Assembly (NCBI RefSeq): GCF_003264115.1
Contig: NZ_CP021912.1
Span: 2,835,001 to 2,899,000, forward strand
Origin: Erythrobacter sp. KY5
Lineage (GTDB): Bacteria; Pseudomonadota; Alphaproteobacteria; Sphingomonadales; Sphingomonadaceae
Direction of reading: 5' to 3'
Length of the DNA: 64,000 nucleotides
Shown one piece after another: positions 1-64,000 of this stretch; the first letter of the stretch is position 1; each line of letters begins with the position of its first letter. The notes below the pieces were generated by a model. It had not been told where the DNA came from and ran no database searches. It saw nothing but the letters and a program-made list of their open reading frames with translations. The position numbers and the translations under genes were made by a program.

Positions 1-219
1 AGGCTCTTCTTCCGGCTGGCTTGGCCCGGAACTATTAATTTGCATGATGCGTGCCAATCAAGTGCGCACGCCTGTTTCCCGCCTGTAAAAACAGGCAAGA
101 CCGCGTAGCACTGTCGAAGTTTCAAGATTGGTCGGAAGCTGGGTGGGGACCGCCGTGCAATGACAGCCCCCTTGCCCGTTTTTCACCGTTATAAAATGGT
201 GTGCTGGTTGTTGTGGCGC
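1..219. other. Non-coding left edge of integrated element
   Basis: I see no convincing gene here. There is a short perfect inverted repeat, GCCTGT-AAAA-ACAGGC, at 81-96, with no T-tract after it on either strand. The stretch lies downstream of the minus-strand gene that ends at 220, so the hairpin could help end that transcript, but this is weak. Confidence 0.4.
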
Positions 220-573
220 TTACGCGCTCGCCTCGCGATTTGATTTCCTTTGATTGTTTTTCAAAGGCGAAAACCGGTGTTCGCTCGGTGAGTTATCACC
301 AAGGAGCTTCAGCCCGAGGCGATAGCGCGCATGGCGATAAGGCCCTTCGATCTCTGTCGAGATTTCCAGCCCATCCTCGCGCAAGGCGTGGATCGTGCCG
401 CCAAGCCGCGTATGCCAAGGAAGCGTATCGTGCTGCGTAATGCCGCCGGGGCTTTCGACCAGCATGTCGAGCACGATAGCCCGCTTGCCTCGGTAAGCCC
501 ATTTGCGGCCCTCTGAGTCACGATATGCGGTTTTGGCGCTGTCGGCTCGCCTGTAGCCTTCTAGCGCGCTCAC
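220..573 (-). CDS. Small winged-helix-like protein of the integrated element
   Basis: A 117-residue basic protein. The middle (about residues 32-75) reads like the winged-helix domain often found in phage and island proteins: a helix with KRAIVLDMLVES, then WHTRLGGTIHALREDGLEI, which resembles the recognition helix and wing. Function is unknown; DNA binding is inferred from this pattern only. The start is GTG at 573, sharing four bases (GTGA) with the stop of the gene upstream, so the two are translationally coupled. The gene belongs to the same minus-strand cluster as the AlpA-like protein and the integrase. Confidence 0.6.
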   Translation of the reverse strand: MSALEGYRRADSAKTAYRDSEGRKWAYRGKRAIVLDMLVESPGGITQHDTLPWHTRLGGTIHALREDGLEISTEIEGPYRHARYRLGLKLLGDNSPSEHRFSPLKNNQRKSNREASA

Positions 574-824
574 AGCGCATCCTCAGGAGTCTGAGCAATG
601 CCGTCGCTCTCTGAAGAGCGTCGGTCGATCAGATCCAACCAATCAATGGCCGATTGGATTGCAAACTCCACTGTAGAGCGAGGCAAGGCGAGCCATTGCT
701 CATTCGTGTTGCTTTCACCCCGTGGTCCGAGGTACATCGGAATTGCTGTTGCTAGGACTGTAATGGCATCGGGGGTTGGTGTTGGCGCACCGCCCCCACT
801 CTTTGCGCGATTAGGCGGCTTCAT
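570..824 (-). CDS. Hypothetical 84-residue protein of the integrated element
   Basis: I do not recognise the family. The 84 residues have a basic N-terminus, a Gly/Pro/Thr linker (GGGAPTPTPDAIT), and an acidic helical C-terminus. The ATG at 824 was chosen because GGGAGGTG, an excellent ribosome binding site, lies just upstream; the open frame runs further up but lacks such a site. The start overlaps the end of the AlpA-like gene by 14 bases and the stop overlaps the next GTG start, so three genes form one tight minus-strand transcript. Confidence 0.6.
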   Translation of the reverse strand: MKPPNRAKSGGGAPTPTPDAITVLATAIPMYLGPRGESNTNEQWLALPRSTVEFAIQSAIDWLDLIDRRSSESDGIAQTPEDAL

Positions 825-1035
825 CTTCACCTCCCTTGACGATTGGCAGGCTCGCAGCCCAAGCTTCGGCATCTTCGATTGCGATGCGAGTGGCACTACC
901 GAACTTGCGCAGCTTAAGACGACCAGCCGCAGCCTCACGGTAAAGCGAAGTCTTGCCGATGCGATAAAGGCTACAGAAGTCTGCGACGGTGAGGAGTTTA
1001 CTAGGTCGCTCGGCCCATTGGTTTGAAAAACCCAT
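811..1035 (-). CDS. AlpA/excisionase-like helix-turn-helix protein
   Basis: A 74-residue protein with one MerR/excisionase-type fold: LLTVADFCSLYRIGKTSLYR forms the helix-turn-helix, followed by the typical wing KLRKFGSATRIAIEDAEAW. Proteins of this size and pattern (AlpA family, Pfam HTH_17) regulate excision or gene expression in integrated elements. The ATG at 1035 was chosen because AAGGAAAAG lies just upstream. It sits next to a tyrosine integrase on the same strand, so an excisionase or element-regulator role is likely. The region upstream carries two inverted repeats that could be its operators. Confidence 0.75.
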   Translation of the reverse strand: MGFSNQWAERPSKLLTVADFCSLYRIGKTSLYREAAAGRLKLRKFGSATRIAIEDAEAWAASLPIVKGGEDEAA

Positions 1036-1057
1036 GGCTTTTCCTTTCTTGCTTGGT

Positions 1058-1124
1058 CTCCCAATGCGCTGGGAGTGGGGTGAAACCGCGACGAACGCCA
1101 CGGACGCCTAGAGAATCCTCTAGG
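1058..1124 (-). promoter_or_regulatory. Two inverted repeats ahead of the AlpA-like gene
   Basis: Two palindromes lie just upstream of the AlpA-like gene: CTCCCA-N6-TGGGAG at 1058-1075 and CCTAGAG-AATC-CTCTAGG at 1107-1124. The second has 7-bp perfect arms and imperfectly extends into GACG/CGTC. Placed between the integrase stop and the start of the element gene cluster, they are candidate operators or excisionase binding sites. No protein binding is shown by sequence alone. Confidence 0.4.
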
Positions 1125-1286
1125 TCGTCTCGCTAAGCAAGAGTGATGAGCCCGTTTTATTGACAGAAATTCCCCCTTGATCTGTGGATAGCGGGGATTC
1201 GACCTTAAGCTGGCACGCATCCGACATTTCTGTGGCACTGCTCCACTAGCAACCAACAGCTTATCTACTCTGTCATTGGTGCTCGG

Positions 1287-2465
1287 TCAGTTTGCCACAA
1301 GTTTCAGGATGCGGCCATCGGCGGAACCTACGCAATACGCAGCCCACACGTTCATCAACTGCCGACGCTTTTCGAGCATGGTTCCACGCTGATATGCAGC
1401 TACCGTCTTGTCGCTCACCACATGCGCCAACGCTGCCTCTGCTAGATCAGATGGCCAATTCGTTTGCTCGCCCACCCAATCCCTGAAAGTTGAGCGGAAG
1501 CCGTGCGCCGTCACGCCAACCCCCATGTCGCGCAGCGCTTTCGTGAGCGTCATATCGGACAAGGGCTTTCCGCGTTTCTGTCCCGGAAAGACAAGGTCGG
1601 TGTACTCGCGTCGGTGCGGCTCCATCCCTTCGAAAAGCGCCACGGCTTGCGGCGAAAGCGGAACCACGTGCTCGCGCCCTGCCTTCATTCGTTCGGCTGG
1701 CACGGTCCAAGTCGCAGCCTCCAAATCCAGCTCGCTCCACGTCATCAACCGAACTTCGCCAGAACGCGCGGCAGTCAGGATTGCAGCCTCCAAGGCCAAT
1801 CGGCCCATGCTTTCGGTTTCCCGTAGTTTGCCCATAAACTGGGGAAGCTCGGAGTATGGAAGTGCGGCGTGGTGCTTGGTCTTGGCGCGCTGTCTTGGCA
1901 GTGCCTTGTCTATGACGGGAAGTGCGAGCGCGGCATCGCGATAGCCTTTGCCGACCGCCCAATCGATCACGGTGTTAATGCGTTGGCGAAGCCGCCGCGC
2001 AGTTTCCGGTTTCTCAAGCCAAATCGCGGCAAGGCAGTCACGAACCGCCGCCGCGTCAACGTCTGCGACCGATCGATTACCAAGCGTTGGCACTGCATAA
2101 GTTTCAAGCGTATTGATCCATTGCGCCGAATGCTTTGGGTTCTTCCAATTCGGCGCGTTTTCCGCATGCACCGCTTTTACGGCGTCCGAAAACGTTGGGA
2201 TACCAGCCGCCCTAGCTCTTTCCGCAACCGGATCGATGCCGCGCTCAATCTTCTCGCGAACTTCGCTTGCTCGCTCTCGCGCCAGCTTGAGAGGAACCTT
2301 GCTCGCACTGCCGATTCCGATGTCGCGCCGCCGCCCGTCTTTCTGCACTCGGACAACCCAGCTTTTCCCTCCACGTTTGCCGATAACGAGATAAAGCCCT
2401 TCGCCGTCGCCATAGCGCCCTGGCTCCTTTGCCGCCTTCACCGATGCTGCTGTCAGCCTCGCCAT
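1287..2465 (-). CDS. int: Tyrosine-recombinase integrase (P4 type, DUF4102 arm domain)
   Basis: A 392-residue site-specific recombinase that integrates and excises its element. Residues 1-80 form the DUF4102 arm-binding domain (YGDGEGLYLVI, GGKSWVVRVQKDGRRRDIGIG). The catalytic domain shows the first Arg (TAARSGEVRLMTW), the HxxR box (HGFRSTF), the later His (AALAHVVSDKT) and the Tyr nucleophile in AAYQRG. Length and layout match P4-like integrases that use tRNA 3' ends. It reads toward lower coordinates and begins 168 bases from the 3' end of tRNA-Ser, the usual geometry when the element has inserted there. It appears intact, so the element may still be mobile if its far end survives. Confidence 0.95.
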   Translation of the reverse strand: MARLTAASVKAAKEPGRYGDGEGLYLVIGKRGGKSWVVRVQKDGRRRDIGIGSASKVPLKLARERASEVREKIERGIDPVAERARAAGIPTFSDAVKAVHAENAPNWKNPKHSAQWINTLETYAVPTLGNRSVADVDAAAVRDCLAAIWLEKPETARRLRQRINTVIDWAVGKGYRDAALALPVIDKALPRQRAKTKHHAALPYSELPQFMGKLRETESMGRLALEAAILTAARSGEVRLMTWSELDLEAATWTVPAERMKAGREHVVPLSPQAVALFEGMEPHRREYTDLVFPGQKRGKPLSDMTLTKALRDMGVGVTAHGFRSTFRDWVGEQTNWPSDLAEAALAHVVSDKTVAAYQRGTMLEKRRQLMNVWAAYCVGSADGRILKLVAN

Positions 2466-2633
2466 AACCTTACCCCAACCTTGCCGTAACCTTTGGGTCT
2501 TCCCACACTTTATCCCACACGCTAGCGCGGTTGGCAGGGAACGGCAAGGCTCGGCTAGGCGCGTCGAACGCCGCTAACTCCCTCTATCTCAGGGGCTTCG
2601 TCGAAAGGTGGGGTTCGGCTAGGAAAGCGTAGG

Positions 2634-2723
<90 letters not shown>

Positions 2724-2728
2724 GCATC

Positions 2729-2834
2729 TGCCTGCACTATCGCTTTGCCGCTTGAGCGCTGGCGTCTTGCCTGCGCTATCGCTTCGCTGCTTGAGCGCTG
2801 GTGTCTTGTCTGCGCCGCCACTTCGTCGCTTGAG
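2729..2834. repeat. Three imperfect 39-bp tandem repeats beside tRNA-Ser
   Basis: Units at 2729-2767, 2768-2806 and 2807-2834 (the last partial) share a core with CTTGAGCGCTGG and TGYCTGC. Units 1 and 2 are nearly identical; unit 3 is diverged. The period is 39 bp, a multiple of three, but no convincing gene runs through it. The array lies directly behind the 5' end of tRNA-Ser, in the tRNA promoter region, and ahead of hspQ. Origin is unknown; replication slippage is a simple explanation. Confidence 0.7.
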
Positions 2835-3014
2835 GACGAAAGATGGTGCGCCGATCTGGTCCAACCGACGACAAGGAGCGCGCCCGTTAGCGCAGGCTCA
2901 GCCGCTTGCCAAGCCCTGTTCGCGACCATTTGGCACCAAAAGGCGGGCATATCTTATTGGCAACAAGGGCGCGTAACTTGTTTTGCACGTGCGAAGGACC
3001 ATATTCTGAAAGCT

Positions 3015-3395
3015 ATGGAACGCGCTCACTTCTTTTCCAGCCAAGCGGGACGGACCATCAACGCCCCTCGCTCTTCACGCAGCCGGTTCGGCATTGGCGA
3101 GGTTGTACGCCACCGCCTGTTCGATTTCCGCGGCGTCGTATTCGATATCGACCCGGTCTTCGCCAATAGCGAGGAATGGTACGAATCGATCCCCGAAGAA
3201 ATCCGCCCTCCCCGCGACCAGCCATTCTACCACCTCCTCGCCGAGAACGAAGAGTCGAGCTATGTCGCCTATGTGAGCCAGGGAAATCTCGTCGCTGATC
3301 CTAGCGGTGGGCCGATCGACCATCCGACCGTCCCCCAGCTGTTTGAGCAGTTCAAGGACGGTCGCTATCGGATGCGGCGCAGCCTCACGCATTGA
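3015..3395 (+). CDS. hspQ: Heat shock protein HspQ
   Basis: A 126-residue protein of the HspQ/YccV family, which binds hemimethylated DNA and in enterobacteria acts as a specificity factor for Lon protease. The diagnostic core is FGIGEVVRHRLFDFRGVVFD, then PFYHLLAENEES, YVAYVSQGNL and a tail with the family's acidic/aromatic pattern. It is slightly longer than the 105-residue E. coli protein because of an N-terminal stretch. The open frame continues upstream into the tandem repeat, but the ATG at 3015 with GAAAG ahead of it fits the family. It stands alone, facing the ABC permease gene. Confidence 0.85.
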   Translation: MERAHFFSSQAGRTINAPRSSRSRFGIGEVVRHRLFDFRGVVFDIDPVFANSEEWYESIPEEIRPPRDQPFYHLLAENEESSYVAYVSQGNLVADPSGGPIDHPTVPQLFEQFKDGRYRMRRSLTH

Positions 3396-3425
3396 TGCCC
3401 CGCGGCTGGCTGGGCCATCGCCGGG

Positions 3426-4280
3426 CTAGCTCTTAAGCTTCCAGCCGGTGCGCAGGACGGCATAGACCGCAAAAGCGATAACAAGATTAAAGACCGCGAT
3501 GCCGATGGCGGCCATCGTGACGGCGCTCGCATCTCCGATATCGCTTTGCCCGAGGAAGCCATAGCGGAAGCCCGAGATCACGTAGAAGAACGGGTTCGCA
3601 CGGCTCACAGCCTGGAAAGCGGGCGCGAGGTTGTCGATGACGTAGAACGTGCCCGACAGCAGCGAGAGGGGCGCAATCACGAAATTGGTAATCGCGGCGT
3701 TGTGGTCGAACTTCTCGGCCCAGATCGAGGTCGCAAGACCAAGCAGCGCCAGCATCACAGCTCCCATCAGCCCAAACCAGATCACCGCCCAAATGTGTGT
3801 CACGGCCAGAGAAACGCCCGGCCAAAGCGCCATCGCGAGCGCAACCGTGCAGCCCACAGCGATCGCCCGCGTGACAGCAGCCGCCACGATCCCGCCCATC
3901 AGCTCTCCGGGAGAAAGCGGCGGCATCAGTAGGTCGATAATCGTCCCCTGGATCTTGCCCGAGAGCAGCGAGAAGGACGAATTGGCAAACGCGTTCTGCA
4001 TCATGCCCATCACGATCAGGCCCGGCGCAACGAAGCTTGCGAACTCCACGCCAAGCACTTCGCGCCCTCCCCGGCCCAGCGCGACCGTGAAGATTACGAG
4101 AAACAGCAGCGTTGTGACCGCCGGAGCCCAGATCGTCTGCGTCTGGACCTTGAGAAACCGGCGCACCTCCTTCATATAGAGCGCGAAAAGACCCACGCGG
4201 TTGATGCCGGTTATCACCGGGACACCGCGCTCCGGGAAGTTTCGCGGACTATTGGGGTTTGCTGAAAGCTCGTCTGCCAT
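3426..4280 (-). CDS. ABC-2 type transporter permease
   Basis: A 284-residue inner-membrane protein with about six membrane segments and a cytoplasmic N-terminus. The pattern, with FLKVQTQTIWAPAVTTLLFL early, ASFVAPGLIVMGMMQNAFAN in the centre and FYVISGFRYGFLG near the end, matches the YadH/DrrB-like ABC-2 family that works with a separate ATP-binding subunit. No ATPase gene is next to it, so its partner must lie elsewhere. The substrate cannot be told from sequence. Start ATG at 4280. Confidence 0.88.
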   Translation of the reverse strand: MADELSANPNSPRNFPERGVPVITGINRVGLFALYMKEVRRFLKVQTQTIWAPAVTTLLFLVIFTVALGRGGREVLGVEFASFVAPGLIVMGMMQNAFANSSFSLLSGKIQGTIIDLLMPPLSPGELMGGIVAAAVTRAIAVGCTVALAMALWPGVSLAVTHIWAVIWFGLMGAVMLALLGLATSIWAEKFDHNAAITNFVIAPLSLLSGTFYVIDNLAPAFQAVSRANPFFYVISGFRYGFLGQSDIGDASAVTMAAIGIAVFNLVIAFAVYAVLRTGWKLKS

Positions 4281-4372
4281 GGGAAAGGTCGCCTAAGGCC
4301 TCTGGCAAGATGTGACAAGCAACCTATCTAGGGCCCGAGGACAAGTTCGGGCACGACAGGAACGGATGTTTT

Positions 4373-5080
4373 ATGAGTTGGACTGACGAGCGCATCGCAA
4401 CGCTCAAGAAAATGTGGGAAGGCGGATCGACCGCCAGCCAGATTGCAGAGGAATTGGGCGGTGTCAGCCGCAACGCGGTGATCGGCAAGGCACACCGCCT
4501 CGGCCTCAAATCGCGGCCTTCTCCGGTCAAGACGAACGAGAAGAAAAAGGCCGCGGCCAAGAAAGCGGCACCCAAACCCGCGCCAAAGAAGGCGGCGAGC
4601 AAACCGGTGGCGAAGCCCGCCGCAAAGCCCGAGCCCAAGGCCGACGCTCCGGCAGCCGAAGCTGAGAGCGAAGCCGCCAGCGCGAAGGCAGCAGATCCCA
4701 AGTCCACAAATTCGCAAGCCATTCCCAATCCCACGCCAAACCTGCCGAAGATCGTCTCGGTCGGCCCCGGCGGCTTTCTGCGACAGGGCCCCGGCGACCA
4801 GCAGGCACCGATCCCGCCCGCACCGCCGCGTCGCCTTGTCCCCGCCAAGCCGAGCCCCGAGATCGCGGACAAGACCAGCCTGCTTGACCTGTCGGACAAG
4901 GTCTGCCGCTGGCCGATGGGCCATCCGGGTGAGCCTGATTTCCATTTCTGCGGCGAAGCGGTGAACCCCGGCTTCCCCTATTGCGTCGAACATTGCGGCC
5001 GCGCTTATCAGGCACAGCTGCCTCGCGGTGCGCGCCGTCCCCCGCCGCCGCTTCCGTTTGGCGGTCCGCGGGTCCGCTAA
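4373..5080 (+). CDS. gcrA: GcrA cell cycle regulator
   Basis: A 235-residue alphaproteobacterial cell-cycle factor. Family members bind sigma-70 RNA polymerase and activate promoters carrying GANTC sites methylated by CcrM. The N-terminus starts MSWTDERIATLKKMWEGGST and contains the helix-turn-helix SRNAVIGKAHRLGL, both diagnostic. A long Lys/Ala/Pro-rich linker (about residues 50-130) joins it to the C-terminal RNA-polymerase-binding part with CRWPMGHPGEPDF, FCGEAV and PYCVEHC, whose Cys/His pattern is typical. A strong terminator follows at 5097-5138. Confidence 0.95.
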   Translation: MSWTDERIATLKKMWEGGSTASQIAEELGGVSRNAVIGKAHRLGLKSRPSPVKTNEKKKAAAKKAAPKPAPKKAASKPVAKPAAKPEPKADAPAAEAESEAASAKAADPKSTNSQAIPNPTPNLPKIVSVGPGGFLRQGPGDQQAPIPPAPPRRLVPAKPSPEIADKTSLLDLSDKVCRWPMGHPGEPDFHFCGEAVNPGFPYCVEHCGRAYQAQLPRGARRPPPPLPFGGPRVR

Positions 5081-5096
5081 CAATCACAATCACGTA

Positions 5097-5138
5097 AGGC
5101 CCGGCCGCGCACCAAGCGCCGCCGGGCCTTTCTGTTTT
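5097..5138 (+). terminator. Rho-independent terminator after gcrA
   Basis: A perfect 9-bp stem, AGGCCCGGC at 5097-5105 with GCCGGGCCT at 5121-5129, is followed by TTTCTGTTTT. It ends the gcrA transcript, so the DUF1993 gene downstream should have its own promoter or rely on read-through. Confidence 0.85.
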
Positions 5139-5154
5139 CAGGAAGGAACCGCCC

Positions 5155-5679
5155 ATGCCGCTCACTCTTCACGCAGCTTTTGTCCCGAGCGCACTCCAGA
5201 TGCTTGGCACCGCATCGCATCTTCTCGACAAGACCGAAGGCTGGTGCGCGACACGCGAATGCGACCATTCGGCGATCCTTGGTGCGCAGCTGATCGATGA
5301 CATGTTGCCCTTTACATACCAGATCAAAAGCGTTGCGGAGCATACTGCGGGCGCGATCGCAGCGGTGCGCAAGGGGGTTGCCACTCCCGACCTCAATCCC
5401 CCGCCTTCCACATTCGATGCGCTGCGCGAAAAGCTGGATGGCGCAAAAGAGGCTATGAAAGCGCTCGACGAAGAAGAGATGGAAGACTGGATCGGGCGCG
5501 ACATGCGCTTTGAGTTCAAGGAAACCCGGCTCGCTTTCACGGCTGAGGATTTCCTGCTGAGCTTTGCTCAACCCAATTTTTATTTCCACTGTAGCGCCGC
5601 CTACGCCATCGCCCGCCACTTTGGCGTTGAGATCGGGAAGATGGATTACATGGGCCGTGTCCGCGCCCGTCAGGGATGA
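5155..5679 (+). CDS. DUF1993 family protein
   Basis: A 174-residue soluble protein of the DUF1993 family, a DinB-like four-helix bundle group of unknown function. The N-terminal ASHLLDKTEGWC, the central LIDDMLPFTYQIKSVAEHT and the tail FLLSFAQPNFYFHCSAAYAI ... MDYMGR match that family. The His residues in these helices resemble the metal ligands of DinB-like folds, but metal binding is not shown. GGAAGGAA precedes the ATG. Its stop overlaps the start of the DUF481 gene (ATGA), so the two are coupled. Confidence 0.85.
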   Translation: MPLTLHAAFVPSALQMLGTASHLLDKTEGWCATRECDHSAILGAQLIDDMLPFTYQIKSVAEHTAGAIAAVRKGVATPDLNPPPSTFDALREKLDGAKEAMKALDEEEMEDWIGRDMRFEFKETRLAFTAEDFLLSFAQPNFYFHCSAAYAIARHFGVEIGKMDYMGRVRARQG

Positions 5680-6641
5680 AGCGCATGCGTTTCAAGAACA
5701 CGCGCATCGCAGCCCTTGGGCTAGCAATTGCTGCGCCGGCCTTCACTGCACAGGCGCAGCTGCCCGAACCGGTGCGCGCGATGATCGATGCGGCCATCGC
5801 CACCGGCGACGAAGAGAAAGTGCGCACGGTCATCGACATTGCCCGCATGACAAATCCGGATGATGCGGGCGAGCTCGACACCATACTCGCCGCCTACGAG
5901 ACGGACCTCGCCGCTGCGCAAGCGGAGGCAGCGGCGCTTGAGGAAGCGGAAATACGCAATGCCGGACTGTTTGAAAACTGGAGCGGGCGCGGCGAGCTTG
6001 GCGCATTCAACTCGACCGGCAATGCCTCGAACACCGGTATCACAGCCTCGCTGCGCCTGACGCGCGAGGGGATCAATTGGCGCCACAAGCTAAGCGGGCG
6101 AGCCGACTACCAGCGCAATAACGGCGTCACCACGCGCGAACAGCTCCTCGCCACCTACGAACCGAACATCAAGCTGAACGACAGGCTCTTCGTTTTTGCG
6201 CTGGCGCAATACGAGCGTGATCGCTTTCAGGGATTTGCGGGCCGCTACGCAGTATCTGGCGGGCTCGGTTACCAGATCTTCGACAACGACACGCTTAAAC
6301 TATCGGCCAAAGCAGGCCCCGCTTACCGCGTTACCGAGTTCGTCGACGGTTCAAGCGAAAGCAGTATCGCCGGACTGATCGGGATGGATTTCGACTGGAA
6401 CATCACGGACCGGCTTACGCTCACTCACGACACCAACGCTGTTGCCGAAGCCGGCGGGAATGCCACGGTCATCATCGACAGCTCGAACACCAGCATCAAT
6501 CTCATCACGGGTCTTGATGCAAAGATCAGCGACAATCTCTCCGCCAGGCTGTCCTATGCTTACGAGTATGACAGCAACCCGCCCGCAGGCGCGGTCAAGA
6601 CCGACACACTGAGCCGGATCACGGTCATTTACGACTTCTGA
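5676..6641 (+). CDS. DUF481 (YdiY-like) outer-membrane protein
   Basis: A 321-residue exported protein. Residues 1-28 form a signal peptide ending in TAQAQ. Residues 30-100 form an acidic Ala/Glu-rich helical region. The C-terminal two thirds is a run of alternating hydrophobic beta strands (WRHKLSGRADYQRN, LFVFALAQYERDRF, LGYQIFDNDTLKLSAKAG) ending in ITVIYDF, whose last residue is the aromatic expected for an outer-membrane barrel. This matches DUF481. Its function is unknown. The start overlaps the DUF1993 stop; ATG at 5685 is an alternative start. Confidence 0.85.
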   Translation: MKRMRFKNTRIAALGLAIAAPAFTAQAQLPEPVRAMIDAAIATGDEEKVRTVIDIARMTNPDDAGELDTILAAYETDLAAAQAEAAALEEAEIRNAGLFENWSGRGELGAFNSTGNASNTGITASLRLTREGINWRHKLSGRADYQRNNGVTTREQLLATYEPNIKLNDRLFVFALAQYERDRFQGFAGRYAVSGGLGYQIFDNDTLKLSAKAGPAYRVTEFVDGSSESSIAGLIGMDFDWNITDRLTLTHDTNAVAEAGGNATVIIDSSNTSINLITGLDAKISDNLSARLSYAYEYDSNPPAGAVKTDTLSRITVIYDF

Positions 6642-6664
6642 GCGTGGCGCTCATGAACGGCGGA

Positions 6665-7363
6665 TCAGGTCTCTTCGCCAAACTCCGCTAGGGAGCGCAG
6701 ATATTCGACGTCGCGAACGGTCAACGTGCGTCCGTCGCGCGCAATGATGTCCTGGCTTTCCCATTCGGACAACAGCCTGCTCACATTCTCGCGCGCCAGA
6801 CCTGCAAAGGCACCAAGGTCGCTTTGACTCGGATTGTAGAGCAACCGGCCATCCGTGCGATCCTTGTCGACAAGACGCACCAGCGCTCTGGCAAGGCGGG
6901 GCCCCATCGAGAAGGTGCGGTCGCTTTCGATAATGAGGTTTTGCTGCCTCACGCGCTGCGCCAGCTCGCGCATGATACGCGCTACCGATGCGGGGCTGGA
7001 GGAGACGGCTTCGAGAAAATTCTTCGATGGCAGCAGCAGGACGCTCGATTCGACGACCGCGGTGGCCGTTGCGGTGCGCGGCCCGCTGTCCAGGAGGGCA
7101 ATCTCGCCAACCACTTCGCCCGGTGCGCAATAGCTGAGAATGATCTCGCGACCGCCAGCGCTCACGAATCCGATCTTGAGCCCGCCAGACAGGACGTAGA
7201 CCGCGTAGTCGCCATTCTCGTCGCCCTGATTGATTACGACATCGTCGGGTTTCAGATCCCTGCGGGTGGCATCCTTCAGCAGCGCTTCGATCTGTTGAGG
7301 GTCAAGCGCCATCAACAGGCTGTCAGGAGGCAGGTTGGCCATCATGTCACTCAAGGCTTCCAT
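6665..7363 (-). CDS. Crp/Fnr family transcriptional regulator
   Basis: A 232-residue regulator. Residues 10-125 form a cyclic-nucleotide-binding domain, with the phosphate-binding cassette PGEVVGEIALLDSGPRTATA keeping the Gly-Glu and Arg-Thr positions that contact cAMP in true CRP proteins. The C-terminal part (about 145-232) is the winged helix, with FAGLARENVSRLLSEWESQ as the recognition helix. There is no N-terminal Cys cluster, so an oxygen-sensing FNR role is unlikely. ATG at 7363 is preferred (GGGAAAAAG upstream) over an upstream start at 7414. A perfect CRP-type palindrome lies 128 bases upstream, which hints at autoregulation. Confidence 0.88.
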   Translation of the reverse strand: MEALSDMMANLPPDSLLMALDPQQIEALLKDATRRDLKPDDVVINQGDENGDYAVYVLSGGLKIGFVSAGGREIILSYCAPGEVVGEIALLDSGPRTATATAVVESSVLLLPSKNFLEAVSSSPASVARIMRELAQRVRQQNLIIESDRTFSMGPRLARALVRLVDKDRTDGRLLYNPSQSDLGAFAGLARENVSRLLSEWESQDIIARDGRTLTVRDVEYLRSLAEFGEET

Positions 7364-7392
7364 CGCTTTTTCCCACCATGCAAAAGTGATCG

Positions 7393-7412
7393 GCACGCGC
7401 AATCGCGCGTGC
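7393..7412. promoter_or_regulatory. Inverted repeat upstream of the Crp-like gene
   Basis: GCACGCGC-AATC-GCGCGTGC is a perfect palindrome with 8-bp arms, 30-49 bases ahead of the Crp-like ATG at 7363. It lies in the probable 5' untranslated or promoter region and could act as an operator or a leader hairpin. Nothing more can be said from sequence. Confidence 0.45.
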
Positions 7413-7490
7413 ATACCGTCTTAATGCCTTGGTCTGAAACACTCTGATTGCAAAGGACTTTGCGTCCGGCTGTCCCAAGAATGGTTAATT

Positions 7491-7506
7491 TGTGACGGCC
7501 ATCACA
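7491..7506. promoter_or_regulatory. Perfect CRP-type binding palindrome
   Basis: TGTGACGGCCATCACA matches the TGTGA-N6-TCACA consensus of CRP at every conserved position. It lies 128 bases upstream of the Crp-like regulator start and no other gene starts nearby, so autoregulation is the simplest reading. The regulator's recognition helix differs from E. coli CRP, so binding is an inference. Confidence 0.6.
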
Positions 7507-7595
7507 GACCGACGATGCGATTCGGCCTAGATAGGGTTCCAGCAAAGAGATTCTCGGAGCGACCCGAGCGGAGGGCTGTCCCCTACCGCCGACTT

Positions 7596-7623
7596 GGCCC
7601 ACACTTCGGGGGGAGTGTGGGCC
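7596..7623 (-). terminator. Strong hairpin after the SpeE-like gene
   Basis: Perfect 10-bp arms GGCCCACACT and AGTGTGGGCC flank an 8-base loop, 42 bases downstream of the stop of the minus-strand SpeE-like gene. There is no clear T-tract, so this may be a processing or stability hairpin rather than a true intrinsic terminator. Confidence 0.5.
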
Positions 7624-7664
7624 ATTTGCATGTCACGCGTAGTCTTTCGGCTGTCCTTCGCATT

Positions 7665-8348
7665 TCAGCGGGTTTTGCGCGCGAACCAGATCGTATGATG
7701 CGCGCCCTTGTTGTTCGGTCGGGAGCGAACACCCTTCTCTTCGACCACGAAGCCTGCCTCTTTCAGTCGGCGGCGAAAGCCGTGATCGGGTGCTGCTGAC
7801 CAGACCGACACGATACCTCCGGGTTTTAGCGCATCGCGCGCCTTGCCCAGCCCGGTTCTCGAATAAATGCGATTGTTGTCGGCCCGCACCAGCCCGTCGG
7901 GACCATTGTCGACGTCCAGCATGATAGCGTCGAATTTTTCGCACGTTCCGTCATTGGCATCATCGATAAGCGCGGCGACATCGCAGATCTTGAGGTCTAG
8001 CCGTGGGTCGGCGAGCGTATCGCCGGTCAGCTCCGCCATCGGACCTTCGGCCCATTCGACAATCTTGTGCGATATCTCGCCGACGACGATCTGGGCGCCC
8101 TCACCCAACCGTTCGCGCGCGGCGCGGTAGGTAAAGCCCATTCCATAGCCGCCGATCAGGATGCGTGGCGCGTCGCCTGAAATCCGGTCGAGCGTCATCT
8201 CTGCGAGCTGTTCCTCGGAGAACCGCATACGTGTGCTCATCAGCTCGTTGCGCCCCAGCACGATCATGAAATCGCGTCCGTGGCTGAAGAGTTCGAGGGT
8301 TTCGCCGTCTTCGATTTCGGCTGTATCGATCAGTTCGCGTTTGAGCAT
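7665..8348 (-). CDS. Spermidine-synthase-like methyltransferase-fold protein
   Basis: A 227-residue protein with a Rossmann methyltransferase fold of the SpeE-like group. PRILIGGYGMGFTYRAARE is the nucleotide-binding glycine loop and FDAIMLDVDNGPDGLV carries the acidic loop typical of SpeE-like proteins. It lacks the N-terminal beta domain of full spermidine synthases (about 280 residues), so polyamine synthesis should not be assumed; many short alphaproteobacterial relatives have no known substrate. It follows pnp on the same strand but a strong terminator at 8364-8400 separates them. Confidence 0.75.
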   Translation of the reverse strand: MLKRELIDTAEIEDGETLELFSHGRDFMIVLGRNELMSTRMRFSEEQLAEMTLDRISGDAPRILIGGYGMGFTYRAARERLGEGAQIVVGEISHKIVEWAEGPMAELTGDTLADPRLDLKICDVAALIDDANDGTCEKFDAIMLDVDNGPDGLVRADNNRIYSRTGLGKARDALKPGGIVSVWSAAPDHGFRRRLKEAGFVVEEKGVRSRPNNKGAHHTIWFARKTR

Positions 8349-8363
8349 AAATGTCCCTTACCC

Positions 8364-8400
8364 AAAAAGAAGGCCCGCCGAAATCGCTTCCGGCGGGCCC
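8364..8400 (-). terminator. Rho-independent terminator after pnp
   Basis: On the minus strand GGCCCGCCG pairs with CGGCGGGCC over a short loop and is followed by TTCTTTTT. The stem begins 27 bases after the pnp stop and the structure ends 15 bases before the SpeE-like start, marking the end of the rpsO-pnp transcription unit. Confidence 0.9.
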
Positions 8401-8426
8401 TTTCGTGTTCGGTTAGCCTGAAGAAC

Positions 8427-10721
8427 TTAGTCCTTCAGGAAGTCCGGCATCGCTGCAGGGCCGTCATTTCCGCCGTTATCGCCGCCCCGGTCGTTCCTGG
8501 GACCACGACCACCGCGACCACCGCGACGGTCACCGCCCCTATCGCCTCTGGGGCCGCCCTTGCCACCGCGATCACCACGCGGTTCGCGCGGCGGGCGGGT
8601 GTCTTCGAGCTCTTCGCCGGTTTCCTGATCAACGACGCGCATCGACAGGCGGACCTTGCCGCGGTTGTCGATTTCGAGAACCTTGACCTTCACTTCCTGG
8701 CCTTCGGAGACAACATCGGTCGGCTTCTCAACGCGCTCGTTCTTCATTTCGCTGACGTGGACGAGGCCGTCCTTGCCGCCCATGAAGTTCACGAATGCGC
8801 CGAAATCGACGATGTTGACGACCTTGCCATTGTAGATCTTGCCGACTTCGGCTTCCTCGACGATGCCTTCGATCCACTTACGCGCGGCTTCGATCTCGTC
8901 AGCGTTGGAAGAGCTGATCTTGATCGTGCCTTCGTCGTCGATGTCGACCTTGGCGCCGGTTTCAGCGACGATCTCACGGATCACCTTGCCGCCCGTCCCG
9001 ATGACGTCACGGATCTTCGACTTGTCGATCTGCATCGTCTCGATACGCGGAGCATGCTTAGACACCTCGGTGCGGGCACCGGTAAGAGCCTTCGCCATCT
9101 CACCAAGGATGTGCGCGCGGCCAGCTTTCGCCTGCTCGAGCGCCTGTGTCATGATTTCCTGCGTGATGCCGGCAACCTTAATGTCCATCTGAAGGCTGGT
9201 GATGCCTTCTTCCGAACCTGCAACCTTGAAGTCCATGTCGCCAAGGTGGTCTTCGTCACCCAGAATGTCGGAGAGAACCGCGAAGTTATCGCCTTCGAGG
9301 ATCAGACCCATCGCGATACCCGAAACCGGGCGAGCGAGCGGAACGCCTGCATCCATCATCGACAGCGCGCCGCCGCAGACCGTCGCCATCGAGGACGAGC
9401 CGTTGGACTCGGTGATGTCGGAAAGGACGCGGATCGTATACGGGAATTCCTCTGTGTCAGGCAGAACCGGACGCAGCGCGCGGAATGCGAGCTTGCCATG
9501 GCCGGTTTCGCGGCGGCTGGTGAAGCCGAAGCGACCCACTTCGCCGACCGAATAGGGCGGGAAGTTATAGTGCAGCATGAAGTTGCTATAGCTGAGGCCT
9601 TCGAGACCATCGATCATCTGCTCGGCGTCCTTGGTGCCGAGCGTGGTGGTGCAGATCGCCTGCGTTTCACCGCGGGTGAACAGCGCCGAACCGTGCGTGC
9701 GCGGCAGCAGGCCGACCATGGCTTCGATCGGACGAACCTGATCGAGCTTACGACCGTCGATGCGCGTGCCGTCCTTGAGGATCGAGCCGCGAACGATCTC
9801 GCTCTCAAGCTTCTTAACGAGCTTGAGCGTGCCGAGATATTCCGCCGGATCGCTTTCGGCGAGGTCAGCAAATGCTTCGCGCGCCTTTTCACGTGTTGCG
9901 TTGACAGCATCCTGACGGGCCGACTTGTCGGTGATCTTGTAGGCGGCTTCGAGGTCTGAACCGATGGCTGCGCGAAGCTTGTCCATCTTGGCCGACTTGT
10001 CTTCAACCGGATCGAGCTCCCACGGAGCCTTTGCAGCCTGTTCGGCAAGCTCGATGATCGCGCCGATGACCTTGCGGCTTTCCTCGTGTGCGAACATCAC
10101 AGCGCCGAGCATTTCTTCCTCGGTCAGCTCTTTCGCTTCGGATTCGACCATCATCACCGCGTCATTGGTTGCAGCGACAACGAGGTCGAGACGGCCGTTC
10201 TCACCCAGAGCGTCTGCGACGGTCGGGTTGAGGACATATTCGCCATCATTGGTGAAGCCGACGCGTGCTGCGCCGATCGGGCCCATAAAGGGAACGCCCG
10301 AAATGGTCAGAGCAGCTGATGCCGCGATCATGGCGACGATGTCAGGCTCGGTCTCGCCGTCATAGGACAGGACCTGCGCAATGACGTTGATTTCGTTGTA
10401 GAAACCTTCGGGGAAGAGCGGGCGGCAGGGACGGTCGATCAGACGCGAGGTCAGCGTCTCTTTTTCCGTCGCGCGGCCTTCGCGCTTGAAGAAGCCGCCG
10501 GGAATGCGCCCTGCTGCGGAGAATTTTTCTTGGTAGTGGACGGTCAGCGGAAAGAAATCCTGACCTTCCTTGACGCTCTTTGCAGCGGTGACTGCGCAAA
10601 GAACAACTGTTTCGCCGTAAGTGGCGAGGACCGCGCCGTCAGCCTGACGGGCAATACGGCCGGTTTCCAGAGTGAGGGTTTTTCCGCCCCACTCCAGCGA
10701 TACGGTTTTCGTGTCGAACAT
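8427..10721 (-). CDS. pnp: Polyribonucleotide nucleotidyltransferase (PNPase)
   Basis: A 764-residue exoribonuclease that degrades RNA 3' to 5' by phosphorolysis, usually as a trimer and within the RNA degradosome. Two RNase PH domains are visible ([20 protein letters not shown] in the second, carrying the active site), followed by a KH domain ([20 protein letters not shown]) and an S1 domain ([20 protein letters not shown]). The tail is an unusually Gly/Arg/Asp-rich stretch (about 705-764) ending AMPDFLKD; such RGG-like tails occur in other alphaproteobacteria. It is the last gene of the rimP-pnp series. Confidence 0.98.
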
Positions 10722-10737
10722 TGATTTTCCTTCTGAA

Positions 10738-10763
10738 CCCGCACGGCCTCATTGCGGTGCGGG
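10738..10763 (-). promoter_or_regulatory. Hairpin in the pnp leader
   Basis: CCCGCAC at 10738-10744 pairs with GTGCGGG at 10757-10763, 17 bases upstream of the pnp start. In E. coli the pnp leader forms an RNase III-cut stem through which PNPase controls its own synthesis. A similar role here is plausible by position only. Confidence 0.4.
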
Positions 10764-10858
10764 GCCTACATTTCCGGGAGAGACCGGCCCGGTCCGGTGC
10801 GGGGCTATTCGCGCCCCCATTGTCCGCTCCCCGCCGAATTGCGTGGGAGCCGGATAGA

Positions 10859-10888
10859 CGAAGGGCGGCCCGTTGGAGCCGCCCTTCG
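10859..10888 (-). terminator. Hairpin between rpsO and pnp
   Basis: CGAAGGGCGG pairs with CCGCCCTTCG over a 10-base loop, 9 bases beyond the rpsO stop. There is no T-tract, so complete termination is unlikely. It could reduce read-through or serve as an RNA-processing site, as known between rpsO and pnp in E. coli. Confidence 0.55.
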
Positions 10889-10896
10889 CAAAACTC

Positions 10897-11166
10897 TTAT
10901 TTACGCAGACCCAGTTTCTGGATCAGCGCGTTGTAGCGCTCGACATCCTTCTTCTTGAGGTATGCGAGCAAATTGCGGCGCTTGTTGACCATCATCAGGA
11001 GACCGCGACGCGAGTGGTTGTCCTTGTGGTTGGACTTGAAGTGCTCGGTCAGGTTCTTGATGCGCTCGGTAAGGATCGCGACCTGGACTTCCGGCGAACC
11101 GGTGTCGCCTGTGCCTTGTGCGTTGTCCTTGATGACTTCTGCTTTACGCTCGGGTGCTACCGACAT
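10897..11166 (-). CDS. rpsO: 30S ribosomal protein S15
   Basis: An 89-residue protein, the usual S15 length, that binds 16S rRNA in the platform of the small subunit. Diagnostic segments are [40 protein letters not shown] and [17 protein letters not shown]. It starts 12 bases after the truB stop and reads into pnp, the standard order. Confidence 0.98.
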
Positions 11167-11178
11167 GTATTTCTCTTT

Positions 11179-12102
11179 CTACTCAGCGACATCGGGAAGG
11201 TTGAACCCCCTCACCACTTTCGCGGTGCCATCCGAAATTTCCATCAGCGCTACCGGCACATTGTCCAGCATCGCACAATAAAGCCCGGATGATTGGGGCA
11301 TTCCAGACAAGACCCGGCCAACTCGGACCGCCTGCGCGTCTGTCTGGGTGAGGTTGAGGGCCGGGATGTCGTCCAGCCCTGCCTCTAACGGCAAGAGGAG
11401 GTCAGATAAGGGCGCGCCATTAGCTATTTCGTTGAGATTGTCCAGCGAAATCGCCTGCTCCTGATGGAACGGGCCAGCCTTGATGCGACGGAGATAGGTA
11501 ACATGCCCGCAAGTTCCAAGGGCGCGGGCAATATCACGCGCCAGGCTGCGGATGTAAGTGCCCTTGGAAACATGCGCGGTGAGAGTGATTTCGTCGCGTT
11601 CATGCGGGCCGTCGGCGATGCAGAGCGAATGGATCGTGACCGCGCGGGTCTTGAGAGTTATTTCCTCCCCAGCCCGCGCAAGATCGTAAGCGCGCCTCCC
11701 ATCGACCTTGAGCGCAGAATAGGCCGGCGGGACCTGTTCTATCGGTCCGGTGAATTGCGGGATGATCGCCGCGATCTGCGGCAAGGATGGGCGAACATCG
11801 CTACGTTCAACAACCTCTCCCTCGGTGTCGAGCGTGGTCGTTTCCTCGCCGAACTTCAGCGTGAAGTCGTAGATCTTGCTCGCATCCAGCATCCGTCCGG
11901 CCAGCTTGGTCGCCTCGCCCAGCGCAATCGGCAGAACGCCTTCGGCCAGCGGATCGAGCGTGCCGCCGTGCCCCACCTTGGTCTTGGCATAGCCGCCTTC
12001 ACGCAGGTTCCGCTTCACAGCACCCACGGCCTGCGTCGAGCCAAGCCCGCGCGGCTTGTCGAGGATGATCCAGCCGTGTGGAGGAGGCTTCTTGTCAGTC
12101 AT
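11179..12102 (-). CDS. truB: tRNA pseudouridine-55 synthase TruB
   Basis: A 307-residue enzyme that makes pseudouridine at position 55 of tRNA T-loops. GWIILDKPRGLGSTQAV opens the protein; KVGHGGTLDPLAEGVLPIAL contains the catalytic Asp; KIYDFTLKFGEETTTLDTEG and SKGTYIRSLARDIARAL are further family blocks. The length matches TruB. It is followed by rpsO in the usual order, but upstream it meets the SSS transporter rather than rbfA because of an inserted block of genes. Confidence 0.97.
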   Translation of the reverse strand: MTDKKPPPHGWIILDKPRGLGSTQAVGAVKRNLREGGYAKTKVGHGGTLDPLAEGVLPIALGEATKLAGRMLDASKIYDFTLKFGEETTTLDTEGEVVERSDVRPSLPQIAAIIPQFTGPIEQVPPAYSALKVDGRRAYDLARAGEEITLKTRAVTIHSLCIADGPHERDEITLTAHVSKGTYIRSLARDIARALGTCGHVTYLRRIKAGPFHQEQAISLDNLNEIANGAPLSDLLLPLEAGLDDIPALNLTQTDAQAVRVGRVLSGMPQSSGLYCAMLDNVPVALMEISDGTAKVVRGFNLPDVAE

Positions 12103-12133
12103 TGCGCCCCGCTAGGGGATTGGGCCGCGCGCC

Positions 12134-13606
12134 TCAAGCAGTGCCGGTCGCAAGCCCGCCCGATGCATCCTCGGTCTCCTCACCGCCAAGCGAGAACACC
12201 GGCGTCTGGCCGAAGACGAGCTTGTTGACCACCAGCGCGGTCACGATCGAAAGCATCAGCGTTGCAAACATGCCGTGGATGTAGTGCGCAGGCTCCCAGA
12301 CCATGCTCCAGAAGCCATAGAACGCGACACCGGTCACCACACCGATCATCGCCGCGCCTGCCTTCACATTCTTGAACAGCAGGCACACGACAAAGGCGGA
12401 AAGGATCGGCATGGAGAGCAGCCCGTAAAGCTGCTGAACCGTGTTGATGAGGCTTTCCTGGCTCGCGAAGAACGGAACGAGCGCAAGCGCCAGTACGCTC
12501 ATCACGATAGAAACCGCAGCGCCCAGCTTACCGACCCGCGTGACGTCGCCGATATAGGCCTCATGCAGATCGCATACGTAGAGCGCAGCGCTCGCGTTCA
12601 GGATCGAGTTGAAGCTGGTGAGGATCGCCGCGGCAATCGCCGCGGCAAAGGCTCCGGAAAGCCAGATTGGCAGCACCTCGCCAACGATGCGCCCATAGGC
12701 AACATCGCCGACATCGCCGAACAACTTGTAAGAGACGATGCCCGGCACCACCACGATGATCGGCACGATCAGCAGCCGGATGCCAGCTGCAACCACGACG
12801 CCCTTTTGCGCCTCGCGAATGTTGGGCGCGGCCATCGCGCGTTGGGTGATCGTCTGATTGGTCGACCAGTAGAATGTCTGGATGAAGATCATGCCCGTCA
12901 GCAGCGTGTGCCAGGGGATCGGGCTTTCGTTGTCTCCGATAAGCGTCAGCCGCTCTGCGGGAATGCCGGTGAGATCGAAGTCGATGGCTTGCAAAGCGAG
13001 GAAGACGACCAGCAGCGCCAGACCCAGCACCAGCACGCCGGAATAGGTGTCCGACACGGCCACAGCGCGCAGCCCTCCAAAAATCGCATAAGCCGCTCCC
13101 ACAGCGGCGAGAACGACCGCGCTGACCATGATCGTGCCGAGATCGGTCGCGAGGCCTGCCAGCGAGAGCAGGAACAGCGAACCGCCATAAAGGATCGCCG
13201 GTAGGAAAATGAACAGGTTGCCGAACAGGAACAGCACACTGATGAGCGCGCGAATGTGTTTGTCGCCGTACTTCTTTTGCAGAAGCTCGGTCGTGGTCGT
13301 GCAATTGTTCTTGTAGTAAACCGGCAGGAACACGAAGGCGAGGATGAACAGGCCGGCAACCGCAGCAAACTCCCACCAGGCGAGCAGCGCCATCTGATTG
13401 CCGTTCATCCCGACAAGCTGATCGGTCGAAAGGTTCGTCAGCGTGATCGAGCCGGCCACGAAGTACCAGGCGAGGCCCCCGTTTGCGAGGAAGTAATCGC
13501 GCTCATCCTGCGGGCCTGCGCCGCGCTTGCCGCGACAATGCAGGTAGGTTGCGAGCGCGATCAGCGCGGTGATAACCAGAAATACCGCGACCTGGGTGGT
13601 GCTCAT
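12134..13606 (-). CDS. Sodium:solute symporter (SSS family), probable sugar uptake
   Basis: A 490-residue inner-membrane protein with about 14 membrane segments of the LeuT-fold SSS family. NLSTDQLVGMNGNQMALLAW near residue 60 and YWSTNQTITQRAMAAPNIRE near 245 resemble SglT-type sugar transporters. The gene is divergent from a GH36 alpha-galactosidase across 83 bases, in the same cassette as galT and galK, so galactose or a galactoside is the likely substrate. This comes from context and family; the substrate is not proven. Confidence 0.85.
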   Translation of the reverse strand: MSTTQVAVFLVITALIALATYLHCRGKRGAGPQDERDYFLANGGLAWYFVAGSITLTNLSTDQLVGMNGNQMALLAWWEFAAVAGLFILAFVFLPVYYKNNCTTTTELLQKKYGDKHIRALISVLFLFGNLFIFLPAILYGGSLFLLSLAGLATDLGTIMVSAVVLAAVGAAYAIFGGLRAVAVSDTYSGVLVLGLALLVVFLALQAIDFDLTGIPAERLTLIGDNESPIPWHTLLTGMIFIQTFYWSTNQTITQRAMAAPNIREAQKGVVVAAGIRLLIVPIIVVVPGIVSYKLFGDVGDVAYGRIVGEVLPIWLSGAFAAAIAAAILTSFNSILNASAALYVCDLHEAYIGDVTRVGKLGAAVSIVMSVLALALVPFFASQESLINTVQQLYGLLSMPILSAFVVCLLFKNVKAGAAMIGVVTGVAFYGFWSMVWEPAHYIHGMFATLMLSIVTALVVNKLVFGQTPVFSLGGEETEDASGGLATGTA

Positions 13607-13689
13607 GACGACTGTTCTCTCCCCATTTCCGCCTGTTCTTCGCGGATTTGGGTTGTCCTATAACAGTCGGTGCCGCATGGCGATTCTCG

Positions 13690-15846
13690 ATGAGCACGCC
13701 TGTTGATGACATTGTCCGCTGGTATGAACTGCGTGCGGGCGGGTCGCTGATCGCGCTTGAGGCTGCGGTCGGTGAGCGGGCTTATGTCGTCTATGCCGGA
13801 CCCAATATCGAGGGTGCATCGCCCGCAGAGCTTGCGCTGCTGGCAACCCGTCAGCACGCACCGGGCGGACCTGCCGAGCACCCGCGTGGATCGCTGCTGC
13901 ATACGATCGGGACTGGCATTTCGGGTCCGTCAGGTCTGGTCGGGCACCGCGAGGGAAAGGACTGGGCTGTCGATTTGAGGGTCGCTTCGGTCGAGAGGAC
14001 AGGACCCACCGCGCTCACCATCCACTGCGACGATGCGAATACCGGCCTATCGAGCGCGCATCTGTTCGCGCTCGACCCTGAGACGGGGCTGTTGACGGCC
14101 AGCACCGAGATCACGAACCGCGCCAGCGAACCGTTCTGTCTCGACTGGTGTGCTGCGCTTTGCCTCCCCTTTGACCATAGCCTGTCCCGCTTTCTGAGTT
14201 TCACGGGTCGTTGGGCAAACGAATTCCAGATCGAGGAAGTCCCGCTTTTTCAGGGCAGCATAGTGCGCGAGAACAAGACGGGGAGAACCAGTCACGACGT
14301 CTTTCCCGGCGGCATCCTCACAAACGAACACACTGGCGAGAACGAAGGCACGGCGCTCGGTTTTCACCTCGGCTGGAGCGGCAATCACCGCCAGCGCATC
14401 GACCGCCACAGCGACGGGCGCGGTTTTTTGCAAATGGGCGAGCTGTTCTTTCCCGGCGAAATGCAACTGGCCGAAAGCGAAAGCTACCGCACTCCCGACA
14501 TGCTGATCGCTTGGTCGATGGACGGTTTCAATGGCGTCTCCCACGCGTTTCACGATCACCTTGAACGCGCCGTTCTGGACCGGCGCAGCGCTGCAAAACC
14601 TCGCCCCGTCCACTACAACACGTGGGAAGCGGTTTACTTCAATCACGATGAAAGTGCGCTGATCGAGCTTGCCGAAAGGGCCGCTGACGTGGGCGCGGAG
14701 CGCTTTGTCCTCGATGACGGCTGGTTCGGGTCGCGCCGAAACGACGCGGCTGGACTTGGAGACTGGTGGGTATCGCAGGACGTATACCCCCACGGCCTCC
14801 ATCCGATCGTCAACCGCGTGCGCGAGCTCGGCATGGAGTTCGGCCTGTGGTTCGAACCCGAGATGGTCAACCCCGACAGCGACCTCTACCGCGCACGTCC
14901 CGACTGGGTACTGGGCGTCGAAGGAGCCGAGCCCATCGCGTCGCGCAACCAGTTGACGCTCGATCTCACGAAGTCCGAGGTCACCCAATACCTGTTCGAG
15001 CGTATCAGCGCGCTCGTTAGCGAATACGAAATCGCCTACATCAAGTGGGACATGAACCGCGATGCACAGCACCCGGCGAGTGGCGGCCGCGCAGTCATGC
15101 ACAGGCAAACCAACGAGGTTTACGCGCTGATCGAGAGGCTTCGGACCGCTCATCCGGGCCTTGAAATCGAAAGCTGCTCATCAGGCGGTGCGCGCGCCGA
15201 CTTCGGCATCCTGCGTCACACCGACCGTGTTTGGACTTCGGACAATAACGATGCACGGCATCGCCATGCGATCATGCGAGGCGCGTCACATTTTCTGCCG
15301 TTGCGCGTGCTCGGCAATCATGTCGGACCCAGGACCTGCCATATCACCGGACGCCGTTTTTCGATGGCCTTTCGGGTCGCGAGCGCGATCTTCGGCCATA
15401 TGGGCATGGAGCTTGACCTCAGGCGCGAGAGTGAACGCGATCTCGACGTGCTCAAGGCCGGGATCGCGCTTCACAAGGAACACCGCGAACTCATCCATTC
15501 AGGCCGCTTCTGGCGCGGTGAAAGCGCAGCGCACACCAACCTTATGGGTTGCGTAGCAAGGGATGCGGGCGAGGCTTTGTTCGCCTTCGCTGTACTCGAC
15601 CTCGAAATTGCGACCTTGCCAGAGCGCGTCACATTCCCCGGCCTTGATCGTGCGAAAACCTATCGCGTCAGGCTCGTCTGGCCGAAGCACAATCCATCCA
15701 TCTCAACGCCTTGCATCATTGACGCGGCGGGGCTTCAGGGAGAGGGAGTGGTGGTATCCGGCGCGGCGCTGACCACTTATGGTATCCAGCCTCCGCTGAC
15801 CCGTCCCGATACGTGCCTGATCTATCACCTCAAGTCCTGCGAGTAA
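13690..15846 (+). CDS. Alpha-galactosidase, glycoside hydrolase family 36
   Basis: A 718-residue GH36 enzyme. An N-terminal beta-sandwich (about 1-310) leads into a TIM barrel. The nucleophile Asp is in YIKWDMNRD and the acid/base Asp in RVWTSDNND; FVLDDGWFGSRRND and SCSSGGARADFGILRHTDR are further GH36 blocks. There is no signal peptide, so it should act in the cytoplasm on imported galactosides. The ATG at 13690 fits the family better than an open frame extending to 13648. It heads a plus-strand operon with glpD, galT and galK. Confidence 0.95.
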   Translation: MSTPVDDIVRWYELRAGGSLIALEAAVGERAYVVYAGPNIEGASPAELALLATRQHAPGGPAEHPRGSLLHTIGTGISGPSGLVGHREGKDWAVDLRVASVERTGPTALTIHCDDANTGLSSAHLFALDPETGLLTASTEITNRASEPFCLDWCAALCLPFDHSLSRFLSFTGRWANEFQIEEVPLFQGSIVRENKTGRTSHDVFPGGILTNEHTGENEGTALGFHLGWSGNHRQRIDRHSDGRGFLQMGELFFPGEMQLAESESYRTPDMLIAWSMDGFNGVSHAFHDHLERAVLDRRSAAKPRPVHYNTWEAVYFNHDESALIELAERAADVGAERFVLDDGWFGSRRNDAAGLGDWWVSQDVYPHGLHPIVNRVRELGMEFGLWFEPEMVNPDSDLYRARPDWVLGVEGAEPIASRNQLTLDLTKSEVTQYLFERISALVSEYEIAYIKWDMNRDAQHPASGGRAVMHRQTNEVYALIERLRTAHPGLEIESCSSGGARADFGILRHTDRVWTSDNNDARHRHAIMRGASHFLPLRVLGNHVGPRTCHITGRRFSMAFRVASAIFGHMGMELDLRRESERDLDVLKAGIALHKEHRELIHSGRFWRGESAAHTNLMGCVARDAGEALFAFAVLDLEIATLPERVTFPGLDRAKTYRVRLVWPKHNPSISTPCIIDAAGLQGEGVVVSGAALTTYGIQPPLTRPDTCLIYHLKSCE

Positions 15847-15855
15847 GCATCCGAT

Positions 15856-17337
15856 ATGGAAACAGATTTCGACCTGCTTGTCATCGGCGGCGGCATCAAC
15901 GGCGCTGGGATCGCGCGCGATGCGGCGGGGCGCGGGTTGAGCGTTTGCCTGGTCGAAAAAGACGATCTCGCCCAGCATACATCCAGCGCTTCGACCAAGC
16001 TGGTGCATGGGGGCCTGCGCTATCTTGAGCATTACGAATTTCGGCTGGTTCGAGAAAGCCTGATCGAGCGGGAACGGCTCTTGAACATGGCTCCGCACAT
16101 CATCTGGCCGCTGCGCTTCGTGCTGCCGCACGACAAGGGGTTGCGGCCCAAGTGGATGCTTCGCCTTGGCCTGTTCCTTTACGACAATCTGGGTGGCCGC
16201 AAGCTTCTGCCGCCGACGCGCAATGTGGACCTGCGCGAGCCCCCGCATTGCGAGGTGCTCGAAGGCCGGCTGACGCATGGCTTCGAATATTCCGATTGCT
16301 GGGTCGAGGATTCGCGCCTTGTCGTGCTCAATTGCATGGACGCACAAGAGCGCGGGGCGACAATCCGCACGCGCACGGAATGCATCGGCCTTTCACGCGA
16401 GGACGAGTGTTGGAGCGCGGTCCTTCGAACCAATGACGGCGAAGAAACGATTACCGCAAAGATGGTCGTCAACGCCGCTGGCCCGTGGGTCGACACGGTG
16501 TTGGGCCGTGCCCTCCCCGGCGAAATCCATGCGAACCTGCGCCTCGTAAAGGGAAGTCACCTGATTTTCCCGAAGCTATACGAGGGCGAGCATTGCTACA
16601 TCTTTCAGAACAAGGACGACCGGATCATTTTCGCGATCCCCTATGAGCGCGACTTTACCCTGGTCGGAACCACAGATGTCCTGTTCACCGGCGACCCATC
16701 GGACATCGACATCAGCGCAGATGAGGCGGATTACATCTGCAATGCCGCCAATGAATATCTGCGCGTGGACGTGACGCCTGACCAAGCTGTCGCCAGCTAT
16801 GCCGGGGTGCGTCCGTTGTATGAGGACAAGGCCGCATCCAATTCCACCGTCACCCGCGATTACCAGTTCGAGCTTGAACAAGACGGCCCGAAGATGCTCT
16901 CGATCTTCGGAGGCAAGCTGACAACATATCGCAAGCTTGCCGAGCATGCGCTTGAAAAACTTGGCATAGAGGACGACAGGTGGACTGCCGACGAGGTCTT
17001 GCCGGGAGGTGAGATCGACCCGGTTCATTTCGGCCGCTTCATCGAGGATCAGGCCGCGCTGTTCCCCTGGCTCGGCGACGAAACCGTTCTGCGCCTTGCA
17101 CGGGCATACGGCACGAGGATGATTGATCTGATCGGCGATGCGCAGGGCATAAACGACCTTGGCGAGCATATGGGCGGCGACCTTTATGCGCGCGAGCTTG
17201 AATATCTTGTCGAACACGAGTTTGCACGCAGCGCAGACGATGTGCTGACGCGCCGATCCAAGCTCTATCTCCACATTGACGATGCGGCACAGGCCAAGGT
17301 TGCGCGCTGGTTCGACGCTCGCACGGTCGACGCATGA
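15856..17337 (+). CDS. glpD: Aerobic glycerol-3-phosphate dehydrogenase
   Basis: A 493-residue FAD enzyme that oxidises sn-glycerol-3-phosphate to dihydroxyacetone phosphate and passes electrons to quinone at the inner membrane. FDLLVIGGGINGAGIARDAA is the FAD-binding motif; SSASTKLVHGGLRYLEHYEF, VNAAGPWVDTVLG and TTDVLFTGDP are family blocks; the C-terminal domain (about 385-493) is complete. It starts 9 bases after the alpha-galactosidase and its end overlaps galT (ATGA). A glycerol-3-phosphate enzyme inside a galactose operon is unusual and suggests a galactosyl-glycerol substrate. Confidence 0.95.
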   Translation: METDFDLLVIGGGINGAGIARDAAGRGLSVCLVEKDDLAQHTSSASTKLVHGGLRYLEHYEFRLVRESLIERERLLNMAPHIIWPLRFVLPHDKGLRPKWMLRLGLFLYDNLGGRKLLPPTRNVDLREPPHCEVLEGRLTHGFEYSDCWVEDSRLVVLNCMDAQERGATIRTRTECIGLSREDECWSAVLRTNDGEETITAKMVVNAAGPWVDTVLGRALPGEIHANLRLVKGSHLIFPKLYEGEHCYIFQNKDDRIIFAIPYERDFTLVGTTDVLFTGDPSDIDISADEADYICNAANEYLRVDVTPDQAVASYAGVRPLYEDKAASNSTVTRDYQFELEQDGPKMLSIFGGKLTTYRKLAEHALEKLGIEDDRWTADEVLPGGEIDPVHFGRFIEDQAALFPWLGDETVLRLARAYGTRMIDLIGDAQGINDLGEHMGGDLYARELEYLVEHEFARSADDVLTRRSKLYLHIDDAAQAKVARWFDARTVDA

Positions 17338-18431
17338 CTGACAGTGTGATGCTCAGACGCGCGCTGGGCGGTCCGATCCATCGCCGCGATCATCGCAAGG
17401 CCGATGGGCGAATGCTGCACCTCTATGGTCGCGCGCCGCATACGCTGCCGATCCTCTCCGAGAGTGACGATGACATCGCGCAGGGCGGCGAACTCAGATA
17501 CCACCCCTTGAGGCAGGAGTGGAACGTCTACGCCGCGCATCGCCAGAACCGCACTTTCAAACCCTCCGCCGCCGAAGATCCGCTTGCCCCCACCCTTCCC
17601 GGCGGCGCGGAGACGGAGATACCGTTCGAGAACTTCGAATGCGCGGTGTTCGATAACAAGTTTGCCGCGTTCCATCCCAGCGCATCCGATGCAGCCGATC
17701 TCGGCGGGATCGAGACCGAACCTGCGGTGGGAGCGTGCGACGTGGTCGTGTATGCACCCAATGCGACGGGCAGCCTGCACACGATCGGCTCCGACCGGCG
17801 ACAGGTGCTCATCGGCGCATTGATCGACCGCTATGAAACGCACTTCGCCAATGGTTGTCAGTACGTGCTTCCATTCGAGAACCGAGGCGACGAGGTGGGC
17901 GTCACGCTCCACCATCCGCACGGGCAGATCTACGGCTTCAACCGCGTGCCCGAGGTGCAGGCCCGCGCAGTCGACGCCTTTGCGAATGGCTTTGACCTTG
18001 CTGCCGAAATCGCAGCGGCGATGCCCGATTACGGGCTAGGCGCTGAGGGCGGGATGGCGGCGTTCGTCCCGCGCTTCGCTCGCTTTCCTTACGAAACCTG
18101 GATCGCCCCGGTGCAGCGCCGGGCAGGTCCATGGGATTGTACGGACGAAGAGCTTGAAGCACTTGCCTTCTGGCTTGGCGAGATGACGCGGCGGTATGAC
18201 GCTCTGTTCGAGGGGCCTGCGGCGACCATGATGGCTTTCCACGCCTCGCCCAATCCGGATGCGGTCGGCGACGCATCGCGCTATCACTTTAGCGTCCAGT
18301 TCTACCCCCTGCTGCGCGCGCCGGGACGGGTGAAGTACCTTGCATCGGTCGAACAGCATACGGGAACCTTTACGGTCGATGTCATGCCCGAAAGCGCAGC
18401 AAAAGCGCTGCGTGAGCACGCCGCGCCATGA
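17334..18431 (+). CDS. galT: Galactose-1-phosphate uridylyltransferase
   Basis: A 365-residue Leloir enzyme that swaps galactose-1-phosphate with UDP-glucose. The catalytic HPH triad is in TLHHPHGQIYGF, and ENRGDEVGV precedes it; RQEWNVYAAHRQNR and AFHASPNP...YHFSVQFYP are further GalT blocks. The length is normal. It overlaps glpD by four bases at its start and galK by four at its end, so translation of the three is coupled. Confidence 0.95.
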   Translation: MTDSVMLRRALGGPIHRRDHRKADGRMLHLYGRAPHTLPILSESDDDIAQGGELRYHPLRQEWNVYAAHRQNRTFKPSAAEDPLAPTLPGGAETEIPFENFECAVFDNKFAAFHPSASDAADLGGIETEPAVGACDVVVYAPNATGSLHTIGSDRRQVLIGALIDRYETHFANGCQYVLPFENRGDEVGVTLHHPHGQIYGFNRVPEVQARAVDAFANGFDLAAEIAAAMPDYGLGAEGGMAAFVPRFARFPYETWIAPVQRRAGPWDCTDEELEALAFWLGEMTRRYDALFEGPAATMMAFHASPNPDAVGDASRYHFSVQFYPLLRAPGRVKYLASVEQHTGTFTVDVMPESAAKALREHAAP

Positions 18432-19471
18432 GCAAGGCTTTCACCGCAAGGGCGCCCGGCCGCGTCAATCTGATTGGCGAGCACACCGATTACAATGGCG
18501 GGTGGGTGCTTCCCGCTGCGCTGTCGGTCGGGATCGAGGTCAGCCTGACCCCGCGTGCAGACAGCGCCGTCACGGTCAGCTCGCTCAACTACGCCGCGCC
18601 CGCGATGCGCGAATTGACTGAGGATGCTGTAGGCGACTGGTCCGACCCCTGCGTCGGAGCCATATGCGAGGCGAATTCGCTTGGGCTGCTGGAAGGCGGC
18701 GCATCGCTTGATGTGTCATCGACCATTCCCGAAGGCTCGGGTCTTTCTTCCAGTGCCGCGTTGATTGTCGCAATTCTCAAAGCCGCGCGACAAGCCGCCG
18801 GCAGCGACCTGAGCGATGTCGATCTCGCCATCGCGGCTCGCCGGGTCGAGAATGAGTATATGGGCGTGCCATGCGGGATCATGGACCAGATGGCGGTTGC
18901 CCTTGCCTCACCCGGAAGTGCGATGGCGCTGGATACCAAATCGCTCGATTGGGAAATCCTGCCCCTTCCGGCGGGCCACGAAATGGTGGTCGTGCATTCG
19001 GGTCTTACCCGCAAGCTCACCGAAGGACGCTATGGCGAGCGCAAGGCCGAGTGCGACGCGGCCAAGCGGCATTTCGGGACCGAGGATCTGTGCCTGCTCG
19101 ACCCCGGCGAGATCGAAGCCGCCGGTCTCGACGACGTGCCGAAACGCCGCGCTCTTCATTGCGCGACGGAGCACCAGCGTACTCTCGCCGCTGCAAAGGC
19201 ACTTCGCGATGGAGACGTTGCAGCACTTGGGCGATTGATGAACGAAAGCCACGCCTCAATGCGCGATCTGTTCGAGATGTCGCTGCCCGAGATCGACGAT
19301 CTTGTTGCGACGAGCGTGGGCCTTGGAGCGCTTGGCGCGCGCTTGACCGGTGGCGGGTTTGGCGGGTGCATTGTCGCCTGTGTCCCGGCGAACGAGCGCG
19401 GCGTGTGGCTCGCTGAACTGCTCAAACGCCATCCCCAAGCCCGGTTTATCGATGCCGCGCGCCCGTCCTAG
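18428..19471 (+). CDS. galK: Galactokinase
   Basis: A 347-residue GHMP kinase that phosphorylates galactose. The galactokinase signature GRVNLIGEHTDYNGGWVLPA is near the N-terminus; the ATP loop IPEGSGLSSSAAL is near residue 105; the third GHMP motif is RLTGGGFGGCIVA near 315. It closes the alpha-galactosidase-glpD-galT-galK operon. No galE or galM is present in the window. Confidence 0.96.
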   Translation: MSKAFTARAPGRVNLIGEHTDYNGGWVLPAALSVGIEVSLTPRADSAVTVSSLNYAAPAMRELTEDAVGDWSDPCVGAICEANSLGLLEGGASLDVSSTIPEGSGLSSSAALIVAILKAARQAAGSDLSDVDLAIAARRVENEYMGVPCGIMDQMAVALASPGSAMALDTKSLDWEILPLPAGHEMVVVHSGLTRKLTEGRYGERKAECDAAKRHFGTEDLCLLDPGEIEAAGLDDVPKRRALHCATEHQRTLAAAKALRDGDVAALGRLMNESHASMRDLFEMSLPEIDDLVATSVGLGALGARLTGGGFGGCIVACVPANERGVWLAELLKRHPQARFIDAARPS

Positions 19472-19477
19472 GAAAGT

Positions 19478-19511
19478 CCCGGCCTAAAAGAAGCCGGGCC
19501 TAAAAGAAGCC
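19478..19511. terminator. Hairpin and 15-bp direct repeat between convergent galK and M50 genes
   Basis: CCCGGC at 19478-19483 pairs with GCCGGG at 19493-19498 over a 9-base A-rich loop. The sequence GGCCTAAAAGAAGCC occurs twice, at 19481-19495 and 19497-19511; the second copy overlaps the last codons of the M50 gene. The hairpin may end transcription in either direction between these convergent genes; T-tracts are poor. Confidence 0.5.
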
Positions 19512-20216
19512 AGGATTGTACCCGAATAGGCCGAAAAGAAACACGAAGGCTGCATCGACCAGCGGCAGGATCGTGACCTCAAGCCAGCCTGTTCCGAAGA
19601 TCCAGCTGTATGCGATCACACCCACGATCAGCAGCACGCCAACATTTTGCAATCGCGCCCAATGGCGTCGAAGCCGGTCCGGCAGCAGACCTCCGACGAT
19701 ATGCGATCCGTCGAAAGGCGGAATCGGCAAAAGGTTGAAAAGGCCGAGGAACAGGTTGATCAGAACGAAGTAAAGCAGCGCGGTTTCCACCGTCAGCGTC
19801 TCGCCAACGGCATCGGCGACAAAGACCAGTCCACCCGGCCCCTCGACCAGACCGACGCCCTGCCCGAAGCTTGCAAGCAGGAAGGCGCTGAGCGTTGCCA
19901 GCACGAAGTTGATGCCCGGCCCTGCGGCGGCAACCGCCATCATGCCAAATCTGGGATTGTCGAGCCGCCGCTGATTGACCGGGACAGGCTTCGCCCAGCC
20001 GAACGGAGGACCGCCAAGCAACAGCAGTCCTGCGGGGACAAGAAGCGTCCCGATCGGGTCGACATGCTTGATAGGATTAAGGGTCAGGCGCCCGCGCTCG
20101 CTCGCGGTCGGATCGCCTAGCGCCTTGGCAGCGTAGCCGTGCGCGACCTCGTGGAAGACAATCGCCACGACGATGCAGGGCACGACCATCGCGGCGAAAA
20201 TGAGACTGTCATACAT
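19500..20216 (-). CDS. M50 family membrane metalloprotease (site-2 protease like)
   Basis: A 238-residue protein with about six membrane segments. The zinc motif HEVAH sits in the first segment (about residue 22) and the second conserved motif LNLLPIPPFDGSHI, with the third ligand Asp, lies near 165. The compact form without PDZ or CBS domains matches the short YwhC/Rip-like group of site-2 proteases, which cut substrates inside the membrane. Natural substrates cannot be predicted. It faces galK and lies just beyond tdk on the same strand (33-base gap). Confidence 0.88.
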   Translation of the reverse strand: MYDSLIFAAMVVPCIVVAIVFHEVAHGYAAKALGDPTASERGRLTLNPIKHVDPIGTLLVPAGLLLLGGPPFGWAKPVPVNQRRLDNPRFGMMAVAAAGPGINFVLATLSAFLLASFGQGVGLVEGPGGLVFVADAVGETLTVETALLYFVLINLFLGLFNLLPIPPFDGSHIVGGLLPDRLRRHWARLQNVGVLLIVGVIAYSWIFGTGWLEVTILPLVDAAFVFLFGLFGYNPGFF

Positions 20217-20249
20217 GACAAGGGATATGGGGTGGGCGCTACGCCTTGG

Positions 20250-20843
20250 CTAGCCTTCGCCCACGATCCCGGTCTTGAGCGCCTTGCTGAAATGTTTGCG
20301 GCAAAGCGCGACATAGCGGTCATTCCCGCCGATCTCGGTCTGCGCGCCTTCGCTTACAGGAGTGCCGTCTTCCATCACGCGCAGGTTCATGCTCGCCTTG
20401 CGCCCGCAATGGCACACGGCTTTCAGCTCAACCAGCGCGTCGGCAATGCCCAGCAGCGCCGCCGAGCCGGGAAACAGTTTGCCGAGAAAATCGGTGCGGA
20501 TGCCGTAGCACAGCACCGGTATGCCCGTTTCATCGGCCAGCGCGGCAAGTTGCCAGACCTGTTCCTCGGTAAGGAACTGCGCCTCGTCCAGCAGCACGCA
20601 ATCGAGCGGTGTGTCCTTGTGCGCCTCGCTCACCGCAGCGAACAGGTCCGTATCGGGCCGATAAAGATGTGCACCCGCCTCAAGTCCGATCCGGCTGCGC
20701 ACCATCCCTTCGCTGCGCGTGTCGAGCTCGGCAGTCCACAACATCGTTTTCATCCCGCGCTCGCGATAGTTGAAGTCGGCCTGCAAGAGCGTGGTCGATT
20801 TTCCCGCATTCATGCTGGAATAGTAGAAATAGAGCTTTGCCAT
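20250..20843 (-). CDS. tdk: Thymidine kinase
   Basis: A 197-residue type II thymidine kinase that makes dTMP from salvaged thymidine. The P-loop is in YYSSMNAGKSTTLLQ, the Walker B region is DCVLLDEAQFL, and the lid/zinc region has CHCGRKASMNLRV followed by a later Cys in YVALCRKHF. The substrate loop GGNDRYVALC is present. The family usually has about 190 residues, so it is full length. It may share a transcript with the M50 gene. Confidence 0.96.
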   Translation of the reverse strand: MAKLYFYYSSMNAGKSTTLLQADFNYRERGMKTMLWTAELDTRSEGMVRSRIGLEAGAHLYRPDTDLFAAVSEAHKDTPLDCVLLDEAQFLTEEQVWQLAALADETGIPVLCYGIRTDFLGKLFPGSAALLGIADALVELKAVCHCGRKASMNLRVMEDGTPVSEGAQTEIGGNDRYVALCRKHFSKALKTGIVGEG

Positions 20844-20984
20844 CGCTCGTCAGCTTTAACGAGCGCGCTGCCCGCACACCAGAATCTGCCGGGGTCAAGC
20901 CTGTTGATTAATCCCTGTGACAGCTAGCCTGCGCGATGCTAGCCCTTACGCGCATTACTGCACTTTCTTACGGGGATCACACTT

Positions 20985-22649
20985 ATGGCATCGGCCGCAG
21001 ACGCGACCAAGGGGACTGACAACGCGCCCGGAAACGAACAGCGCATGACCGGCTTTCTGGGCTGGATCGAGCGCAACGGAAACAAGCTGCCAGACCCGGT
21101 ATTCCTGTTCTTCTACCTAATCATTGCGCTGGTCGCGATTTCGGTCCTGACTTCGGTTCTCGGCGTGTCGGCGGTCCATCCGACAAAGGTCGACGAAAGC
21201 ACCGGTTCGCTGGAGATCATTCAGGCGGTGAGCCTGCTTTCAGCGGACAACCTGCAAAAGCTCTGGGTCGAAATGCCCAAGACTTTCACTCACTTTCACC
21301 CTCTGGGATATGTGCTGGTCGTGATGCTGGGAGCTGGCGTTGCCGAGCGGTCGGGCTTCTTTGCTGCCGGGATGGCGAAAGCGGTGAAGAGCGCTCCCAA
21401 GGCGCTGCTCACTCCGGTGGTCGCGCTGGTCGCGATGATCGGCAACCATGCAGCCGATGCGGGCTATGTCGTGCTGATCCCGCTCGCCGGCATTCTGTTT
21501 GCCGCTGCCGGACGTCACCCGATGGCGGGTATCGCCGCGGCCTTCGCAGGCGTTTCGGGCGGGTTCTCCGCAAACATTTCGCCGGGCCAGCTCGACGCGC
21601 TGCTGTTCGGGATTACCGAAGAAGCCGTGGGCGCAAGCGCGCTCGACCCAAGCTGGACGGCCAATATCGCGGGCAACTGGTACTTCATAAGCGCGATGAC
21701 CGTGCTGTACCTGCCGATCATCTGGTACGTTACCGACAAGGTGATCGAACCCAAGCTTGGTCTATGGAAAGGCGGCGCGACCGCTGGTGCAGCCGATCAG
21801 GACGATCTCAGCCCCGACCCGGCGCAGCACGATGACCAGCGCGCGTCGAAGGGCCTGCGCCGGGCCGGTCTTGCCGCGCTGGGCGTGATCGCGCTTTGGG
21901 TGGTGATGGTCTTTGCCCCCGGAACACCGCTCGTCAACGAGGCGGCGTGCCTCACCGAAACCGGCGCACCCATTCCCGATTGTTCGATCCACAGCGAGCT
22001 GCGCCCGCTATACCAGTCGCTCGTCGCGGCATTTTTCGTGCTCTTCCTGGCGACCGGCTGGGCCTATGGCAGCGCGACGGGGACGATCAACAACCACCGC
22101 GACCTGGTCGGCATGATGTCGGAATCGATGAAGGACATGGGGTATTATCTCGTCCTCGCCTTCGCCGCCGCGCACTTTGTAGAAATGTTCAACTGGTCGA
22201 ACCTCGGCCTGATTTCCGCCGTCCACGGCGCCGATGCGATCCAGTCGACCGGTCTGCCGCTGCCGCTGGTTCTGGGCCTTATGGTGCTGTTTGCGGGGCT
22301 GCTTAACCTGTTCGTCGGGTCTGCAAGCGCCAAGTGGGCATTGCTTGCGCCGATCCTTGTGCCGATGCTCATGCTGCTCGGCATCAGCCCGGAAGGCGCA
22401 ACCGCAGCCTACCGCGTGGGCGACAGCGCGACCAACATCATCACGCCGCTGATGGTGTATTTCCCGCTGATCCTCGTATTCGCAAGGCGCTGGCAGCCAA
22501 GCTTCGGACTTGGCAGCCTGACCGCGATGATGATCCCTTATTCGATCTGGCTGCTGGTTTCGGGCACGCTGCTGATCGTGGTATGGTTCTATCTCGGCGT
22601 CCCTCTTGGGCCAGACGCACCGGTCGGTTACCTGCTGCCGACGCCCTGA
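20985..22649 (+). CDS. AbgT family transporter
   Basis: A 554-residue inner-membrane protein with about 12 membrane segments. LGWIERNGNKLPDPVFLFFY at the N-terminus, FTHFHPLGYVLVVMLGAGVA, and VGSASAKWALLAPILVPM near residue 445 are AbgT signatures. The E. coli member takes up p-aminobenzoyl-glutamate; other members export sulfonamides and their folate-precursor mimics. Which applies here cannot be told. It is divergent from tdk and has no coupled hydrolase gene. Confidence 0.92.
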   Translation: MASAADATKGTDNAPGNEQRMTGFLGWIERNGNKLPDPVFLFFYLIIALVAISVLTSVLGVSAVHPTKVDESTGSLEIIQAVSLLSADNLQKLWVEMPKTFTHFHPLGYVLVVMLGAGVAERSGFFAAGMAKAVKSAPKALLTPVVALVAMIGNHAADAGYVVLIPLAGILFAAAGRHPMAGIAAAFAGVSGGFSANISPGQLDALLFGITEEAVGASALDPSWTANIAGNWYFISAMTVLYLPIIWYVTDKVIEPKLGLWKGGATAGAADQDDLSPDPAQHDDQRASKGLRRAGLAALGVIALWVVMVFAPGTPLVNEAACLTETGAPIPDCSIHSELRPLYQSLVAAFFVLFLATGWAYGSATGTINNHRDLVGMMSESMKDMGYYLVLAFAAAHFVEMFNWSNLGLISAVHGADAIQSTGLPLPLVLGLMVLFAGLLNLFVGSASAKWALLAPILVPMLMLLGISPEGATAAYRVGDSATNIITPLMVYFPLILVFARRWQPSFGLGSLTAMMIPYSIWLLVSGTLLIVVWFYLGVPLGPDAPVGYLLPTP

Positions 22650-22751
22650 GCTACTGGCCAGACAGGCTCGGGCGCGGTGTGAAGGATAACGGGTGAAGGG
22701 TGAAACCTAACCCGGCCCTCGCGCGTAGTAAGGTGTAAGGAGAGCAATGCC

Positions 22752-23357
22752 ATGACCATCCTACGCCTGATCCTCGCCAGCGCTCTGGCTGTGGGCGTGC
22801 CCACGGCAATCGTTGCACAGTCCGGCACGGCGGCCGCGTCGCAGGCGACGCTCAACTACCGCCTCGATGCAACGGCAAGCCGGGTATCAGCGCGCGTCCC
22901 CTTCTTCGGTATTTCGAGCAAGACCGCCCGCTTCCCGCAAATGTCCGGCGATGTTCGCATCGTTCCCGGAGCGCCCGAACGCGCTGTCATCGACGTGACG
23001 TTCGACGCGCGGGCGCTCGAAGCGCCGGACGAGACGACTTTGCGGCGGCTGCGCGGTGAAAAGTTCTTCTGGGTCGAACGCTACCCGACCATCCGTTTCG
23101 TAGGAACGTCCATCAATCTTTCCTCACCGACGAAGGGCAAGGTCACAGGGAAGCTCACCGCTCGCGGCGTCACCAACACCGAGACGCTCGAAGTGACCTT
23201 TGCCAGCGACCCGACTGTTGAAAGCCGTCAGGCGGTGCGCTTCACCGGTGAGATGGAGATTGACCGGCGCGAATACGGTATGCGCAGTTACCAGCTGATC
23301 GTTGGCAACAATGTCGATATCAAGCTTGACGCGCGCATGGTCCCGCGCGGCATGTAA
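22752..23357 (+). CDS. YceI family periplasmic protein
   Basis: A 201-residue exported protein. Residues 1-23 form a signal peptide (LASALAVGVPTAIVAQ). The rest is a YceI lipocalin-like barrel, with LNYRLDATASRVSARVPFFG at the start, ERYPTIRFVGTSI in the middle and TGEMEIDRREYGM near the end. Relatives bind isoprenoids such as polyprenyl chains; the role is unknown here. AAGGAG precedes the ATG. It converges on rbfA with only four bases between stops. Confidence 0.92.
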   Translation: MTILRLILASALAVGVPTAIVAQSGTAAASQATLNYRLDATASRVSARVPFFGISSKTARFPQMSGDVRIVPGAPERAVIDVTFDARALEAPDETTLRRLRGEKFFWVERYPTIRFVGTSINLSSPTKGKVTGKLTARGVTNTETLEVTFASDPTVESRQAVRFTGEMEIDRREYGMRSYQLIVGNNVDIKLDARMVPRGM

Positions 23358-23361
23358 GGGC

Positions 23362-23805
23362 CTATTCGGCCGCGCCCTCACCATTCTCGTTATCGCCTGC
23401 TTCATCGAGATCGCGCGCAACCTTGGGATCGCGCAACAGCGTTTCGATCCGGTCTGCTTCGGCAAAGCTTTCATCGCTGCGAAACTTGAGCTTCGGCGCG
23501 AATTTGAGGCCTAGCCGCTTCGCGACCTCTCGCTGAAGGAATGCGGTGTTCTGGCGCAGAGCATGGACGACGTCGGCATCGGTGATCCTGGGCCCTGACC
23601 CGAGCAACGGTTTCACATAAGCGGTCGCGTGGCGAAGGTCCGGCGTCATGCGCACTTCGGTCACCGCGATGTTCGAGGCGCTCACCACCTCGTCATGCAC
23701 TTCCTGGCGTGCGAGCAATTCGGACAGGATATGTCGCACCCGCTCGCCCACTTTGAGGACGCGGACCGATTGCTGTTCGGCTGTGAATTCTTGTCGCTTG
23801 GCCAT
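23362..23805 (-). CDS. rbfA: 30S ribosome-binding factor RbfA
   Basis: A 147-residue small-subunit maturation factor. SVRVLKVGERVRHILSELLA opens the KH-like fold, SNIAVTEVRMTPDLRHATAY is the central block, and KRLGLKFAPKLKFRSDESF holds the usual C-terminal motif. ATG at 23805 (MAKRQEF) is preferred over one at 23820. In most proteobacteria rbfA follows infB directly; here three other genes, one on the opposite strand, lie between them, so rbfA needs its own promoter. Confidence 0.95.
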   Translation of the reverse strand: MAKRQEFTAEQQSVRVLKVGERVRHILSELLARQEVHDEVVSASNIAVTEVRMTPDLRHATAYVKPLLGSGPRITDADVVHALRQNTAFLQREVAKRLGLKFAPKLKFRSDESFAEADRIETLLRDPKVARDLDEAGDNENGEGAAE

Positions 23806-23960
23806 GCCTGTAACCTTCATCTGCGCGTCCCCGTACCCTCTCGCGCCCGGTTTGCCAATTCATCAGCGCAACAGCACTCCGGCTTTACTTGACATTAAGT
23901 CGCAATTGCATAGATACAAAAGCCCCTAGTTACCAATGAAACCAGATGAGGATGCCCCCC

Positions 23961-24215
23961 GTGAAAAAGCTGACTTCGATACTCGTAGCCGCTGCTCTCG
24001 TCGCCCCCACGATGGCTTCAGCGCAGCGCATCGCCACCCCCGGCACTTTTGAGCGTCACGAACAGAACCTCAAGAAGGTTGACGACAAGCGCGCCGAAGG
24101 TCGCATGACCGAACGCCGCGCCGACAACGATCGCAATGCGAACGAAAGCCGTGTTCCCGCCGCCAAGGCAGGCAAGGTCAACACCGCTGCCGCTTCGGCA
24201 GGTTCGCCGAACTAG
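23961..24215 (+). CDS. Small exported protein of unknown function
   Basis: About 84 residues. A Lys-Lys start, a hydrophobic core (LTSILVAAALVAPTMASA) and Ala-x-Ala before QRIATPG mark a signal peptide. The mature part, near 60 residues, is highly charged (KKVDDKRAEGRMTERRADN) and Ala-rich at the end, with no Cys. I do not recognise it. The GTG at 23961 has GAGGA at a good distance; ATG at 23946 is the alternative. It lies alone on the plus strand inside the split translation-factor series and is followed by a hairpin terminator. Confidence 0.7.
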   Translation: MKKLTSILVAAALVAPTMASAQRIATPGTFERHEQNLKKVDDKRAEGRMTERRADNDRNANESRVPAAKAGKVNTAAASAGSPN

Positions 24216-24241
24216 GAATTAACGCTTGAACGGGCGTTTCG

Positions 24242-24273
24242 CAGGCGGGTGATGGGATGCCATCATCCGCCTG
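24242..24273 (+). terminator. Hairpin terminator after the small exported protein
   Basis: CAGGCGGGTGATGG pairs with CCATCATCCGCCTG over a 4-base loop with a single G-T step, followed by TTCGTGTTTC. The stem is long and the tail moderately T-rich, so it should end the short plus-strand transcript. Confidence 0.75.
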
Positions 24274-24301
24274 TTCGTGTTTCTGGACGAGCCGCTTGCG
24301 C

Positions 24302-24859
24302 TCAACCCATCTTCGAGAGGATGTTCTTCAGCGAGTTCATGTTGCGCGCCGTGCCTTTGCACTTGAGACGCCGCTCAAGCACCTTGTTCGACAGATCCGA
24401 CACGCCGACCCCATAGACATAATCGAGGAAAAGCACCCGGTCGCCCAGCGCGAGACGCTCGCTCCCCTTACTGGCGTGTTCGGCAATCAGAGCGTCGACA
24501 GCGCTTTGTTCGGGCTGCTGACTGAGGAAAATCGAATGGACCATCTTGTCCGAACCATGTGCGGGACCTGTCCCGTGAAACGGGTTCTCCTCAATCGCCG
24601 AACGCACCTCGTCCCGTGTCCTGACCATGGCGCAGGATTTGAAGCCGAAGCTATCCTGAACAAGGCTTTCCAGCTGCACCTCAAGCATGGCCGGATCGCG
24701 ATCATCGGTGAGGATCACGTTGCCGCTGGCGGCGACGGTCGCGACATTCTTCAAACCGGCGCTCTCCAGCACCGCTTTCAGATCAGCCATCTTGATGCGG
24801 TTGCCGCCGATATTGATGCTTCCAAGAAGCGCCAGATAGCGCTGCCCGCTGCCGGCCAT
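24302..24859 (-). CDS. DUF1697 family protein
   Basis: A 185-residue protein of the DUF1697 family: YLALLGSINIGGNRIKMADL at the start, SAGLKNVATVAASGNVILTD, and the tail with VLFLDYVYGVGVSDLSNKVL and TARNMNSLKNIL. The usual opening 'LLRGINVGG' is here LLGSINIGG. Function is unknown for the family. The start shares bases with the thioesterase stop (ATGA at 24859), so it is the last gene of the rimP-nusA-ylxR-infB transcript. Confidence 0.88.
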   Translation of the reverse strand: MAGSGQRYLALLGSINIGGNRIKMADLKAVLESAGLKNVATVAASGNVILTDDRDPAMLEVQLESLVQDSFGFKSCAMVRTRDEVRSAIEENPFHGTGPAHGSDKMVHSIFLSQQPEQSAVDALIAEHASKGSERLALGDRVLFLDYVYGVGVSDLSNKVLERRLKCKGTARNMNSLKNILSKMG

Positions 24860-25299
24860 TACCCCATGCCCGTTTCGCCGGGTGAGGGGCGCGGCGTTGG
24901 GATCGCGGTTGAGGTGGAGCGGGCATAGAGGGTACCGTCCTCCGCCAGCAATTCGCCTTCGAGGAAGACCACGCGTCGCCCGGCCTTCACCACCCGGCCT
25001 TTGCCGATGATGGTTGCGCCGTCCGGGATCAGACGGATGAGGCTCATCGAAATGTCGAGATTGAGCGGCGCCATCTCGCCGCCGGTCGCGGCAACATAGG
25101 CATAGCCCATCACATCGTCGAGATAGCCCGCAACAAGACCGCCCTGAACGCCTCCGCGCCAGGTGGTCATCTCGCGTTTGACAGTGAAATGCATGGTCGC
25201 GGTCGCGGTCTCTTCGTCAAAGGAGACGAACCGCGAGCCGAGTAGGTTGGAGTGAGGGGACCCTTCGGCCCCCTCCTCGATCTGTTGTCGCCAGTCCAC
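24859..25299 (-). CDS. PaaI-type hotdog-fold thioesterase
   Basis: A 146-residue protein with the hotdog thioesterase pattern: MTTWRGGVQGGLVAGYLDDV carries the conserved Gly-Gly/Asp helix, followed by LNLDISMSLIRLIPDG and VVKAGRRVVFLEGELLAED. It likely hydrolyses an acyl-CoA or aryl-CoA; the substrate is unknown. It begins 18 bases after infB on the same strand and overlaps the DUF1697 gene. Confidence 0.88.
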   Translation of the reverse strand: MDWRQQIEEGAEGSPHSNLLGSRFVSFDEETATATMHFTVKREMTTWRGGVQGGLVAGYLDDVMGYAYVAATGGEMAPLNLDISMSLIRLIPDGATIIGKGRVVKAGRRVVFLEGELLAEDGTLYARSTSTAIPTPRPSPGETGMG

Positions 25300-25317
25300 G
25301 ACGCAGCCGGGCCGTTG

Positions 25318-27876
25318 TTACCCGACCTCAAGCGTGCGTTCGCGCAATTCGACTTCGAAGACCTCCAACTGGTCGCCCGGCTGGATGTCGTTCGTGTCTT
25401 CGAGCACCACGCCGCATTCAAGGCCAGCGCGCACTTCGTCGACATCGTCCTTGAAGCGCCGCAGCGAGGCGATGGTGGTTGCCGAGACGATGACATCCTC
25501 GCGGGTGAGACGGGCGAACAGACCTTTGCGGATGACGCCTTCCTCGACCAGCAGACCCGCTGCCTTGTCCTTCTTGCCCGACTTGAAGACCTGCTTGACC
25601 GCAGCACGGCCAACGACGGTTTCGATCCGCTCGGGACCAAGCTCGCCGGCCATTTCCTTCGCGACGTCTTCGGTGAGGTGATAGATCACATCGTAATACA
25701 TCATGCGCACACCGTCGCGCTTCACCAGCTCGCGCGCCTTCGCGTTCGGGCGAACGCCGAAGCCGATGATCGGAGCGTTCGAGGCCGCCGCCAGCGTTAC
25801 ATCGCTTTCGGTGATGGCACCGACGCCTGCGTGAAGGACGCGCGCCTTGATGTCGTCGCTCGAAATGTTGTGCAGCGCGTTGACGATTGCTTCGACCGAA
25901 CCCTGCACGTCAGCCTTCACCAGAACGGGCCATTCGATGACATTCGACTGAAGGTTGTTGAACATCGTGTCGAAGCTAGTCGGAGCAAGCGCGGTGCGCT
26001 TCTCGGTTGCCTTTTCCTGACGATATTCAGCGACTTCGCGGGCACGCTGTTCGTTCTCTACCACGGTCAGCTGGTCGCCAGCCGACGGCACGCCGCCAAG
26101 GCCCAGGACCTCGACCGGCATCGACGGGCCGGCTTCCTTGATCTGCTTGCCCTGGTCGTTGACGATTGCGCGCACACGGCCGCTCTCGGTCCCGACCACG
26201 AAAGTGTCGCCACGCTTGAGCGTACCGCGCGTGATCAGCACCGTCGCGACAGGACCGCGGCCCTTGTCGAGCTGCGCCTCGATCACGGTAGCTTCGGCTT
26301 CGCGGTCCGGGCGGGCCTTGAGCTCTAGCAATTCGGCCTGAAGCGCGATCTTTTCGAGCAATTCGTCGAGCCCGGTCTTCGCCTTCGCGGAGATTTCCAC
26401 GTCCTGCACATCGCCCGACATCGCCTCGACGATCACTTCGTGTTCGAGCAGACGGCTGCGGATGTTGTTCGGATCGGCTTCGGGCTTGTCCATCTTGTTG
26501 ATCGCAACGATCATCGGGACGCCAGCGGCCTTGGTATGATTAATCGCCTCGATCGTCTGCGGCATGATGCCATCATCGGCTGCGACCACCAGAACCACGA
26601 TATCGGTCACATTGGCGCCGCGAGCACGCATTTCGGTGAACGCTGCGTGGCCCGGAGTGTCGAGGAAGGTGATGTTCTGCTTGTCCTTCGTCGTGATCTG
26701 ATAGCTGCCGATATGCTGGGTGATACCACCGGCCTCGCCTTTGGTCACATCGGTGCCGCGCAGTGCGTCGAGCAGCGAGGTCTTGCCGTGATCGACATGG
26801 CCCATGATCGTGACGACCGGCGGACGCGGGCGCAGCGTTTCTTCCGGATCGACATCCTCTTCTGCCTGAATGTCGATATCGGCTTCGGAGACCTTCTGGA
26901 TATTATGACCGAACTGTTCGACGAGCAGTTCTGCGGTGTCCTGGTCGATCGTCTGGTTGACGGTGACCATCATGTCGAGATTGAACAGCTCCTTCACGAG
27001 GTCTGCGCCCTTCTCGCCCATGCGCTTGGCGAGTTCGCCAACCGTGATGGCTTCGGGGACGATTACGTCGCGAACCTGCTTCTCACGCGGCTTGGACGAG
27101 CCGCCACCCTGCATGCGGCGCTCTTTCTCCCGCGCGCGCTTCAGTGCGGCGAGGCTGCGTGCACGGCGGCCTTCGTCCTCGTTCAGCGCCTTGGTAACGG
27201 TCAGCTTGCCGGAACGGCGCTTGTCCTTGACGCTGCCGCCAGTGTCCTTGGCAGCGCGCTTGTCTTCCTTTTTCTTGGCCGGGCGCTTGGGCTCGGGCCG
27301 GGCGACAGGCGTGAACTTGCGCGCAGCGGGCGTCGGACTGCCCTTTGCAGCCGGCGCATCTTCCTTTGCAGGCGCAGCCTCGGCCTCGGTCTCAACCGGC
27401 TTGGGCGCTTCTTCGTCCTGCTTGACCTCATTGGCGCGCTTTTCGGCCTCTTCTTCGGCCTTTTTGTTTTCTTCCTGCCGCTTCTTTTCTTCCTCGGCAG
27501 CCTTCTTCGCCTTTTCGTCATCACGCTTGCGCGCTTCCTGGGCGAGTTTCAGGCGGTCTTCTTCCGCCTCGCGCTGAAGGCGAGCCACACGTTCCTGCGG
27601 GGTTTCCGCAGCCGGTGCAGGCTTCTTGGGAGCAGCCTTCTTGGGCGGCTCCTTCTTGGCGACCGGTTCGGGCGCCGGTTCCGGCGCGGGTGCGGGTGCG
27701 GGCGTCGGCTCAGGCGCGGGCGCTTCGCCCGGTTTCACGAGCTTGCGGCGGCGCTTCACTTCAACCGCGACCTTATTGGTACGGCCATGGCTGAAGGTCT
27801 GCTTGACCTCGCCAGCATCGACCGCCCTTTTCAGGCCCAACGGTTTACGTGCAGGTTTTTTCTCTTCGTCGCTCAT
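25318..27876 (-). CDS. infB: Translation initiation factor IF-2
   Basis: An 852-residue GTPase that delivers initiator tRNA to the small subunit. The N-terminal third is a long Lys/Glu/Ala/Pro-rich region with a low-complexity [19 protein letters not shown] stretch. The G domain starts near residue 360 with [14 protein letters not shown], then DTPGHAAF and NKMD. Domains II-IV follow, ending [10 protein letters not shown]. The ATG at 27876 (MSDEEKK) fits the family; an in-frame start at 27939 would add 21 residues. Confidence 0.98.
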
Positions 27877-27959
27877 TCTAGCTCGTTCGTCCTTCAAATA
27901 TTCTTCTGTCGCCGCGCGGAGCATGATGCCTGCGCGCATGTTCGCATCGTTAAGGGCCG

Positions 27960-28694
27960 CTAATCGGGAGGATCGCTCCCCATGAAACGAGACAGGCGCG
28001 TTACCGCCTGTCCAACCCGGTCTGCCGCGCTCGGTCCTTTTGACCGGACACCGCGCAGACCCGAAACGCCCAGATGGACGACATTTTCGCGGCCCAATGC
28101 CACAGACAGAGCATCGCGGTCCAGTGGCAAGACTGTCCCGCGCTCACCCGATCCCTCTTTATTCGTCCCCACGCGCCACGCCTGATCGAGCTTCTTGCGC
28201 CCGTCCTCGCTGCTGTCGCTGGCATGCAGCAACAATGCGATGCGGCCCGTGCGTGCGTGTTCTTCGATCTTGGCCGACCCAAGCACCACATTCCCGCCGC
28301 GCAGTTCAAGGCCCAGCCGATCGGCAAGTACCTTGCTCAGCGCAGATTCGATCCTGTGCGGCAAATCGTCGCTGTAGGAAAGAGGAACGCGCTTTGCGTC
28401 ATCTTTGGCAGGCCCGCCCTTGAATGCGCGCATCAGCGCCCGCTTGAGATGGCCATCGGTCATCGCGCTTTCAAGCGCCGCGCGATCAGGCACGATCCAT
28501 GCGCCGCGTCCCGGAGCCTTGCCCGCCGGATCGGGGTGCACCGTTCCATCGGGCGCAACCGCGAGCCGGATCAGCTCCTCGCGCGGAAGGACCTGGCCCG
28601 AAAGGACGCAGCGGCGCTCGCTCCCGGAAGCGTGTCCGGGAACCTCATCTTCAGCGATGTCGGAACTTACGCGCTCATTGGGTGGAGTCCGCAT
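27960..28694 (-). CDS. DUF448/YlxR protein fused to an L7Ae-like domain
   Basis: A 244-residue RNA-binding protein. Residues 25-95 form the YlxR/DUF448 domain (RRCVLSGQVLPREELIRLAV, GKAPGRGAWIVPDRAALE). Residues 125-200 resemble the ribosomal L7Ae/YlxQ fold (NVVLGSAKIEEHARTGRIAL). In Firmicutes these are two separate genes between nusA and infB; a fusion is common in Alphaproteobacteria. The ATG at 28694 overlaps the nusA end by 20 bases. YlxR affects RNase P and transcription in other bacteria. Confidence 0.9.
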   Translation of the reverse strand: MRTPPNERVSSDIAEDEVPGHASGSERRCVLSGQVLPREELIRLAVAPDGTVHPDPAGKAPGRGAWIVPDRAALESAMTDGHLKRALMRAFKGGPAKDDAKRVPLSYSDDLPHRIESALSKVLADRLGLELRGGNVVLGSAKIEEHARTGRIALLLHASDSSEDGRKKLDQAWRVGTNKEGSGERGTVLPLDRDALSVALGRENVVHLGVSGLRGVRSKGPSAADRVGQAVTRLSRFMGSDPPD

Positions 28695-30354
28695 CGGCGG
28701 CCTCCTCAGCGGGAGCGCTAGCGGGCTCCTCGTCTTCGGACCCCGATGGAGCTGCCTGCGGCTCTTCGTCTTCGAACCAGTGCGCACGGGCAGCCATGAT
28801 GATCTCGTTGCCCTGCTCTTCGGTGAGGCCGTACTCACCAAGCACACCGCCCTTGTCCTGCTCACGCTGCGGGCGACGCATCGGCGGACCGTCGGTGTTG
28901 TTCCGGCGGCGCGGAGCCTCGCGCTTCTTGGCGATCAGTTCGTCGGTGGCAAGGTCGGCCACATCGTCGAGCGTCTTGAGCCCGGCCTTGCCGAGCGTGA
29001 CGAGCATCGCTTCGGTCAGGTGCGGCAGTTCGGCGATTGCATCTTCCACGCCCAGTTCGCGGCGAGCGGTGCGGTGCGTTTCTTCCTGCCGTTCCAGTGC
29101 TTCGATCGCGCGGCTCTGAAGCTCTTCGGCGAGCTCTTCGTCGAAGCCTTCGATCGCGGCGAGTTCGGCCATTTCGACGTAAGCGACTTCCTCAAGCATC
29201 GCGAAGCCTTCGGCCACGAGCAGCTGCGAGAGCGTTTCGTCAACGTCGAGCTCTTCTTCGAACATCTTGGAGCGTTCGGCGAATTCCTTGGAGCGCTTCT
29301 CGGAAGCCTCTTCCTCGGTCATGATGTCGATCTGGTGACCGGTCAGCTGGCTGGCGAGACGCACGTTCTGGCCGCGGCGACCGATGGCGAGCGACAGCTG
29401 GTCATCCGGAACAACCACTTCGATGCGGCCATCTTCCTCGTCAAGGACCACGCGGGCAACCGTTGCCGGCTGAAGCGCGTTCACGACGAAAGTCGCGGTG
29501 TCTTCCGACCACGGAATAATGTCGATCTTTTCGCCCTGAAGCTCCTGAACGACAGCCTGAACACGGCTACCCTTCATGCCAACGCAGGCGCCGACCGGGT
29601 CGATGCTGCTGTCGTGGCTGATCACGCCGATCTTGGCGCGCGAACCCGGGTCGCGGGCGGCGGCCTTGATCTCGATGATGCCATCGTAGATTTCGGGCAC
29701 TTCCTGAGCGAACAGCTTGCGCATGAAGTCAGGCGCGGCGCGCGACAGGAAAATCTGCGGCCCGCGATTGTTGCGCTCGACCTTGGTGATGAGCGCGCGG
29801 ACACGCTCGCCAACACGGGCGGCTTCGCGCGGGATCTGCTGATCGCGGCGGATGACGCCTTCGGCGCGGCCAAGGTTCACGATCACGTGGCCAAATTCGA
29901 CCGACTTGATGACGCCGGTGATGATTTCGCCTGCGCGATCCTTGAACTCTTCGAACTGACGCTCACGCTCTGCATCGCGGACCTTCTGGAAGATCACCTG
30001 CTTTGCGGACTGCGCATCGATACGGCCAAGATCGACCGGGGGCAGCGGGTCAACGATAAAGTCGCCGACGCTCGCGCCGTCCTGAAGCTTCTGAGCCTGC
30101 TTGAGGTCGACCTGCTTGAAATAGTCCTCGACCTCTTCAACCACCTCGACCACGCGCCAAAGCGTCAGGTCGCCGGTGTTGGGATCGAGCTTTGCGCGAA
30201 TGTCGTTTTCCGCACCGTAGCGGTTGCGAGCCGATTTCTGGATCGCTTCTTCCATCGCCTCGATGACGATGGCTTTGTCGATCATCTTCTCGGACGCGAC
30301 GGAGTTTGCAATCGCGAGCAGTTCTGCCTTGTTGGCGGAAATGGCACTGGCCAT
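28675..30354 (-). CDS. nusA: Transcription termination/antitermination factor NusA
   Basis: A 559-residue RNA polymerase-associated factor. The N-terminal domain opens with [20 protein letters not shown]; an S1 domain follows ([18 protein letters not shown]), then two KH domains ([20 protein letters not shown] and [20 protein letters not shown]), and C-terminal acidic repeats with helix-hairpin-helix character. The extreme tail is a Glu/Asp/Ala stretch. It overlaps rimP by one base and the YlxR gene by 20. Confidence 0.98.
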
Positions 30355-30920
30355 CAGTCGTCTGCCTTTTCTTCTTGGTCTTCTACAATGTCGTCGGCAC
30401 CGGTGGTGTCGATGGGTTTGGTTGCAGCGATCAGCTTGTCGGTAAGTTCAAGCTTCGCGCTGTGAATCTGGTCTTGCGGGAGCTTTGCCTCACCCGCCTT
30501 GGCATCGGTGATGGTCACCATACCATTTTCGATGCCGCCAAGCTCGCCTTTATACACGCGCTGGCCATCATACCCCTTGGCCATGACGATCCGAGCATCA
30601 TGCCCGGCCCAGTTGGCGAAATCCTTTTCCCGCGTGAGCGGACGGTCGATACCGGGCGAGGACACTTCGAGGTGATAGGCGCCTTCGATCAGCACTTCGC
30701 CCGCTTCCTCGCGCGCGTCGATCATGTCCGAGACACGGCGCGACAATTGGGCGCATTGCTCGATCACGAGCTGGCCGGTGGCCGGATCTTCGGCCATGAT
30801 CTGCAATGCCTCGCCGCCGTCACCGGCTTCCGAAGGCATCATCTTCACCCGCACCAATTCGAAACCCAGAGCTTTCGCTTCGGGTTCGATCAGGTCTTCA
30901 AGGCGCGCAATGTCAGTCAT
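30354..30920 (-). CDS. rimP: Ribosome maturation factor RimP
   Basis: A 188-residue protein needed for small-subunit maturation. The N-terminal alpha/beta domain (LEDLIEPEAKALGFELVRVK) is followed by the SH3-like C-terminal domain; YHLEVSSPGIDRPLTREKDF is the diagnostic block. Its end overlaps the nusA start. A promoter candidate lies at 31034-31062. The acidic tail after residue 165 is an Alphaproteobacteria-type extension. Confidence 0.96.
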   Translation of the reverse strand: MTDIARLEDLIEPEAKALGFELVRVKMMPSEAGDGGEALQIMAEDPATGQLVIEQCAQLSRRVSDMIDAREEAGEVLIEGAYHLEVSSPGIDRPLTREKDFANWAGHDARIVMAKGYDGQRVYKGELGGIENGMVTITDAKAGEAKLPQDQIHSAKLELTDKLIAATKPIDTTGADDIVEDQEEKADD

Positions 30921-31033
30921 GCGTTGGCGGGTTACTCTTCGATTGTGACATCATCGAAATGGCATGAGCCGTTGGTGCCGGCCCCTTGCGGCGCCAGCCC
31001 CTTCAAAGTTTCGACGATGTCGGGATGAGTGAT

Positions 31034-31062
31034 CAGTTAGGCGTCCGGCCCCGCTTTGGCAA
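31034..31062 (-). promoter_or_regulatory. Candidate sigma-70 promoter for the rimP operon
   Basis: On the minus strand TTGCCA and TAACTG are separated by exactly 17 bases, about 114 bases upstream of the rimP start and between it and the PilZ gene. The -35 element is good; the -10 element is weak at its third and last positions. It is the best match in the gap. Confidence 0.45.
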
Positions 31063-31104
31063 GCCTTAGCTCGGCCCGATCACGCACTTTTCCTCTTGCG
31101 CGGT

Positions 31105-31515
31105 TCAGATACCCACGGCCCAGCGCCGTGCCTCGGCCCAAAGTGCACGCACCTCGTCTTCCTCCATCCGCTCTGAATAAGCACGCACCGCCAGCACGTC
31201 CTTCTGGTTCAGCGGCGGGTCGAAGGACAGGCCGACCGTTCCACCGGTCTGCTTGAAATCACTGCGCACGACCGTGCCGAACGGTTCCAGTCCGTCGATC
31301 TGCAGCAGGGCATCCTCCCCATGGGCGAGGCTTTCTTCGAGGCTGATTTTCGCACCCGTCAGGGACAGGTCGATCAGAATGCAGCGGCGCGTATCGTATC
31401 GGGTCACCAGCCGCGCAGGTATTGCAAGCCTCAGTCGGGGCGCGCCGCGCCTTCCGACTTTCGCATGCGATATCTTCGGATCACCGTTTTGCCATGGGGT
31501 ACGAGGCTTGGTCAT
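31105..31515 (-). CDS. PilZ domain protein
   Basis: A 136-residue protein dominated by one PilZ domain. The RxxxR half of the c-di-GMP-binding motif is RRGAPRLRLAI near residue 25 and the (D/N)xSxxG half is LIDLSLTGAKI near 50, so second-messenger binding is likely. The start at 31515 (MTKPRTPW) is favoured; the open frame extends upstream without family similarity. It lies between the rimP promoter and pspF, all on the minus strand. Confidence 0.85.
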   Translation of the reverse strand: MTKPRTPWQNGDPKISHAKVGRRGAPRLRLAIPARLVTRYDTRRCILIDLSLTGAKISLEESLAHGEDALLQIDGLEPFGTVVRSDFKQTGGTVGLSFDPPLNQKDVLAVRAYSERMEEDEVRALWAEARRWAVGI

Positions 31516-31641
31516 GGCCTGGGGATAGGGCGTTATGCTCAAGCCGAGCTTGACCGCCTGCTGCGTAATTCTACGGAGCGTGTCGCAAAGGCTGAGACGC
31601 AGCCGGGCCGCTGTCTGCCGCCCCGCCAATCAGGCAGCCAG

Positions 31642-32691
31642 TCAGTCAGCCTCTTCCATCAGCGCATGCTTCTTGATGCAATGGCGCAGCTGGTCATAGC
31701 TGAGGCCAAGCGCCTTGGCCGTCTGGCGCTGGTTCCAGCGATGCTTGCCCAGCGCATGTTCGACAATCGCACGCTCATGCGCATCGACTGCGGCGCGCAG
31801 ATCCTCGACCTCGTCGAAACACGGGGCCTGCGATGCGAAATCGCTCGCAGCTGGCGTGGCAGGTTGTGACCTGGGAGCGGACGAATCGGAGCGGCGATGG
31901 CTGGGCATTGCGGGCTTCCACGGGCTGTCGAACGGGTCGAACTGGACATGCGCGATCGGCCTGTCGGGATCGTCCCAGCGATAGACTGAACGTTCGACCA
32001 CATTGCGCAATTCGCGCACATTTCCGGGCCAGCCATATTCTTCCAGCTGGTTCATCACGTGCGGCGCAAATCCCGGCCAGCCATGCCAGTCGAGTTCGGC
32101 AGCCATTCGCCGCGCGAAATACTCGGCCAGAACGCCCACGTCGCCTTCCCGCACGCGCAGGGGCGGAAGCGTGATAACCTCGAAACTGAGCCTGTCGAGC
32201 AGGTCCGCACGAAACTCCCCGGTTTCGGCAAGATTGGGCAGGTCGTCATTGGTTGCAGCCACGATGCGCACATCGACACGGATCGGGCGCGAGGAACCGA
32301 TGCGAGTCACTTCGCCATATTCGACGGCCCTGAGCAGGCGTTCTTGCGCGCCCATCGACAAGGTGCCCAGTTCGTCGAGAAACAGAGTGCCCTTGTCGGC
32401 TTCCTCGAACCTTCCGGCGCGCGCTTTGGTAGCGCCGGTAAAGGCGCCCGCCTCGTGACCGAACAATTCGGCCTCGATCAGGCTTTCGGGAAGCGCGGCG
32501 CAATTCATGGTGACGAGCGGTTCGTCCCAACGGGTCGACAGGCGGTGGAGACGTTCGGCGATCAGTTCCTTGCCGGTTCCGCGCTCTCCGATGACCAGAA
32601 CGGGGCGGCTCATGGGCGCAGCACGCGAGGCGCGCTCGACCGCGTCGAGGAAAGCGCCGGACTGGCCGATAAACTGGTTTTCGCGCTCCAT
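31642..32691 (-). CDS. pspF: PspF-type sigma-54 activator of the psp operon
   Basis: A 349-residue bacterial enhancer-binding protein with no N-terminal sensory domain, as in PspF. The AAA+ domain starts almost at once (FLDAVERASRAAPMSRPVLV), with Walker A GERGTGKE, the sigma-54-contacting loop GAFTGATKA, and Walker B GTLFLDELGTL. The C-terminal Fis-type helix-turn-helix is NQRQTAKALGLSYDQLRHCI. It is divergent from the psp genes, with a perfect sigma-54 promoter facing the other way, and is about 20 residues longer than E. coli PspF. ATG at 32691 fits best. In E. coli PspF is held inactive by PspA. Confidence 0.95.
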   Translation of the reverse strand: MERENQFIGQSGAFLDAVERASRAAPMSRPVLVIGERGTGKELIAERLHRLSTRWDEPLVTMNCAALPESLIEAELFGHEAGAFTGATKARAGRFEEADKGTLFLDELGTLSMGAQERLLRAVEYGEVTRIGSSRPIRVDVRIVAATNDDLPNLAETGEFRADLLDRLSFEVITLPPLRVREGDVGVLAEYFARRMAAELDWHGWPGFAPHVMNQLEEYGWPGNVRELRNVVERSVYRWDDPDRPIAHVQFDPFDSPWKPAMPSHRRSDSSAPRSQPATPAASDFASQAPCFDEVEDLRAAVDAHERAIVEHALGKHRWNQRQTAKALGLSYDQLRHCIKKHALMEEAD

Positions 32692-32802
32692 ATTCCCTCC
32701 TTTCGCCAACCTATAGTGAAAAATCCCAATGTTTGGCAACAGGAACCATAGCGTTCTTCAACGTGTCATGGAAAAACCAAGGAATTCCGGCATTTTCGAG
32801 TT

Positions 32803-32819
32803 TTGGCACGCTGGTTGCA
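32803..32819 (+). promoter_or_regulatory. Sigma-54 promoter of the psp operon
   Basis: TTGGCACGCTGGTTGCA matches the -24/-12 consensus TGGCACG-N4-TTGCW at every conserved position. It lies 112 bases from the pspF start and 41 bases ahead of the first psp-operon gene. The stretch at 32700-32790 is the expected place for PspF upstream activating sites, though I could not define them. Confidence 0.93.
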
Positions 32820-32859
32820 AAAATGAGGGCAAACACTGACACGTTCTTGGAGACCCACA

Positions 32860-33027
32860 ATGTACAACGCCTCTTTCTTCCGCAGCAAGCTTGGCCACGC
32901 CTCGCTCGCCAGCGTTGCCGCCATGGCTCTGATGATTGCCTTCACCGGCCAGATGACCCTCGGCGTGGAAGATGCGCATATCGCTCAGCCGAGCGGTGAA
33001 ACGACCATGCTGGTTGAGCTTGCTTGA
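32860..33027 (+). CDS. 55-residue membrane or exported peptide, first gene of the psp operon
   Basis: This reading frame begins 41 bases after the sigma-54 promoter with TTGGAG well placed before the ATG. The 55 residues have a basic start (FFRSKLGH), one hydrophobic stretch (about residues 14-34, ASLASVAAMALMIAFTGQM) and a polar end (EDAHIAQPSGETTM). It may be a single-pass membrane peptide or carry an uncut signal anchor. I do not recognise a family. Its TGA overlaps a TTG that opens the frame running into pspA, so translation may be coupled. Placement makes it part of the envelope stress response. Confidence 0.75.
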   Translation: MYNASFFRSKLGHASLASVAAMALMIAFTGQMTLGVEDAHIAQPSGETTMLVELA

Positions 33028-33305
33028 GCATTATCGTGAGCAAGCGAGACGATATTCCAGGCGGTGATCCCTTCGGGCCGGAGCGCAAGTCTCCAGTCGC
33101 GAATGCCGATTTTAGCGACGCGCTGTCCCCGATGCGCGCTCGCTCCAACGGCAGCGCTTCGGCCCACCCCTCAAAACTCTCGCGCCTCGATGCGGAAATC
33201 GAGGCCTTGCGTCGCAGCCCCACCCCGACGCAAACTCATGGCAGAAGCGATCGTGACGACGACTCGCGCCAGAGCACTAACCCGTTCCTAGATGGAGTAG
33301 CCTTC
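33024..33305 (+). other. In-frame open region ahead of pspA, possible N-terminal extension
   Basis: The frame is open from TTG at 33024 (or GTG at 33036) straight into pspA with no stop. Codon choice stays GC-rich at third positions, as in coding DNA. About 94 residues could be added; the predicted peptide is polar and contains LSRLDAEIEALRRSP, very like the EIEALRD ends of the PspB-like proteins downstream. It could be a longer PspA form, a relic gene fused upstream, or simply untranslated leader. No strong ribosome binding site precedes the early starts. Confidence 0.45.
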
Positions 33306-33986
33306 ATGGGCATTTTCAGCCGCACTCGTGACATCATTGCCGCGAACTTCAACGACATGCTCGATAAAGCGGACGACCCGCAGAAGATGATCCGCATGAT
33401 CATCCTCGAGATGGAAGAAACGCTCGTCGAAGTCCGGGCAAGCGCGGCGCGAACGATTGCTGACCAGAAGGAAATGCACCGTCACGTCGTCAAGCTCGAC
33501 AAGCTCCAGGCCGACTGGGGCGAGAAGGCGCAACTGGCGCTGTCGAAGGACCGCGAGGACCTCGCCCGCGCTGCTCTGGTCGAGAAGAAGAAAGCGACCG
33601 GCATGGCAGACCAGCTGCGCGCCGAGATCGCCGTGCTCGACGATGCGCTGCGCGCTTACGAGGACGACATTCAGAAGCTGCAGCATCGCCTGCGCGAAGC
33701 CCGCAGCCGCCAGACTGCCATCGCAGCGCGGCTCGAAAGCGCGGAGAACCGCGTCAAGCTGCGCACGCTGATGAGCACCGAACGCACGGACGAAGCGCTT
33801 GCCCGCTTCGACCAGCTCGAACGCCGCGTCGATTACGCCGAAGGGCGCGCCGACGCGATCCAGATCGGCCAGGACCAGCCGCCCTCGCTCTCTGACGAGA
33901 TCGCCGCACTCGAAGGCGCCGATGCCATCGACGACGAGCTTGCCCAGATGAAAAAGGCGCTCGGCAAGCCTGAAGCCGACGACTGA
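33306..33986 (+). CDS. pspA: Phage shock protein A
   Basis: A 226-residue coiled-coil protein of the PspA/Vipp1/ESCRT-III family that binds stressed inner membrane and restrains PspF. MGIFSRTRDIIAANFNDMLD is the membrane-binding amphipathic helix; KMIRMIILEMEETLVEVRAS and the long helices after it match the family. E. coli PspA has 222 residues, so this start (ATG with GGAG upstream) gives the normal length. The tail carries SLSDEIAALEGADAIDDELA. Confidence 0.96.
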   Translation: MGIFSRTRDIIAANFNDMLDKADDPQKMIRMIILEMEETLVEVRASAARTIADQKEMHRHVVKLDKLQADWGEKAQLALSKDREDLARAALVEKKKATGMADQLRAEIAVLDDALRAYEDDIQKLQHRLREARSRQTAIAARLESAENRVKLRTLMSTERTDEALARFDQLERRVDYAEGRADAIQIGQDQPPSLSDEIAALEGADAIDDELAQMKKALGKPEADD

Positions 33987-34019
33987 AACAAGAATAGACA
34001 AACGACAGGGAATTGAACC

Positions 34020-34322
34020 GTGGAACCCGAATTCATCATCATCCCGATGCTCTTCATCGGCCTGCCGTGGCTGATCCTCCACTACGTTACCAAGTGGAAG
34101 ACGGCAGCCACGATCACCTCTGACGATGAGGTGCTGCTCGAAGAGCTCTACAATCTCGCCAAGCGCCTTGATGAACGCATGGACACGGTCGAGCGCCTCG
34201 TTGCCGCCGATGACCCGTCGTTCAACCCGGTCAAACGCCTTCAGGCGGACCAGGAAACAGACAATCAACAGCTGCGCGAACTCGAACAGCTGATGGCCGA
34301 AAAGAAAGGAGCCAGCCAATGA
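34020..34322 (+). CDS. pspB: Phage shock protein B
   Basis: A 100-residue inner-membrane protein. The membrane segment is residues 5-24 (FIIIPMLFIGLPWLILHYVT), followed by a coiled coil with LAKRLDERMDTVERLVAADD, which parallels the E. coli PspB segment that contacts PspC and PspA. It is longer than the 74-residue E. coli protein. It starts with GTG and overlaps pspC (ATGA). Confidence 0.9.
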   Translation: MEPEFIIIPMLFIGLPWLILHYVTKWKTAATITSDDEVLLEELYNLAKRLDERMDTVERLVAADDPSFNPVKRLQADQETDNQQLRELEQLMAEKKGASQ

Positions 34323-34693
34323 ACAGCCCCCGCACCTCCCTTTACCGGGACAAGCACAATGCAAAGCTGATGGGCGTGTGCTCCGGCATTGCCGACTATA
34401 CCGGGATCGACGCCTTCTGGCTGCGCCTTGCAATGGTCGTCCTTACCGTGACGCTCGGCTGGCCGCTGATTGCCTACTTCATCGCCGGCGCGCTCCTCCA
34501 GAAGAAGCCGCCGCACCTGTACCGCGACAATCAGGAACAGCAGTACTGGCAGCGTGTCCGCCAGAGCCCGAAGCGCACCGCACGTGAAATCCGCGCCCGC
34601 TTCCGCGATGTCGACCGCAGGCTGGCCGATGTGGAAAGCTACTATGTCAGCAACAATCCGCGTCTGACGGCCGAGATCGAGCGCCTGCGCTGA
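34319..34693 (+). CDS. pspC: Phage shock protein C
   Basis: A 124-residue membrane protein. The PspC domain covers residues 7-66 (LYRDKHNAKLMGVCSGIADY, then LRLAMVVLTVTLGWPLIAYF). The tail (about 95-124) is a charged coiled coil, VDRRLADVESYYV...LTAEIERLR, which matches the segment shared by the six small genes that follow. PspC with PspB senses membrane stress and releases PspF from PspA. Confidence 0.95.
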   Translation: MNSPRTSLYRDKHNAKLMGVCSGIADYTGIDAFWLRLAMVVLTVTLGWPLIAYFIAGALLQKKPPHLYRDNQEQQYWQRVRQSPKRTAREIRARFRDVDRRLADVESYYVSNNPRLTAEIERLR

Positions 34694-34736
34694 TCCAGCG
34701 AACGCAAACTCAACATCAATCAGGGGCATTTAGATC

Positions 34737-35054
34737 ATGGATCCGGGTCAACTCGCACTTCTCATTCCGATCATCGGGGTCTCCATCCCCGTCATCGCGA
34801 TCTGGGCGGGGCACCAGCAGAAGATGGCGAAGATCAAGATGGACGCCACCGCCAATGCGACGGCAGAAAAGGCCGCTCAATACGCAGCGCAGGTCGCCAA
34901 GCTTGAAGACCGCGTACAGGTGCTGGAACGAATCGTCACCGACCGCGGCTACGATATCGCCACCCAGATCGAGGCACTGCGCGACACCCGCTCTGTCGAA
35001 GAAAGCGGTGCCGGTGTCCCCCTCAATATGGGCAAGAAGGAACTCCAGTCGTGA
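34737..35054 (+). CDS. PspB-like small membrane protein, copy 1
   Basis: A 105-residue protein. One membrane segment (residues 5-24, QLALLIPIIGVSIPVIAIWA) is followed by an Ala-rich helix and then the shared module at residues 55-82: LEDRVQVLERIVTDRG then TQIEALRD. It resembles PspB in size, topology and the position of the RVxxLE segment, but the EIEALRD end is unlike E. coli PspB. It starts 43 bases after pspC and overlaps copy 2 (GTGA). Function is unknown; a role in membrane-stress sensing is inferred from operon position. Confidence 0.85.
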   Translation: MDPGQLALLIPIIGVSIPVIAIWAGHQQKMAKIKMDATANATAEKAAQYAAQVAKLEDRVQVLERIVTDRGYDIATQIEALRDTRSVEESGAGVPLNMGKKELQS

Positions 35055-35386
35055 ACGAACTCATCACCACCGAACTGTTGACTGTCGTCGGGCTGGGCTT
35101 TGCCGCCAGCTGGGTTTTCACCACCTGGTTAAGGGTCAAGCACGGCTACCCGCTCGAAGGGGCATGGGGCCAGGCGCTAAAGCCGTCCAGCGACGGTGAA
35201 GCCAAACAGCGCGTCACCCTGCTCACCCAGGAAAACGCCGAGCTTCGCGCCGAACTCGGTTCGGTCAAGGATCGCCTCGCCAATGTCGAACGCATCGTCA
35301 CCGACAGCGGCTATCACCTGTCGAGCGAGATCGAACAATTGAAGGACCGCACTCTCGAACACCGCAAGGATGAAGGGAGCGCATAA
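35051..35386 (+). CDS. PspB-like small membrane protein, copy 2
   Basis: A 111-residue protein with a membrane segment at residues 9-27 (LLTVVGLGFAASWVFTTWL), a loop, and a long coiled coil from 51. The shared module is at 71-99: SVKDRLANVERIVTDSG then SSEIEQLKD. It has the longest coiled coil of the group upstream of the module (LLTQENAELRAEL, leucine-zipper-like). It starts with GTG inside the copy 1 stop and its TAA overlaps the copy 3 ATG (TAATG). Confidence 0.85.
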   Translation: MNELITTELLTVVGLGFAASWVFTTWLRVKHGYPLEGAWGQALKPSSDGEAKQRVTLLTQENAELRAELGSVKDRLANVERIVTDSGYHLSSEIEQLKDRTLEHRKDEGSA

Positions 35387-35685
35387 TGGATGCAGATCTC
35401 ATCCTGATATTCGGTTTCATCACCATCGTGGTGGCGATCACCGGCATCAGCATCAACGCGATTGTCGCCAAGGTCTATGCTCACAAGAAGTGGGCGCGCG
35501 AACACTCGCTGATCGGCTCGAAATCAAGCGCGTCCGTCAACCAGATCGCCGAACGCACCGACATGATCGAGGACCGCCTGCGCGTTCTCGAACGCCTCGC
35601 AACCGATCGCGGCACGCTTTTGTCGGATGAAATCGAAGCGCTGCGCGACGATATGAAATCGCGCCGCCAGTTGGAGAACGGCTGA
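35386..35685 (+). CDS. PspB-like small membrane protein, copy 3
   Basis: A 99-residue protein. The membrane segment spans residues 5-28 (LILIFGFITIVVAITGISIN), followed by a basic stretch (AHKKWARE) that should stay cytoplasmic. The module at 60-88 is IEDRLRVLERLATDRG then SDEIEALRD. Both junctions overlap by one base with neighbours (TAATG and TGATG), so its translation depends on the genes around it. Confidence 0.85.
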   Translation: MDADLILIFGFITIVVAITGISINAIVAKVYAHKKWAREHSLIGSKSSASVNQIAERTDMIEDRLRVLERLATDRGTLLSDEIEALRDDMKSRRQLENG

Positions 35686-35966
35686 TGTTCGGCCCTGACA
35701 CCGCCTTGATGTTCGATGCCATGCAGATGTCGGCCGTCGTAGCCGGTGTCACGGGCGCAGCGGTCTACTTCGCAATGCGCTGGCGCCGGACAAGCAAGAA
35801 CCGCAAGGTAATCGACAAATCGCAAGGCATGGACCTTGAAGAGCGTGTGCGCGTGCTCGAACGCATCGCGACCGACCGTTCAATCGACCTTGCCGAAGAG
35901 ATCGAGGCGCTGCGCGACCCTGTACCTTCCGCCAGCGCCAAACCACAGCTTGGAGGAAGCCAGTAA
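35685..35966 (+). CDS. PspB-like small membrane protein, copy 4
   Basis: A 93-residue protein. The membrane segment is residues 13-31 (MQMSAVVAGVTGAAVYFAMR), followed by a strongly basic patch (RWRRTSKNRK). The module at 50-78 is DLEERVRVLERIATDRS then AEEIEALRD, the copy closest to a consensus of the group. It ends in a short Pro/Ser/Gly tail. It overlaps copies 3 and 5 by one base each. Confidence 0.85.
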   Translation: MFGPDTALMFDAMQMSAVVAGVTGAAVYFAMRWRRTSKNRKVIDKSQGMDLEERVRVLERIATDRSIDLAEEIEALRDPVPSASAKPQLGGSQ

Positions 35967-36316
35967 TGAGTTCGTGGGCAATCGTCGCTGTCATCGCAAT
36001 CGTCGTCTGGGGGATCGTCCAGATGGCCAAGGCGCGCCACGGCATCACGACCGATGCCGAAGGCAACGAACACTGGACGCCGCGCGCCCATGACGAAGAC
36101 GACCGCCCAAGCCGCGCCGAGATCGAAGAGACAAGGCGCGAAATGGAACAATTGCGCGAACGGCTTCACGTGCTTGAACGCATCGCGACCGACAACAACA
36201 CGATGGATGCCCGCGAACGCGCGCGCATCGCCGCCGAAATCGAAGCTCTGAGAAGCCCTGGCGAGGGTTCGATAGCTTCAACACCACTCCCGTCCAAGGA
36301 GGAGCAGAGCCAATGA
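35966..36316 (+). CDS. PspB-like small membrane protein, copy 5
   Basis: A 116-residue protein, the longest copy. The membrane segment is at the very N-terminus (residues 4-20, WAIVAVIAIVVWGIVQMA). A His/Asp/Glu-rich linker (DEDDRPSR) leads to the module at 62-97: QLRERLHVLERIATDNN, an insertion of seven residues, then AAEIEALRS. It ends in a polar tail. It overlaps copy 6 (ATGA at 36313). Confidence 0.85.
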   Translation: MSSWAIVAVIAIVVWGIVQMAKARHGITTDAEGNEHWTPRAHDEDDRPSRAEIEETRREMEQLRERLHVLERIATDNNTMDARERARIAAEIEALRSPGEGSIASTPLPSKEEQSQ

Positions 36317-36567
36317 TGATGGACCCCGTACTCGTTATCGCCGCAACCTGCCTTGTTGGCATCACTGTGGTCGCCTTCGCGCTCCTGCGAGCGTGGCAGG
36401 GCTGGCTTCAGCTGAAACGCGAGGAAATCGAACGTGGCACGACCCGGCCCGATCCCGCAGCCGAAATCGAAGGCGGCGCCAGCGTAGGCGCAGCCCGGAT
36501 CGAGCTTGCCGACATGAAAGAGCGTATCAAGAAGCTGGAAGCGATTGCCAGCGGAGTGGAGCTTTAA
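36313..36567 (+). CDS. PspB-like small membrane protein, copy 6 (short module)
   Basis: An 84-residue protein. The membrane segment is residues 5-27 (PVLVIAATCLVGITVVAFAL). The coiled coil ends at residue 84 with DMKERIKKLEAIASGVEL, so the first half of the shared module is kept but the EIEALRD half is missing. It is the last gene of the psp operon; the palindromic repeat at 36603 begins 36 bases later. The truncated end makes its overall shape closest to short PspB proteins. Confidence 0.82.
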   Translation: MMMDPVLVIAATCLVGITVVAFALLRAWQGWLQLKREEIERGTTRPDPAAEIEGGASVGAARIELADMKERIKKLEAIASGVEL

Positions 36568-36602
36568 GGGCGCTTTCGTCCGAACGGCGGAGCCAATCTT
36601 CT

Positions 36603-36721
36603 CGTCATTGCGAGCGCAGCGAAGCAATCCATGATCCGGCATTCGCGCCAATCGCCATTCGCGTGACTGTCACGAATAACAGTCCATGGATTGCTTCTTC
36701 GCTTTGCTCCTCGCAATGACG
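36603..36721. repeat. Palindromic repeat element (REP/MITE-like)
   Basis: A 119-bp element with inverted arms: CGTCATTGCGAG...GCGAAGCAATCCAT on the left and ATGGATTGCTTC...CTCGCAATGACG on the right. The centre holds a smaller palindrome (CGTGAC-T-GTCACG). The motif of CATTGCGAG and GAAGCAATCC is well known as a dispersed non-coding repeat in many alphaproteobacterial genomes. It lies between the psp operon and sufE and could end or stabilise the psp transcript. Confidence 0.85.
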
Positions 36722-36794
36722 AAATGAGCCGCGGTGTCCAAAGGACCGCGATGAAAAGGATTGGATTTTCGCCATAGACTACTAAGTCCACGCC

Positions 36795-37208
36795 ATGCGA
36801 AATCTTGATGATATCCGGGAAGAATACGAATTCCTCGAAGGCGATGAACGCTATCGCCTGCTGATCGAGCTGGGGCGTGAGCTTGAGGACATGCCCGATG
36901 CGCTCAAAACCGATGCGACGCTGGTGCGCGGATGTTCGGCGGCGGTGTGGGTCTATCCGACAGAGACCGCTGGCGATGGCGCGCTCCATTTCCTTGCCGA
37001 CAGCAACGCTGCGATCACCAAGGGCATCGTCGCTCTGGTGATTGCTGCGGTTCAGGACAAGCCTGCGCGCGAAGTTGCCGAAATGGACGTGACCGGGGCG
37101 CTCGAACCGTTTGACCTCAAAAACCAGCTATCGTCCAACCGCACACAGGGCGTCCCCAACATGATCGCGCTGGTCAAGCAGCATGCGGCGCGGCTGGCGT
37201 TGACTTGA
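36795..37208 (+). CDS. sufE: SufE family sulfur-transfer protein
   Basis: A 137-residue SufE-like protein that accepts sulfur from a cysteine desulfurase for Fe-S cluster building. The core LVRGCSAAVWVYP holds the active Cys, preceded by YRLLIELGRELEDMPDAL, and the C-terminus NRTQGVPNMIALVKQHA is typical. The length is normal. No suf genes are adjacent, so it stands alone. Confidence 0.94.
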   Translation: MRNLDDIREEYEFLEGDERYRLLIELGRELEDMPDALKTDATLVRGCSAAVWVYPTETAGDGALHFLADSNAAITKGIVALVIAAVQDKPAREVAEMDVTGALEPFDLKNQLSSNRTQGVPNMIALVKQHAARLALT

Positions 37209-37266
37209 TGGGCAATCGCCTGTCCGGGCGAGCGCTTGCGGCCCTCAAGGCCGGTTGGAGGTTACG

Positions 37267-37614
37267 ATGAGGTGGTTCTACCTCGTCTCCGGTATCGTCT
37301 GCGTCGCGCTGGGCGCGATCGGCGCGGTTTTGCCGTTGATGCCGACCGTTCCGTTCCTGCTTCTGGCCGCGTTCTGCTTTGCGCGAAGCAATCCGGAATG
37401 GGAGCAGCGCATTCTCGCCGATCCGCGCTGGGGTCCGCAAATCCGCGAGTGGCGCGAACGCCGGGCAATCTCGCGCAAGGCCAAGATCGCATCAGTTGCT
37501 GCGATGAGCGCCGGGGTCGTTTTCACCGGCCTTACCCTTGGACAGCCGTGGGTCTGGATATCGGTCGCCGTTCTGGTGATCATCGGCGGCTGGATCGTGA
37601 CCCGCAACGAATAG
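37267..37614 (+). CDS. YbaN/DUF454 family inner-membrane protein
   Basis: A 115-residue protein with two or three membrane segments of the DUF454/YbaN family. WFYLVSGIVCVALGAIGAVL is segment one; PLMPTVPFLLLAAFCFARSN is the family signature; RAISRKAKIASVAAMSAG follows. The ATG at 37267 has GGAGG ahead. Function is unknown. Confidence 0.9.
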   Translation: MRWFYLVSGIVCVALGAIGAVLPLMPTVPFLLLAAFCFARSNPEWEQRILADPRWGPQIREWRERRAISRKAKIASVAAMSAGVVFTGLTLGQPWVWISVAVLVIIGGWIVTRNE

Positions 37615-37842
37615 ACGAAGCCGGATGGAGCGGCTGACGATTTTCCTACACAGGTGATGGCCTGTATTGTCGAAGTGTCTTCAGCGTGACGCCGGAGCAA
37701 ATCGAAAGGTCACACATCCTACATGGGAAATGGCGCGGATGCCTCTCTCAAGACCCTGAAATCGCGTGATTATGCGGATACGCACGGGGCTTTCGCGTTT
37801 CTCCCAAACACCCCTTTGCACGGTCCAACCGGCGCCAGCAAA

Positions 37843-38250
37843 TCAACGCTCGATCCCGGCTTCGGCCTTGTCGCGCACGCTGACCTCTGCTGCGGGCAAC
37901 GGATCGCGGGTCATCTCGAACGGCCCGCGCCAATGGTCGATCTGCCACTCACCGGCAATGCGGGTGCCATCGTCGTTGAGCCTGCCGTAATAGAGCACGG
38001 TCTGGCGGTACTCCCAGCCAGCGCCGTGATAGGTCTTGGCAAAATGAACGGACTTGCCGATGCGAGAGCCGCAGACGGTCGCCCTGACAGTGCCTTCCGC
38101 AAACTCGTTCGGTTCGATCACGCTGCCCGTCAGGACACCGCCCGCTTCGCTCAGGCGCGCGAGAAACGGTGTGACAGGGCCCGCTTCGGGGACATCGGGA
38201 TAGGCAAACGTGCCATCCCACTCGCCCGTGAGGTTATCGGATCCGCTCAT
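37843..38250 (-). CDS. Hypothetical protein, likely beta-rich
   Basis: A 135-residue soluble protein of no family I recognise. It reads as strands with turn motifs: LTGEWDGTFAYPDVPEAGPV, FLARLSEAGGVLTGSVIEPN, VLYYGRLNDDGTRIAGEWQI. The repeated 'GxW/IAGEWQID' pattern recalls small calycin-like proteins that begin with a 'GxW' strand, but this is weak. ATG at 38250; a TTG precedes it. It lies just downstream of crtZ on the same strand. Confidence 0.75.
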   Translation of the reverse strand: MSGSDNLTGEWDGTFAYPDVPEAGPVTPFLARLSEAGGVLTGSVIEPNEFAEGTVRATVCGSRIGKSVHFAKTYHGAGWEYRQTVLYYGRLNDDGTRIAGEWQIDHWRGPFEMTRDPLPAAEVSVRDKAEAGIER

Positions 38251-38268
38251 CAATGCCGGTCAGTCCGA

Positions 38269-38769
38269 TCAGGCCCCGGCGCTTTCGCGGACGATAGCCT
38301 CGCCGCTTTGGGACTGGCGCTTGAGCTCGGCCTTGAGCTTGGCCGGATCGCGCGCGAGTACGAAGCCGAAACTGACCCCGCCTTCCTTGCCGATGGTGGC
38401 ATGATGGAGGCGGTGCGCCTGCACCAACCGCTTGGCATAGGCGTTCTTGGGCACGTACCGGCCAAAACGCTGATGGACGAGGCCGTCGTGAACGAGAGCG
38501 TAGATCACGCCGTAGAGGTTGACGCCGAGCGCCGCCCACCACAGCGCGTCCCAATAGATCGCGCCGAAGATGTACATCCCTGCGTTGATCGTGCCGAAGA
38601 CGACCGCGAAAAGGTCGTTCTTTTCAAGCTTGTTGTCGTGCGGTTCGTGATGGTCGCGGTGCCATCCCCAGCCCCAGCCATGCATGATGTACTTGTGAGC
38701 GTACCATGCAAAGAACTCCATGAAGATCAGCGCGCCAAGCGTGACGGCGATGGCTGCGGGCCAACTCAT
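38269..38769 (-). CDS. crtZ: Beta-carotene hydroxylase
   Basis: A 166-residue membrane di-iron enzyme that adds hydroxyl groups to carotenoid rings at C-3/C-3'. The His boxes of the family are present: HKYIMHGWGWGWHRDHH, HDGLVHQRF and HRLHHAT. The length matches bacterial CrtZ. It overlaps crtW (shared start/stop bases at 38766-38769), so the two are coupled and act in turn on beta-carotene. Confidence 0.93.
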   Translation of the reverse strand: MSWPAAIAVTLGALIFMEFFAWYAHKYIMHGWGWGWHRDHHEPHDNKLEKNDLFAVVFGTINAGMYIFGAIYWDALWWAALGVNLYGVIYALVHDGLVHQRFGRYVPKNAYAKRLVQAHRLHHATIGKEGGVSFGFVLARDPAKLKAELKRQSQSGEAIVRESAGA

Positions 38770-39560
38770 GCTGCGATCTCCTTCCTCACGGTTCCTGTCT
38801 CATATGACTGTTCGACCACCCCTGCCCGCCGGGCAGCAGGCAGCGCCCACCACGGCACATCGGGCCGATGGTGATGCTCCAGATGATAACCGAAATGGAA
38901 GCAGGTCAAAAGGCTCGTCAGGGTCGAAAAGCCATCGGTGCGCGCATTGTGCTTGTCGGCAAACGGCTTCGCATCGGCATGGTGATGCGGGCGGTAGGTG
39001 CCGAAATAGAACAGCTGAAGCGAGGAAAGCAGCGCAGGCGCTCCGTAAAGCAGCACGATCTGGACCATCGGAATGCCCAGCACCAGCCAGTAAATGCCGA
39101 CCACCGTGTGCACGAAGACCAGCGACTGCCAGCCGAAGTAGCGTTTGAAGAAGGTCCAGTACCACCGAAGGAAGCTCGACGGATTGTCCTCGTCAAAGTC
39201 GGGATCGCCCTTGTGCCCGGCGAGCCGGTGATGTGTGTGATGCGCATCGCGCAAGGTGCGCCATGCAAAGCCTGCATAGAGGAACAGCAGAACCGTGGCG
39301 ATCGCCGCGTTGATGCGCCCGCGACCGGGCATCAGGCTGCCATGCATGGCGTCGTGGCAGACGATGAATACGCCCACCGAAAGCCAGCATTGCACCGCAG
39401 CCATGAGGATCGCGAAGGGCAGGTTCGACCACGAAAGCTCGAACACGAACATCGCATAGGCATGGATGCCCAGCCAGCCGCCAGCGATCAGCGCGGCAAG
39501 CGCAAGGCCAATCGGCCCCTGTGCGCTGCGAAAAGGCAAGGTGAAGCGTTGCTCGCTCAT
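38766..39560 (-). CDS. crtW: Beta-carotene ketolase (CrtW type)
   Basis: A 264-residue membrane fatty-acid-desaturase-like protein. Histidine boxes are CHDAMHGSL, DAHHTHHRLAGHKGDPDF and FHFGYHLEHHHRPDVPWWAL; the DPDF and FGYHLEHHH forms are typical of CrtW-type 4-ketolases. Together with CrtZ this can give ketolated and hydroxylated xanthophylls of the astaxanthin type. Start 39560 (MSEQRF) is favoured; 39587 is possible. Without testing, a desaturase of another lipid cannot be fully ruled out. Confidence 0.88.
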   Translation of the reverse strand: MSEQRFTLPFRSAQGPIGLALAALIAGGWLGIHAYAMFVFELSWSNLPFAILMAAVQCWLSVGVFIVCHDAMHGSLMPGRGRINAAIATVLLFLYAGFAWRTLRDAHHTHHRLAGHKGDPDFDEDNPSSFLRWYWTFFKRYFGWQSLVFVHTVVGIYWLVLGIPMVQIVLLYGAPALLSSLQLFYFGTYRPHHHADAKPFADKHNARTDGFSTLTSLLTCFHFGYHLEHHHRPDVPWWALPAARRAGVVEQSYETGTVRKEIAA

Positions 39561-39638
39561 GCTGGTAGATACGCTAGGGGCGGCCATCGGGTTGCGTATA
39601 GGGGAGCCGGGCGCGCCTGTACAATCGCTTGTAGAGGC

Positions 39639-40037
39639 TCAATCTTCGGGGAAGAAGAACTCGCGCAGATGCTCTCCGATGCGAGCGGGGCGCAGCGTTT
39701 GGGCATCGATGCAGCACCAGCTCGATTGCACCTCGGCCAGCACGTCTTCACCGCGGCGGATCACCGTATGATAGAACGCGCGTGCCCCGTTGAAGCGTTC
39801 GAGCACGGTCTGCGCGATGACATCGTCTTCGAGAAAGGCGGGCTTGCGGTACGTGATCTCATGCTTGAGAGCGACCCAGGCCTTGGACGCGACCTCTTCC
39901 GCCGGAGCAAGGCCCTGCCAATGCGCCAGCACCGCATCCTGCACCCAGTTGAGGTATCGCGCATTGTTGACGTGCCCCATGAAGTCGATGTCTTCAGGGG
40001 TAACGGTGATGGGAAAGCGGAAGGGCATTGCTGACAT
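39639..40037 (-). CDS. 4-hydroxybenzoyl-CoA-type acyl-CoA thioesterase
   Basis: A 132-residue hotdog thioesterase. VTPEDIDFMGHVNNARYLNW is the signature segment with the catalytic Asp; ITYRKPAFLEDDVIAQTVLE and the later SWCCIDAQTLRPARIG fit the family. The substrate is probably a short or branched acyl-CoA. It is upstream of crtW on the same strand with 78 bases between. Confidence 0.9.
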   Translation of the reverse strand: MSAMPFRFPITVTPEDIDFMGHVNNARYLNWVQDAVLAHWQGLAPAEEVASKAWVALKHEITYRKPAFLEDDVIAQTVLERFNGARAFYHTVIRRGEDVLAEVQSSWCCIDAQTLRPARIGEHLREFFFPED

Positions 40038-40174
40038 GAATGTCAGTTAGCGTAAGAAACCCTGCATTGCCATGACAAACTGCACCGAAATCGCATCGAA
40101 ATCAGAGTGCGGCTTGCTTCAAGCCTCAGCCCGACGCTAACGCATAGCTCGAAAGATCCGAAAGACCCCTTCCG

Positions 40175-41608
40175 ATGGCCAGCAAACCGCGCACTCTCTA
40201 CGACAAGATCTGGGACGACCACGTGGTCGAAACCCGCGATGATGGAACCGCGATCATCTATATCGACCGCCATCTCGTCCATGAGGTGACGAGCCCGCAG
40301 GCCTTCGAGGCGCTGCGTCTGGCGGGACGCACGGTGCGCCGTCCCGAACTCACACTCGCGGTCCCCGATCACAACCTGCCAACCACCGCGCGGCGCGATG
40401 CGGCGGGCGGCAAGGTGCCGATCGAAGACCCGCAGAGCGCGGCACAGCTCGCCGCGCTTGAACGCAACGCGCCCGATTTCGGGATCCGCTATATCGGCGA
40501 TGCCGACGCAGAGCAGGGGATCGTCCACGTGGTCGGCCCGGAACAGGGCTTCTCGCTTCCCGGCACAACCATCGTCTGCGGCGATTCCCATACGGCCAGC
40601 CATGGCGGCCTCGGAGCGCTGGCCTTCGGGATCGGGACGAGCGAGGTCGAGCATGTGCTTGCGACGCAAACGCTGCTGCTCCAGCGCTCCAAGTCGATGG
40701 AGGTGCGGGTCGACGGCGAACTTGGCCCCGGAGTGACCGCCAAGGACCTGATCCTGCACATCATCGGAGTGATCGGTGCAGCCGGTGGTACAGGCCATGT
40801 GATCGAATATCGTGGCCGTGTCTTTGAAGAGATGAGTGTCGAACAGCGTCTGACCGTTTGCAACATGAGCATCGAGGCCGGCGCGCGCGCCGGCCTGATC
40901 GCACCCGACGAAACCGTGTTCCTCTACCTTAAGGGCCGCCCCATGTCGCCCAAGGGCGAGGCGTGGGAACAGGCGGTCGAATACTGGAAGACGCTGCACA
41001 CCGATGACGGCGCGCGGTTCGACAAGTCGGTCACCATCGACGCCGCCGACGTCGCGCCGACAGTCACGTGGGGCACCAGCCCCGAAGACGTATTGCCGAT
41101 AACCGGCTCAGTCCCCTCGCCAAGCAGCTTCGCCGACCCATCGAAACAGGCGGCGGCAGCCAAGAGCCTCGATTACATGGGCCTCACCCCCGGCACGCCA
41201 ATGACCGAGGTTTCCATCGAGAACGTCTTCATCGGCAGCTGCACCAACAGCCGGATCGAGGATCTGCGCGCCGCGGCAAAAGTGCTCAAGGGTCGCCACA
41301 AGGCGGACAATGTGCGCTGGGCCATCGTCGTCCCCGGATCGGGTCTGGTGAAGCGCCAGGCGGAGGAAGAAGGGCTGGACCGCATCTTCACCGATGCCGG
41401 CTTCGAATGGCGCGAGCCGGGCTGCTCGGCCTGCCTCGGCATGAACCCCGACAAGGTCCCCGCAGGCGAGCGCTGCGCCTCGACCAGCAATCGCAACTTC
41501 GTGGGTCGTCAGGGCCCCGGCGCTCGCACGCACCTCGTCTCCCCCGCAATGGCAGCGGCGGCAGCGATCGCCGGAAGGCTGGCGGATGTGAGGGAACTGA
41601 CTGGATGA
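40175..41608 (+). CDS. leuC: 3-isopropylmalate dehydratase large subunit
   Basis: A 477-residue [4Fe-4S] enzyme of leucine biosynthesis that interconverts 2- and 3-isopropylmalate with LeuD. Cluster cysteines lie in [14 protein letters not shown] and [33 protein letters not shown] and [16 protein letters not shown] are aconitase-family blocks. Full length. The next gene starts inside its stop (ATGA), and leuD follows after two small genes. Confidence 0.98.
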
Positions 41609-42012
41609 AGGCCTCATGCCTCTGCGACCGCGTGACGATCACCCTGCCCGAGCGCCCCACCTCGATCACCTTTTGCGATTGCAATCTGTGCCGCAAAAGC
41701 GGCGCAGCATGGAGCTATTTTGCACGAGGCGCGCTGATCGTAAACGGCGAAACGGATTGCTTCCAGCGCGGCGATATCGACGATCCGATGGTCGAACTCC
41801 ATTCATGCAGCCACTGCGCCGTGACGACCCACTGGATTGCCAGCGACGCTTCGCAAGTGGACCGTATGGGAGCCAATATGCGGCTTTTCAATCCGTCAGA
41901 GGTCGCCGGTATTGAAGCCCGCTTCATGGACGGCCTTGGCTGGGATGGTGTATCAGAAATCCGCGAACGACGCGAAAGAGGCGTCATCGGTCAAGATGTG
42001 CTGATCGCCTGA
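41605..42012 (+). CDS. GFA-family (Gfa-like zinc) protein
   Basis: A 135-residue protein of the family named for glutathione-dependent formaldehyde-activating enzyme. Zinc-type Cys positions are visible: [16 protein letters not shown] and [10 protein letters not shown]; the last is the distal pair. Activity of short members is mostly unproven. The start overlaps the leuC stop, an odd place for this family, so it is co-translated with leuC. Confidence 0.88.
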
Positions 42013-42076
42013 CAAGAGGACCGTTACCACTCACCTATCCCTTGCCTTTCCCCCCACCCCTCACCATGAGACACCA

Positions 42077-42238
42077 ATGACCAAGACTTCCAAAGCCGCC
42101 ATCGCCGCCGCAGGTGCCATCGGTTCCGCAGCAATTGCCGCCGCACTGCTCTATGCTGGTAAGCGCTCAAAGGACAAGAAGAACGAGCCAAAGCAGATCG
42201 GCACAATTCCATCGGGCGAGCCGCCGGAAACCGACTAA
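42077..42238 (+). CDS. 53-residue membrane peptide between leuC and leuD
   Basis: A short open frame with an Ala-rich hydrophobic stretch (residues 7-27, AAIAAAGAIGSAAIAAALLY) followed by a basic segment (GKRSKDKKNEPK) and a polar tail. It looks like a single-pass membrane peptide with the basic end in the cytoplasm. The ribosome binding site is weak (CCATGAGA). In related genomes such peptides are sometimes labelled isopropylmalate isomerase only because of position. I do not assign a function. Confidence 0.7.
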   Translation: MTKTSKAAIAAAGAIGSAAIAAALLYAGKRSKDKKNEPKQIGTIPSGEPPETD

Positions 42239-42250
42239 GGGGGCGGGAAA

Positions 42251-42850
42251 GTGGATCCCATCTCGCAGGTCGAAGGACGCGCAATCCCCTTCGGCGCAAA
42301 GAATGTCGACACCGACATCATCATCCCGGCAAAGTGGCTGAAGACGATCAGCCGCGAAGGGCTTGGCGAAGGCGCTTTCGAAACCATCCGCGCGGATGAA
42401 GGCAATGTCTTTGACGATCCCGCCTACAAGGGCGCGCCGATCCTGATCGCGGGCGACAATTTCGGTTGCGGGTCGAGCCGGGAACACGCGGCATGGGCGA
42501 TCCTCGACCTCGGCATTCGCGCCGTGATCGCGCCGAGCTATTCGGACATCTTCTCAGGCAATGCGGTCAAGAACGGCATCCTGCCCGTCGTCCTGCCGCA
42601 GGAAGTGATCGACCGGCTGATGGAAGTCGCAAAGGACGGTCACGAGATCACCGTCGACCTCGAAAACCAGACCGTCACCACGCCGTTCCAGGACCGCTTC
42701 ACCTTCGAGATCGATCCGTTTCGCAAGCACTGCCTTCTCGGCGGGCTTGATGAAGTGTCGCTGACGCTCGAAAGCAGCGACGCGATCACCACATTCGAAG
42801 ACCGCCGCAGTTCCGCTCATGCGTGGATTGCGACCGGCACCAATATCTAA
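42251..42850 (+). CDS. leuD: 3-isopropylmalate dehydratase small subunit
   Basis: A 199-residue partner of LeuC that supplies the swivelling substrate-binding domain. [20 protein letters not shown] opens it; [20 protein letters not shown] is the signature; [16 protein letters not shown] follows. Full length. It starts with GTG 12 bases after the small membrane peptide. Confidence 0.97.
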
Positions 42851-42864
42851 GGGAGAGACCTCAC

Positions 42865-43863
42865 ATGAAAGCCATCCGCACGCACGAAGTCGGCGGTCCT
42901 GAGACGCTGACGCTCGACGAGATCGAAACGCCCAAGCCCGGCAAAGGCGAAGTGCTGGTCGCGGTGAAGGCTTGCGCGATCAACTATCCCGACACGCTGA
43001 TGATCCGCGACCTGTACCAGTTCAAGCCCGAGCGACCCTACTCACCGGGCGGCGAGATCGCAGGCGTGATCGAAGCGGTTGGCGAAGGTGTCGAAGGCTT
43101 CAAGGTTGGCGACAACGTGATGGCCGGGATCGGCAATGGAGGGCTTCGCGAAAAGGCTATCGTGCCGGCCAATCGCATGTTCCCGGTGCCCGACGGGGTG
43201 CCGCATGAAAAGGCGGCCTCGCTGCTGATGACCTATGGCACGACGATCCACGGCCTCAAGGATCGTGGACACATCAAGGAAGGCGATGTCGTGCTCGTGC
43301 TCGGCGCGGCGGGCGGCGTGGGCCTCTCGGCGGTCGAGCTTGCCAAGGCGTTCGGCGCGCGCGTTGTTGCTGCGGTATCGAGCGAAGCCAAGGGCGAAGT
43401 CGCCCGCAAGGCCGGCGCTGACGAGGTGGTGATCTATCCGCGCGAGGAAATGGACAAAGCGGCCTCCAAGGAACTCGCCAACAAGTTCAAGGAAGCATGC
43501 GGCCCCACCGGCGCCAACATCGTCTACGACATCGTGGGCGGCCAGTATTCCGAACCTGCCCTGCGTTCGATTGCATGGGAAGGTCGGTTTCTGGTTGTCG
43601 GTTTCCCGGCCGGTATCGCGAAGATGCCGCTCAACCTTACGCTCCTCAAGTCCTGCGACATTTGCGGGGTATTCTGGGGAGCCTTCACCGCACGCGAACC
43701 TGCCAAGTTCGTCGAACAGGTGAAGGAGCTTTTCGCGCTCATGAAGGAAGGCAAGATCGACCCGCTGGTGTCGGAAACCTTCCCTCTCGAACGCGCAGGC
43801 GATGCAATCGCGAAGCTGGAAAACCGTGAGGCGGTGGGCAAGCTTGTCGTAACAATGGGCTGA
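42865..43863 (+). CDS. NADPH:quinone oxidoreductase, zinc-independent MDR family
   Basis: A 332-residue medium-chain reductase. MKAIRTHEVGGPETLTLDEI is a QOR start; the NADPH loop is LGAAGGVGLSAVELAKAFGA near residue 150; no zinc-ligand Cys pattern is visible. It likely reduces quinones or enones. It begins 14 bases after leuD and may be co-transcribed with it. A hairpin follows its stop. Confidence 0.93.
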   Translation: MKAIRTHEVGGPETLTLDEIETPKPGKGEVLVAVKACAINYPDTLMIRDLYQFKPERPYSPGGEIAGVIEAVGEGVEGFKVGDNVMAGIGNGGLREKAIVPANRMFPVPDGVPHEKAASLLMTYGTTIHGLKDRGHIKEGDVVLVLGAAGGVGLSAVELAKAFGARVVAAVSSEAKGEVARKAGADEVVIYPREEMDKAASKELANKFKEACGPTGANIVYDIVGGQYSEPALRSIAWEGRFLVVGFPAGIAKMPLNLTLLKSCDICGVFWGAFTAREPAKFVEQVKELFALMKEGKIDPLVSETFPLERAGDAIAKLENREAVGKLVVTMG

Positions 43864-43870
43864 ATTGATG

Positions 43871-43900
43871 GCGCGGCATGGCGAAAGCCTGTTGCCGCGC
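43871..43900 (+). terminator. GAAA-capped hairpin after the quinone reductase
   Basis: GCGCGGCA pairs with TGCCGCGC, and inside it GGC-GAAA-GCC forms a smaller stem with a GNRA loop. It lies 8 bases after the stop and 48 before the next start. There is no T-tract, so it may be a transcript-stabilising end rather than an intrinsic terminator. Confidence 0.5.
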
Positions 43901-43947
43901 GCCCTCACCGACCCTATTTCGAACAGGTATCATCCAAGGGGATCACC

Positions 43948-44271
43948 ATGACCGATTTCAAAGACCGCGAACGCGCCGAAGAGGCCAAGTTCGCACTCGA
44001 CGAAGAAACTGCCTTCAAGATCGCGGCACGCCGCAACCGCTTGCTGGGCGAATGGGCGGCCGGGGTCATGAACCTCACGCCCGAAGAAACCGAAGCCTAT
44101 AAGAAAGCGGTCGTTCAGGCCGATTTCGAGGAAGCGGGCGATGAGGACGTGATCCGCAAGCTTCTGGGCGATCTCACCGCTGCGGACGCCGATGTCAGCG
44201 AAGCCGACATCCGGGCCAAGCTCGAAGAGAAGGCGATCGAAGCCAAACGCCAGTACATGAGCGAAAGCTGA
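43948..44271 (+). CDS. DUF1476 protein, F1-ATPase inhibitor zeta subunit
   Basis: A 107-residue helical protein of DUF1476, known in Paracoccus as the zeta subunit that blocks reverse ATP hydrolysis by F1F0-ATP synthase. FKDRERAEEAKFALDEETAF is the inhibitory N-terminal segment; RRNRLLGEWAAGVMNLTPEE and the C-terminal VSEADIRAKLEEKAIEAKRQ are diagnostic. The family is limited to Alphaproteobacteria, which supports the taxonomic call. The atp operon is not in the window. Confidence 0.95.
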   Translation: MTDFKDRERAEEAKFALDEETAFKIAARRNRLLGEWAAGVMNLTPEETEAYKKAVVQADFEEAGDEDVIRKLLGDLTAADADVSEADIRAKLEEKAIEAKRQYMSES

Positions 44272-44278
44272 TCGCATT

Positions 44279-44512
44279 ATGCCCATGACCGGCCCAGATA
44301 TCGAAGCGGCGATCCTCGCTGCCCTGCCCGGCGCAAGCATCGAACTCACCGACCTTGCGGGGGATAACGACCACTGGGCAGCGGTTGTTACCGCTCCGCA
44401 ATTCGTCGGCAAGTCCCGGGTGCAGCAGCACAAGATGGTCTACGCAGCGCTTGGCGGACGCATGGGCGGCGAACTGCATGCCTTGCAAGTGACCACCGTG
44501 GTCCCCACGTAG
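44279..44512 (+). CDS. BolA family protein
   Basis: A 77-residue BolA protein. IEAAILAALPGASIELTDLA begins the fold, and VGKSRVQQHKMVYAALGGRM carries the conserved His of the C-terminal motif. BolA proteins bind a [2Fe-2S] cluster together with monothiol glutaredoxins, and the next gene is exactly that partner, 39 bases away. ATG at 44285 is an alternative start. Confidence 0.95.
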   Translation: MPMTGPDIEAAILAALPGASIELTDLAGDNDHWAAVVTAPQFVGKSRVQQHKMVYAALGGRMGGELHALQVTTVVPT

Positions 44513-44551
44513 CTTTCGACACCAGAACTCGCAGAACGAAGGCCCTCCACC

Positions 44552-44884
44552 ATGGCTGATATCAACACCCGCATTTCCACCCTCGTCGGCGACAACGACG
44601 TCGTACTGTTCATGAAGGGCACTCCGCTCTTCCCGCAATGCGGCTTTTCAAGTCGCGCCGTCGCTATACTCGATCATTGCGGCGTCCAGTATGAAAGCGT
44701 CGACGTGCTGCAGGACATGGAAGTGCGTCAGGGGATCAAGACTTTCTCCGACTGGCCCACCATCCCCCAGCTTTATGTGAAGGGCGAGTTTGTCGGCGGT
44801 AGCGACATCATGATGGAGATGTTCGAAGCGGGCGAACTTCAGCAGATGATGGACGAGAAAAACGTCACCAAGATCGAAAGCTGA
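44552..44884 (+). CDS. grxD: Monothiol glutaredoxin Grx4
   Basis: A 110-residue glutaredoxin with the single-Cys CGFS motif (LFPQCGFSSRAVAIL), preceded by DNDVVLFMKGTP and followed by WPTIPQLYVKGEFVGGSDIM. It carries and transfers [2Fe-2S] clusters and pairs with BolA. A strong terminator ends the transcript at 44911-44952. Confidence 0.97.
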   Translation: MADINTRISTLVGDNDVVLFMKGTPLFPQCGFSSRAVAILDHCGVQYESVDVLQDMEVRQGIKTFSDWPTIPQLYVKGEFVGGSDIMMEMFEAGELQQMMDEKNVTKIES

Positions 44885-44910
44885 TCGCTTCACCCGATCG
44901 GCAAAGAAAA

Positions 44911-44952
44911 AAGCCGCCTCGCAACAGGTAATGCGAGGCGGCTTTTTCTTTG
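44911..44952 (+). terminator. Rho-independent terminator after grxD
   Basis: AAGCCGCCTCGC pairs perfectly with GCGAGGCGGCTT over an 8-10 base loop and is followed by TTTCTTT. It closes the zeta-bolA-grxD transcript. The next 200 bases to the NUDIX start show nothing I recognise. Confidence 0.95.
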
Positions 44953-45170
44953 AGGAGGTGAGACCCAGAGACCAGGAAGGCCGCACCTCAATTCGAAGAC
45001 CACTTTCTTCGCATTCCTTTATGCACCGTCCGTGCCAAAACTGCGAAGCCGCGGAATTGTGCCTCTTTTGATGGTTAGCGATCCTTAATCTTTGGCCGGG
45101 CTGTAAAAGAGTCCGACACCGCCGCTCACTGCCCTTGGCAATCTGGCGAAGCCACGTCATCACAGTTGCC

Positions 45171-45959
45171 ATGACAAGCGAATCCGCACCGCATGGTATT
45201 CCTGCCGCCACCATCATCATTTTCCGAAACGATCCTGAAGGCGGTGCTCCTCAGGTGCTGATGACCGTCCGTTCGCGCACGATGGTGTTTGCTGGCGGGA
45301 TGGCGGTCTTCCCCGGTGGCCGGGTTGATCCGGAAGACTTCGCGCTCGGTGAGATCGCAGCGTCGCGATCGGGCGGGGACATCACGCCGGACGAGGCCGC
45401 CCATCAGATTGCCGCGATCCGCGAAACGCTCGAGGAAACCGGGCTCGCTTTGGGGCTTTCAGGCGATATCGACGCATCGAAGGCCGCGAAGGCGCGCGCA
45501 ATGCTTGAAATGCGCAATGAGCTTCAACCGGTGCTCGATGCCTTTGGATGGTCTCTCGACCTTGATCAGATTGTCCCTTTTGCGCGCTGGTTTCCGAAGA
45601 ACGAGAACCTTGCGCGCGTTTACGACACCCGGTTCTATCTCGCTGATCTGGGCACTGGCGAAGTCGACATCTCGATCGACAATTCCGAAAATACCCGTCT
45701 GTTCTGGACCAGCGCAAAAGGTGCGCTCGAAATGGCTGAAAAAGGCGAGATCAAGCTTATCTTTCCGACAAGGCGAAATCTTGAGCGCCTTGACCTGTTT
45801 GCAAGTTTCCAAGAGGCACGAGCGCAGGCCGAAGCGATCCCGGTCAAGACCATCGTACCGCGCATCGACACGACTGGCGCTCAACCCATGCTGACCATCA
45901 TGGAAGATGCCGGCTACCCGATCACGTCGGAGTTGCTTGAAACGGTCGCTCGCGGGTAG
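45171..45959 (+). CDS. NUDIX hydrolase (Nudt19/Nudt7-like)
   Basis: A 262-residue NUDIX protein. The box is split in the way seen in Nudt19-like proteins: FPGGRVDPEDFALGE, an insert, then IAAIRETLEETGLALGL with the REx2EExG core. Such proteins often cut CoA or acyl-CoA. The start is uncertain: ATG at 45171 has no clear ribosome binding site, and the frame is open from TTG at 45135. Confidence 0.88.
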   Translation: MTSESAPHGIPAATIIIFRNDPEGGAPQVLMTVRSRTMVFAGGMAVFPGGRVDPEDFALGEIAASRSGGDITPDEAAHQIAAIRETLEETGLALGLSGDIDASKAAKARAMLEMRNELQPVLDAFGWSLDLDQIVPFARWFPKNENLARVYDTRFYLADLGTGEVDISIDNSENTRLFWTSAKGALEMAEKGEIKLIFPTRRNLERLDLFASFQEARAQAEAIPVKTIVPRIDTTGAQPMLTIMEDAGYPITSELLETVARG

Positions 45960-45968
45960 CCGCCTGAC

Positions 45969-46319
45969 CTAGCGCCGGGCCATTCGAAACCGGTTTTCGC
46001 GGAAACTAACGACGCGGTAGCCTCGCTCGAGCATCTCTTTCTCGTAGTCGTATCGCGCATCTTCGAGCTCTCGCTCATATTCGCGGCGCGCATCGAAACG
46101 ATCTTCTGCATCGGTTGCTCGTCGCAAATCGCTGCGTAGTTCGCGGCGCGCTTCGCTGATGTCGGTCTGGTAGTCGACCCACCACTTGTTCGAGAAATTG
46201 TTCGGAGACGGCGGCAGCGAGCGGTAACGCTCAACCACGATCTCGCGGTCATGCGCGGCGAGCGGCGCAGAGACGAGAATTCCGGCGACAGCCAGTGAGG
46301 CGGCAAGGATACGGGTCAC
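45969..46319 (-). CDS. Exported charged helical protein, unknown
   Basis: A 116-residue protein. Residues 1-23 form a signal peptide (ILAASLAVAGILVSAPLAAH). The mature part starts DREIVVERYRSLPPSPNNFS and continues as a long, highly charged helix (EARRELRSDLRRATDAEDRF, ARREYERELEDARYDYEKEM). The GTG start at 46319 has GGAG 7 bases upstream; the frame extends further but without a good site. I do not recognise the family. Confidence 0.78.
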   Translation of the reverse strand: MTRILAASLAVAGILVSAPLAAHDREIVVERYRSLPPSPNNFSNKWWVDYQTDISEARRELRSDLRRATDAEDRFDARREYERELEDARYDYEKEMLERGYRVVSFRENRFRMARR

Positions 46320-46437
46320 GGTGAGTCTCCTGTTTGCTTCGATGACTACATTTGTCATCCCGACATGAACGTGAGCGGACTCGCCGCGCAGCGTGGCCTG
46401 TCGCGCCACAGGCCGTGCATCAGCTGCGATAAAAGAG

Positions 46438-46514
46438 TGGCGCGCCCGGCAGGACTCGAACCTGCTGCCTCAAGATTAGAAGTCTCGCGCTCTATCCAGA
46501 TGAGCTACGGGCGC
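46438..46514 (-). tRNA. tRNA-Arg (anticodon TCT)
   Basis: Read on the minus strand: acceptor GCGCCCG, D-arm AGCTCATCTGGATAGAGC, anticodon loop CTTCTAATC giving TCT, T-loop GGTTCGAGTCC, and encoded CCA. It reads AGA codons, with wobble for AGG. No integrase or repeat lies beside it. Confidence 0.96.
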
Positions 46515-46574
46515 GCATTCCTGTGCGGAATCGGCCCCCATTAGCGCGCTTTGCGGACAAAGGGAATCGCGCTA

Positions 46575-47477
46575 GTGCCCGCGCATATGGAAAACGCATC
46601 CGACCCGGCCGATCGTGGCGCCGCTTTCGACCGCGACCCCGGTGATGGCATTCAGGCGACCAGCCGTGCGCCGATTACGTTCCGATATTACGATTTCGTT
46701 ATGGCGGCCTTCGTCGCGATCCTGCTGCTGTCGAATATCATCGGTGCAGCCAAGCTGACATTCGTCGAAGTGAGCTTTTGGCCTAGCGGATGGTGGCCCG
46801 CCCCTGACGGGGTCTTCATCTATGGTGCGGGCATTCTGTTCTTCCCGCTTGGCTACGTCATCGGCGACATTCTGACCGAGATTTATGGATTTGCACGAGC
46901 ACGCCGGGTCATCTGGACGGGCTTTGCAGCGATGCTCTTCCTCGCCTTCATGAGTTATGTCGTGGTCAGCCTTCCTGCGTTTGACGGGTGGGCCTGCGGA
47001 GCGAGCGGGTTTGACGGTCAAGGCCCTCTCACCTCCACCACCGATCCCGATGGCCCTACAGGCTCGATCTGCCAGCAAACCTATGAAAGCGTGTTTGGCA
47101 GCACGTGGCGGATCGTGCTCGCGTCCATCACTGCCTTCTGGGCAGGTGAATTCGTCAATTCCTATGTCATGGCGAAGATGAAAGTCTGGGCACAAGGCCG
47201 CGCCTTATGGACCCGCACGATCGGCTCAACAGTCGTCGGTCAGGGCGTCGACAGCCTGATCTTCTACCCTGTCGCTTTCCTGGGCATCTGGACCACAGAG
47301 GCGGTCATTACCGTGATGATCACGAACTGGCTGCTCAAAGTAATCTGGGAAGCGGCGCTGACGCCTGTGACTTATCTGGTGGTCGGCAAACTGAAGAAGG
47401 CCGAAGGTGTCGACTTGTTCGACACCGATACCGATTTCTCGCCCTTCTCTGGCAAGGAAACCAAGTCGGCAGGCTAG
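46575..47477 (+). CDS. Queuosine-precursor transporter (VUT/YhhQ family)
   Basis: A 300-residue membrane protein of COG1738. FRYYDFVMAAFVAILLLSNI starts the first segment; FIYGAGILFFPLGYVIGDIL and EIYGFARARRVIWTGFAAML are the family core; AFWAGEFVNSYVMAKMKVWA and RTIGSTVVGQGVDSLIFYPV follow. YhhQ imports preQ0/preQ1. The GTG at 46575 has AGGGA upstream; ATG at 46587 is possible. A loop insert with two Cys (WACGASG...SICQQ) is unusual. It overlaps the end of ppx by four bases, tail to tail. Confidence 0.9.
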   Translation: MPAHMENASDPADRGAAFDRDPGDGIQATSRAPITFRYYDFVMAAFVAILLLSNIIGAAKLTFVEVSFWPSGWWPAPDGVFIYGAGILFFPLGYVIGDILTEIYGFARARRVIWTGFAAMLFLAFMSYVVVSLPAFDGWACGASGFDGQGPLTSTTDPDGPTGSICQQTYESVFGSTWRIVLASITAFWAGEFVNSYVMAKMKVWAQGRALWTRTIGSTVVGQGVDSLIFYPVAFLGIWTTEAVITVMITNWLLKVIWEAALTPVTYLVVGKLKKAEGVDLFDTDTDFSPFSGKETKSAG

Positions 47478-49009
47478 ATCAGCTCGTTCTCAAGAAGCTC
47501 ATCATCAGGAATGATATCGACCTTCCAATCGAGGTCGAGCTTCCCAGCGAGCAGTTTCATATCCTTTTCGGTCGGAACGCCGAACAGGTCCGAGTGGCTT
47601 TCGGCCAGGCGCAGGATCAGCGTTTTGTCCTCCACCAGTAGCCGGCTGACCTGAAGCGAGCGGCGCGATCGCGCGCCCAATCGGCGGGCAAGCCGCACGG
47701 CAAGTCCCCAGCACATCGCCTCGTCCAGCGCCTCTTCGCTAGCAAGCTCGCGGACTTCGCCTGGCAATTCAGCAGCGTTGCCGTTCGCAGCGATGGCAGC
47801 GGCGAGCATGGCCCGGTCCTTGCTGCTGACCGCGATCCAACGTTTGTGCAGCGCCCAATCGATCGCCTGTGGCAGGCGTATGTTCGGCTCAATCTGCATA
47901 GAAGCGAGCGCGAGCATCGTCGCGGCCAGTCTCAACCGCTCTGAACCGTGCTTTTGCGTCGGGGCGGCATCGACAGTCCAGCCCGCGATGCGAGCAGCGA
48001 GCGTTTGAGGAGCGCCGCGCTGAGTGGCGAACACACCCACGCCAGCGAGCAGCGGGTCCTGTGCTTTCGCGTGATCGGGCAGCCGGTCGTACAGCAAACC
48101 TTCGCGCAGGCCCCAGGATGAGAATATCAGGCAACTCGGGTCAAAACGTGACAGCATCGCCTCGGCCAGCACTGACGCGTCGGGCAGCTTCTCAGCGCGC
48201 ATTGCTGAGATTCGGTCGCGCTCCTTGAGGCTATCAACGGTCTCTTTAGCAAGAGCCTTCCCGATGTGAGCCTTGGCTTCGTCAGGTTCGAGCATGAAGC
48301 CATGCGGGTCCGAAAGCGGGTGCCCTTGCTCCTGCATCGCGTAAACCGCCATCGTGCGCAGCGTGCCGCCAACAAGATAGAGCGGCTGCCCCTTTTCTAT
48401 TCGAGGCGCGCCCTTCTTCAGCGCTTTCTCGATCGCCTTGCGCATCGCACTGCGCGAATCGCCTCTATATTCAGGCAGACGCAGCGTCCCCAGAGGCAGC
48501 GAAACCGCATCGCCGGGCTGACCGTTCACGACACTGACGAGTTCAAGACTGCCGCCACCCAGATCGGCAACGGTTCCGGTTGCGCCGGGAAAAGCGCCTG
48601 CGACACCGTTTGCGCTCAGACAGGCTTCTTCCTCGCCCGAGATGATACGTGGCTGGAAACCGAGTTTCCTGAGTTCGGCAACAAACTCTGCGCCATTGCT
48701 TGCTTCGCGAACCGCAGCGGTCGCGACCGTTTCGACATCATCGACGCCGAGATCTTCTAGCAACAACGCAAAGCGCTTGAGCCCGCGCATCGCAAGGTCG
48801 ATTGCCTCGTCGGCAAGCTTACCGTCGGTGGCAATGTCACGGCCAAGTCGCGGGCTCACCTTCTCGTTGAGCAGCACTGTCGGCGCGCGCATGGTGCCGC
48901 CGTAGATCACCATGCGCACTGTGTTGGAACCGATGTCGATAATCGCGCGACCCGGCGTTGCACCGCCAAAAGTCCCGTCGCGCTCGGCACGCCTGCGCTT
49001 GGAGCTCAT
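47474..49009 (-). CDS. ppx: Exopolyphosphatase, Ppx/GppA family
   Basis: A 511-residue phosphatase of the ASKHA fold. Phosphate-1 AIIDIGSNTVRMVIY, the catalytic Glu region ISGEEEACLSANGVAG and the second loop GTVADLGGGSLELVS are all present; the C-terminal HD-like domain follows. It degrades polyphosphate (or pppGpp). The ATG at 49009 overlaps the ppk stop, so synthesis and degradation of polyphosphate are translated together. Confidence 0.93.
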   Translation of the reverse strand: MSSKRRRAERDGTFGGATPGRAIIDIGSNTVRMVIYGGTMRAPTVLLNEKVSPRLGRDIATDGKLADEAIDLAMRGLKRFALLLEDLGVDDVETVATAAVREASNGAEFVAELRKLGFQPRIISGEEEACLSANGVAGAFPGATGTVADLGGGSLELVSVVNGQPGDAVSLPLGTLRLPEYRGDSRSAMRKAIEKALKKGAPRIEKGQPLYLVGGTLRTMAVYAMQEQGHPLSDPHGFMLEPDEAKAHIGKALAKETVDSLKERDRISAMRAEKLPDASVLAEAMLSRFDPSCLIFSSWGLREGLLYDRLPDHAKAQDPLLAGVGVFATQRGAPQTLAARIAGWTVDAAPTQKHGSERLRLAATMLALASMQIEPNIRLPQAIDWALHKRWIAVSSKDRAMLAAAIAANGNAAELPGEVRELASEEALDEAMCWGLAVRLARRLGARSRRSLQVSRLLVEDKTLILRLAESHSDLFGVPTEKDMKLLAGKLDLDWKVDIIPDDELLENELI

Positions 49010-51207
49010 CCAGCACGCCCCCGGCGCAAGGTGAGTTTGGGCACTGCGCCTGCCTCCAGCGCGCCGCCTCGCCCGGACAAGGATGGGTTGGTCATGAAGT
49101 ACCGGTGGCAATTGAACGGCTTTCCATCGGTTTCGACCCGCGAATAGCTACCATCGGCATGGAGCCACCAGCTTTGTTCAGTATCGAGCATGTTGGCGAG
49201 CAGAACCTGCTGCAAGATCTGATCGTGCACGGTCCGATTGGTGATCGGGATCAGAGATTCCACCCGGCGGTCGAGGTTTCGCCCCATGAGGTCGGCTGAG
49301 GAGATGTAAAGGCGCGCATTTGGCCCCGGCATCGCTCGGCCATTGGCGAAAGCGTAAATTCGTGAATGTTCCAGAAAACGGCCGATTATGGATTTCACAC
49401 GGATGTTTTCGGACAACCCTTCGACACCGGGGCGCAGGCAGCAAATGCCGCGCACGACCAGGTCCACCCGCACACCTGCATCGCTGGCGGCATAGAGGCG
49501 GTCGATCACGCCTTCATCCGTGATCTGATTGCACTTCATCCAGATCGCAGCCGGCTTGCCCCTTCGCGCGTTGGATATTTCAATGTCGATCCGCCTGTAG
49601 ATTTCCTCGCGCAGGTCGAGAGGAGCGATCGAGATCATCTCAAGCTCGTGCGGTTCGACATAACCGGTCACGAAATTCATCATCTTCGCCGCATCGCGCC
49701 CCAGTTTGGGATCTGCGGTGAAGAAGCTCATATCGGTGTAAATCTTGGCGGTGATCGGGTGATAATTTCCGGTCCCGAAATGGCAGTACGTGCGAAATCC
49801 GCTTTCCTCACGCCGCACCACCATCGCGACCTTTGCGTGGGTTTTCCAGTCGGTGAACCCGTAGATGACCTGCACCCCGGCGCGTTCAAGCTTGGTCGCC
49901 CATTTGAGGTTCTGTTCCTCATCAAAGCGCGCCTTGAGCTCCACCACGGCAGTAACCGACTTGCCGTTCTCTGCCGCCTCAATCAGCGCGCTAATGACTG
50001 CGGACTGAGAGCCTGCGCGGTACAGCGTCTGCTTGATCGCAACGACATCAGGGTCGGCGGCGGCCTGGCGAATGAAATCGACCACCACTTCGAAACTCTC
50101 GTAGGGGTGGTGGATCACGATGTCCTTCTCGCGAATTGCAGAGAAGGCATCGCCATCATGTTCCCGGATGCGTTCGGGATAACGCGGCGAATAGGCGTCG
50201 AACTTGAGGTCAGGCCGGTCCTCGTCGACGATCTCGGCAAGGCCATCGATCCCGATCATTCCATCGGTCTTGATTACCGCCGCTTCGTGCACACCCAATT
50301 GCTGAAGCAGGATTTCCTCGCCCTGAGGGTCGAAGTCTTCTTCCAGCTCCAGCTGGATCACTTGGCCGCGCCTGCGACGCTGGATGGCGCTGCGGAAAGT
50401 GCGCACCAGATCCTCGGCCTCTTCCTCGATCTCGATATCGCTGTCGCGCAGGACGCGAAACAGGCCGTCGCCTTCGATGGTAAAACCGGGAAACAGCTTC
50501 TTCGCGTAACGCTGAATCAGACTGGCGATCGAGATATAGAGTGCCTCGCCTGCCCCGGCGATGTCTCCTGGCACGCGGACGAAACGCGGCAGTGCGGTCG
50601 GGATCAGGATCATTTCAATGATCTGTTCCTGATCCGCATCGCGCGTGAGCGTGAAGAGCAGACCCATCCCTTCATTATGGACAAAGGGAAAGGGGTGCGC
50701 CGGGTCAAGCGCTTGCGGCGTAATGACGGGAAGGATTTCTTCGAGGAAGAAGGCTTCAAGCCACTTGTGAGCGGCAGGCTTTACGCGCTGTTCGTCGGCA
50801 ATGTGAATGTCGGCTTCGGCAAGGCGCGAATGCAGATTGCGCCAGATATCCTGCTGACGCGTCGACAATTCGGCCAGCTTCTCACGAATGGCGCTCAATT
50901 GCTGGGTCGGAGTGCGCCCGTCGATCGCGGGCTTCTCGATACCGCGCTGAGCCTGCCCCACGAGACCAGCGACGCGAATCATCATGAACTCGTCGAGATT
51001 GCTGCCTGAAATCGACAGGAAACGAAGCCGTTCGAGGAGCGGGTAACGCTCGTTACAGGCCTCCGCCAAAACCCTCTCGTTAAAGGCGAGCCAGGACAAT
51101 TCGCGATTGAAATATGCCTCGCCGCCCGGTGCGATGGTCGCAGGAGGGACGGACGGCGGGGAAGCGGCCGAAACGGTCTGATCGTCGGTGATAGGCTGGC
51201 TGCTCAT
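49006..51207 (-). CDS. ppk1: Polyphosphate kinase 1
   Basis: A 733-residue enzyme that makes polyphosphate from ATP. FNRELSWLAFNERVLAEACN is the N-terminal signature; HPYESFEVVVDFIRQAA is in the core; the phospho-His is in YCHFGTGNYHP and the second His in FLEHSRIYAF. The length is close to E. coli PPK (688). ATG at 51207 (MSSQPIT) is preferred over 51261. It is followed by ppx. Confidence 0.96.
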   Translation of the reverse strand: MSSQPITDDQTVSAASPPSVPPATIAPGGEAYFNRELSWLAFNERVLAEACNERYPLLERLRFLSISGSNLDEFMMIRVAGLVGQAQRGIEKPAIDGRTPTQQLSAIREKLAELSTRQQDIWRNLHSRLAEADIHIADEQRVKPAAHKWLEAFFLEEILPVITPQALDPAHPFPFVHNEGMGLLFTLTRDADQEQIIEMILIPTALPRFVRVPGDIAGAGEALYISIASLIQRYAKKLFPGFTIEGDGLFRVLRDSDIEIEEEAEDLVRTFRSAIQRRRRGQVIQLELEEDFDPQGEEILLQQLGVHEAAVIKTDGMIGIDGLAEIVDEDRPDLKFDAYSPRYPERIREHDGDAFSAIREKDIVIHHPYESFEVVVDFIRQAAADPDVVAIKQTLYRAGSQSAVISALIEAAENGKSVTAVVELKARFDEEQNLKWATKLERAGVQVIYGFTDWKTHAKVAMVVRREESGFRTYCHFGTGNYHPITAKIYTDMSFFTADPKLGRDAAKMMNFVTGYVEPHELEMISIAPLDLREEIYRRIDIEISNARRGKPAAIWMKCNQITDEGVIDRLYAASDAGVRVDLVVRGICCLRPGVEGLSENIRVKSIIGRFLEHSRIYAFANGRAMPGPNARLYISSADLMGRNLDRRVESLIPITNRTVHDQILQQVLLANMLDTEQSWWLHADGSYSRVETDGKPFNCHRYFMTNPSLSGRGGALEAGAVPKLTLRRGRAG

Positions 51208-51374
51208 TCGCGTTTCTATCGAAGCTCCACAAGGCTGTTCAAGCGCACCGTCGCGTTCCATTCAATGCGCCTCGCACGCGCCCAATGTTCGCACGCAAGC
51301 GAGGTGTAAATCACGCAAACGCCCTTGTCACACGATTGTCAATTTGGTCGGCACGCAAACCGACGCGCCCGGCT

Positions 51375-52424
51375 TCAAACCAATGAGCGACTATCTGCGA
51401 TTGCCGTGATGCCGCGCTTCCCATTTGCATCACGGCCAAGCTGGACGATCACGTCGATCACGCTGGCAGCATAGGCAATCGTGTCGCTGCGCGTCAGTCC
51501 GATCCCGGTCTGCATAACCATGAGCGACAATTGCTCGAGCGCCCCTCGTAGTGAATTGGCGTGGATGGTTGAAAAGCTGCCTGGATGGCCCGTATTGATC
51601 GCGCGAAGGAAGGAGACGCTTTCCGCGCCGCGAAGTTCACCCAGGACAATCCGGTCAGGGCGAAGCCGAAGGGCTGCCTGAAGCAATTCGTTGGGCGTGA
51701 CCTTGGCTTCGCCGAGTTCGCCTTTCACAGCGACAAGCCCGACCGAGTTTTCGCCCGGAAATTTGAGCTCGGGCGTATCCTCGACAAGCACTACACGCTC
51801 CTCGCGCGGGATTTCGCCGAGCATGGCGTTGAGGAAGGTCGTTTTGCCCGTGCTGGTCCCGCCGGATATAAGGATCGTGCGACGATGTCGGATGGCTTCG
51901 CGCAGATATTCGATCGGCTGAAACTGCGGGTCAGGCAGGTCGATCACCTGCTCGCCTGCAAGCGGGCCGGTGTCATAGGCATCGAGTGGCAGATCAAGAC
52001 GGCGGTGGCGACGGATCGCCATGACCCAATGCTTGCGGCTTGCGGGAGGGCCGCAGAACTGAATGCGTGCACCATCGGGCAGTGTTGCGCCCAAAAGCGG
52101 GTGTTCGCGATTGATGCCTTGATGGCTAACCCGCGCCACCTGCTCGGCAAGCCGCTGAACCAGGCGATCATCTATTTCCGGAGTGATGATTTTCTTGATG
52201 CCCGGGTTTGATGCGTCCTCCACCCAGACCTCGCCGGGTTCGTTGACCATGATCTCGGTCACGGTATCCCGGTCGAGCCAACGTTTGAACGGTGCGAGAT
52301 AGGCGTCGAGATAGACGCTGCGCTCGCCTCCAATCGGGTTTTGCGAAGCGTCCGACGCCTCCGTTTCCTGCGCGGCGCCGGACTGACCAGCACCTGAGGG
52401 AAGCGGATGTATCTCGGCTGTCAT
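51375..52424 (-). CDS. virB11: VirB11 type IV secretion ATPase
   Basis: A 349-residue hexameric ATPase that powers assembly or transport. RWLDRDTVTEIMVNEPGEVW starts the N-terminal domain; the P-loop is ILISGGTSTGKTTFLNAML; VLVEDTPEL is the Asp box; LRLRPDRIVLGELRGAE is the Walker B/Glu box. It closes the VirB cluster. The gap of 167 bases to ppk shows no gene. Confidence 0.95.
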   Translation of the reverse strand: MTAEIHPLPSGAGQSGAAQETEASDASQNPIGGERSVYLDAYLAPFKRWLDRDTVTEIMVNEPGEVWVEDASNPGIKKIITPEIDDRLVQRLAEQVARVSHQGINREHPLLGATLPDGARIQFCGPPASRKHWVMAIRRHRRLDLPLDAYDTGPLAGEQVIDLPDPQFQPIEYLREAIRHRRTILISGGTSTGKTTFLNAMLGEIPREERVVLVEDTPELKFPGENSVGLVAVKGELGEAKVTPNELLQAALRLRPDRIVLGELRGAESVSFLRAINTGHPGSFSTIHANSLRGALEQLSLMVMQTGIGLTRSDTIAYAASVIDVIVQLGRDANGKRGITAIADSRSLV

Positions 52425-52445
52425 GACGCTCGGCTTTCGCTCAGA

Positions 52446-53582
52446 TCACTCGGCCACGCCGGTGAAGTCAAGATCACGCGCCGTAAACACCCGGATCGGT
52501 TCACCCATGCGCACGCGAATGGTCGGGCTAATCTGGCCGTCCTGCTGCGCCGCAATGCTGGCAGCGCTCTGACCAGCGCCGCCGAGTACAACCGAAGTCC
52601 CGCCCGTGGCAATCGCGCCAAGCCCGCCGACTACTGACAAGAGCATGGCCGAACCGAAGCGGCGGAAGAAGTGGTTGTTCACATCGCCTTCAAGGCCCGT
52701 GGTCCCATCGAACGCCACTGCCGGAGAGGCGATGTTAACCGAAGCGCCGTCCGGGCGGATCAATCGGGTCCAGATCACATAGGCGCGCTTTTGACCCTGC
52801 TGGACGCCCGACTGGTACTGGCCGATCAAGCGCGAAGAGCGCGGGATGAGCACATTCGTGCCATCAAAGCTGCGTACGTCCTGGCTCACAACTGCGCGGA
52901 CATAGCCCGGCACATCGGTGTTGATCGCGGTTTCGAGCACCGCCGGGATCATGGTCCCTTCGGTCACAGTCGTGGCCGGATTGACCATCGGGCGAGCCTG
53001 CGCCGGAGCGCCGCCGACACCGCCAACTGCGCTAGCAAACGCTGCTGCCGAGCCGATGGCACCGGAATCACCGGCACCGGGGCCAGTGGCGGCCACCGCA
53101 CCGGGCGCCGTTCCGGCCGCCTGCGCGTTGAGCGCGTTGCGGCTTGCATCGTAAATCATCGTCGGGCTGGCGAACGGATTGGTCCCCGGTCCAATTGCAA
53201 CAGCAGGCGGATTGGCGAGGATCGGCGCAGGTGCCGGATCTGGCCGCGCAACGACAGGGGCAGGAACCGGAGCTACCGCCGGCTGCGTGGCAGGCACGGC
53301 TGCGGCCTGAGCTGGCTGCGCGCCAACTCCGCCCGTTGCTTCGGCCTCTGGCAGTTCCGCCGCGGTCATCGCCCAGAACGTTGTCGCCCCCAGCAATCCG
53401 ACAATCGCGACACCAGCAGCAAGCCCGAGTCCTTCGGTTTTGGTCTTCCGCTCGGCAACCGCGGAATAGCCATTACGGCTCGCAAGATCGATAACCTCAG
53501 CGGATTCACCGTCGCGCGGATCGCCGGCCTCAGTGTTACCGTTTTCGCCCTTCTTGGGCGGAAGACGCATGGCAAGACGCAT
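52446..53582 (-). CDS. virB10: VirB10 type IV secretion channel protein
   Basis: A 378-residue protein that spans both membranes. It has a cytoplasmic N-terminus, one membrane segment near residues 53-72 (LAAGVAIVGLLGATTFWAMT), a Pro/Ala-rich periplasmic linker and the TrbI/VirB10 C-terminal domain from about 200 (GTMIPAVLETAINTDVPGYV, SFDGTNVLIPRSSRLIGQYQ). The linker is unusually rich in Ala-Pro repeats. VirB9 lies 13 bases upstream. Confidence 0.95.
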   Translation of the reverse strand: MRLAMRLPPKKGENGNTEAGDPRDGESAEVIDLASRNGYSAVAERKTKTEGLGLAAGVAIVGLLGATTFWAMTAAELPEAEATGGVGAQPAQAAAVPATQPAVAPVPAPVVARPDPAPAPILANPPAVAIGPGTNPFASPTMIYDASRNALNAQAAGTAPGAVAATGPGAGDSGAIGSAAAFASAVGGVGGAPAQARPMVNPATTVTEGTMIPAVLETAINTDVPGYVRAVVSQDVRSFDGTNVLIPRSSRLIGQYQSGVQQGQKRAYVIWTRLIRPDGASVNIASPAVAFDGTTGLEGDVNNHFFRRFGSAMLLSVVGGLGAIATGGTSVVLGGAGQSAASIAAQQDGQISPTIRVRMGEPIRVFTARDLDFTGVAE

Positions 53583-53595
53583 TACTTCATCTCCC

Positions 53596-54441
53596 TCATG
53601 ATCCGCGACCGCGATTGCTCGCGGCGCTGACCTGGCGCGATGGCGCCGGGCCGTTGTTGGTCAGTGTAGCACTATCGTTGCCCGAGCGCAGGATGATTTC
53701 GCTCGGAACCATGTCGAGCACGACCGTATCGCCGCGCACGGTGAAATTGGCAGGGCCTTCATCGCCCTGATCGTTGGTAATCAGGATAGCCGGAATGGCG
53801 GTTCCTGCGGGCCATGTGAGGAACACCGCTTCGCCATCGTCATAGGTGCGCGCAGGCAGAAGCTCGCTCTTGCCCTCGCCCGCCCATGCGAAATTGAGCA
53901 TTGCGGGATCAGCAACGGCATAAGGATCGTTTGCAGCGGCGAGTTCTACCGCGTTGGCCTCTTCGCGTTGCTCCGAAGCGGCAGCAGCGAGTGCCGCCTC
54001 CTCGGCCGCTTTCTCGAGCTCGGGATAGCGGAACTGCATCACGTAAAGCGGCGCGTTGCGCGGGCTCGCCACCAGATCGAACAGATAGGTTCGCTTGCTC
54101 GTCACGACCGTCATATTGGTGCGCGCACTTGCTTCCAACGGCTTCACAAACAGGATCGACTGAGCCTGATTGGGCTGAACCTGCCAGGAATTGCTGTCTC
54201 CGATGCCGACATTCTGGATCGATTCGTCAGGCGCGAACTTGATCGTTGTCTGCACCCGGACCTTGCCGTTGATGGTGTAGACGCGGGTCTCATCGAAGAT
54301 CACCGTCACAAGACGCGGATCGCCCTGCGAGGTCTCCTGCACGGTTTCGGCCTCTTGCGCCGCGACGGGCAGCGCAGTGGCTGGCGTGATGGCGATCGCG
54401 AGTGCGACCAAGGGGAGCCGAAGAGTGTCGGCGCGGATCAT
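53596..54441 (-). CDS. virB9: VirB9/TrbG type IV secretion protein
   Basis: A 281-residue periplasmic protein. Signal peptide residues 1-28 end in PVAAQEA. The N-terminal domain holds DPRLVTVIFDETRVYTINGK; the C-terminal VirB9 domain (about 180-260) has LNFAWAGEGKSELLPARTYD and FTVRGDTVVLDMVPSEIILR. It partners VirB10 and VirB7 at the outer membrane, but no VirB7 is seen. It overlaps virB6 by four bases. Confidence 0.92.
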   Translation of the reverse strand: MIRADTLRLPLVALAIAITPATALPVAAQEAETVQETSQGDPRLVTVIFDETRVYTINGKVRVQTTIKFAPDESIQNVGIGDSNSWQVQPNQAQSILFVKPLEASARTNMTVVTSKRTYLFDLVASPRNAPLYVMQFRYPELEKAAEEAALAAAASEQREEANAVELAAANDPYAVADPAMLNFAWAGEGKSELLPARTYDDGEAVFLTWPAGTAIPAILITNDQGDEGPANFTVRGDTVVLDMVPSEIILRSGNDSATLTNNGPAPSRQVSAASNRGRGS

Positions 54442-55625
54442 TGTTTCTTCTCCGGTTTGGAAAGAGCGTTGTTGGCACCTGCCGAACGGAACCGGTTCCC
54501 GATCCCGCGAGTGCGCGAAACCTGCGCGCTACCCGGCGTAGACTGACTGCTGCCTGAAGATGTCGCGAACACCTTCGTTTCGCGAACAGTGGTCGAGCCA
54601 GAGGAGCCGGTGTCATTCGCTGCCGACTGGCTCGGTACGTTGACGTCGATGCGGCGCTGCGCCGCAGCATTGGCAGACGCTGTCGGGGCAACTTGCGTGG
54701 AACGAGGCTGCGTAGCGGCGGCAACCTGGGCTGTTGCGAGGGCAGGTTCAGCTGAGCGATCCAGCACCTTGTCAGGCCTCGCAAAGCCGAACACTTCCCA
54801 CTTCGCGACCATAACCGCCGACACAAGCAGCGCCATCAGCATCAGCACCACGTGCACAAAGCCGACCACGAAAAAGCCCATTGCTGCCTGCTGATCTATC
54901 TGACCCGGAACGGCGACCAGCGCGGCAAGGATCGGGACGGCGAGTTCGAGCATGATCGAACCGCCAACTACCGCGAAGAGCGGGCCGAGTGCGAGCATCA
55001 CCAGCCCCTTTAGCCAGCCAACGAACAAACCGCGAGTGCCGTTGAATAGGGCGAGGACAACGAAAATCGGACCAACCGCAAGCAATAGTGCGATCCCGAT
55101 CCGCGCCGTCACCAGCAAGCCCACCGTGCCCAAGAGCAGCATCATCGCCCCGGCCCACATCATCCCCGGTGGAGAAAAAAGGTTGATGTCTGTCTGGCCG
55201 GTCGATGCCTCCTGCACCGCGAGAAACACGATATCCAGTTTGGTTGCGAAAGTAGCGGTTGCCGACCCTTTGCTGTCAGTCAGGATCCCCGCAATCTGGT
55301 CAGGGCCGCCGACAACCAGATTGTAAAACACCGTCTGGAACGCGGCGAAACTGGTCGCAAAGGTCAGCACGAGGCCGATTGTCATCATCTTGGGAACGAC
55401 TGCGCGAACCGACAGGTTCGAACGCCCCAGCATCAAGCTGAAACCGAAGAAAGCGACATACATCGTCAGCAGGACAGTCAGCACAACGCCAAGCTGCCCT
55501 TCGGCACCGAACAGGCGGTTGAACGCCTGCTCGCTAACCTCGCTGGCTATGCAATCAACCGCAGTCAGCGCCGCGGCGACGCCTGTGCCAAGGTCCTGGG
55601 CAGCAAGGTCGCAAGTCGTCGTCAT
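54438..55625 (-). CDS. virB6: VirB6/TrbL polytopic membrane protein
   Basis: A 395-residue inner-membrane protein with about six segments (for example VVLTVLLTMYVAFFGFSLML and LLLAVGPIFVVLALFNGTRG). The central GLFVGWLKGLVMLALGPLFA is the VirB6 core. A long disordered tail from about 285 is rich in Ser/Thr/Gln/Ala and ends SKPEKKQ. Such tails occur in extended VirB6 proteins. It overlaps virB4 and virB9 by four bases. Confidence 0.9.
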   Translation of the reverse strand: MTTTCDLAAQDLGTGVAAALTAVDCIASEVSEQAFNRLFGAEGQLGVVLTVLLTMYVAFFGFSLMLGRSNLSVRAVVPKMMTIGLVLTFATSFAAFQTVFYNLVVGGPDQIAGILTDSKGSATATFATKLDIVFLAVQEASTGQTDINLFSPPGMMWAGAMMLLLGTVGLLVTARIGIALLLAVGPIFVVLALFNGTRGLFVGWLKGLVMLALGPLFAVVGGSIMLELAVPILAALVAVPGQIDQQAAMGFFVVGFVHVVLMLMALLVSAVMVAKWEVFGFARPDKVLDRSAEPALATAQVAAATQPRSTQVAPTASANAAAQRRIDVNVPSQSAANDTGSSGSTTVRETKVFATSSGSSQSTPGSAQVSRTRGIGNRFRSAGANNALSKPEKKQ

Positions 55626-58072
55626 TCCGCAGCCTGCCAGACGGGCGAGCCGTCTTCGTCAACCGCGCCGTTCCCACCATCGGGCCATGCCCTGTTGGTA
55701 AGCGCCGGGTACCACGCGCTTGGTTCGTCACCCACCGCTTCGCGCAGGAGGTCGAGACGGCGCACCGATGCCTCTCGGCCCGACAGGATCGTGAGCACTT
55801 CGGGCGCACCCGACAGGTCCAACCGCACGACCACGCTCGCATCGGGCTGCCGGACCAGGAAGCAGCGGGAATGCGCCGGCAACGTGCGGATCAGCGCCAG
55901 TTCATGATCGGTAAGGCCAAAACCGTCGCAGTAATCTTCGGGCCGAGCGCGGCTGTTCGGCATGAAAACCATGGTCGCGGTCTGTTCAACCAGAGCCGTC
56001 GAAATGCGGCTTTCCAGCGCATCTCGCGCCGACTGGGTCGCGAATCCGACAAGCGCATTGCGTTTACGAAGCGTCTTGAGCCAGTCGCGGATGCGCGCGG
56101 CAAACACCTCGTCATCGAGCGCCTTCCAACCCTCGTCGATCAGGATCATGGTCGGTTCGCCATCCAGACGCTCATCGATCCGGTGGAACAGATACATCAT
56201 GGTCGGCGTGCGCAGGCGCGGATTTTCTAGGAGCTGCGTCATGTCGAAACCGAGTACGCGTGTGTCGAGGTCCAACGCGTCCTTCTCGTTATCGAACAGC
56301 CAAGCATGTTCGCCGCCATCGCCAGACGGGCTTCCGATCCACGCTCCAAGCCGGTCCGCGAGGTCGCCCGGCTCCGGACGCCGTGCACCGGCCAGCAATT
56401 CCTTGAAGTGGCGCAGGCGGCGAAGGCTCGGATCGTTGGCATAGGTCGCGTCGACCGCGGCGCTGATTGTCGCGTATTCCTCGGGTCCCTCGGCCTTCAG
56501 TAGCACGCCCAGCCAATCGCGAAGGAACGCCTTGTTCGCAGGAGTATCAGGCAGCGCGAGCGGATTAAAGCCGGTCGGCTCACCCGGATTGATGCGGTCA
56601 TAGCGCCCGCCAATCCCGCGAATGAACAACTCAGCCCCGCGATCCTTGTCGAACAGGATCGTGCGCGGTTTGAACTTTTGCGCCTGCGCGGCGAGGAAGT
56701 TCATCACAACGGTCTTACCCGAGCCAGATGGCCCAATGACCGAGAAATTGCCCAGATCGCCATGGTGGAAATTGAAGAAAAACGGCGTTGCGCTGGTCGT
56801 TTCCAGCAACGTTACCGCATCGCCCCAATGATTGTTCGATGCCTGTCCCAGCGCAAAGCCGTGGAAGCTGCCGAAGCTCGCCATGTTGGCGGAGGAAATG
56901 AGCGCGCGGCGCACCACGAATTCCTCATTACCGGGGAACTGTGCCCAGAAGGATGGCTCAAGATTGGTGTCCTCGCGCACCGCAATCGCGCCAGTATCGG
57001 CAAGCGCGGCCGATGCCGCAGCCGTCGCGTCATCGAGCCGGTCGAGCGAGCGCTCACGCACCAGAACGGTGAGGTGATGATCGCCAAAGCCGACCGAGCC
57101 GTTTCCAAGCTCGTCGCGCGCGGCCATCATGTCGGCGCGTTCGGCAGCGGCCTCTTCATCGACCGAGCGTGAACGACGCAGCGCGAGGTCTATCCGCTCA
57201 CGCGCCGTCGTACGTTCATTTGGCGCGTAGCTTTCGGTGACGACCATCTCGTATGGCAAGCGAAGCAGTCCATCGAGCAGGCCCGGAGACGTCGCTTCTG
57301 GATAATCCTTGAGCCCGATGATCGCGGAGAAATCGAGCTTGCCCGAACCTTTCAGCTCCATCGCATCGAGCCCGAAGCTCGCGCGGCGATATGGCAGCAT
57401 GTGCCCGATATCGGTGTCCGCAGCGGGACGTCGTACCGGGCGCATCTCGCCGTTATACAGCGCGGAGAGCAGCTCCAGCATCTCGGAGTTGGTGCCGTCT
57501 TTCGAGCCAGGTGCGACATAATCGCCGAGAACCGCTGCACCATAGGCCGAAAGCGAAGCGGTCAGTCCGGTGATAGCGGCCTTCAAACTGCGGATGTCCT
57601 TGGGGTCGGCCTCAAGCTCTTCCTTGCCCTGACGCGAGAAGAACTTGCTCATGCGTTCAGGCAAGCCGGTCTTGCCCCGCGCGGGACGGCGGATGAGCGT
57701 GACGAACTGATCGTTGATGAACAACGATCCGCCTGCAAGCCGCTCTTTCCAGCGCGCGTTGATATGGCGCGAAAGCGGATCGGGGAACTCCGCGTCGAGT
57801 TCGACCTCAACCCTTCGGCGGATCACGTGGTGATATAACACGAAGCGCGCATCGAGGGTCGAACGCAAGACCACTTCGCGCGTGGCCGCGTGGGCATTGA
57901 GCGCGTCGGAATCCTCGGTTTCGAACAACAGGCCTGGGACCTGGATCGCGCTCATGACCGAGCCGTCGCGCAATAACACGGTGCTTTCGTCGATCAGCCG
58001 CTCATATGGCAGACGATCGCCGACGCGCGCTTCCTTGGCACTCCATGCAGCAGGTCCGATCCATTTCACCAT
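55622..58072 (-). CDS. virB4: VirB4 type IV secretion ATPase
   Basis: An 816-residue ATPase. The N-terminal domain (DRLPYERLIDESTVLLRDGS) leads into the C-terminal ATPase with P-loop VIGPSGSGKTVVMNFLAAQ near 440 and Walker B MILIDEGWKALDDEVFAARI near 640. It is the universal energy source of VirB systems. It lies 35 bases after virB3 and overlaps virB6. Confidence 0.96.
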   Translation of the reverse strand: MVKWIGPAAWSAKEARVGDRLPYERLIDESTVLLRDGSVMSAIQVPGLLFETEDSDALNAHAATREVVLRSTLDARFVLYHHVIRRRVEVELDAEFPDPLSRHINARWKERLAGGSLFINDQFVTLIRRPARGKTGLPERMSKFFSRQGKEELEADPKDIRSLKAAITGLTASLSAYGAAVLGDYVAPGSKDGTNSEMLELLSALYNGEMRPVRRPAADTDIGHMLPYRRASFGLDAMELKGSGKLDFSAIIGLKDYPEATSPGLLDGLLRLPYEMVVTESYAPNERTTARERIDLALRRSRSVDEEAAAERADMMAARDELGNGSVGFGDHHLTVLVRERSLDRLDDATAAASAALADTGAIAVREDTNLEPSFWAQFPGNEEFVVRRALISSANMASFGSFHGFALGQASNNHWGDAVTLLETTSATPFFFNFHHGDLGNFSVIGPSGSGKTVVMNFLAAQAQKFKPRTILFDKDRGAELFIRGIGGRYDRINPGEPTGFNPLALPDTPANKAFLRDWLGVLLKAEGPEEYATISAAVDATYANDPSLRRLRHFKELLAGARRPEPGDLADRLGAWIGSPSGDGGEHAWLFDNEKDALDLDTRVLGFDMTQLLENPRLRTPTMMYLFHRIDERLDGEPTMILIDEGWKALDDEVFAARIRDWLKTLRKRNALVGFATQSARDALESRISTALVEQTATMVFMPNSRARPEDYCDGFGLTDHELALIRTLPAHSRCFLVRQPDASVVVRLDLSGAPEVLTILSGREASVRRLDLLREAVGDEPSAWYPALTNRAWPDGGNGAVDEDGSPVWQAAE

Positions 58073-58107
58073 GTGTGCCCCTCCCTAAGAGGCGGAAACC
58101 AAGCCGC

Positions 58108-58392
58108 TTATGGCGCGTAGCTGTTGCAGCCCCAGCGACGGAAATTCGGTATGCGCGGGCATTTCGATACCTTCGTGATCCACAAGTCGAAGATACGCGG
58201 TTCGCGCAGCGAAGCAAAATAGCCGATGGCGTGCATCACAAACGGCACCGGAACGATCCAGAACGAATTCAGGATAAGAAACGAAATCGTCGTCACCATC
58301 ATGTTGATGATGAAGAAATTCATCGTCACGCCCATGAACATCTGTGGGCGGGTCAAGGTGCGGTGAACCGGATGACGGACGAGATCGCTCAT
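58108..58392 (-). CDS. virB3: VirB3 type IV secretion protein
   Basis: A 94-residue inner-membrane protein. HPVHRTLTRPQMFMGV is the typical VirB3 start, followed by two hydrophobic segments (MNFFIINMMVTTISFLILNS and PFVMHAIGYFA) and EPRIFDLW. It is a partner of VirB4. Confidence 0.92.
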   Translation of the reverse strand: MSDLVRHPVHRTLTRPQMFMGVTMNFFIINMMVTTISFLILNSFWIVPVPFVMHAIGYFASLREPRIFDLWITKVSKCPRIPNFRRWGCNSYAP

Positions 58393-58401
58393 GATCGCGC
58401 C

Positions 58402-58707
58402 TTACACCGCACTGATTGTCGCGACGAGGCGCGGCGCACCGAAGATGATGAAGACACCGATGATGACCGTCGCGCCATAGCGCCAGTTCATCCGGCCGGT
58501 GAGCATCATGAAGCCGACACCGGCCACAGCCATGACGGCAACCGTCGTCGCGATCGGGCCAAGCAGTATTGACTGCATCCAGACCAGAGCCGTCGTGATC
58601 GGGTCACCGCTCTGTTGGGAAGTCTGCTGTGCAAATGCTGCGCTAGGCATAGTAATGAGCGCGAGGAAAGCAGCCAGACGGGCCGAGAGGCGAGTAAGCG
58701 AAGTCAT
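58402..58707 (-). CDS. virB2: VirB2 pilin / TrbC
   Basis: A 101-residue pilin precursor. A signal peptide (about residues 1-27, ending SAAFAQQ) is followed by two membrane segments (ALVWMQSILLGPIATTVAVM and YGATVIIGVFIIFGAPRLVA) with a GRMNWR turn, the standard VirB2 layout. ATG at 58707 is chosen because GGAA and AAGGA lie well upstream. Confidence 0.9.
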   Translation of the reverse strand: MTSLTRLSARLAAFLALITMPSAAFAQQTSQQSGDPITTALVWMQSILLGPIATTVAVMAVAGVGFMMLTGRMNWRYGATVIIGVFIIFGAPRLVATISAV

Positions 58708-58754
58708 TGAGTATTCCATATCCTTCAAACGGAGTGGCCCAGGCGATGTCTCAG

Positions 58755-59420
58755 CTATTGGGCGCCGGGGCGTGAATGGTTTGAGAGCCGTCCCATGATG
58801 GCGGCAACATATTGGCGGGTCTCTCGAATGTTCGGGATGCCGCCTGCGCGGATCACCCGCCCCGGTCCGGCATTGTAGGCAGCGAGCGCTTTTTCGAGAT
58901 CACCGTCGAAACGATCGAGCTGTTCGCGAAGATAACGCGCGCCGCCCTCTAGATTCTGCATCGGATCATCGGGGTCGACGCCGAGGTCGCGAGCCGTGCC
59001 CGGCATGAGTTGTGCGAGGCCGCGCGCTCCTGCATGCGATACAGCAGTGGGTCGCCAGCGACTCTCCTGCCACACCACCGCTTCGAGCAGTGCGGGGCTT
59101 AAATCGAAGCGCTGAGCGAGCTCGTGTATTTTCGCGGAGTATTGCGGCGGGATGGCGGAGGCATGGCGAACCGTATCGGCCACGATGTTCTCCGGGACGT
59201 AGACTGCGCTCATCGCCGTGGCGCCGTCTTCTATCGGAAAACTGCCATTGTCATCGCCGACGAGAAAGGATTCGATGGCGGCCACAGGCTGACCGCCGGC
59301 CACCCAGCGGGCACCGTTTGCGTCAACTTCCATGACGTCAGCCTGGGCTGCACTTGCCAGAAAGGCCAGCGACAGTGTCATGCCCAATGATACAGCTCTG
59401 CCCGCGCGTGCGAGAATCAT
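58755..59420 (-). CDS. VirB1-like lytic transglycosylase
   Basis: A 221-residue exported SLT-family enzyme that opens peptidoglycan for the channel. Signal peptide residues 1-27 (LAFLASAAQA). The catalytic Glu is in EAVVWQESRWRPTAVSHAG; GLAQLMPGTARDLGV and ALAAYNAGPGRVIRAGG follow. It heads the VirB cluster on the minus strand. I see no clear promoter in the stretch upstream, 59421-59534. Confidence 0.92.
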   Translation of the reverse strand: MILARAGRAVSLGMTLSLAFLASAAQADVMEVDANGARWVAGGQPVAAIESFLVGDDNGSFPIEDGATAMSAVYVPENIVADTVRHASAIPPQYSAKIHELAQRFDLSPALLEAVVWQESRWRPTAVSHAGARGLAQLMPGTARDLGVDPDDPMQNLEGGARYLREQLDRFDGDLEKALAAYNAGPGRVIRAGGIPNIRETRQYVAAIMGRLSNHSRPGAQ

Positions 59421-59534
59421 TCCTGTCCTCCAGAGGCTTCCCCTTTGTCTATCGTAAATGACACGCAGGTGACAGTCTCGCCGAACAGGCTCCGTTTCGG
59501 CGCCAATTTAAGTTAACCTCCGCCCCGCCAATTT

Positions 59535-59572
59535 GAAAAAAGACAGGCGCGAAGCATTACACTTCGCGCCTG
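59535..59572 (-). terminator. Rho-independent terminator after the TPR protein
   Basis: On the minus strand CAGGCGCGAAG and CTTCGCGCCTG form a stem over an 8-base loop, followed by TCTTTTTTC. It ends the TPR transcript and separates it from the VirB cluster. The stretch 59573-59699 holds nothing I recognise. Confidence 0.9.
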
Positions 59573-59699
59573 CTATTTGAGCGCCTCAGACGCGCCCATA
59601 GTATAACGTGTTACACGCGGGGTTTGATCACCCGACTTCAGCGCAACAGGCAAGGCCAACTTATGCGAGCCCGAACCATGCTTGTTGGCGATACCGTTT

Positions 59700-60122
59700 T
59701 TAGTCGCGCAGCGTGAACTGGCTGCCACTTGCGGACTGGGTGCGAAATTCTCCGCGCTCCAGCATGGCCATGGCCTTGCGAGCCAGACGCCGCGAATCGG
59801 TCATCGTGCCGTTGGCCGTTTCGAGATCGACCACATCACGGCTGCGCATGGCAGCTTCGAAATTCGCTCGCGCCTCCTCGGTTTCGCCGATCTGTGCTCG
59901 TGCGATGCCCAGATTGATGAGCAGCGCAGGATCGCCGGGAGACGCTTCAAGTTCGGCCTCAAGCGTAGCGATCGCCAGGATGGTCTGGCCATCCGACAAG
60001 GCCTGAGCCGAAAGATCCGTGTCAGCTGGCATCACGGATTGCGCATGAGCAGGCACCGCAAGCGCTGCACCCATCGCCAGAATCGCTGTTAGGCCGAGCC
60101 GGTTCTTGTTGTTGTATGACAT
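59700..60122 (-). CDS. Exported TPR-repeat protein
   Basis: A 140-residue protein. Residues 1-27 form a signal peptide (LTAILAMGAALAVPAHAQ). Two tetratricopeptide repeats follow: ILAIATLEAELEASPGDPAL and LLINLGIARAQIGETEEARA, with NFEAAMRSR. It likely binds a partner in the periplasm. The ATG at 60122 has GGAGG at a proper distance; two in-frame starts lie upstream. It is divergent from the lipoprotein gene. Confidence 0.82.
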   Translation of the reverse strand: MSYNNKNRLGLTAILAMGAALAVPAHAQSVMPADTDLSAQALSDGQTILAIATLEAELEASPGDPALLINLGIARAQIGETEEARANFEAAMRSRDVVDLETANGTMTDSRRLARKAMAMLERGEFRTQSASGSQFTLRD

Positions 60123-60451
60123 TGGCATGCCCTCCTTTTCTTGTGAGAGCATGATGCGACTTGTTTCTTAAAAATGCAATACAACTGTAACATTGTCATA
60201 CTTTTGCCATTCTAGGTCAGATTCCATCGAATTTTCAATGCGTTGAACCGCCTTTTCTGTTTCACTTTTGTTACGACTACGTAATGCTTCATAGTCACAC
60301 TTGTCTTTTTTCAGTCATATGACAGTCCTGTCGCAAAAAGCGTAACTCAGCAAAAATTCTGTCATGTCCGACCCCTAGCGGAGTCTTCGGCGCCGCAGTT
60401 CGCGCGCTTCCGAATTTCGATTCTCTCGGTTTTTTTAGGGGACCGCTCGCT
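60123..60451. other. AT-rich divergent control region
   Basis: This gap of about 330 bases between the TPR gene and the lipoprotein gene is clearly richer in A and T than its surroundings and holds no gene. It contains the periodic CAGTCAT-type repeats described separately, further TGTCAT copies near 60194 and 60360, and several TTT runs. It likely holds promoters for both divergent genes. Confidence 0.6.
60301..60329. promoter_or_regulatory. Candidate Pho-box array
   Basis: TTGTCTT, CAGTCAT and CAGTCCT occur at 60301, 60312 and 60323, exactly 11 bases apart. PhoB boxes are 7-bp repeats near CTGTCAT with 4-bp spacers, giving the same 11-bp period. Two of three repeats match well and the third partly. 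It sits about 125 bases ahead of the lipoprotein start. PhoB control is a reasonable but unproven guess. Confidence 0.45.
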
Positions 60452-62014
60452 GTGAAAAATATCCAACGCACTCTCGTTCTTGGCGCCAGCATCATTGCTC
60501 TTGCGGGCTGCGGTGCGGACGAAATCGTATCGCCCGGCACAAGCGGCGACATCATCATCAACAACCCGTCTCCGACGCCCACGCCGACGCCTACCCCGAC
60601 ACCGACGCAGACTCTCGTCACCCCGGCATCGGGCTGCCCGACGATCGCGTCGACCGGTGGGCTTACCGACATCGGCACCATCGCAGGTCCGACCGGCGAA
60701 TATCGCGTGTGCCAGCTTCCGACGACCTTCAACGCTGACGACAACCTGCCGTTCATCAACGGTCTGCTGTATCAAATCTCGGGCCGCGTGAACGTCGGCA
60801 CCGACCAGGGCTTCAGCAGCACGGGCACCGACGTAAACCTCTCGATCGAGCCGGGCGTCATTCTGTTCGCACAGGCCGAATCGTTCTTCGTCGTGAACCG
60901 CGGCAACACCATCTCGGCTAACGGCACCGCAACCCGCCCGATCGTGTGGACCAGCCGCGACAACGTGCTCGGCCTTGCCAGCGACTCCAGCGATGCACAG
61001 TGGGGCGGCGTCGTCCTTCTGGGCCGCGCACCGGTTTCGGATTGCTCGACCCAGGTTTTCAACACCGCAGCGGCTCCAAATGCCAACCCGCAGTGCGAGC
61101 AGCAGCTTGAAGGTACGACCGTCGCAACGCCGTTCGGCGGCACCGACCCGGCTGACAGCTCAGGCTCGTTCACCTTCAACCAGATCCGCTTCTCGGGCTT
61201 CGAGCTTCAGCAGGCCAACGAACTGCAGTCGCTCACCACCGGCGGCACCGGTAGCGGCACCGTCATCAACAACCTGCTTTCGTTCAACAGCTCGGATGAC
61301 GGCGTCGAATTCTTCGGCGGTGTCGTGAACGTCCGCAACCTCGCCGTCATCGGCGCATCGGACGACTCGATCGACCTCGACAGCGGTGTTCAGACCGCTC
61401 TCGAAACCGGCGTGGTCGTGCAGCGCACCAACACCGGCGACAGCCTGGTTGAATTCGACTCGCCCGACGATCTTGGCGATGGCACCCCCGGCAACGCTCT
61501 CCCGCAGAGCCGTGGTCAGTTCAACAACTTCACCTTCATCCAGCGTTCCTCGGCTTCGGGTCAGGCACTTCGCGTTCGCGGCGGTGCAGCGCTCGGCGTG
61601 ACCAACTCGGTCATCGATCTCGACACTGCTGCCGACGTTTGCGTCCGCGTCGACGAACAGATCACACTCGATGCGCTGATCGGCTTCGATTCGGTTGTGT
61701 GTGACGGCGTGGATCGCCCGGTTCGCGGCTCTGACGGTCCGTCGGATGCGCAGGTGCAGGCAGTCGTCGACGCTGGATCGAACAACGACTTCACCGCGAC
61801 GCTGACGCTTACCGATGTTGTCGTAAACGGCTCGTTTGAGAACGGCGTGACCGCATTTGATGCGACCGCCCGTTCGTCCTTCTTCACCGACACCGGCTTC
61901 GTCGGCGCCATCGAAAGCGCCATCGCAGACGACTTCGGCGACTGGACCTGTAACTCGTCGATCCTCGACTTCGGCAGCGCCAACGGCGACTGCACCTCGC
62001 TGCCGGTCTTCTGA
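60452..62014 (+). CDS. Surface lipoprotein, beta-helix-like, paired with a TonB receptor
   Basis: A 520-residue lipoprotein. Lipobox LAGC gives Cys20 after a short signal. A repeat of PTPTPTPT (about 41-52) forms a flexible spacer. The rest is rich in Gly, Asn, Asp, Thr and Val with repeating strand patterns (VNLSIEPGVILFAQAESFFV, GVEFFGGVVNVRNLAVIGAS) that look like a right-handed beta helix or similar solenoid. Cys pairs may form disulfides. The start is GTG with AGGGG ahead. The TonB-dependent receptor begins 123 bases downstream, so both likely handle one surface ligand. Confidence 0.82.
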   Translation: MKNIQRTLVLGASIIALAGCGADEIVSPGTSGDIIINNPSPTPTPTPTPTPTQTLVTPASGCPTIASTGGLTDIGTIAGPTGEYRVCQLPTTFNADDNLPFINGLLYQISGRVNVGTDQGFSSTGTDVNLSIEPGVILFAQAESFFVVNRGNTISANGTATRPIVWTSRDNVLGLASDSSDAQWGGVVLLGRAPVSDCSTQVFNTAAAPNANPQCEQQLEGTTVATPFGGTDPADSSGSFTFNQIRFSGFELQQANELQSLTTGGTGSGTVINNLLSFNSSDDGVEFFGGVVNVRNLAVIGASDDSIDLDSGVQTALETGVVVQRTNTGDSLVEFDSPDDLGDGTPGNALPQSRGQFNNFTFIQRSSASGQALRVRGGAALGVTNSVIDLDTAADVCVRVDEQITLDALIGFDSVVCDGVDRPVRGSDGPSDAQVQAVVDAGSNNDFTATLTLTDVVVNGSFENGVTAFDATARSSFFTDTGFVGAIESAIADDFGDWTCNSSILDFGSANGDCTSLPVF

Positions 62015-62137
62015 TCGCGCCTTTCGAATTGAGGGAGGCGCCGCGTCTAAAGCGTGCGCCTCCCCTTTTGCTTCTGACGGTTCCGACGCGGAACCGCACA
62101 CGTTTTTCAAGGCCTAATCATGAGGGGGTCTAGCATT

Positions 62138-64000
62138 ATGTCGACCGGCAAGCGCCTGGCAGGGCTGCTGCTTCTCACCACGTCGCTCACCTTTCCCGCG
62201 GTTCTTCACGCCCAGTCGACTGAGCAAACCGAGGAAGATGAGCTGGCGCAGGACGTCCAGGATCCACAGGACGACGAGGATTTCCAGGAACCCGAGGTGT
62301 CCGTTCCGGGCGGTTCGGGCATCATCGTTACCGGACGTCGCAACCGCAATCCCGAGCGCTCCTCGACCCAGGTTCTGAACGTCCTTTCCGAAGCCGACAT
62401 CGCCCGTACGGGTGAAGGCGACATCGCTGGCGCTCTTGGCCGCGTTACAGGTCTGTCGCTCGTCGGCGACGGCCGCGTCTTCGTTCGCGGCCTGGGCGAT
62501 CGTTACTCGCTTGCTCTTCTCAACGGCCTTCCCCTGCCGAGCCCGGAACCGCTCAGCCGCGTCGTTCCGCTCGACATTTTCCCGACCAACGTGATCGCAT
62601 CGAGCCTTGTGCAGAAGACCTATTCTGCCAACTATCCCGGCGAATTCGGCGGCGGTGTCATCAACCTCACCACCAAGGCAGTTCCTGTAGAGGACTTCCT
62701 CTCGGTGAGCTTCGGCATCAGCGGTGACAGCGAGACCACCTTCGAAAACGGCCTGACCTATTTCGGCTCAGACTGGGATTCGTTCGGTTTCGACAACGGC
62801 AACCGCGACATTCCGTCGAACTTGCAGTCCTTCTTCGACAGCGGCGAGCGTATCGGTACGATCGATCTGGCCACTTCCGAAGGCATCGCAGGGCAACTGT
62901 TTCCGCTGAACCTTGTGACGCTGCAGAAGGACAATTCGCAGCGCCCCAACTTCTCGGGCTCGATCACCGGTGGCCTGTCACTTGAGCTGGGTGACGACAC
63001 CTTCCTCGGCGTGATCGCAACCGCTTCGATCAAGAACAGCCTGCGCAACCGCCAGGTCCTCTCTCAGCGTGGTAACAACGACCTGAGCGAAGTGTTCGAA
63101 ACCCGCGAGACCTTCATCACCGACGAGAACATCCTGGTGAACGGACTTCTCGGCTTCGGTCTCGATTTTGGCCCGCACACGGTTCGCTGGACCAACCTGT
63201 ACATTCGCGACACGCTCAAGACCGCGCGTCTAGAAGAGGCTTTCGATCCCTTCCCCGGTGAGGTCGGCTTCGACTTCGTCAACCAGCAGACCGCATGGTT
63301 CGAGCGTCAGCTCATGGACACGCAGCTGGTGGCGGAGCTCGACTTTGACCGGATCAGCGTCGACCTGCGCGGCGGCTATGCCCGCACCGACCGCGAAGCG
63401 CCGTTCAACACCACCTTCAGCTATACGCGCACGAACTTCACCGGTAACCAGTTCGGTGACCAGTTTGTCGCGTATTTCAACCAGCTGTCCGACGCCGGCA
63501 TCACAACGGTCGCTTTCGACGACCTGAAGGAAGAGCTTTACTACGGCGGTATCGACCTCGGATATGAGATTACGAGTACCTTCGAGGCTACCGTAGGTTA
63601 CGCCTATTCGGACACCGACCGCCGCTCGTCGAGCCGCGAGTTCCGTCCGTTCATCGCACCCGATCCCGCGTTCCAAGACGTGGGCCTCAATGAAACCGCC
63701 GCGGTTGCGCTGGGTTTGCGTCGTCCCGGCGACATCATCAACGGTGCGACCCTCGCTGGCTTCAACGTCTCGCTGACCGAAGCGACGCCGTTTCCCGTGT
63801 TTGACGCAGCGCTTCAGGTGCATGCAGGTTACGGCCTGCTGCGCTGGCTGCCGACCGACACGCTGACGCTCGAAGCGGGTGTGCGTTACGAGGATGGCGA
63901 GCAGGTTGTCGCTCTCGATCAGTCAGTGTTCAACACGCCGATCGCCGGGGCAACGCCGACCAACATCTTCAACGACTACTTCCTTCCGTCGGGGACCATC
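62138..64000 (+). CDS. TonB-dependent receptor, cut by the window end
   Basis: The reading frame is open for 621 codons to the window edge and is incomplete. A signal peptide (about 1-25, RLAGLLLLTTSLTFPAVLHA) is followed by an acidic stretch (TEEDELAQDVQDPQDDED), then the TonB box region and plug domain (ADIARTGEGDIAGALGRVTG, VRGLGDRYSLALLNGLPLPS, then ANYPGEFGGGVINLTTK). The barrel then begins. The ATG at 62138 has AGGGGG upstream. It imports an unknown ligand, probably with the lipoprotein upstream as partner. Confidence 0.92.
   Translation, partial: MSTGKRLAGLLLLTTSLTFPAVLHAQSTEQTEEDELAQDVQDPQDDEDFQEPEVSVPGGSGIIVTGRRNRNPERSSTQVLNVLSEADIARTGEGDIAGALGRVTGLSLVGDGRVFVRGLGDRYSLALLNGLPLPSPEPLSRVVPLDIFPTNVIASSLVQKTYSANYPGEFGGGVINLTTKAVPVEDFLSVSFGISGDSETTFENGLTYFGSDWDSFGFDNGNRDIPSNLQSFFDSGERIGTIDLATSEGIAGQLFPLNLVTLQKDNSQRPNFSGSITGGLSLELGDDTFLGVIATASIKNSLRNRQVLSQRGNNDLSEVFETRETFITDENILVNGLLGFGLDFGPHTVRWTNLYIRDTLKTARLEEAFDPFPGEVGFDFVNQQTAWFERQLMDTQLVAELDFDRISVDLRGGYARTDREAPFNTTFSYTRTNFTGNQFGDQFVAYFNQLSDAGITTVAFDDLKEELYYGGIDLGYEITSTFEATVGYAYSDTDRRSSSREFRPFIAPDPAFQDVGLNETAAVALGLRRPGDIINGATLAGFNVSLTEATPFPVFDAALQVHAGYGLLRWLPTDTLTLEAGVRYEDGEQVVALDQSVFNTPIAGATPTNIFNDYFLPSGTI

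What the first reader, a model, noticed from the sequence alone, without database searches (positions are those of the whole stretch)
34020..36567. Expanded psp operon with six extra PspB-like membrane proteins
After pspA-pspB-pspC, six consecutive genes (starting 34737, 35051, 35386, 35685, 35966, 36313) encode 84-116-residue proteins with one N-terminal membrane segment and a charged coiled coil. Five of them end with RVxVLERIVTD-type then EIEALRD-type segments; the sixth keeps only the first half. Every junction from copy 1 to copy 6 overlaps by one to four bases, so they are translationally coupled and probably made in fixed ratios. Known psp operons usually have PspABC plus D, E or G, not a tandem family like this. 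I infer a multi-subunit membrane sensor or scaffold that docks PspA or PspF, or a set of PspB variants tuned to different signals. This is the best candidate here for an undescribed system.
Basis: partly seen in the sequence, partly recalled or inferred. Interest (0 to 1): 0.9.

Follow-up and report, generated by a model that had tools for sequence, protein, structure and literature searches.

The report
PspA-docking membrane protein array in psp
Many bacteria of the sphingomonad/Erythrobacter family carry, behind their membrane-stress genes pspA, pspB and pspC, a conserved row of small membrane proteins, most of which seem to hold copies of the short tail with which PspC grips the membrane-repair protein PspA, so that one repair protein could answer to many membrane-anchored partners.

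Summary
In detail: pspA-pspB-pspC is followed by six overlapping genes (34737-36567) for 84-116-residue proteins with one membrane helix and a coiled coil. It is not a local oddity: 59 of 60 psp loci read from the same family have at least one such gene (most often 4-5), in fixed order with orthologous subtypes; 17 of 20 loci from other families of the order have none. All six fall below the Pfam and NCBIfam PspB and PspC cut-offs, but as a profile they match PspB (E 9e-7) and, better, the PspC tail (E 3e-8), the part that binds PspA in Yersinia and E. coli. P1-P5 end in an L-x-x-E-I-x-x-L-R helix. The same pattern ends PspC, begins PspA helix alpha5 (its residues map to Vipp1 L193/F197/L200, an assembly interface), and recurs in an N-terminal extension of PspA seen in 29 of 55 family loci. 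Best reading: membrane-anchored PspA-docking tails, a many-armed PspA receptor. No binding was tested, and the link to alpha5 is weak statistically. Ravi et al. 2024 mention 'PspB duplicates' in psp operons; I found no description of the array. New variant of a known kind.

The parts
31642..32691 (-). pspF, sigma-54 activator (divergent)
   Evidence: AAA+ and HTH sequence by eye; ATG at 32691; no family scan was run on it
32804..32819 (+). sigma-54 promoter-like site TGGCACGCTGGTTGCA
   Evidence: only exact match of TGGCACN5TTGCW in the 64-kb window; a similar site (looser pattern) within 1 kb upstream of pspA in 43 of 55 family, 66 of 75 named and 15 of 20 order-outgroup loci
32860..33027 (+). 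55-aa ORF with signal-like hydrophobic N terminus, first ORF after the promoter
   Evidence: similar ORF at the same place in many relatives (not counted); codon-position differences
33036..33305 (+). N-terminal extension of PspA (start GTG 33036, or TTG 33024; start not proven)
   Evidence: in frame; motif in 29 of 55 family loci, 74 of 75 named loci, 0 of 20 order-outgroup loci; AF2: low confidence with one helix at residues 51-60
33186..33212 (+). LDAEIEALR helix inside the PspA extension
33306..33986 (+). pspA core (MGIFSR start with internal Shine-Dalgarno)
   Evidence: TIGR02977 282.6 bits, cut-off 243; glycine codons just before it are GGA in 106 of 108
33888..33914 (+). PspA alpha5 N-terminal motif LSDEIAALE (L195/I199/L202 of the core)
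34020..34322 (+). pspB
   Evidence: TIGR02976 88.8 bits, cut-off 51.7
34319..34693 (+). pspC, tail ends NPRLTAEIERLR
   Evidence: TIGR02978 123 bits, cut-off 104
34737..35054 (+). array gene P1, subtype A (TAEKAAQY); motif 34956-34982
35051..35386 (+). array gene P2, subtype B (GYPL..WG / ENAELRAE); motif 35318-35344
35386..35685 (+). array gene P3 (no subtype letter); motif 35620-35646
35685..35966 (+). array gene P4 (MFGPDT type, no subtype letter); motif 35889-35915
35966..36316 (+). array gene P5, subtype Z (GI..D..GN); motif 36227-36253
36313..36567 (+). array gene P6, subtype H (terminal; RIExADxKERIRKLEAIAxGV), lacks the EIEALR half

Best explanation
P1-P5 are membrane-anchored copies of the PspA-binding tail of PspC on a PspB-like anchor (one helix through the inner membrane, C terminus in the cytoplasm). 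They are made from one sigma-54/PspF-controlled operon together with PspA, PspB and PspC. Under membrane stress their tails, like that of PspC, are freed to bind PspA, pulling it off PspF and onto the membrane. Because the end of the tail (L-x-x-E-I-x-x-L-R) has the same three hydrophobic positions as the start of PspA's own helix alpha5, which in Vipp1 packs on the hairpin tip of a subunit in the next rung, I propose that the tails occupy that hairpin site. The array would then be a many-armed receptor that recruits and nucleates, or caps, PspA polymers. Each subtype brings its own membrane and juxtamembrane segment (different input) to a shared output tail. P6 (subtype H), which lacks the last helix, would be a structural partner or spacer. 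In the Erythrobacter-like part of the family PspA itself carries a loose copy of the helix in an N-terminal extension, probably a competing or self-capping arm of a long isoform. Shown by sequence: gene layout, homology, order, conservation, motif. Inferred: co-transcription, topology, PspA binding, hairpin site, release of PspF, isoforms.
For: Profile of the array without subtype H (189 proteins) against PspC tails: prob 95, E 2.6e-8; against PspB: prob 91, E 8.9e-7, over anchor and coil; reversed-sequence controls for these pairs 0.006 or worse. An HMM of array proteins scores >=10 bits for 149 of 158 PspC and 140 of 158 PspB but 14 of 17,621 other ORFs, 9 of which score 36 bits or more and are probably array genes in loci without an anchored pspC. 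PspC's C-terminal cytoplasmic domain binds PspA in the on state and releases PspF (Yersinia, PMC5596341 introduction passage); in E. coli the PspC tail and its leucine zipper are needed for PspA binding (PMC3068692 abstract and passages). Motif census. PspC tail against PspA picks alpha4-alpha5, P 0.0011 and 0.00068, reversed controls 0.13-0.35. Window PspA L195/I199/L202 align with Vipp1 L193/F197/L200; F197K/L200K severely inhibits assembly and L193C crosslinks to hairpin L86C (PMC8281802 passages). Models of subtypes B and H find nothing in 6 of 6 near-complete family genomes without pspA. Positive-inside C side in 252 of 269. 266 of 269 have their closest relative in another genome.
Against: No binding, expression or localisation was tested and no complex could be predicted. 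The PspC-tail/PspA-alpha5 similarity is weak (prob 20-27), weaker still in two subsets (P 0.015 and 0.04) and for the array itself (0.022, 0.0075 and 0.0054); both are amphipathic helices. PspB shows no likeness to PspA. The array HMM's best PspA matches that I saw lie in the N-terminal extension, not in alpha5. Covariation of the anchor residue between PspA and PspC outside the family was not convincing (order loci I/L 10, F/L 4, I/F 2, F/F 2, L/I 1, F/I 1). AF2 of P1 alone gives one continuous helix. P6 and subtype H lack the motif: 61 of 269 array proteins fail my second-half pattern, 49 of them labelled H. One family genome (G049/L027) has pspA and pspC and no array found. The older E. coli model put the PspC tail in the periplasm (PMC3068692). 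E. coli PspC binds PspA without an array.
Confidence: 0.5

Rival explanations
1. The array proteins are extra subunits of the PspB-PspC sensor: they form hetero-oligomers with PspB and PspC through membrane helices and coils and tune when the sensor switches on, but do not themselves bind PspA.
For: TM-plus-coil part matches PspB; [quoted passage not shown] strongly conserved subtype-specific juxtamembrane segments such as GYPL..WG; subtype H has no tail motif.
Against: The part that P1-P5 share most clearly is the tail that in PspC contacts PspA, not the anchor.
Confidence: 0.27
2. The array is a silencer or buffer: its tails compete with the PspC tail for the cytoplasmic part of PspB, or hold PspA in reserve, raising the threshold of the response.
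For: [quoted passage not shown] 15, seen; paper not held). The genes stand in one operon-like row with pspA.
Against: A purely competing role does not by itself explain fixed gene order and several conserved subtypes.
Confidence: 0.13
3. Tandem duplicates of pspB with little separate function, kept by drift.
For: Copy number varies from 0 to 8 among 60 family loci.
Against: 266 of 269 proteins are closest to a protein of another genome; subtype B is one clade with one member in each of 42 genomes and subtype H with one in each of 57, both with support 1.0; H is last in 48 of 49.
Confidence: 0.05
4. Unrelated coiled-coil membrane proteins that merely ride on the operon; the likeness to PspB/PspC/PspA is coiled-coil convergence.
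For: Helical low-complexity sequences give weak matches easily; many weak Pfam hits are plainly spurious.
Against: Reversed-sequence controls fail; specificity against 17,621 ORFs; no match to subtypes B and H in 6 near-complete genomes without pspA; in the own genome all subtype-A and subtype-B matches lie in this locus.
Confidence: 0.05

Closest known systems
PspC (TIGR02978), C-terminal cytoplasmic tail
   Same: tail RLxxVExxxTSxxxxLxxEIExLR; profile E 2.6e-8 with the array
   Different: array proteins lack the two-helix PspC domain (no PF04024 match) and have one membrane helix
PspB (PF06667 / TIGR02976)
   Same: single N-terminal membrane helix then coil; profile E 8.9e-7; P1 gives 16.6 bits
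   Different: all six below the cut-off (25.6 Pfam, 51.7 NCBIfam); the window's PspB has no EIEALR motif
'PspB duplicates in the operon' (Ravi et al. 2024, PMC11237479 section 17)
   Same: extra PspB-like genes in a psp operon; their example AOL22920.1 may be a relative (organism not checked)
   Different: one clause there; no number, order, subtype, tail or PspA extension in the sections (17, 26) and passages I read; its supplement could not be read
PspC with divergent C-terminal PspB (Ravi et al. 2024)
   Same: they already relate the end of PspC to PspB
   Different: they do not relate it to PspA alpha5 in the sections and passages read
PspA/Vipp1 helix alpha5 N-terminus, Interface 3 (PMC8281802)
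   Same: L193/F197/L200 spacing equals L/I/L of the motif
   Different: there it is part of the polymer subunit itself, here on separate membrane proteins

Membership tests
PspB | curated profile cut-off | tested here: not met
   P1 16.6 of 25.6 bits (Pfam), 23.0 of 51.7 (NCBIfam); P3 12.2 (Pfam); no PspB hit for P2, P4, P5, P6
PspB | one N-terminal membrane helix and cytoplasmic coil, beside pspA and pspC | tested here: met
   (hydrophobicity and charge only; topology not measured)
PspC | PspC transmembrane domain PF04024 | tested here: not met
   no match in P1-P6
PspC | cytoplasmic tail sequence that binds PspA in known PspC | tested here: met
   sequence homology for the non-H array as a set; TIGR02978 tail positions matched by P1, P2, P3 and P5, well below cut-off, not by P4
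PspC | binding to PspA | not testable with these tools
   needs an experiment or a complex prediction
psp operon (pspF, sigma-54, pspABC) | divergent pspF, sigma-54 promoter, pspA-pspB-pspC | tested here: met
   pspF by sequence only; co-transcription not tested
PspA alpha5 docking element | L-x-x-[EQ]-[IF]-x-x-L pattern | tested here: met
   P1-P5 (first position I in P1 and P5), PspC and PspA extension; not PspB or P6; 208 of 269 family array proteins have the coil followed by a [EQDR][IVFLM]xxL half
PspA alpha5 docking element | profile similarity to PspA alpha4-alpha5 | tested here: inconclusive
   PspC tail P 0.0011 / 0.00068, subsets 0.0017, 0.0025, 0.015, 0.04; array 0.022, 0.0075, 0.0054
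PspA alpha5 docking element | binds the PspA hairpin tip | not testable with these tools
   no complex prediction on hand
PspA (ESCRT-III) | TIGR02977 cut-off and fold | tested here: met
   282.6 bits, cut-off 243; Vipp1/PspA entries are the 17 PDB matches with E <= 0.001

The most novel reading that the evidence does not exclude
The EIEALR helix is a portable copy of the PspA alpha5 N-terminus (the Interface-3 element). PspC, five array proteins and an N-terminal arm of a long PspA isoform all use it to dock on the PspA hairpin tip. Psp sensing would then work by alpha5 mimicry in proteobacteria generally, and sphingomonads would have turned it into a multi-receptor that sets where and in which form (ring, rod, carpet) the bacterial ESCRT-III polymer grows.
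Probability: 0.27. Interest if true: 0.84.

Novelty: new variant of a known kind. Interest (0 to 1): 0.66.

Why it matters
How PspC grips PspA and frees PspF is, as far as I know (recall), not resolved structurally; the PDB copy searched holds no relative of the window's PspB or PspC by sequence. The array supplies many natural, diverged copies of that tail and points to one concrete site (the PspA hairpin tip) and to residues to mutate. If right, bacterial ESCRT-III assembly is steered by a set of membrane-anchored docking proteins in a large family of environmental bacteria, where names given to subtype B in the 120 listed matches are mostly 'hypothetical protein'.

Tried and rejected
Single-sequence hhalign of subtype alignments against window PspB/PspC was uninformative; deep alignments were needed. 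Subtype H alone matches neither PspB nor the PspC tail; it is tied in through the other subtypes (E 6.7e-9). PspB against the PspC tail directly is not significant (E 0.025). The alpha5 idea began, where I printed the C-terminal end of three PspA ORFs that the array HMM matched; one search showed that the array-HMM matches printed there lie in the N-terminal extension. The idea now rests on the PspC-tail profile (whose four printed matches do lie in alpha4-alpha5), the hhalign runs and the residue mapping. Covariation of PspA and PspC anchor residues: not convincing. AF2 of P1 adds nothing beyond one helix. Class-level pspA loci: 4 of 16 non-family loci were parsed by my script, each about 3.65 kb, so they say little. 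Reading the extension as a separate gene was rejected: it runs in frame into pspA without a stop. Reading it as untranslated was rejected: the peptide is conserved, and third codon positions differ most in nine of nine comparisons with the window, though the excess is modest beside that of the core. Array size is larger in loci with the extension (mean 4.97 against 3.62, p 0.006), but this is not corrected for kinship and includes one false member in L008, so I do not use it.

Selection to bear in mind: the 60 family loci are 60 of the 90 pspC matches above cut-off, mostly the highest scoring and on longer contigs; the 20 order loci are 20 of 39 non-family genomes with pspA; the 80 named loci are the 80 best matches to subtype H, so nearly all close relatives, of which 77 gave an anchored pspC and 75 a readable pspA. 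The array HMM was trained on array proteins of the same family loci, so its counts of array genes are not independent; its counts for PspB, PspC and other ORFs are. In one search the sixth member of L008 (gap 1952) is false and was dropped from the 269. Subtype letters are my regular expressions, not curated families; some proteins labelled 'o' belong to the lettered clades. The test for arrays in genomes without pspA used the subtype B and H models only.
Full report
WHAT IS THERE. The six genes exist as described. The operon-like row is larger than the finding says: an exact sigma-54 -24/-12 site at 32804-32819 (the only exact match in 64 kb), a 55-aa ORF, a PspA reading frame that runs on 90 codons upstream of the usual start, pspB, pspC, then P1-P6. 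pspF is divergent (by sequence). A simple scan found no terminator-like site on the + strand in 33980-36820. Next comes an imperfect inverted repeat (36597-36727) and a SufE-like gene (by sequence, not scanned).

HOW WIDESPREAD. PspC (TIGR02978) is matched in 92 of 99 genomes drawn from the family, 90 over cut-off. I fetched 60 of these loci. With an HMM made from array proteins, 59 of 60 loci have at least one array gene downstream of pspC, most often 4 or 5, at most 8. Of 205 array-internal junctions 90 are 4- or 1-base overlaps. Of 20 loci from other families of the order, 17 have none and 3 have one (L073, L079, L081). In the class, 7 of 289 genomes match subtype A; 4 are in the family, two of the other three hits are partial and the third, in G328, lies about 80 kb from its pspC. 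Of seven family genomes without a PspC match, six are near-complete and show neither pspA nor a match to subtypes B and H; the seventh (G082, 66% complete) shows array genes but no pspA. In the own genome all subtype-A and subtype-B matches lie in this locus. The 80 named loci closest by subtype H come from Erythrobacter, Qipengyuania, Porphyrobacter, Altererythrobacter, Tsuneonella and others. At least 8000 proteins match subtype B; names given among the 120 listed are mostly 'hypothetical protein', in some JGI records 'predicted metal-binding membrane protein'.

WHAT THEY ARE. Profile comparison of the non-H array gives PspC tail E 2.6e-8 and PspB E 8.9e-7, reversed controls 0.006 or worse. 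The HMM of array proteins, trained without PspB or PspC, finds 149 of 158 PspC and 140 of 158 PspB at 10 bits or more, but 2 of 158 PspA and 14 of 17,621 other ORFs, 9 of the latter at 36 bits or more and probably array genes of loci without an anchored pspC. Yet no single window protein reaches the PspB or PspC cut-off. They look like a PspB-like anchor bearing a PspC-like tail. Charges suggest a cytoplasmic C terminus (C side more positive in 252 of 269).

THE SHARED HELIX. [LIV]xx[EQ][IV][EA]xL[RKE] occurs in P1-P5, at the end of PspC, in PspA alpha5 and in the PspA extension: eight times in seven proteins, against one other place in 104 long ORFs. By alignment, L195, I199 and L202 of the window's PspA are L193, F197 and L200 of Nostoc Vipp1. 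In Vipp1, alpha5N packs on the hairpin tip from the next rung (Interface 3), L193C crosslinks to L86C, and F197K/L200K severely inhibits self-assembly (PMC8281802, passages; see also PMC11919738, passages). In Synechocystis PspA the fixed hairpin-alpha5 contacts include F196, M212, W71, K74, R88 and L91 (PMC11746142, passages); the window's PspA has W71, K74, R88, L91, I199 and M215. That I199/M215 are F196/M212 is inferred from their equal spacing and the end points of the 7abk match, whose alignment was not printed. The PspC tail aligned to PspA picks alpha4-alpha5 with P 0.0011 (157 and 156 sequences) and 0.00068 after adding gammaproteobacteria and others (163 and 162), reversed controls 0.13-0.35; four subsets give 0.0017, 0.0025, 0.015 and 0.04. 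The array against PspA gives 0.022, 0.0075 and 0.0054; PspB against PspA nothing. The tail HMM gives 6 bits or more for 11 of 158 PspA and 7 of 17,621 other ORFs. This is suggestive, not proof; covariation of the anchor residue was not convincing.

THE PspA EXTENSION. In 29 of 55 family loci and 74 of 75 named loci, but 0 of 20 order-outgroup loci, the pspA frame runs on upstream with a conserved RL(D/E)xE(I/V)ExLR-like motif, often followed by SPTPTQ. AF2 finds one helix in the extension, residues 51-60, the motif, in an otherwise low-confidence arm. In loci with the motif, glycine codons within six residues before the usual start are GGA in 106 of 108 cases, nearly always making GGAG, while elsewhere in the extension GGA is 80 of 654 and in the core 66 of 796. 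So the internal start appears to be kept by selection and two PspA forms are likely. The usual N terminus, helix alpha0, is the membrane anchor (PMC12358876, abstract and passages), so a long form would be expected to bind membrane differently (inference).

HOW IT LIKELY WORKS. [quoted passage not shown] In E. coli the PspC fragment 69-119 with PspB binds PspA and induces psp, depending on its leucine zipper; that paper starts from a periplasmic placing of the tail and argues for more than one topology (PMC3068692, abstract and passages). P1-P5 carry that tail on their own anchors. The economical reading is that they are further PspA receptors, each with its own membrane segment as input and a common output. 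Steps shown: genes, order, homology, motif. Steps inferred: co-transcription, topology, binding, site, effect on PspF and on polymer form.

PRIOR WORK. Ravi et al. 2024 (PMC11237479; abstract, sections 17 and 26 and passages read) report PspB duplicates and a divergent PspB at the end of PspC. A 2022 survey (PMC9239133, passages) has no main-text hit for Alphaproteobacteria or sphingomonad. Two comparative-genomics papers on Qipengyuania and Novosphingobium mention phage shock proteins only in passing (PMC9241875, PMC5443232; passages). Ten full-text searches over open-licence PMC papers showed no paper describing the array or the alpha5 likeness in the listings and passages I read; subscription papers are mostly not covered, and supplements could not be read.

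Noticed in passing
window 33036-33305: PspA N-terminal extension (probably disordered, PLGPER-like box and SRLDxEIEALRRSPTPTQ helix) with a conserved internal Shine-Dalgarno, implying long and short PspA isoforms in part of the family.
   Followed up: partly
window 32860-33027: 55-aa signal-peptide-like ORF between the sigma-54 site and pspA; similar small ORFs sit at the same place in many relatives.
   Followed up: partly
window 36597-36727: Imperfect inverted repeat (18-nt outer arms 89%, 33-nt inner arms 76%) between the array and the SufE-like gene, like a REP-type element.
   Followed up: no
L003, L007, L009, L053 just after subtype H: A conserved 58-aa small protein (IGLGSAIAVAISWSLHKSILWAILHGFFGWFYVIYYALTRPGG type) follows the array in some relatives; not seen in the chain called in the window.
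   Followed up: no
L079, L081 (another family of the order): A single array-like gene 366 and 267 bases after pspC, a possible single-copy ancestor state.
   Followed up: no
L073: A second short PspB-like gene after pspC without the EIEALR tail.
   Followed up: no
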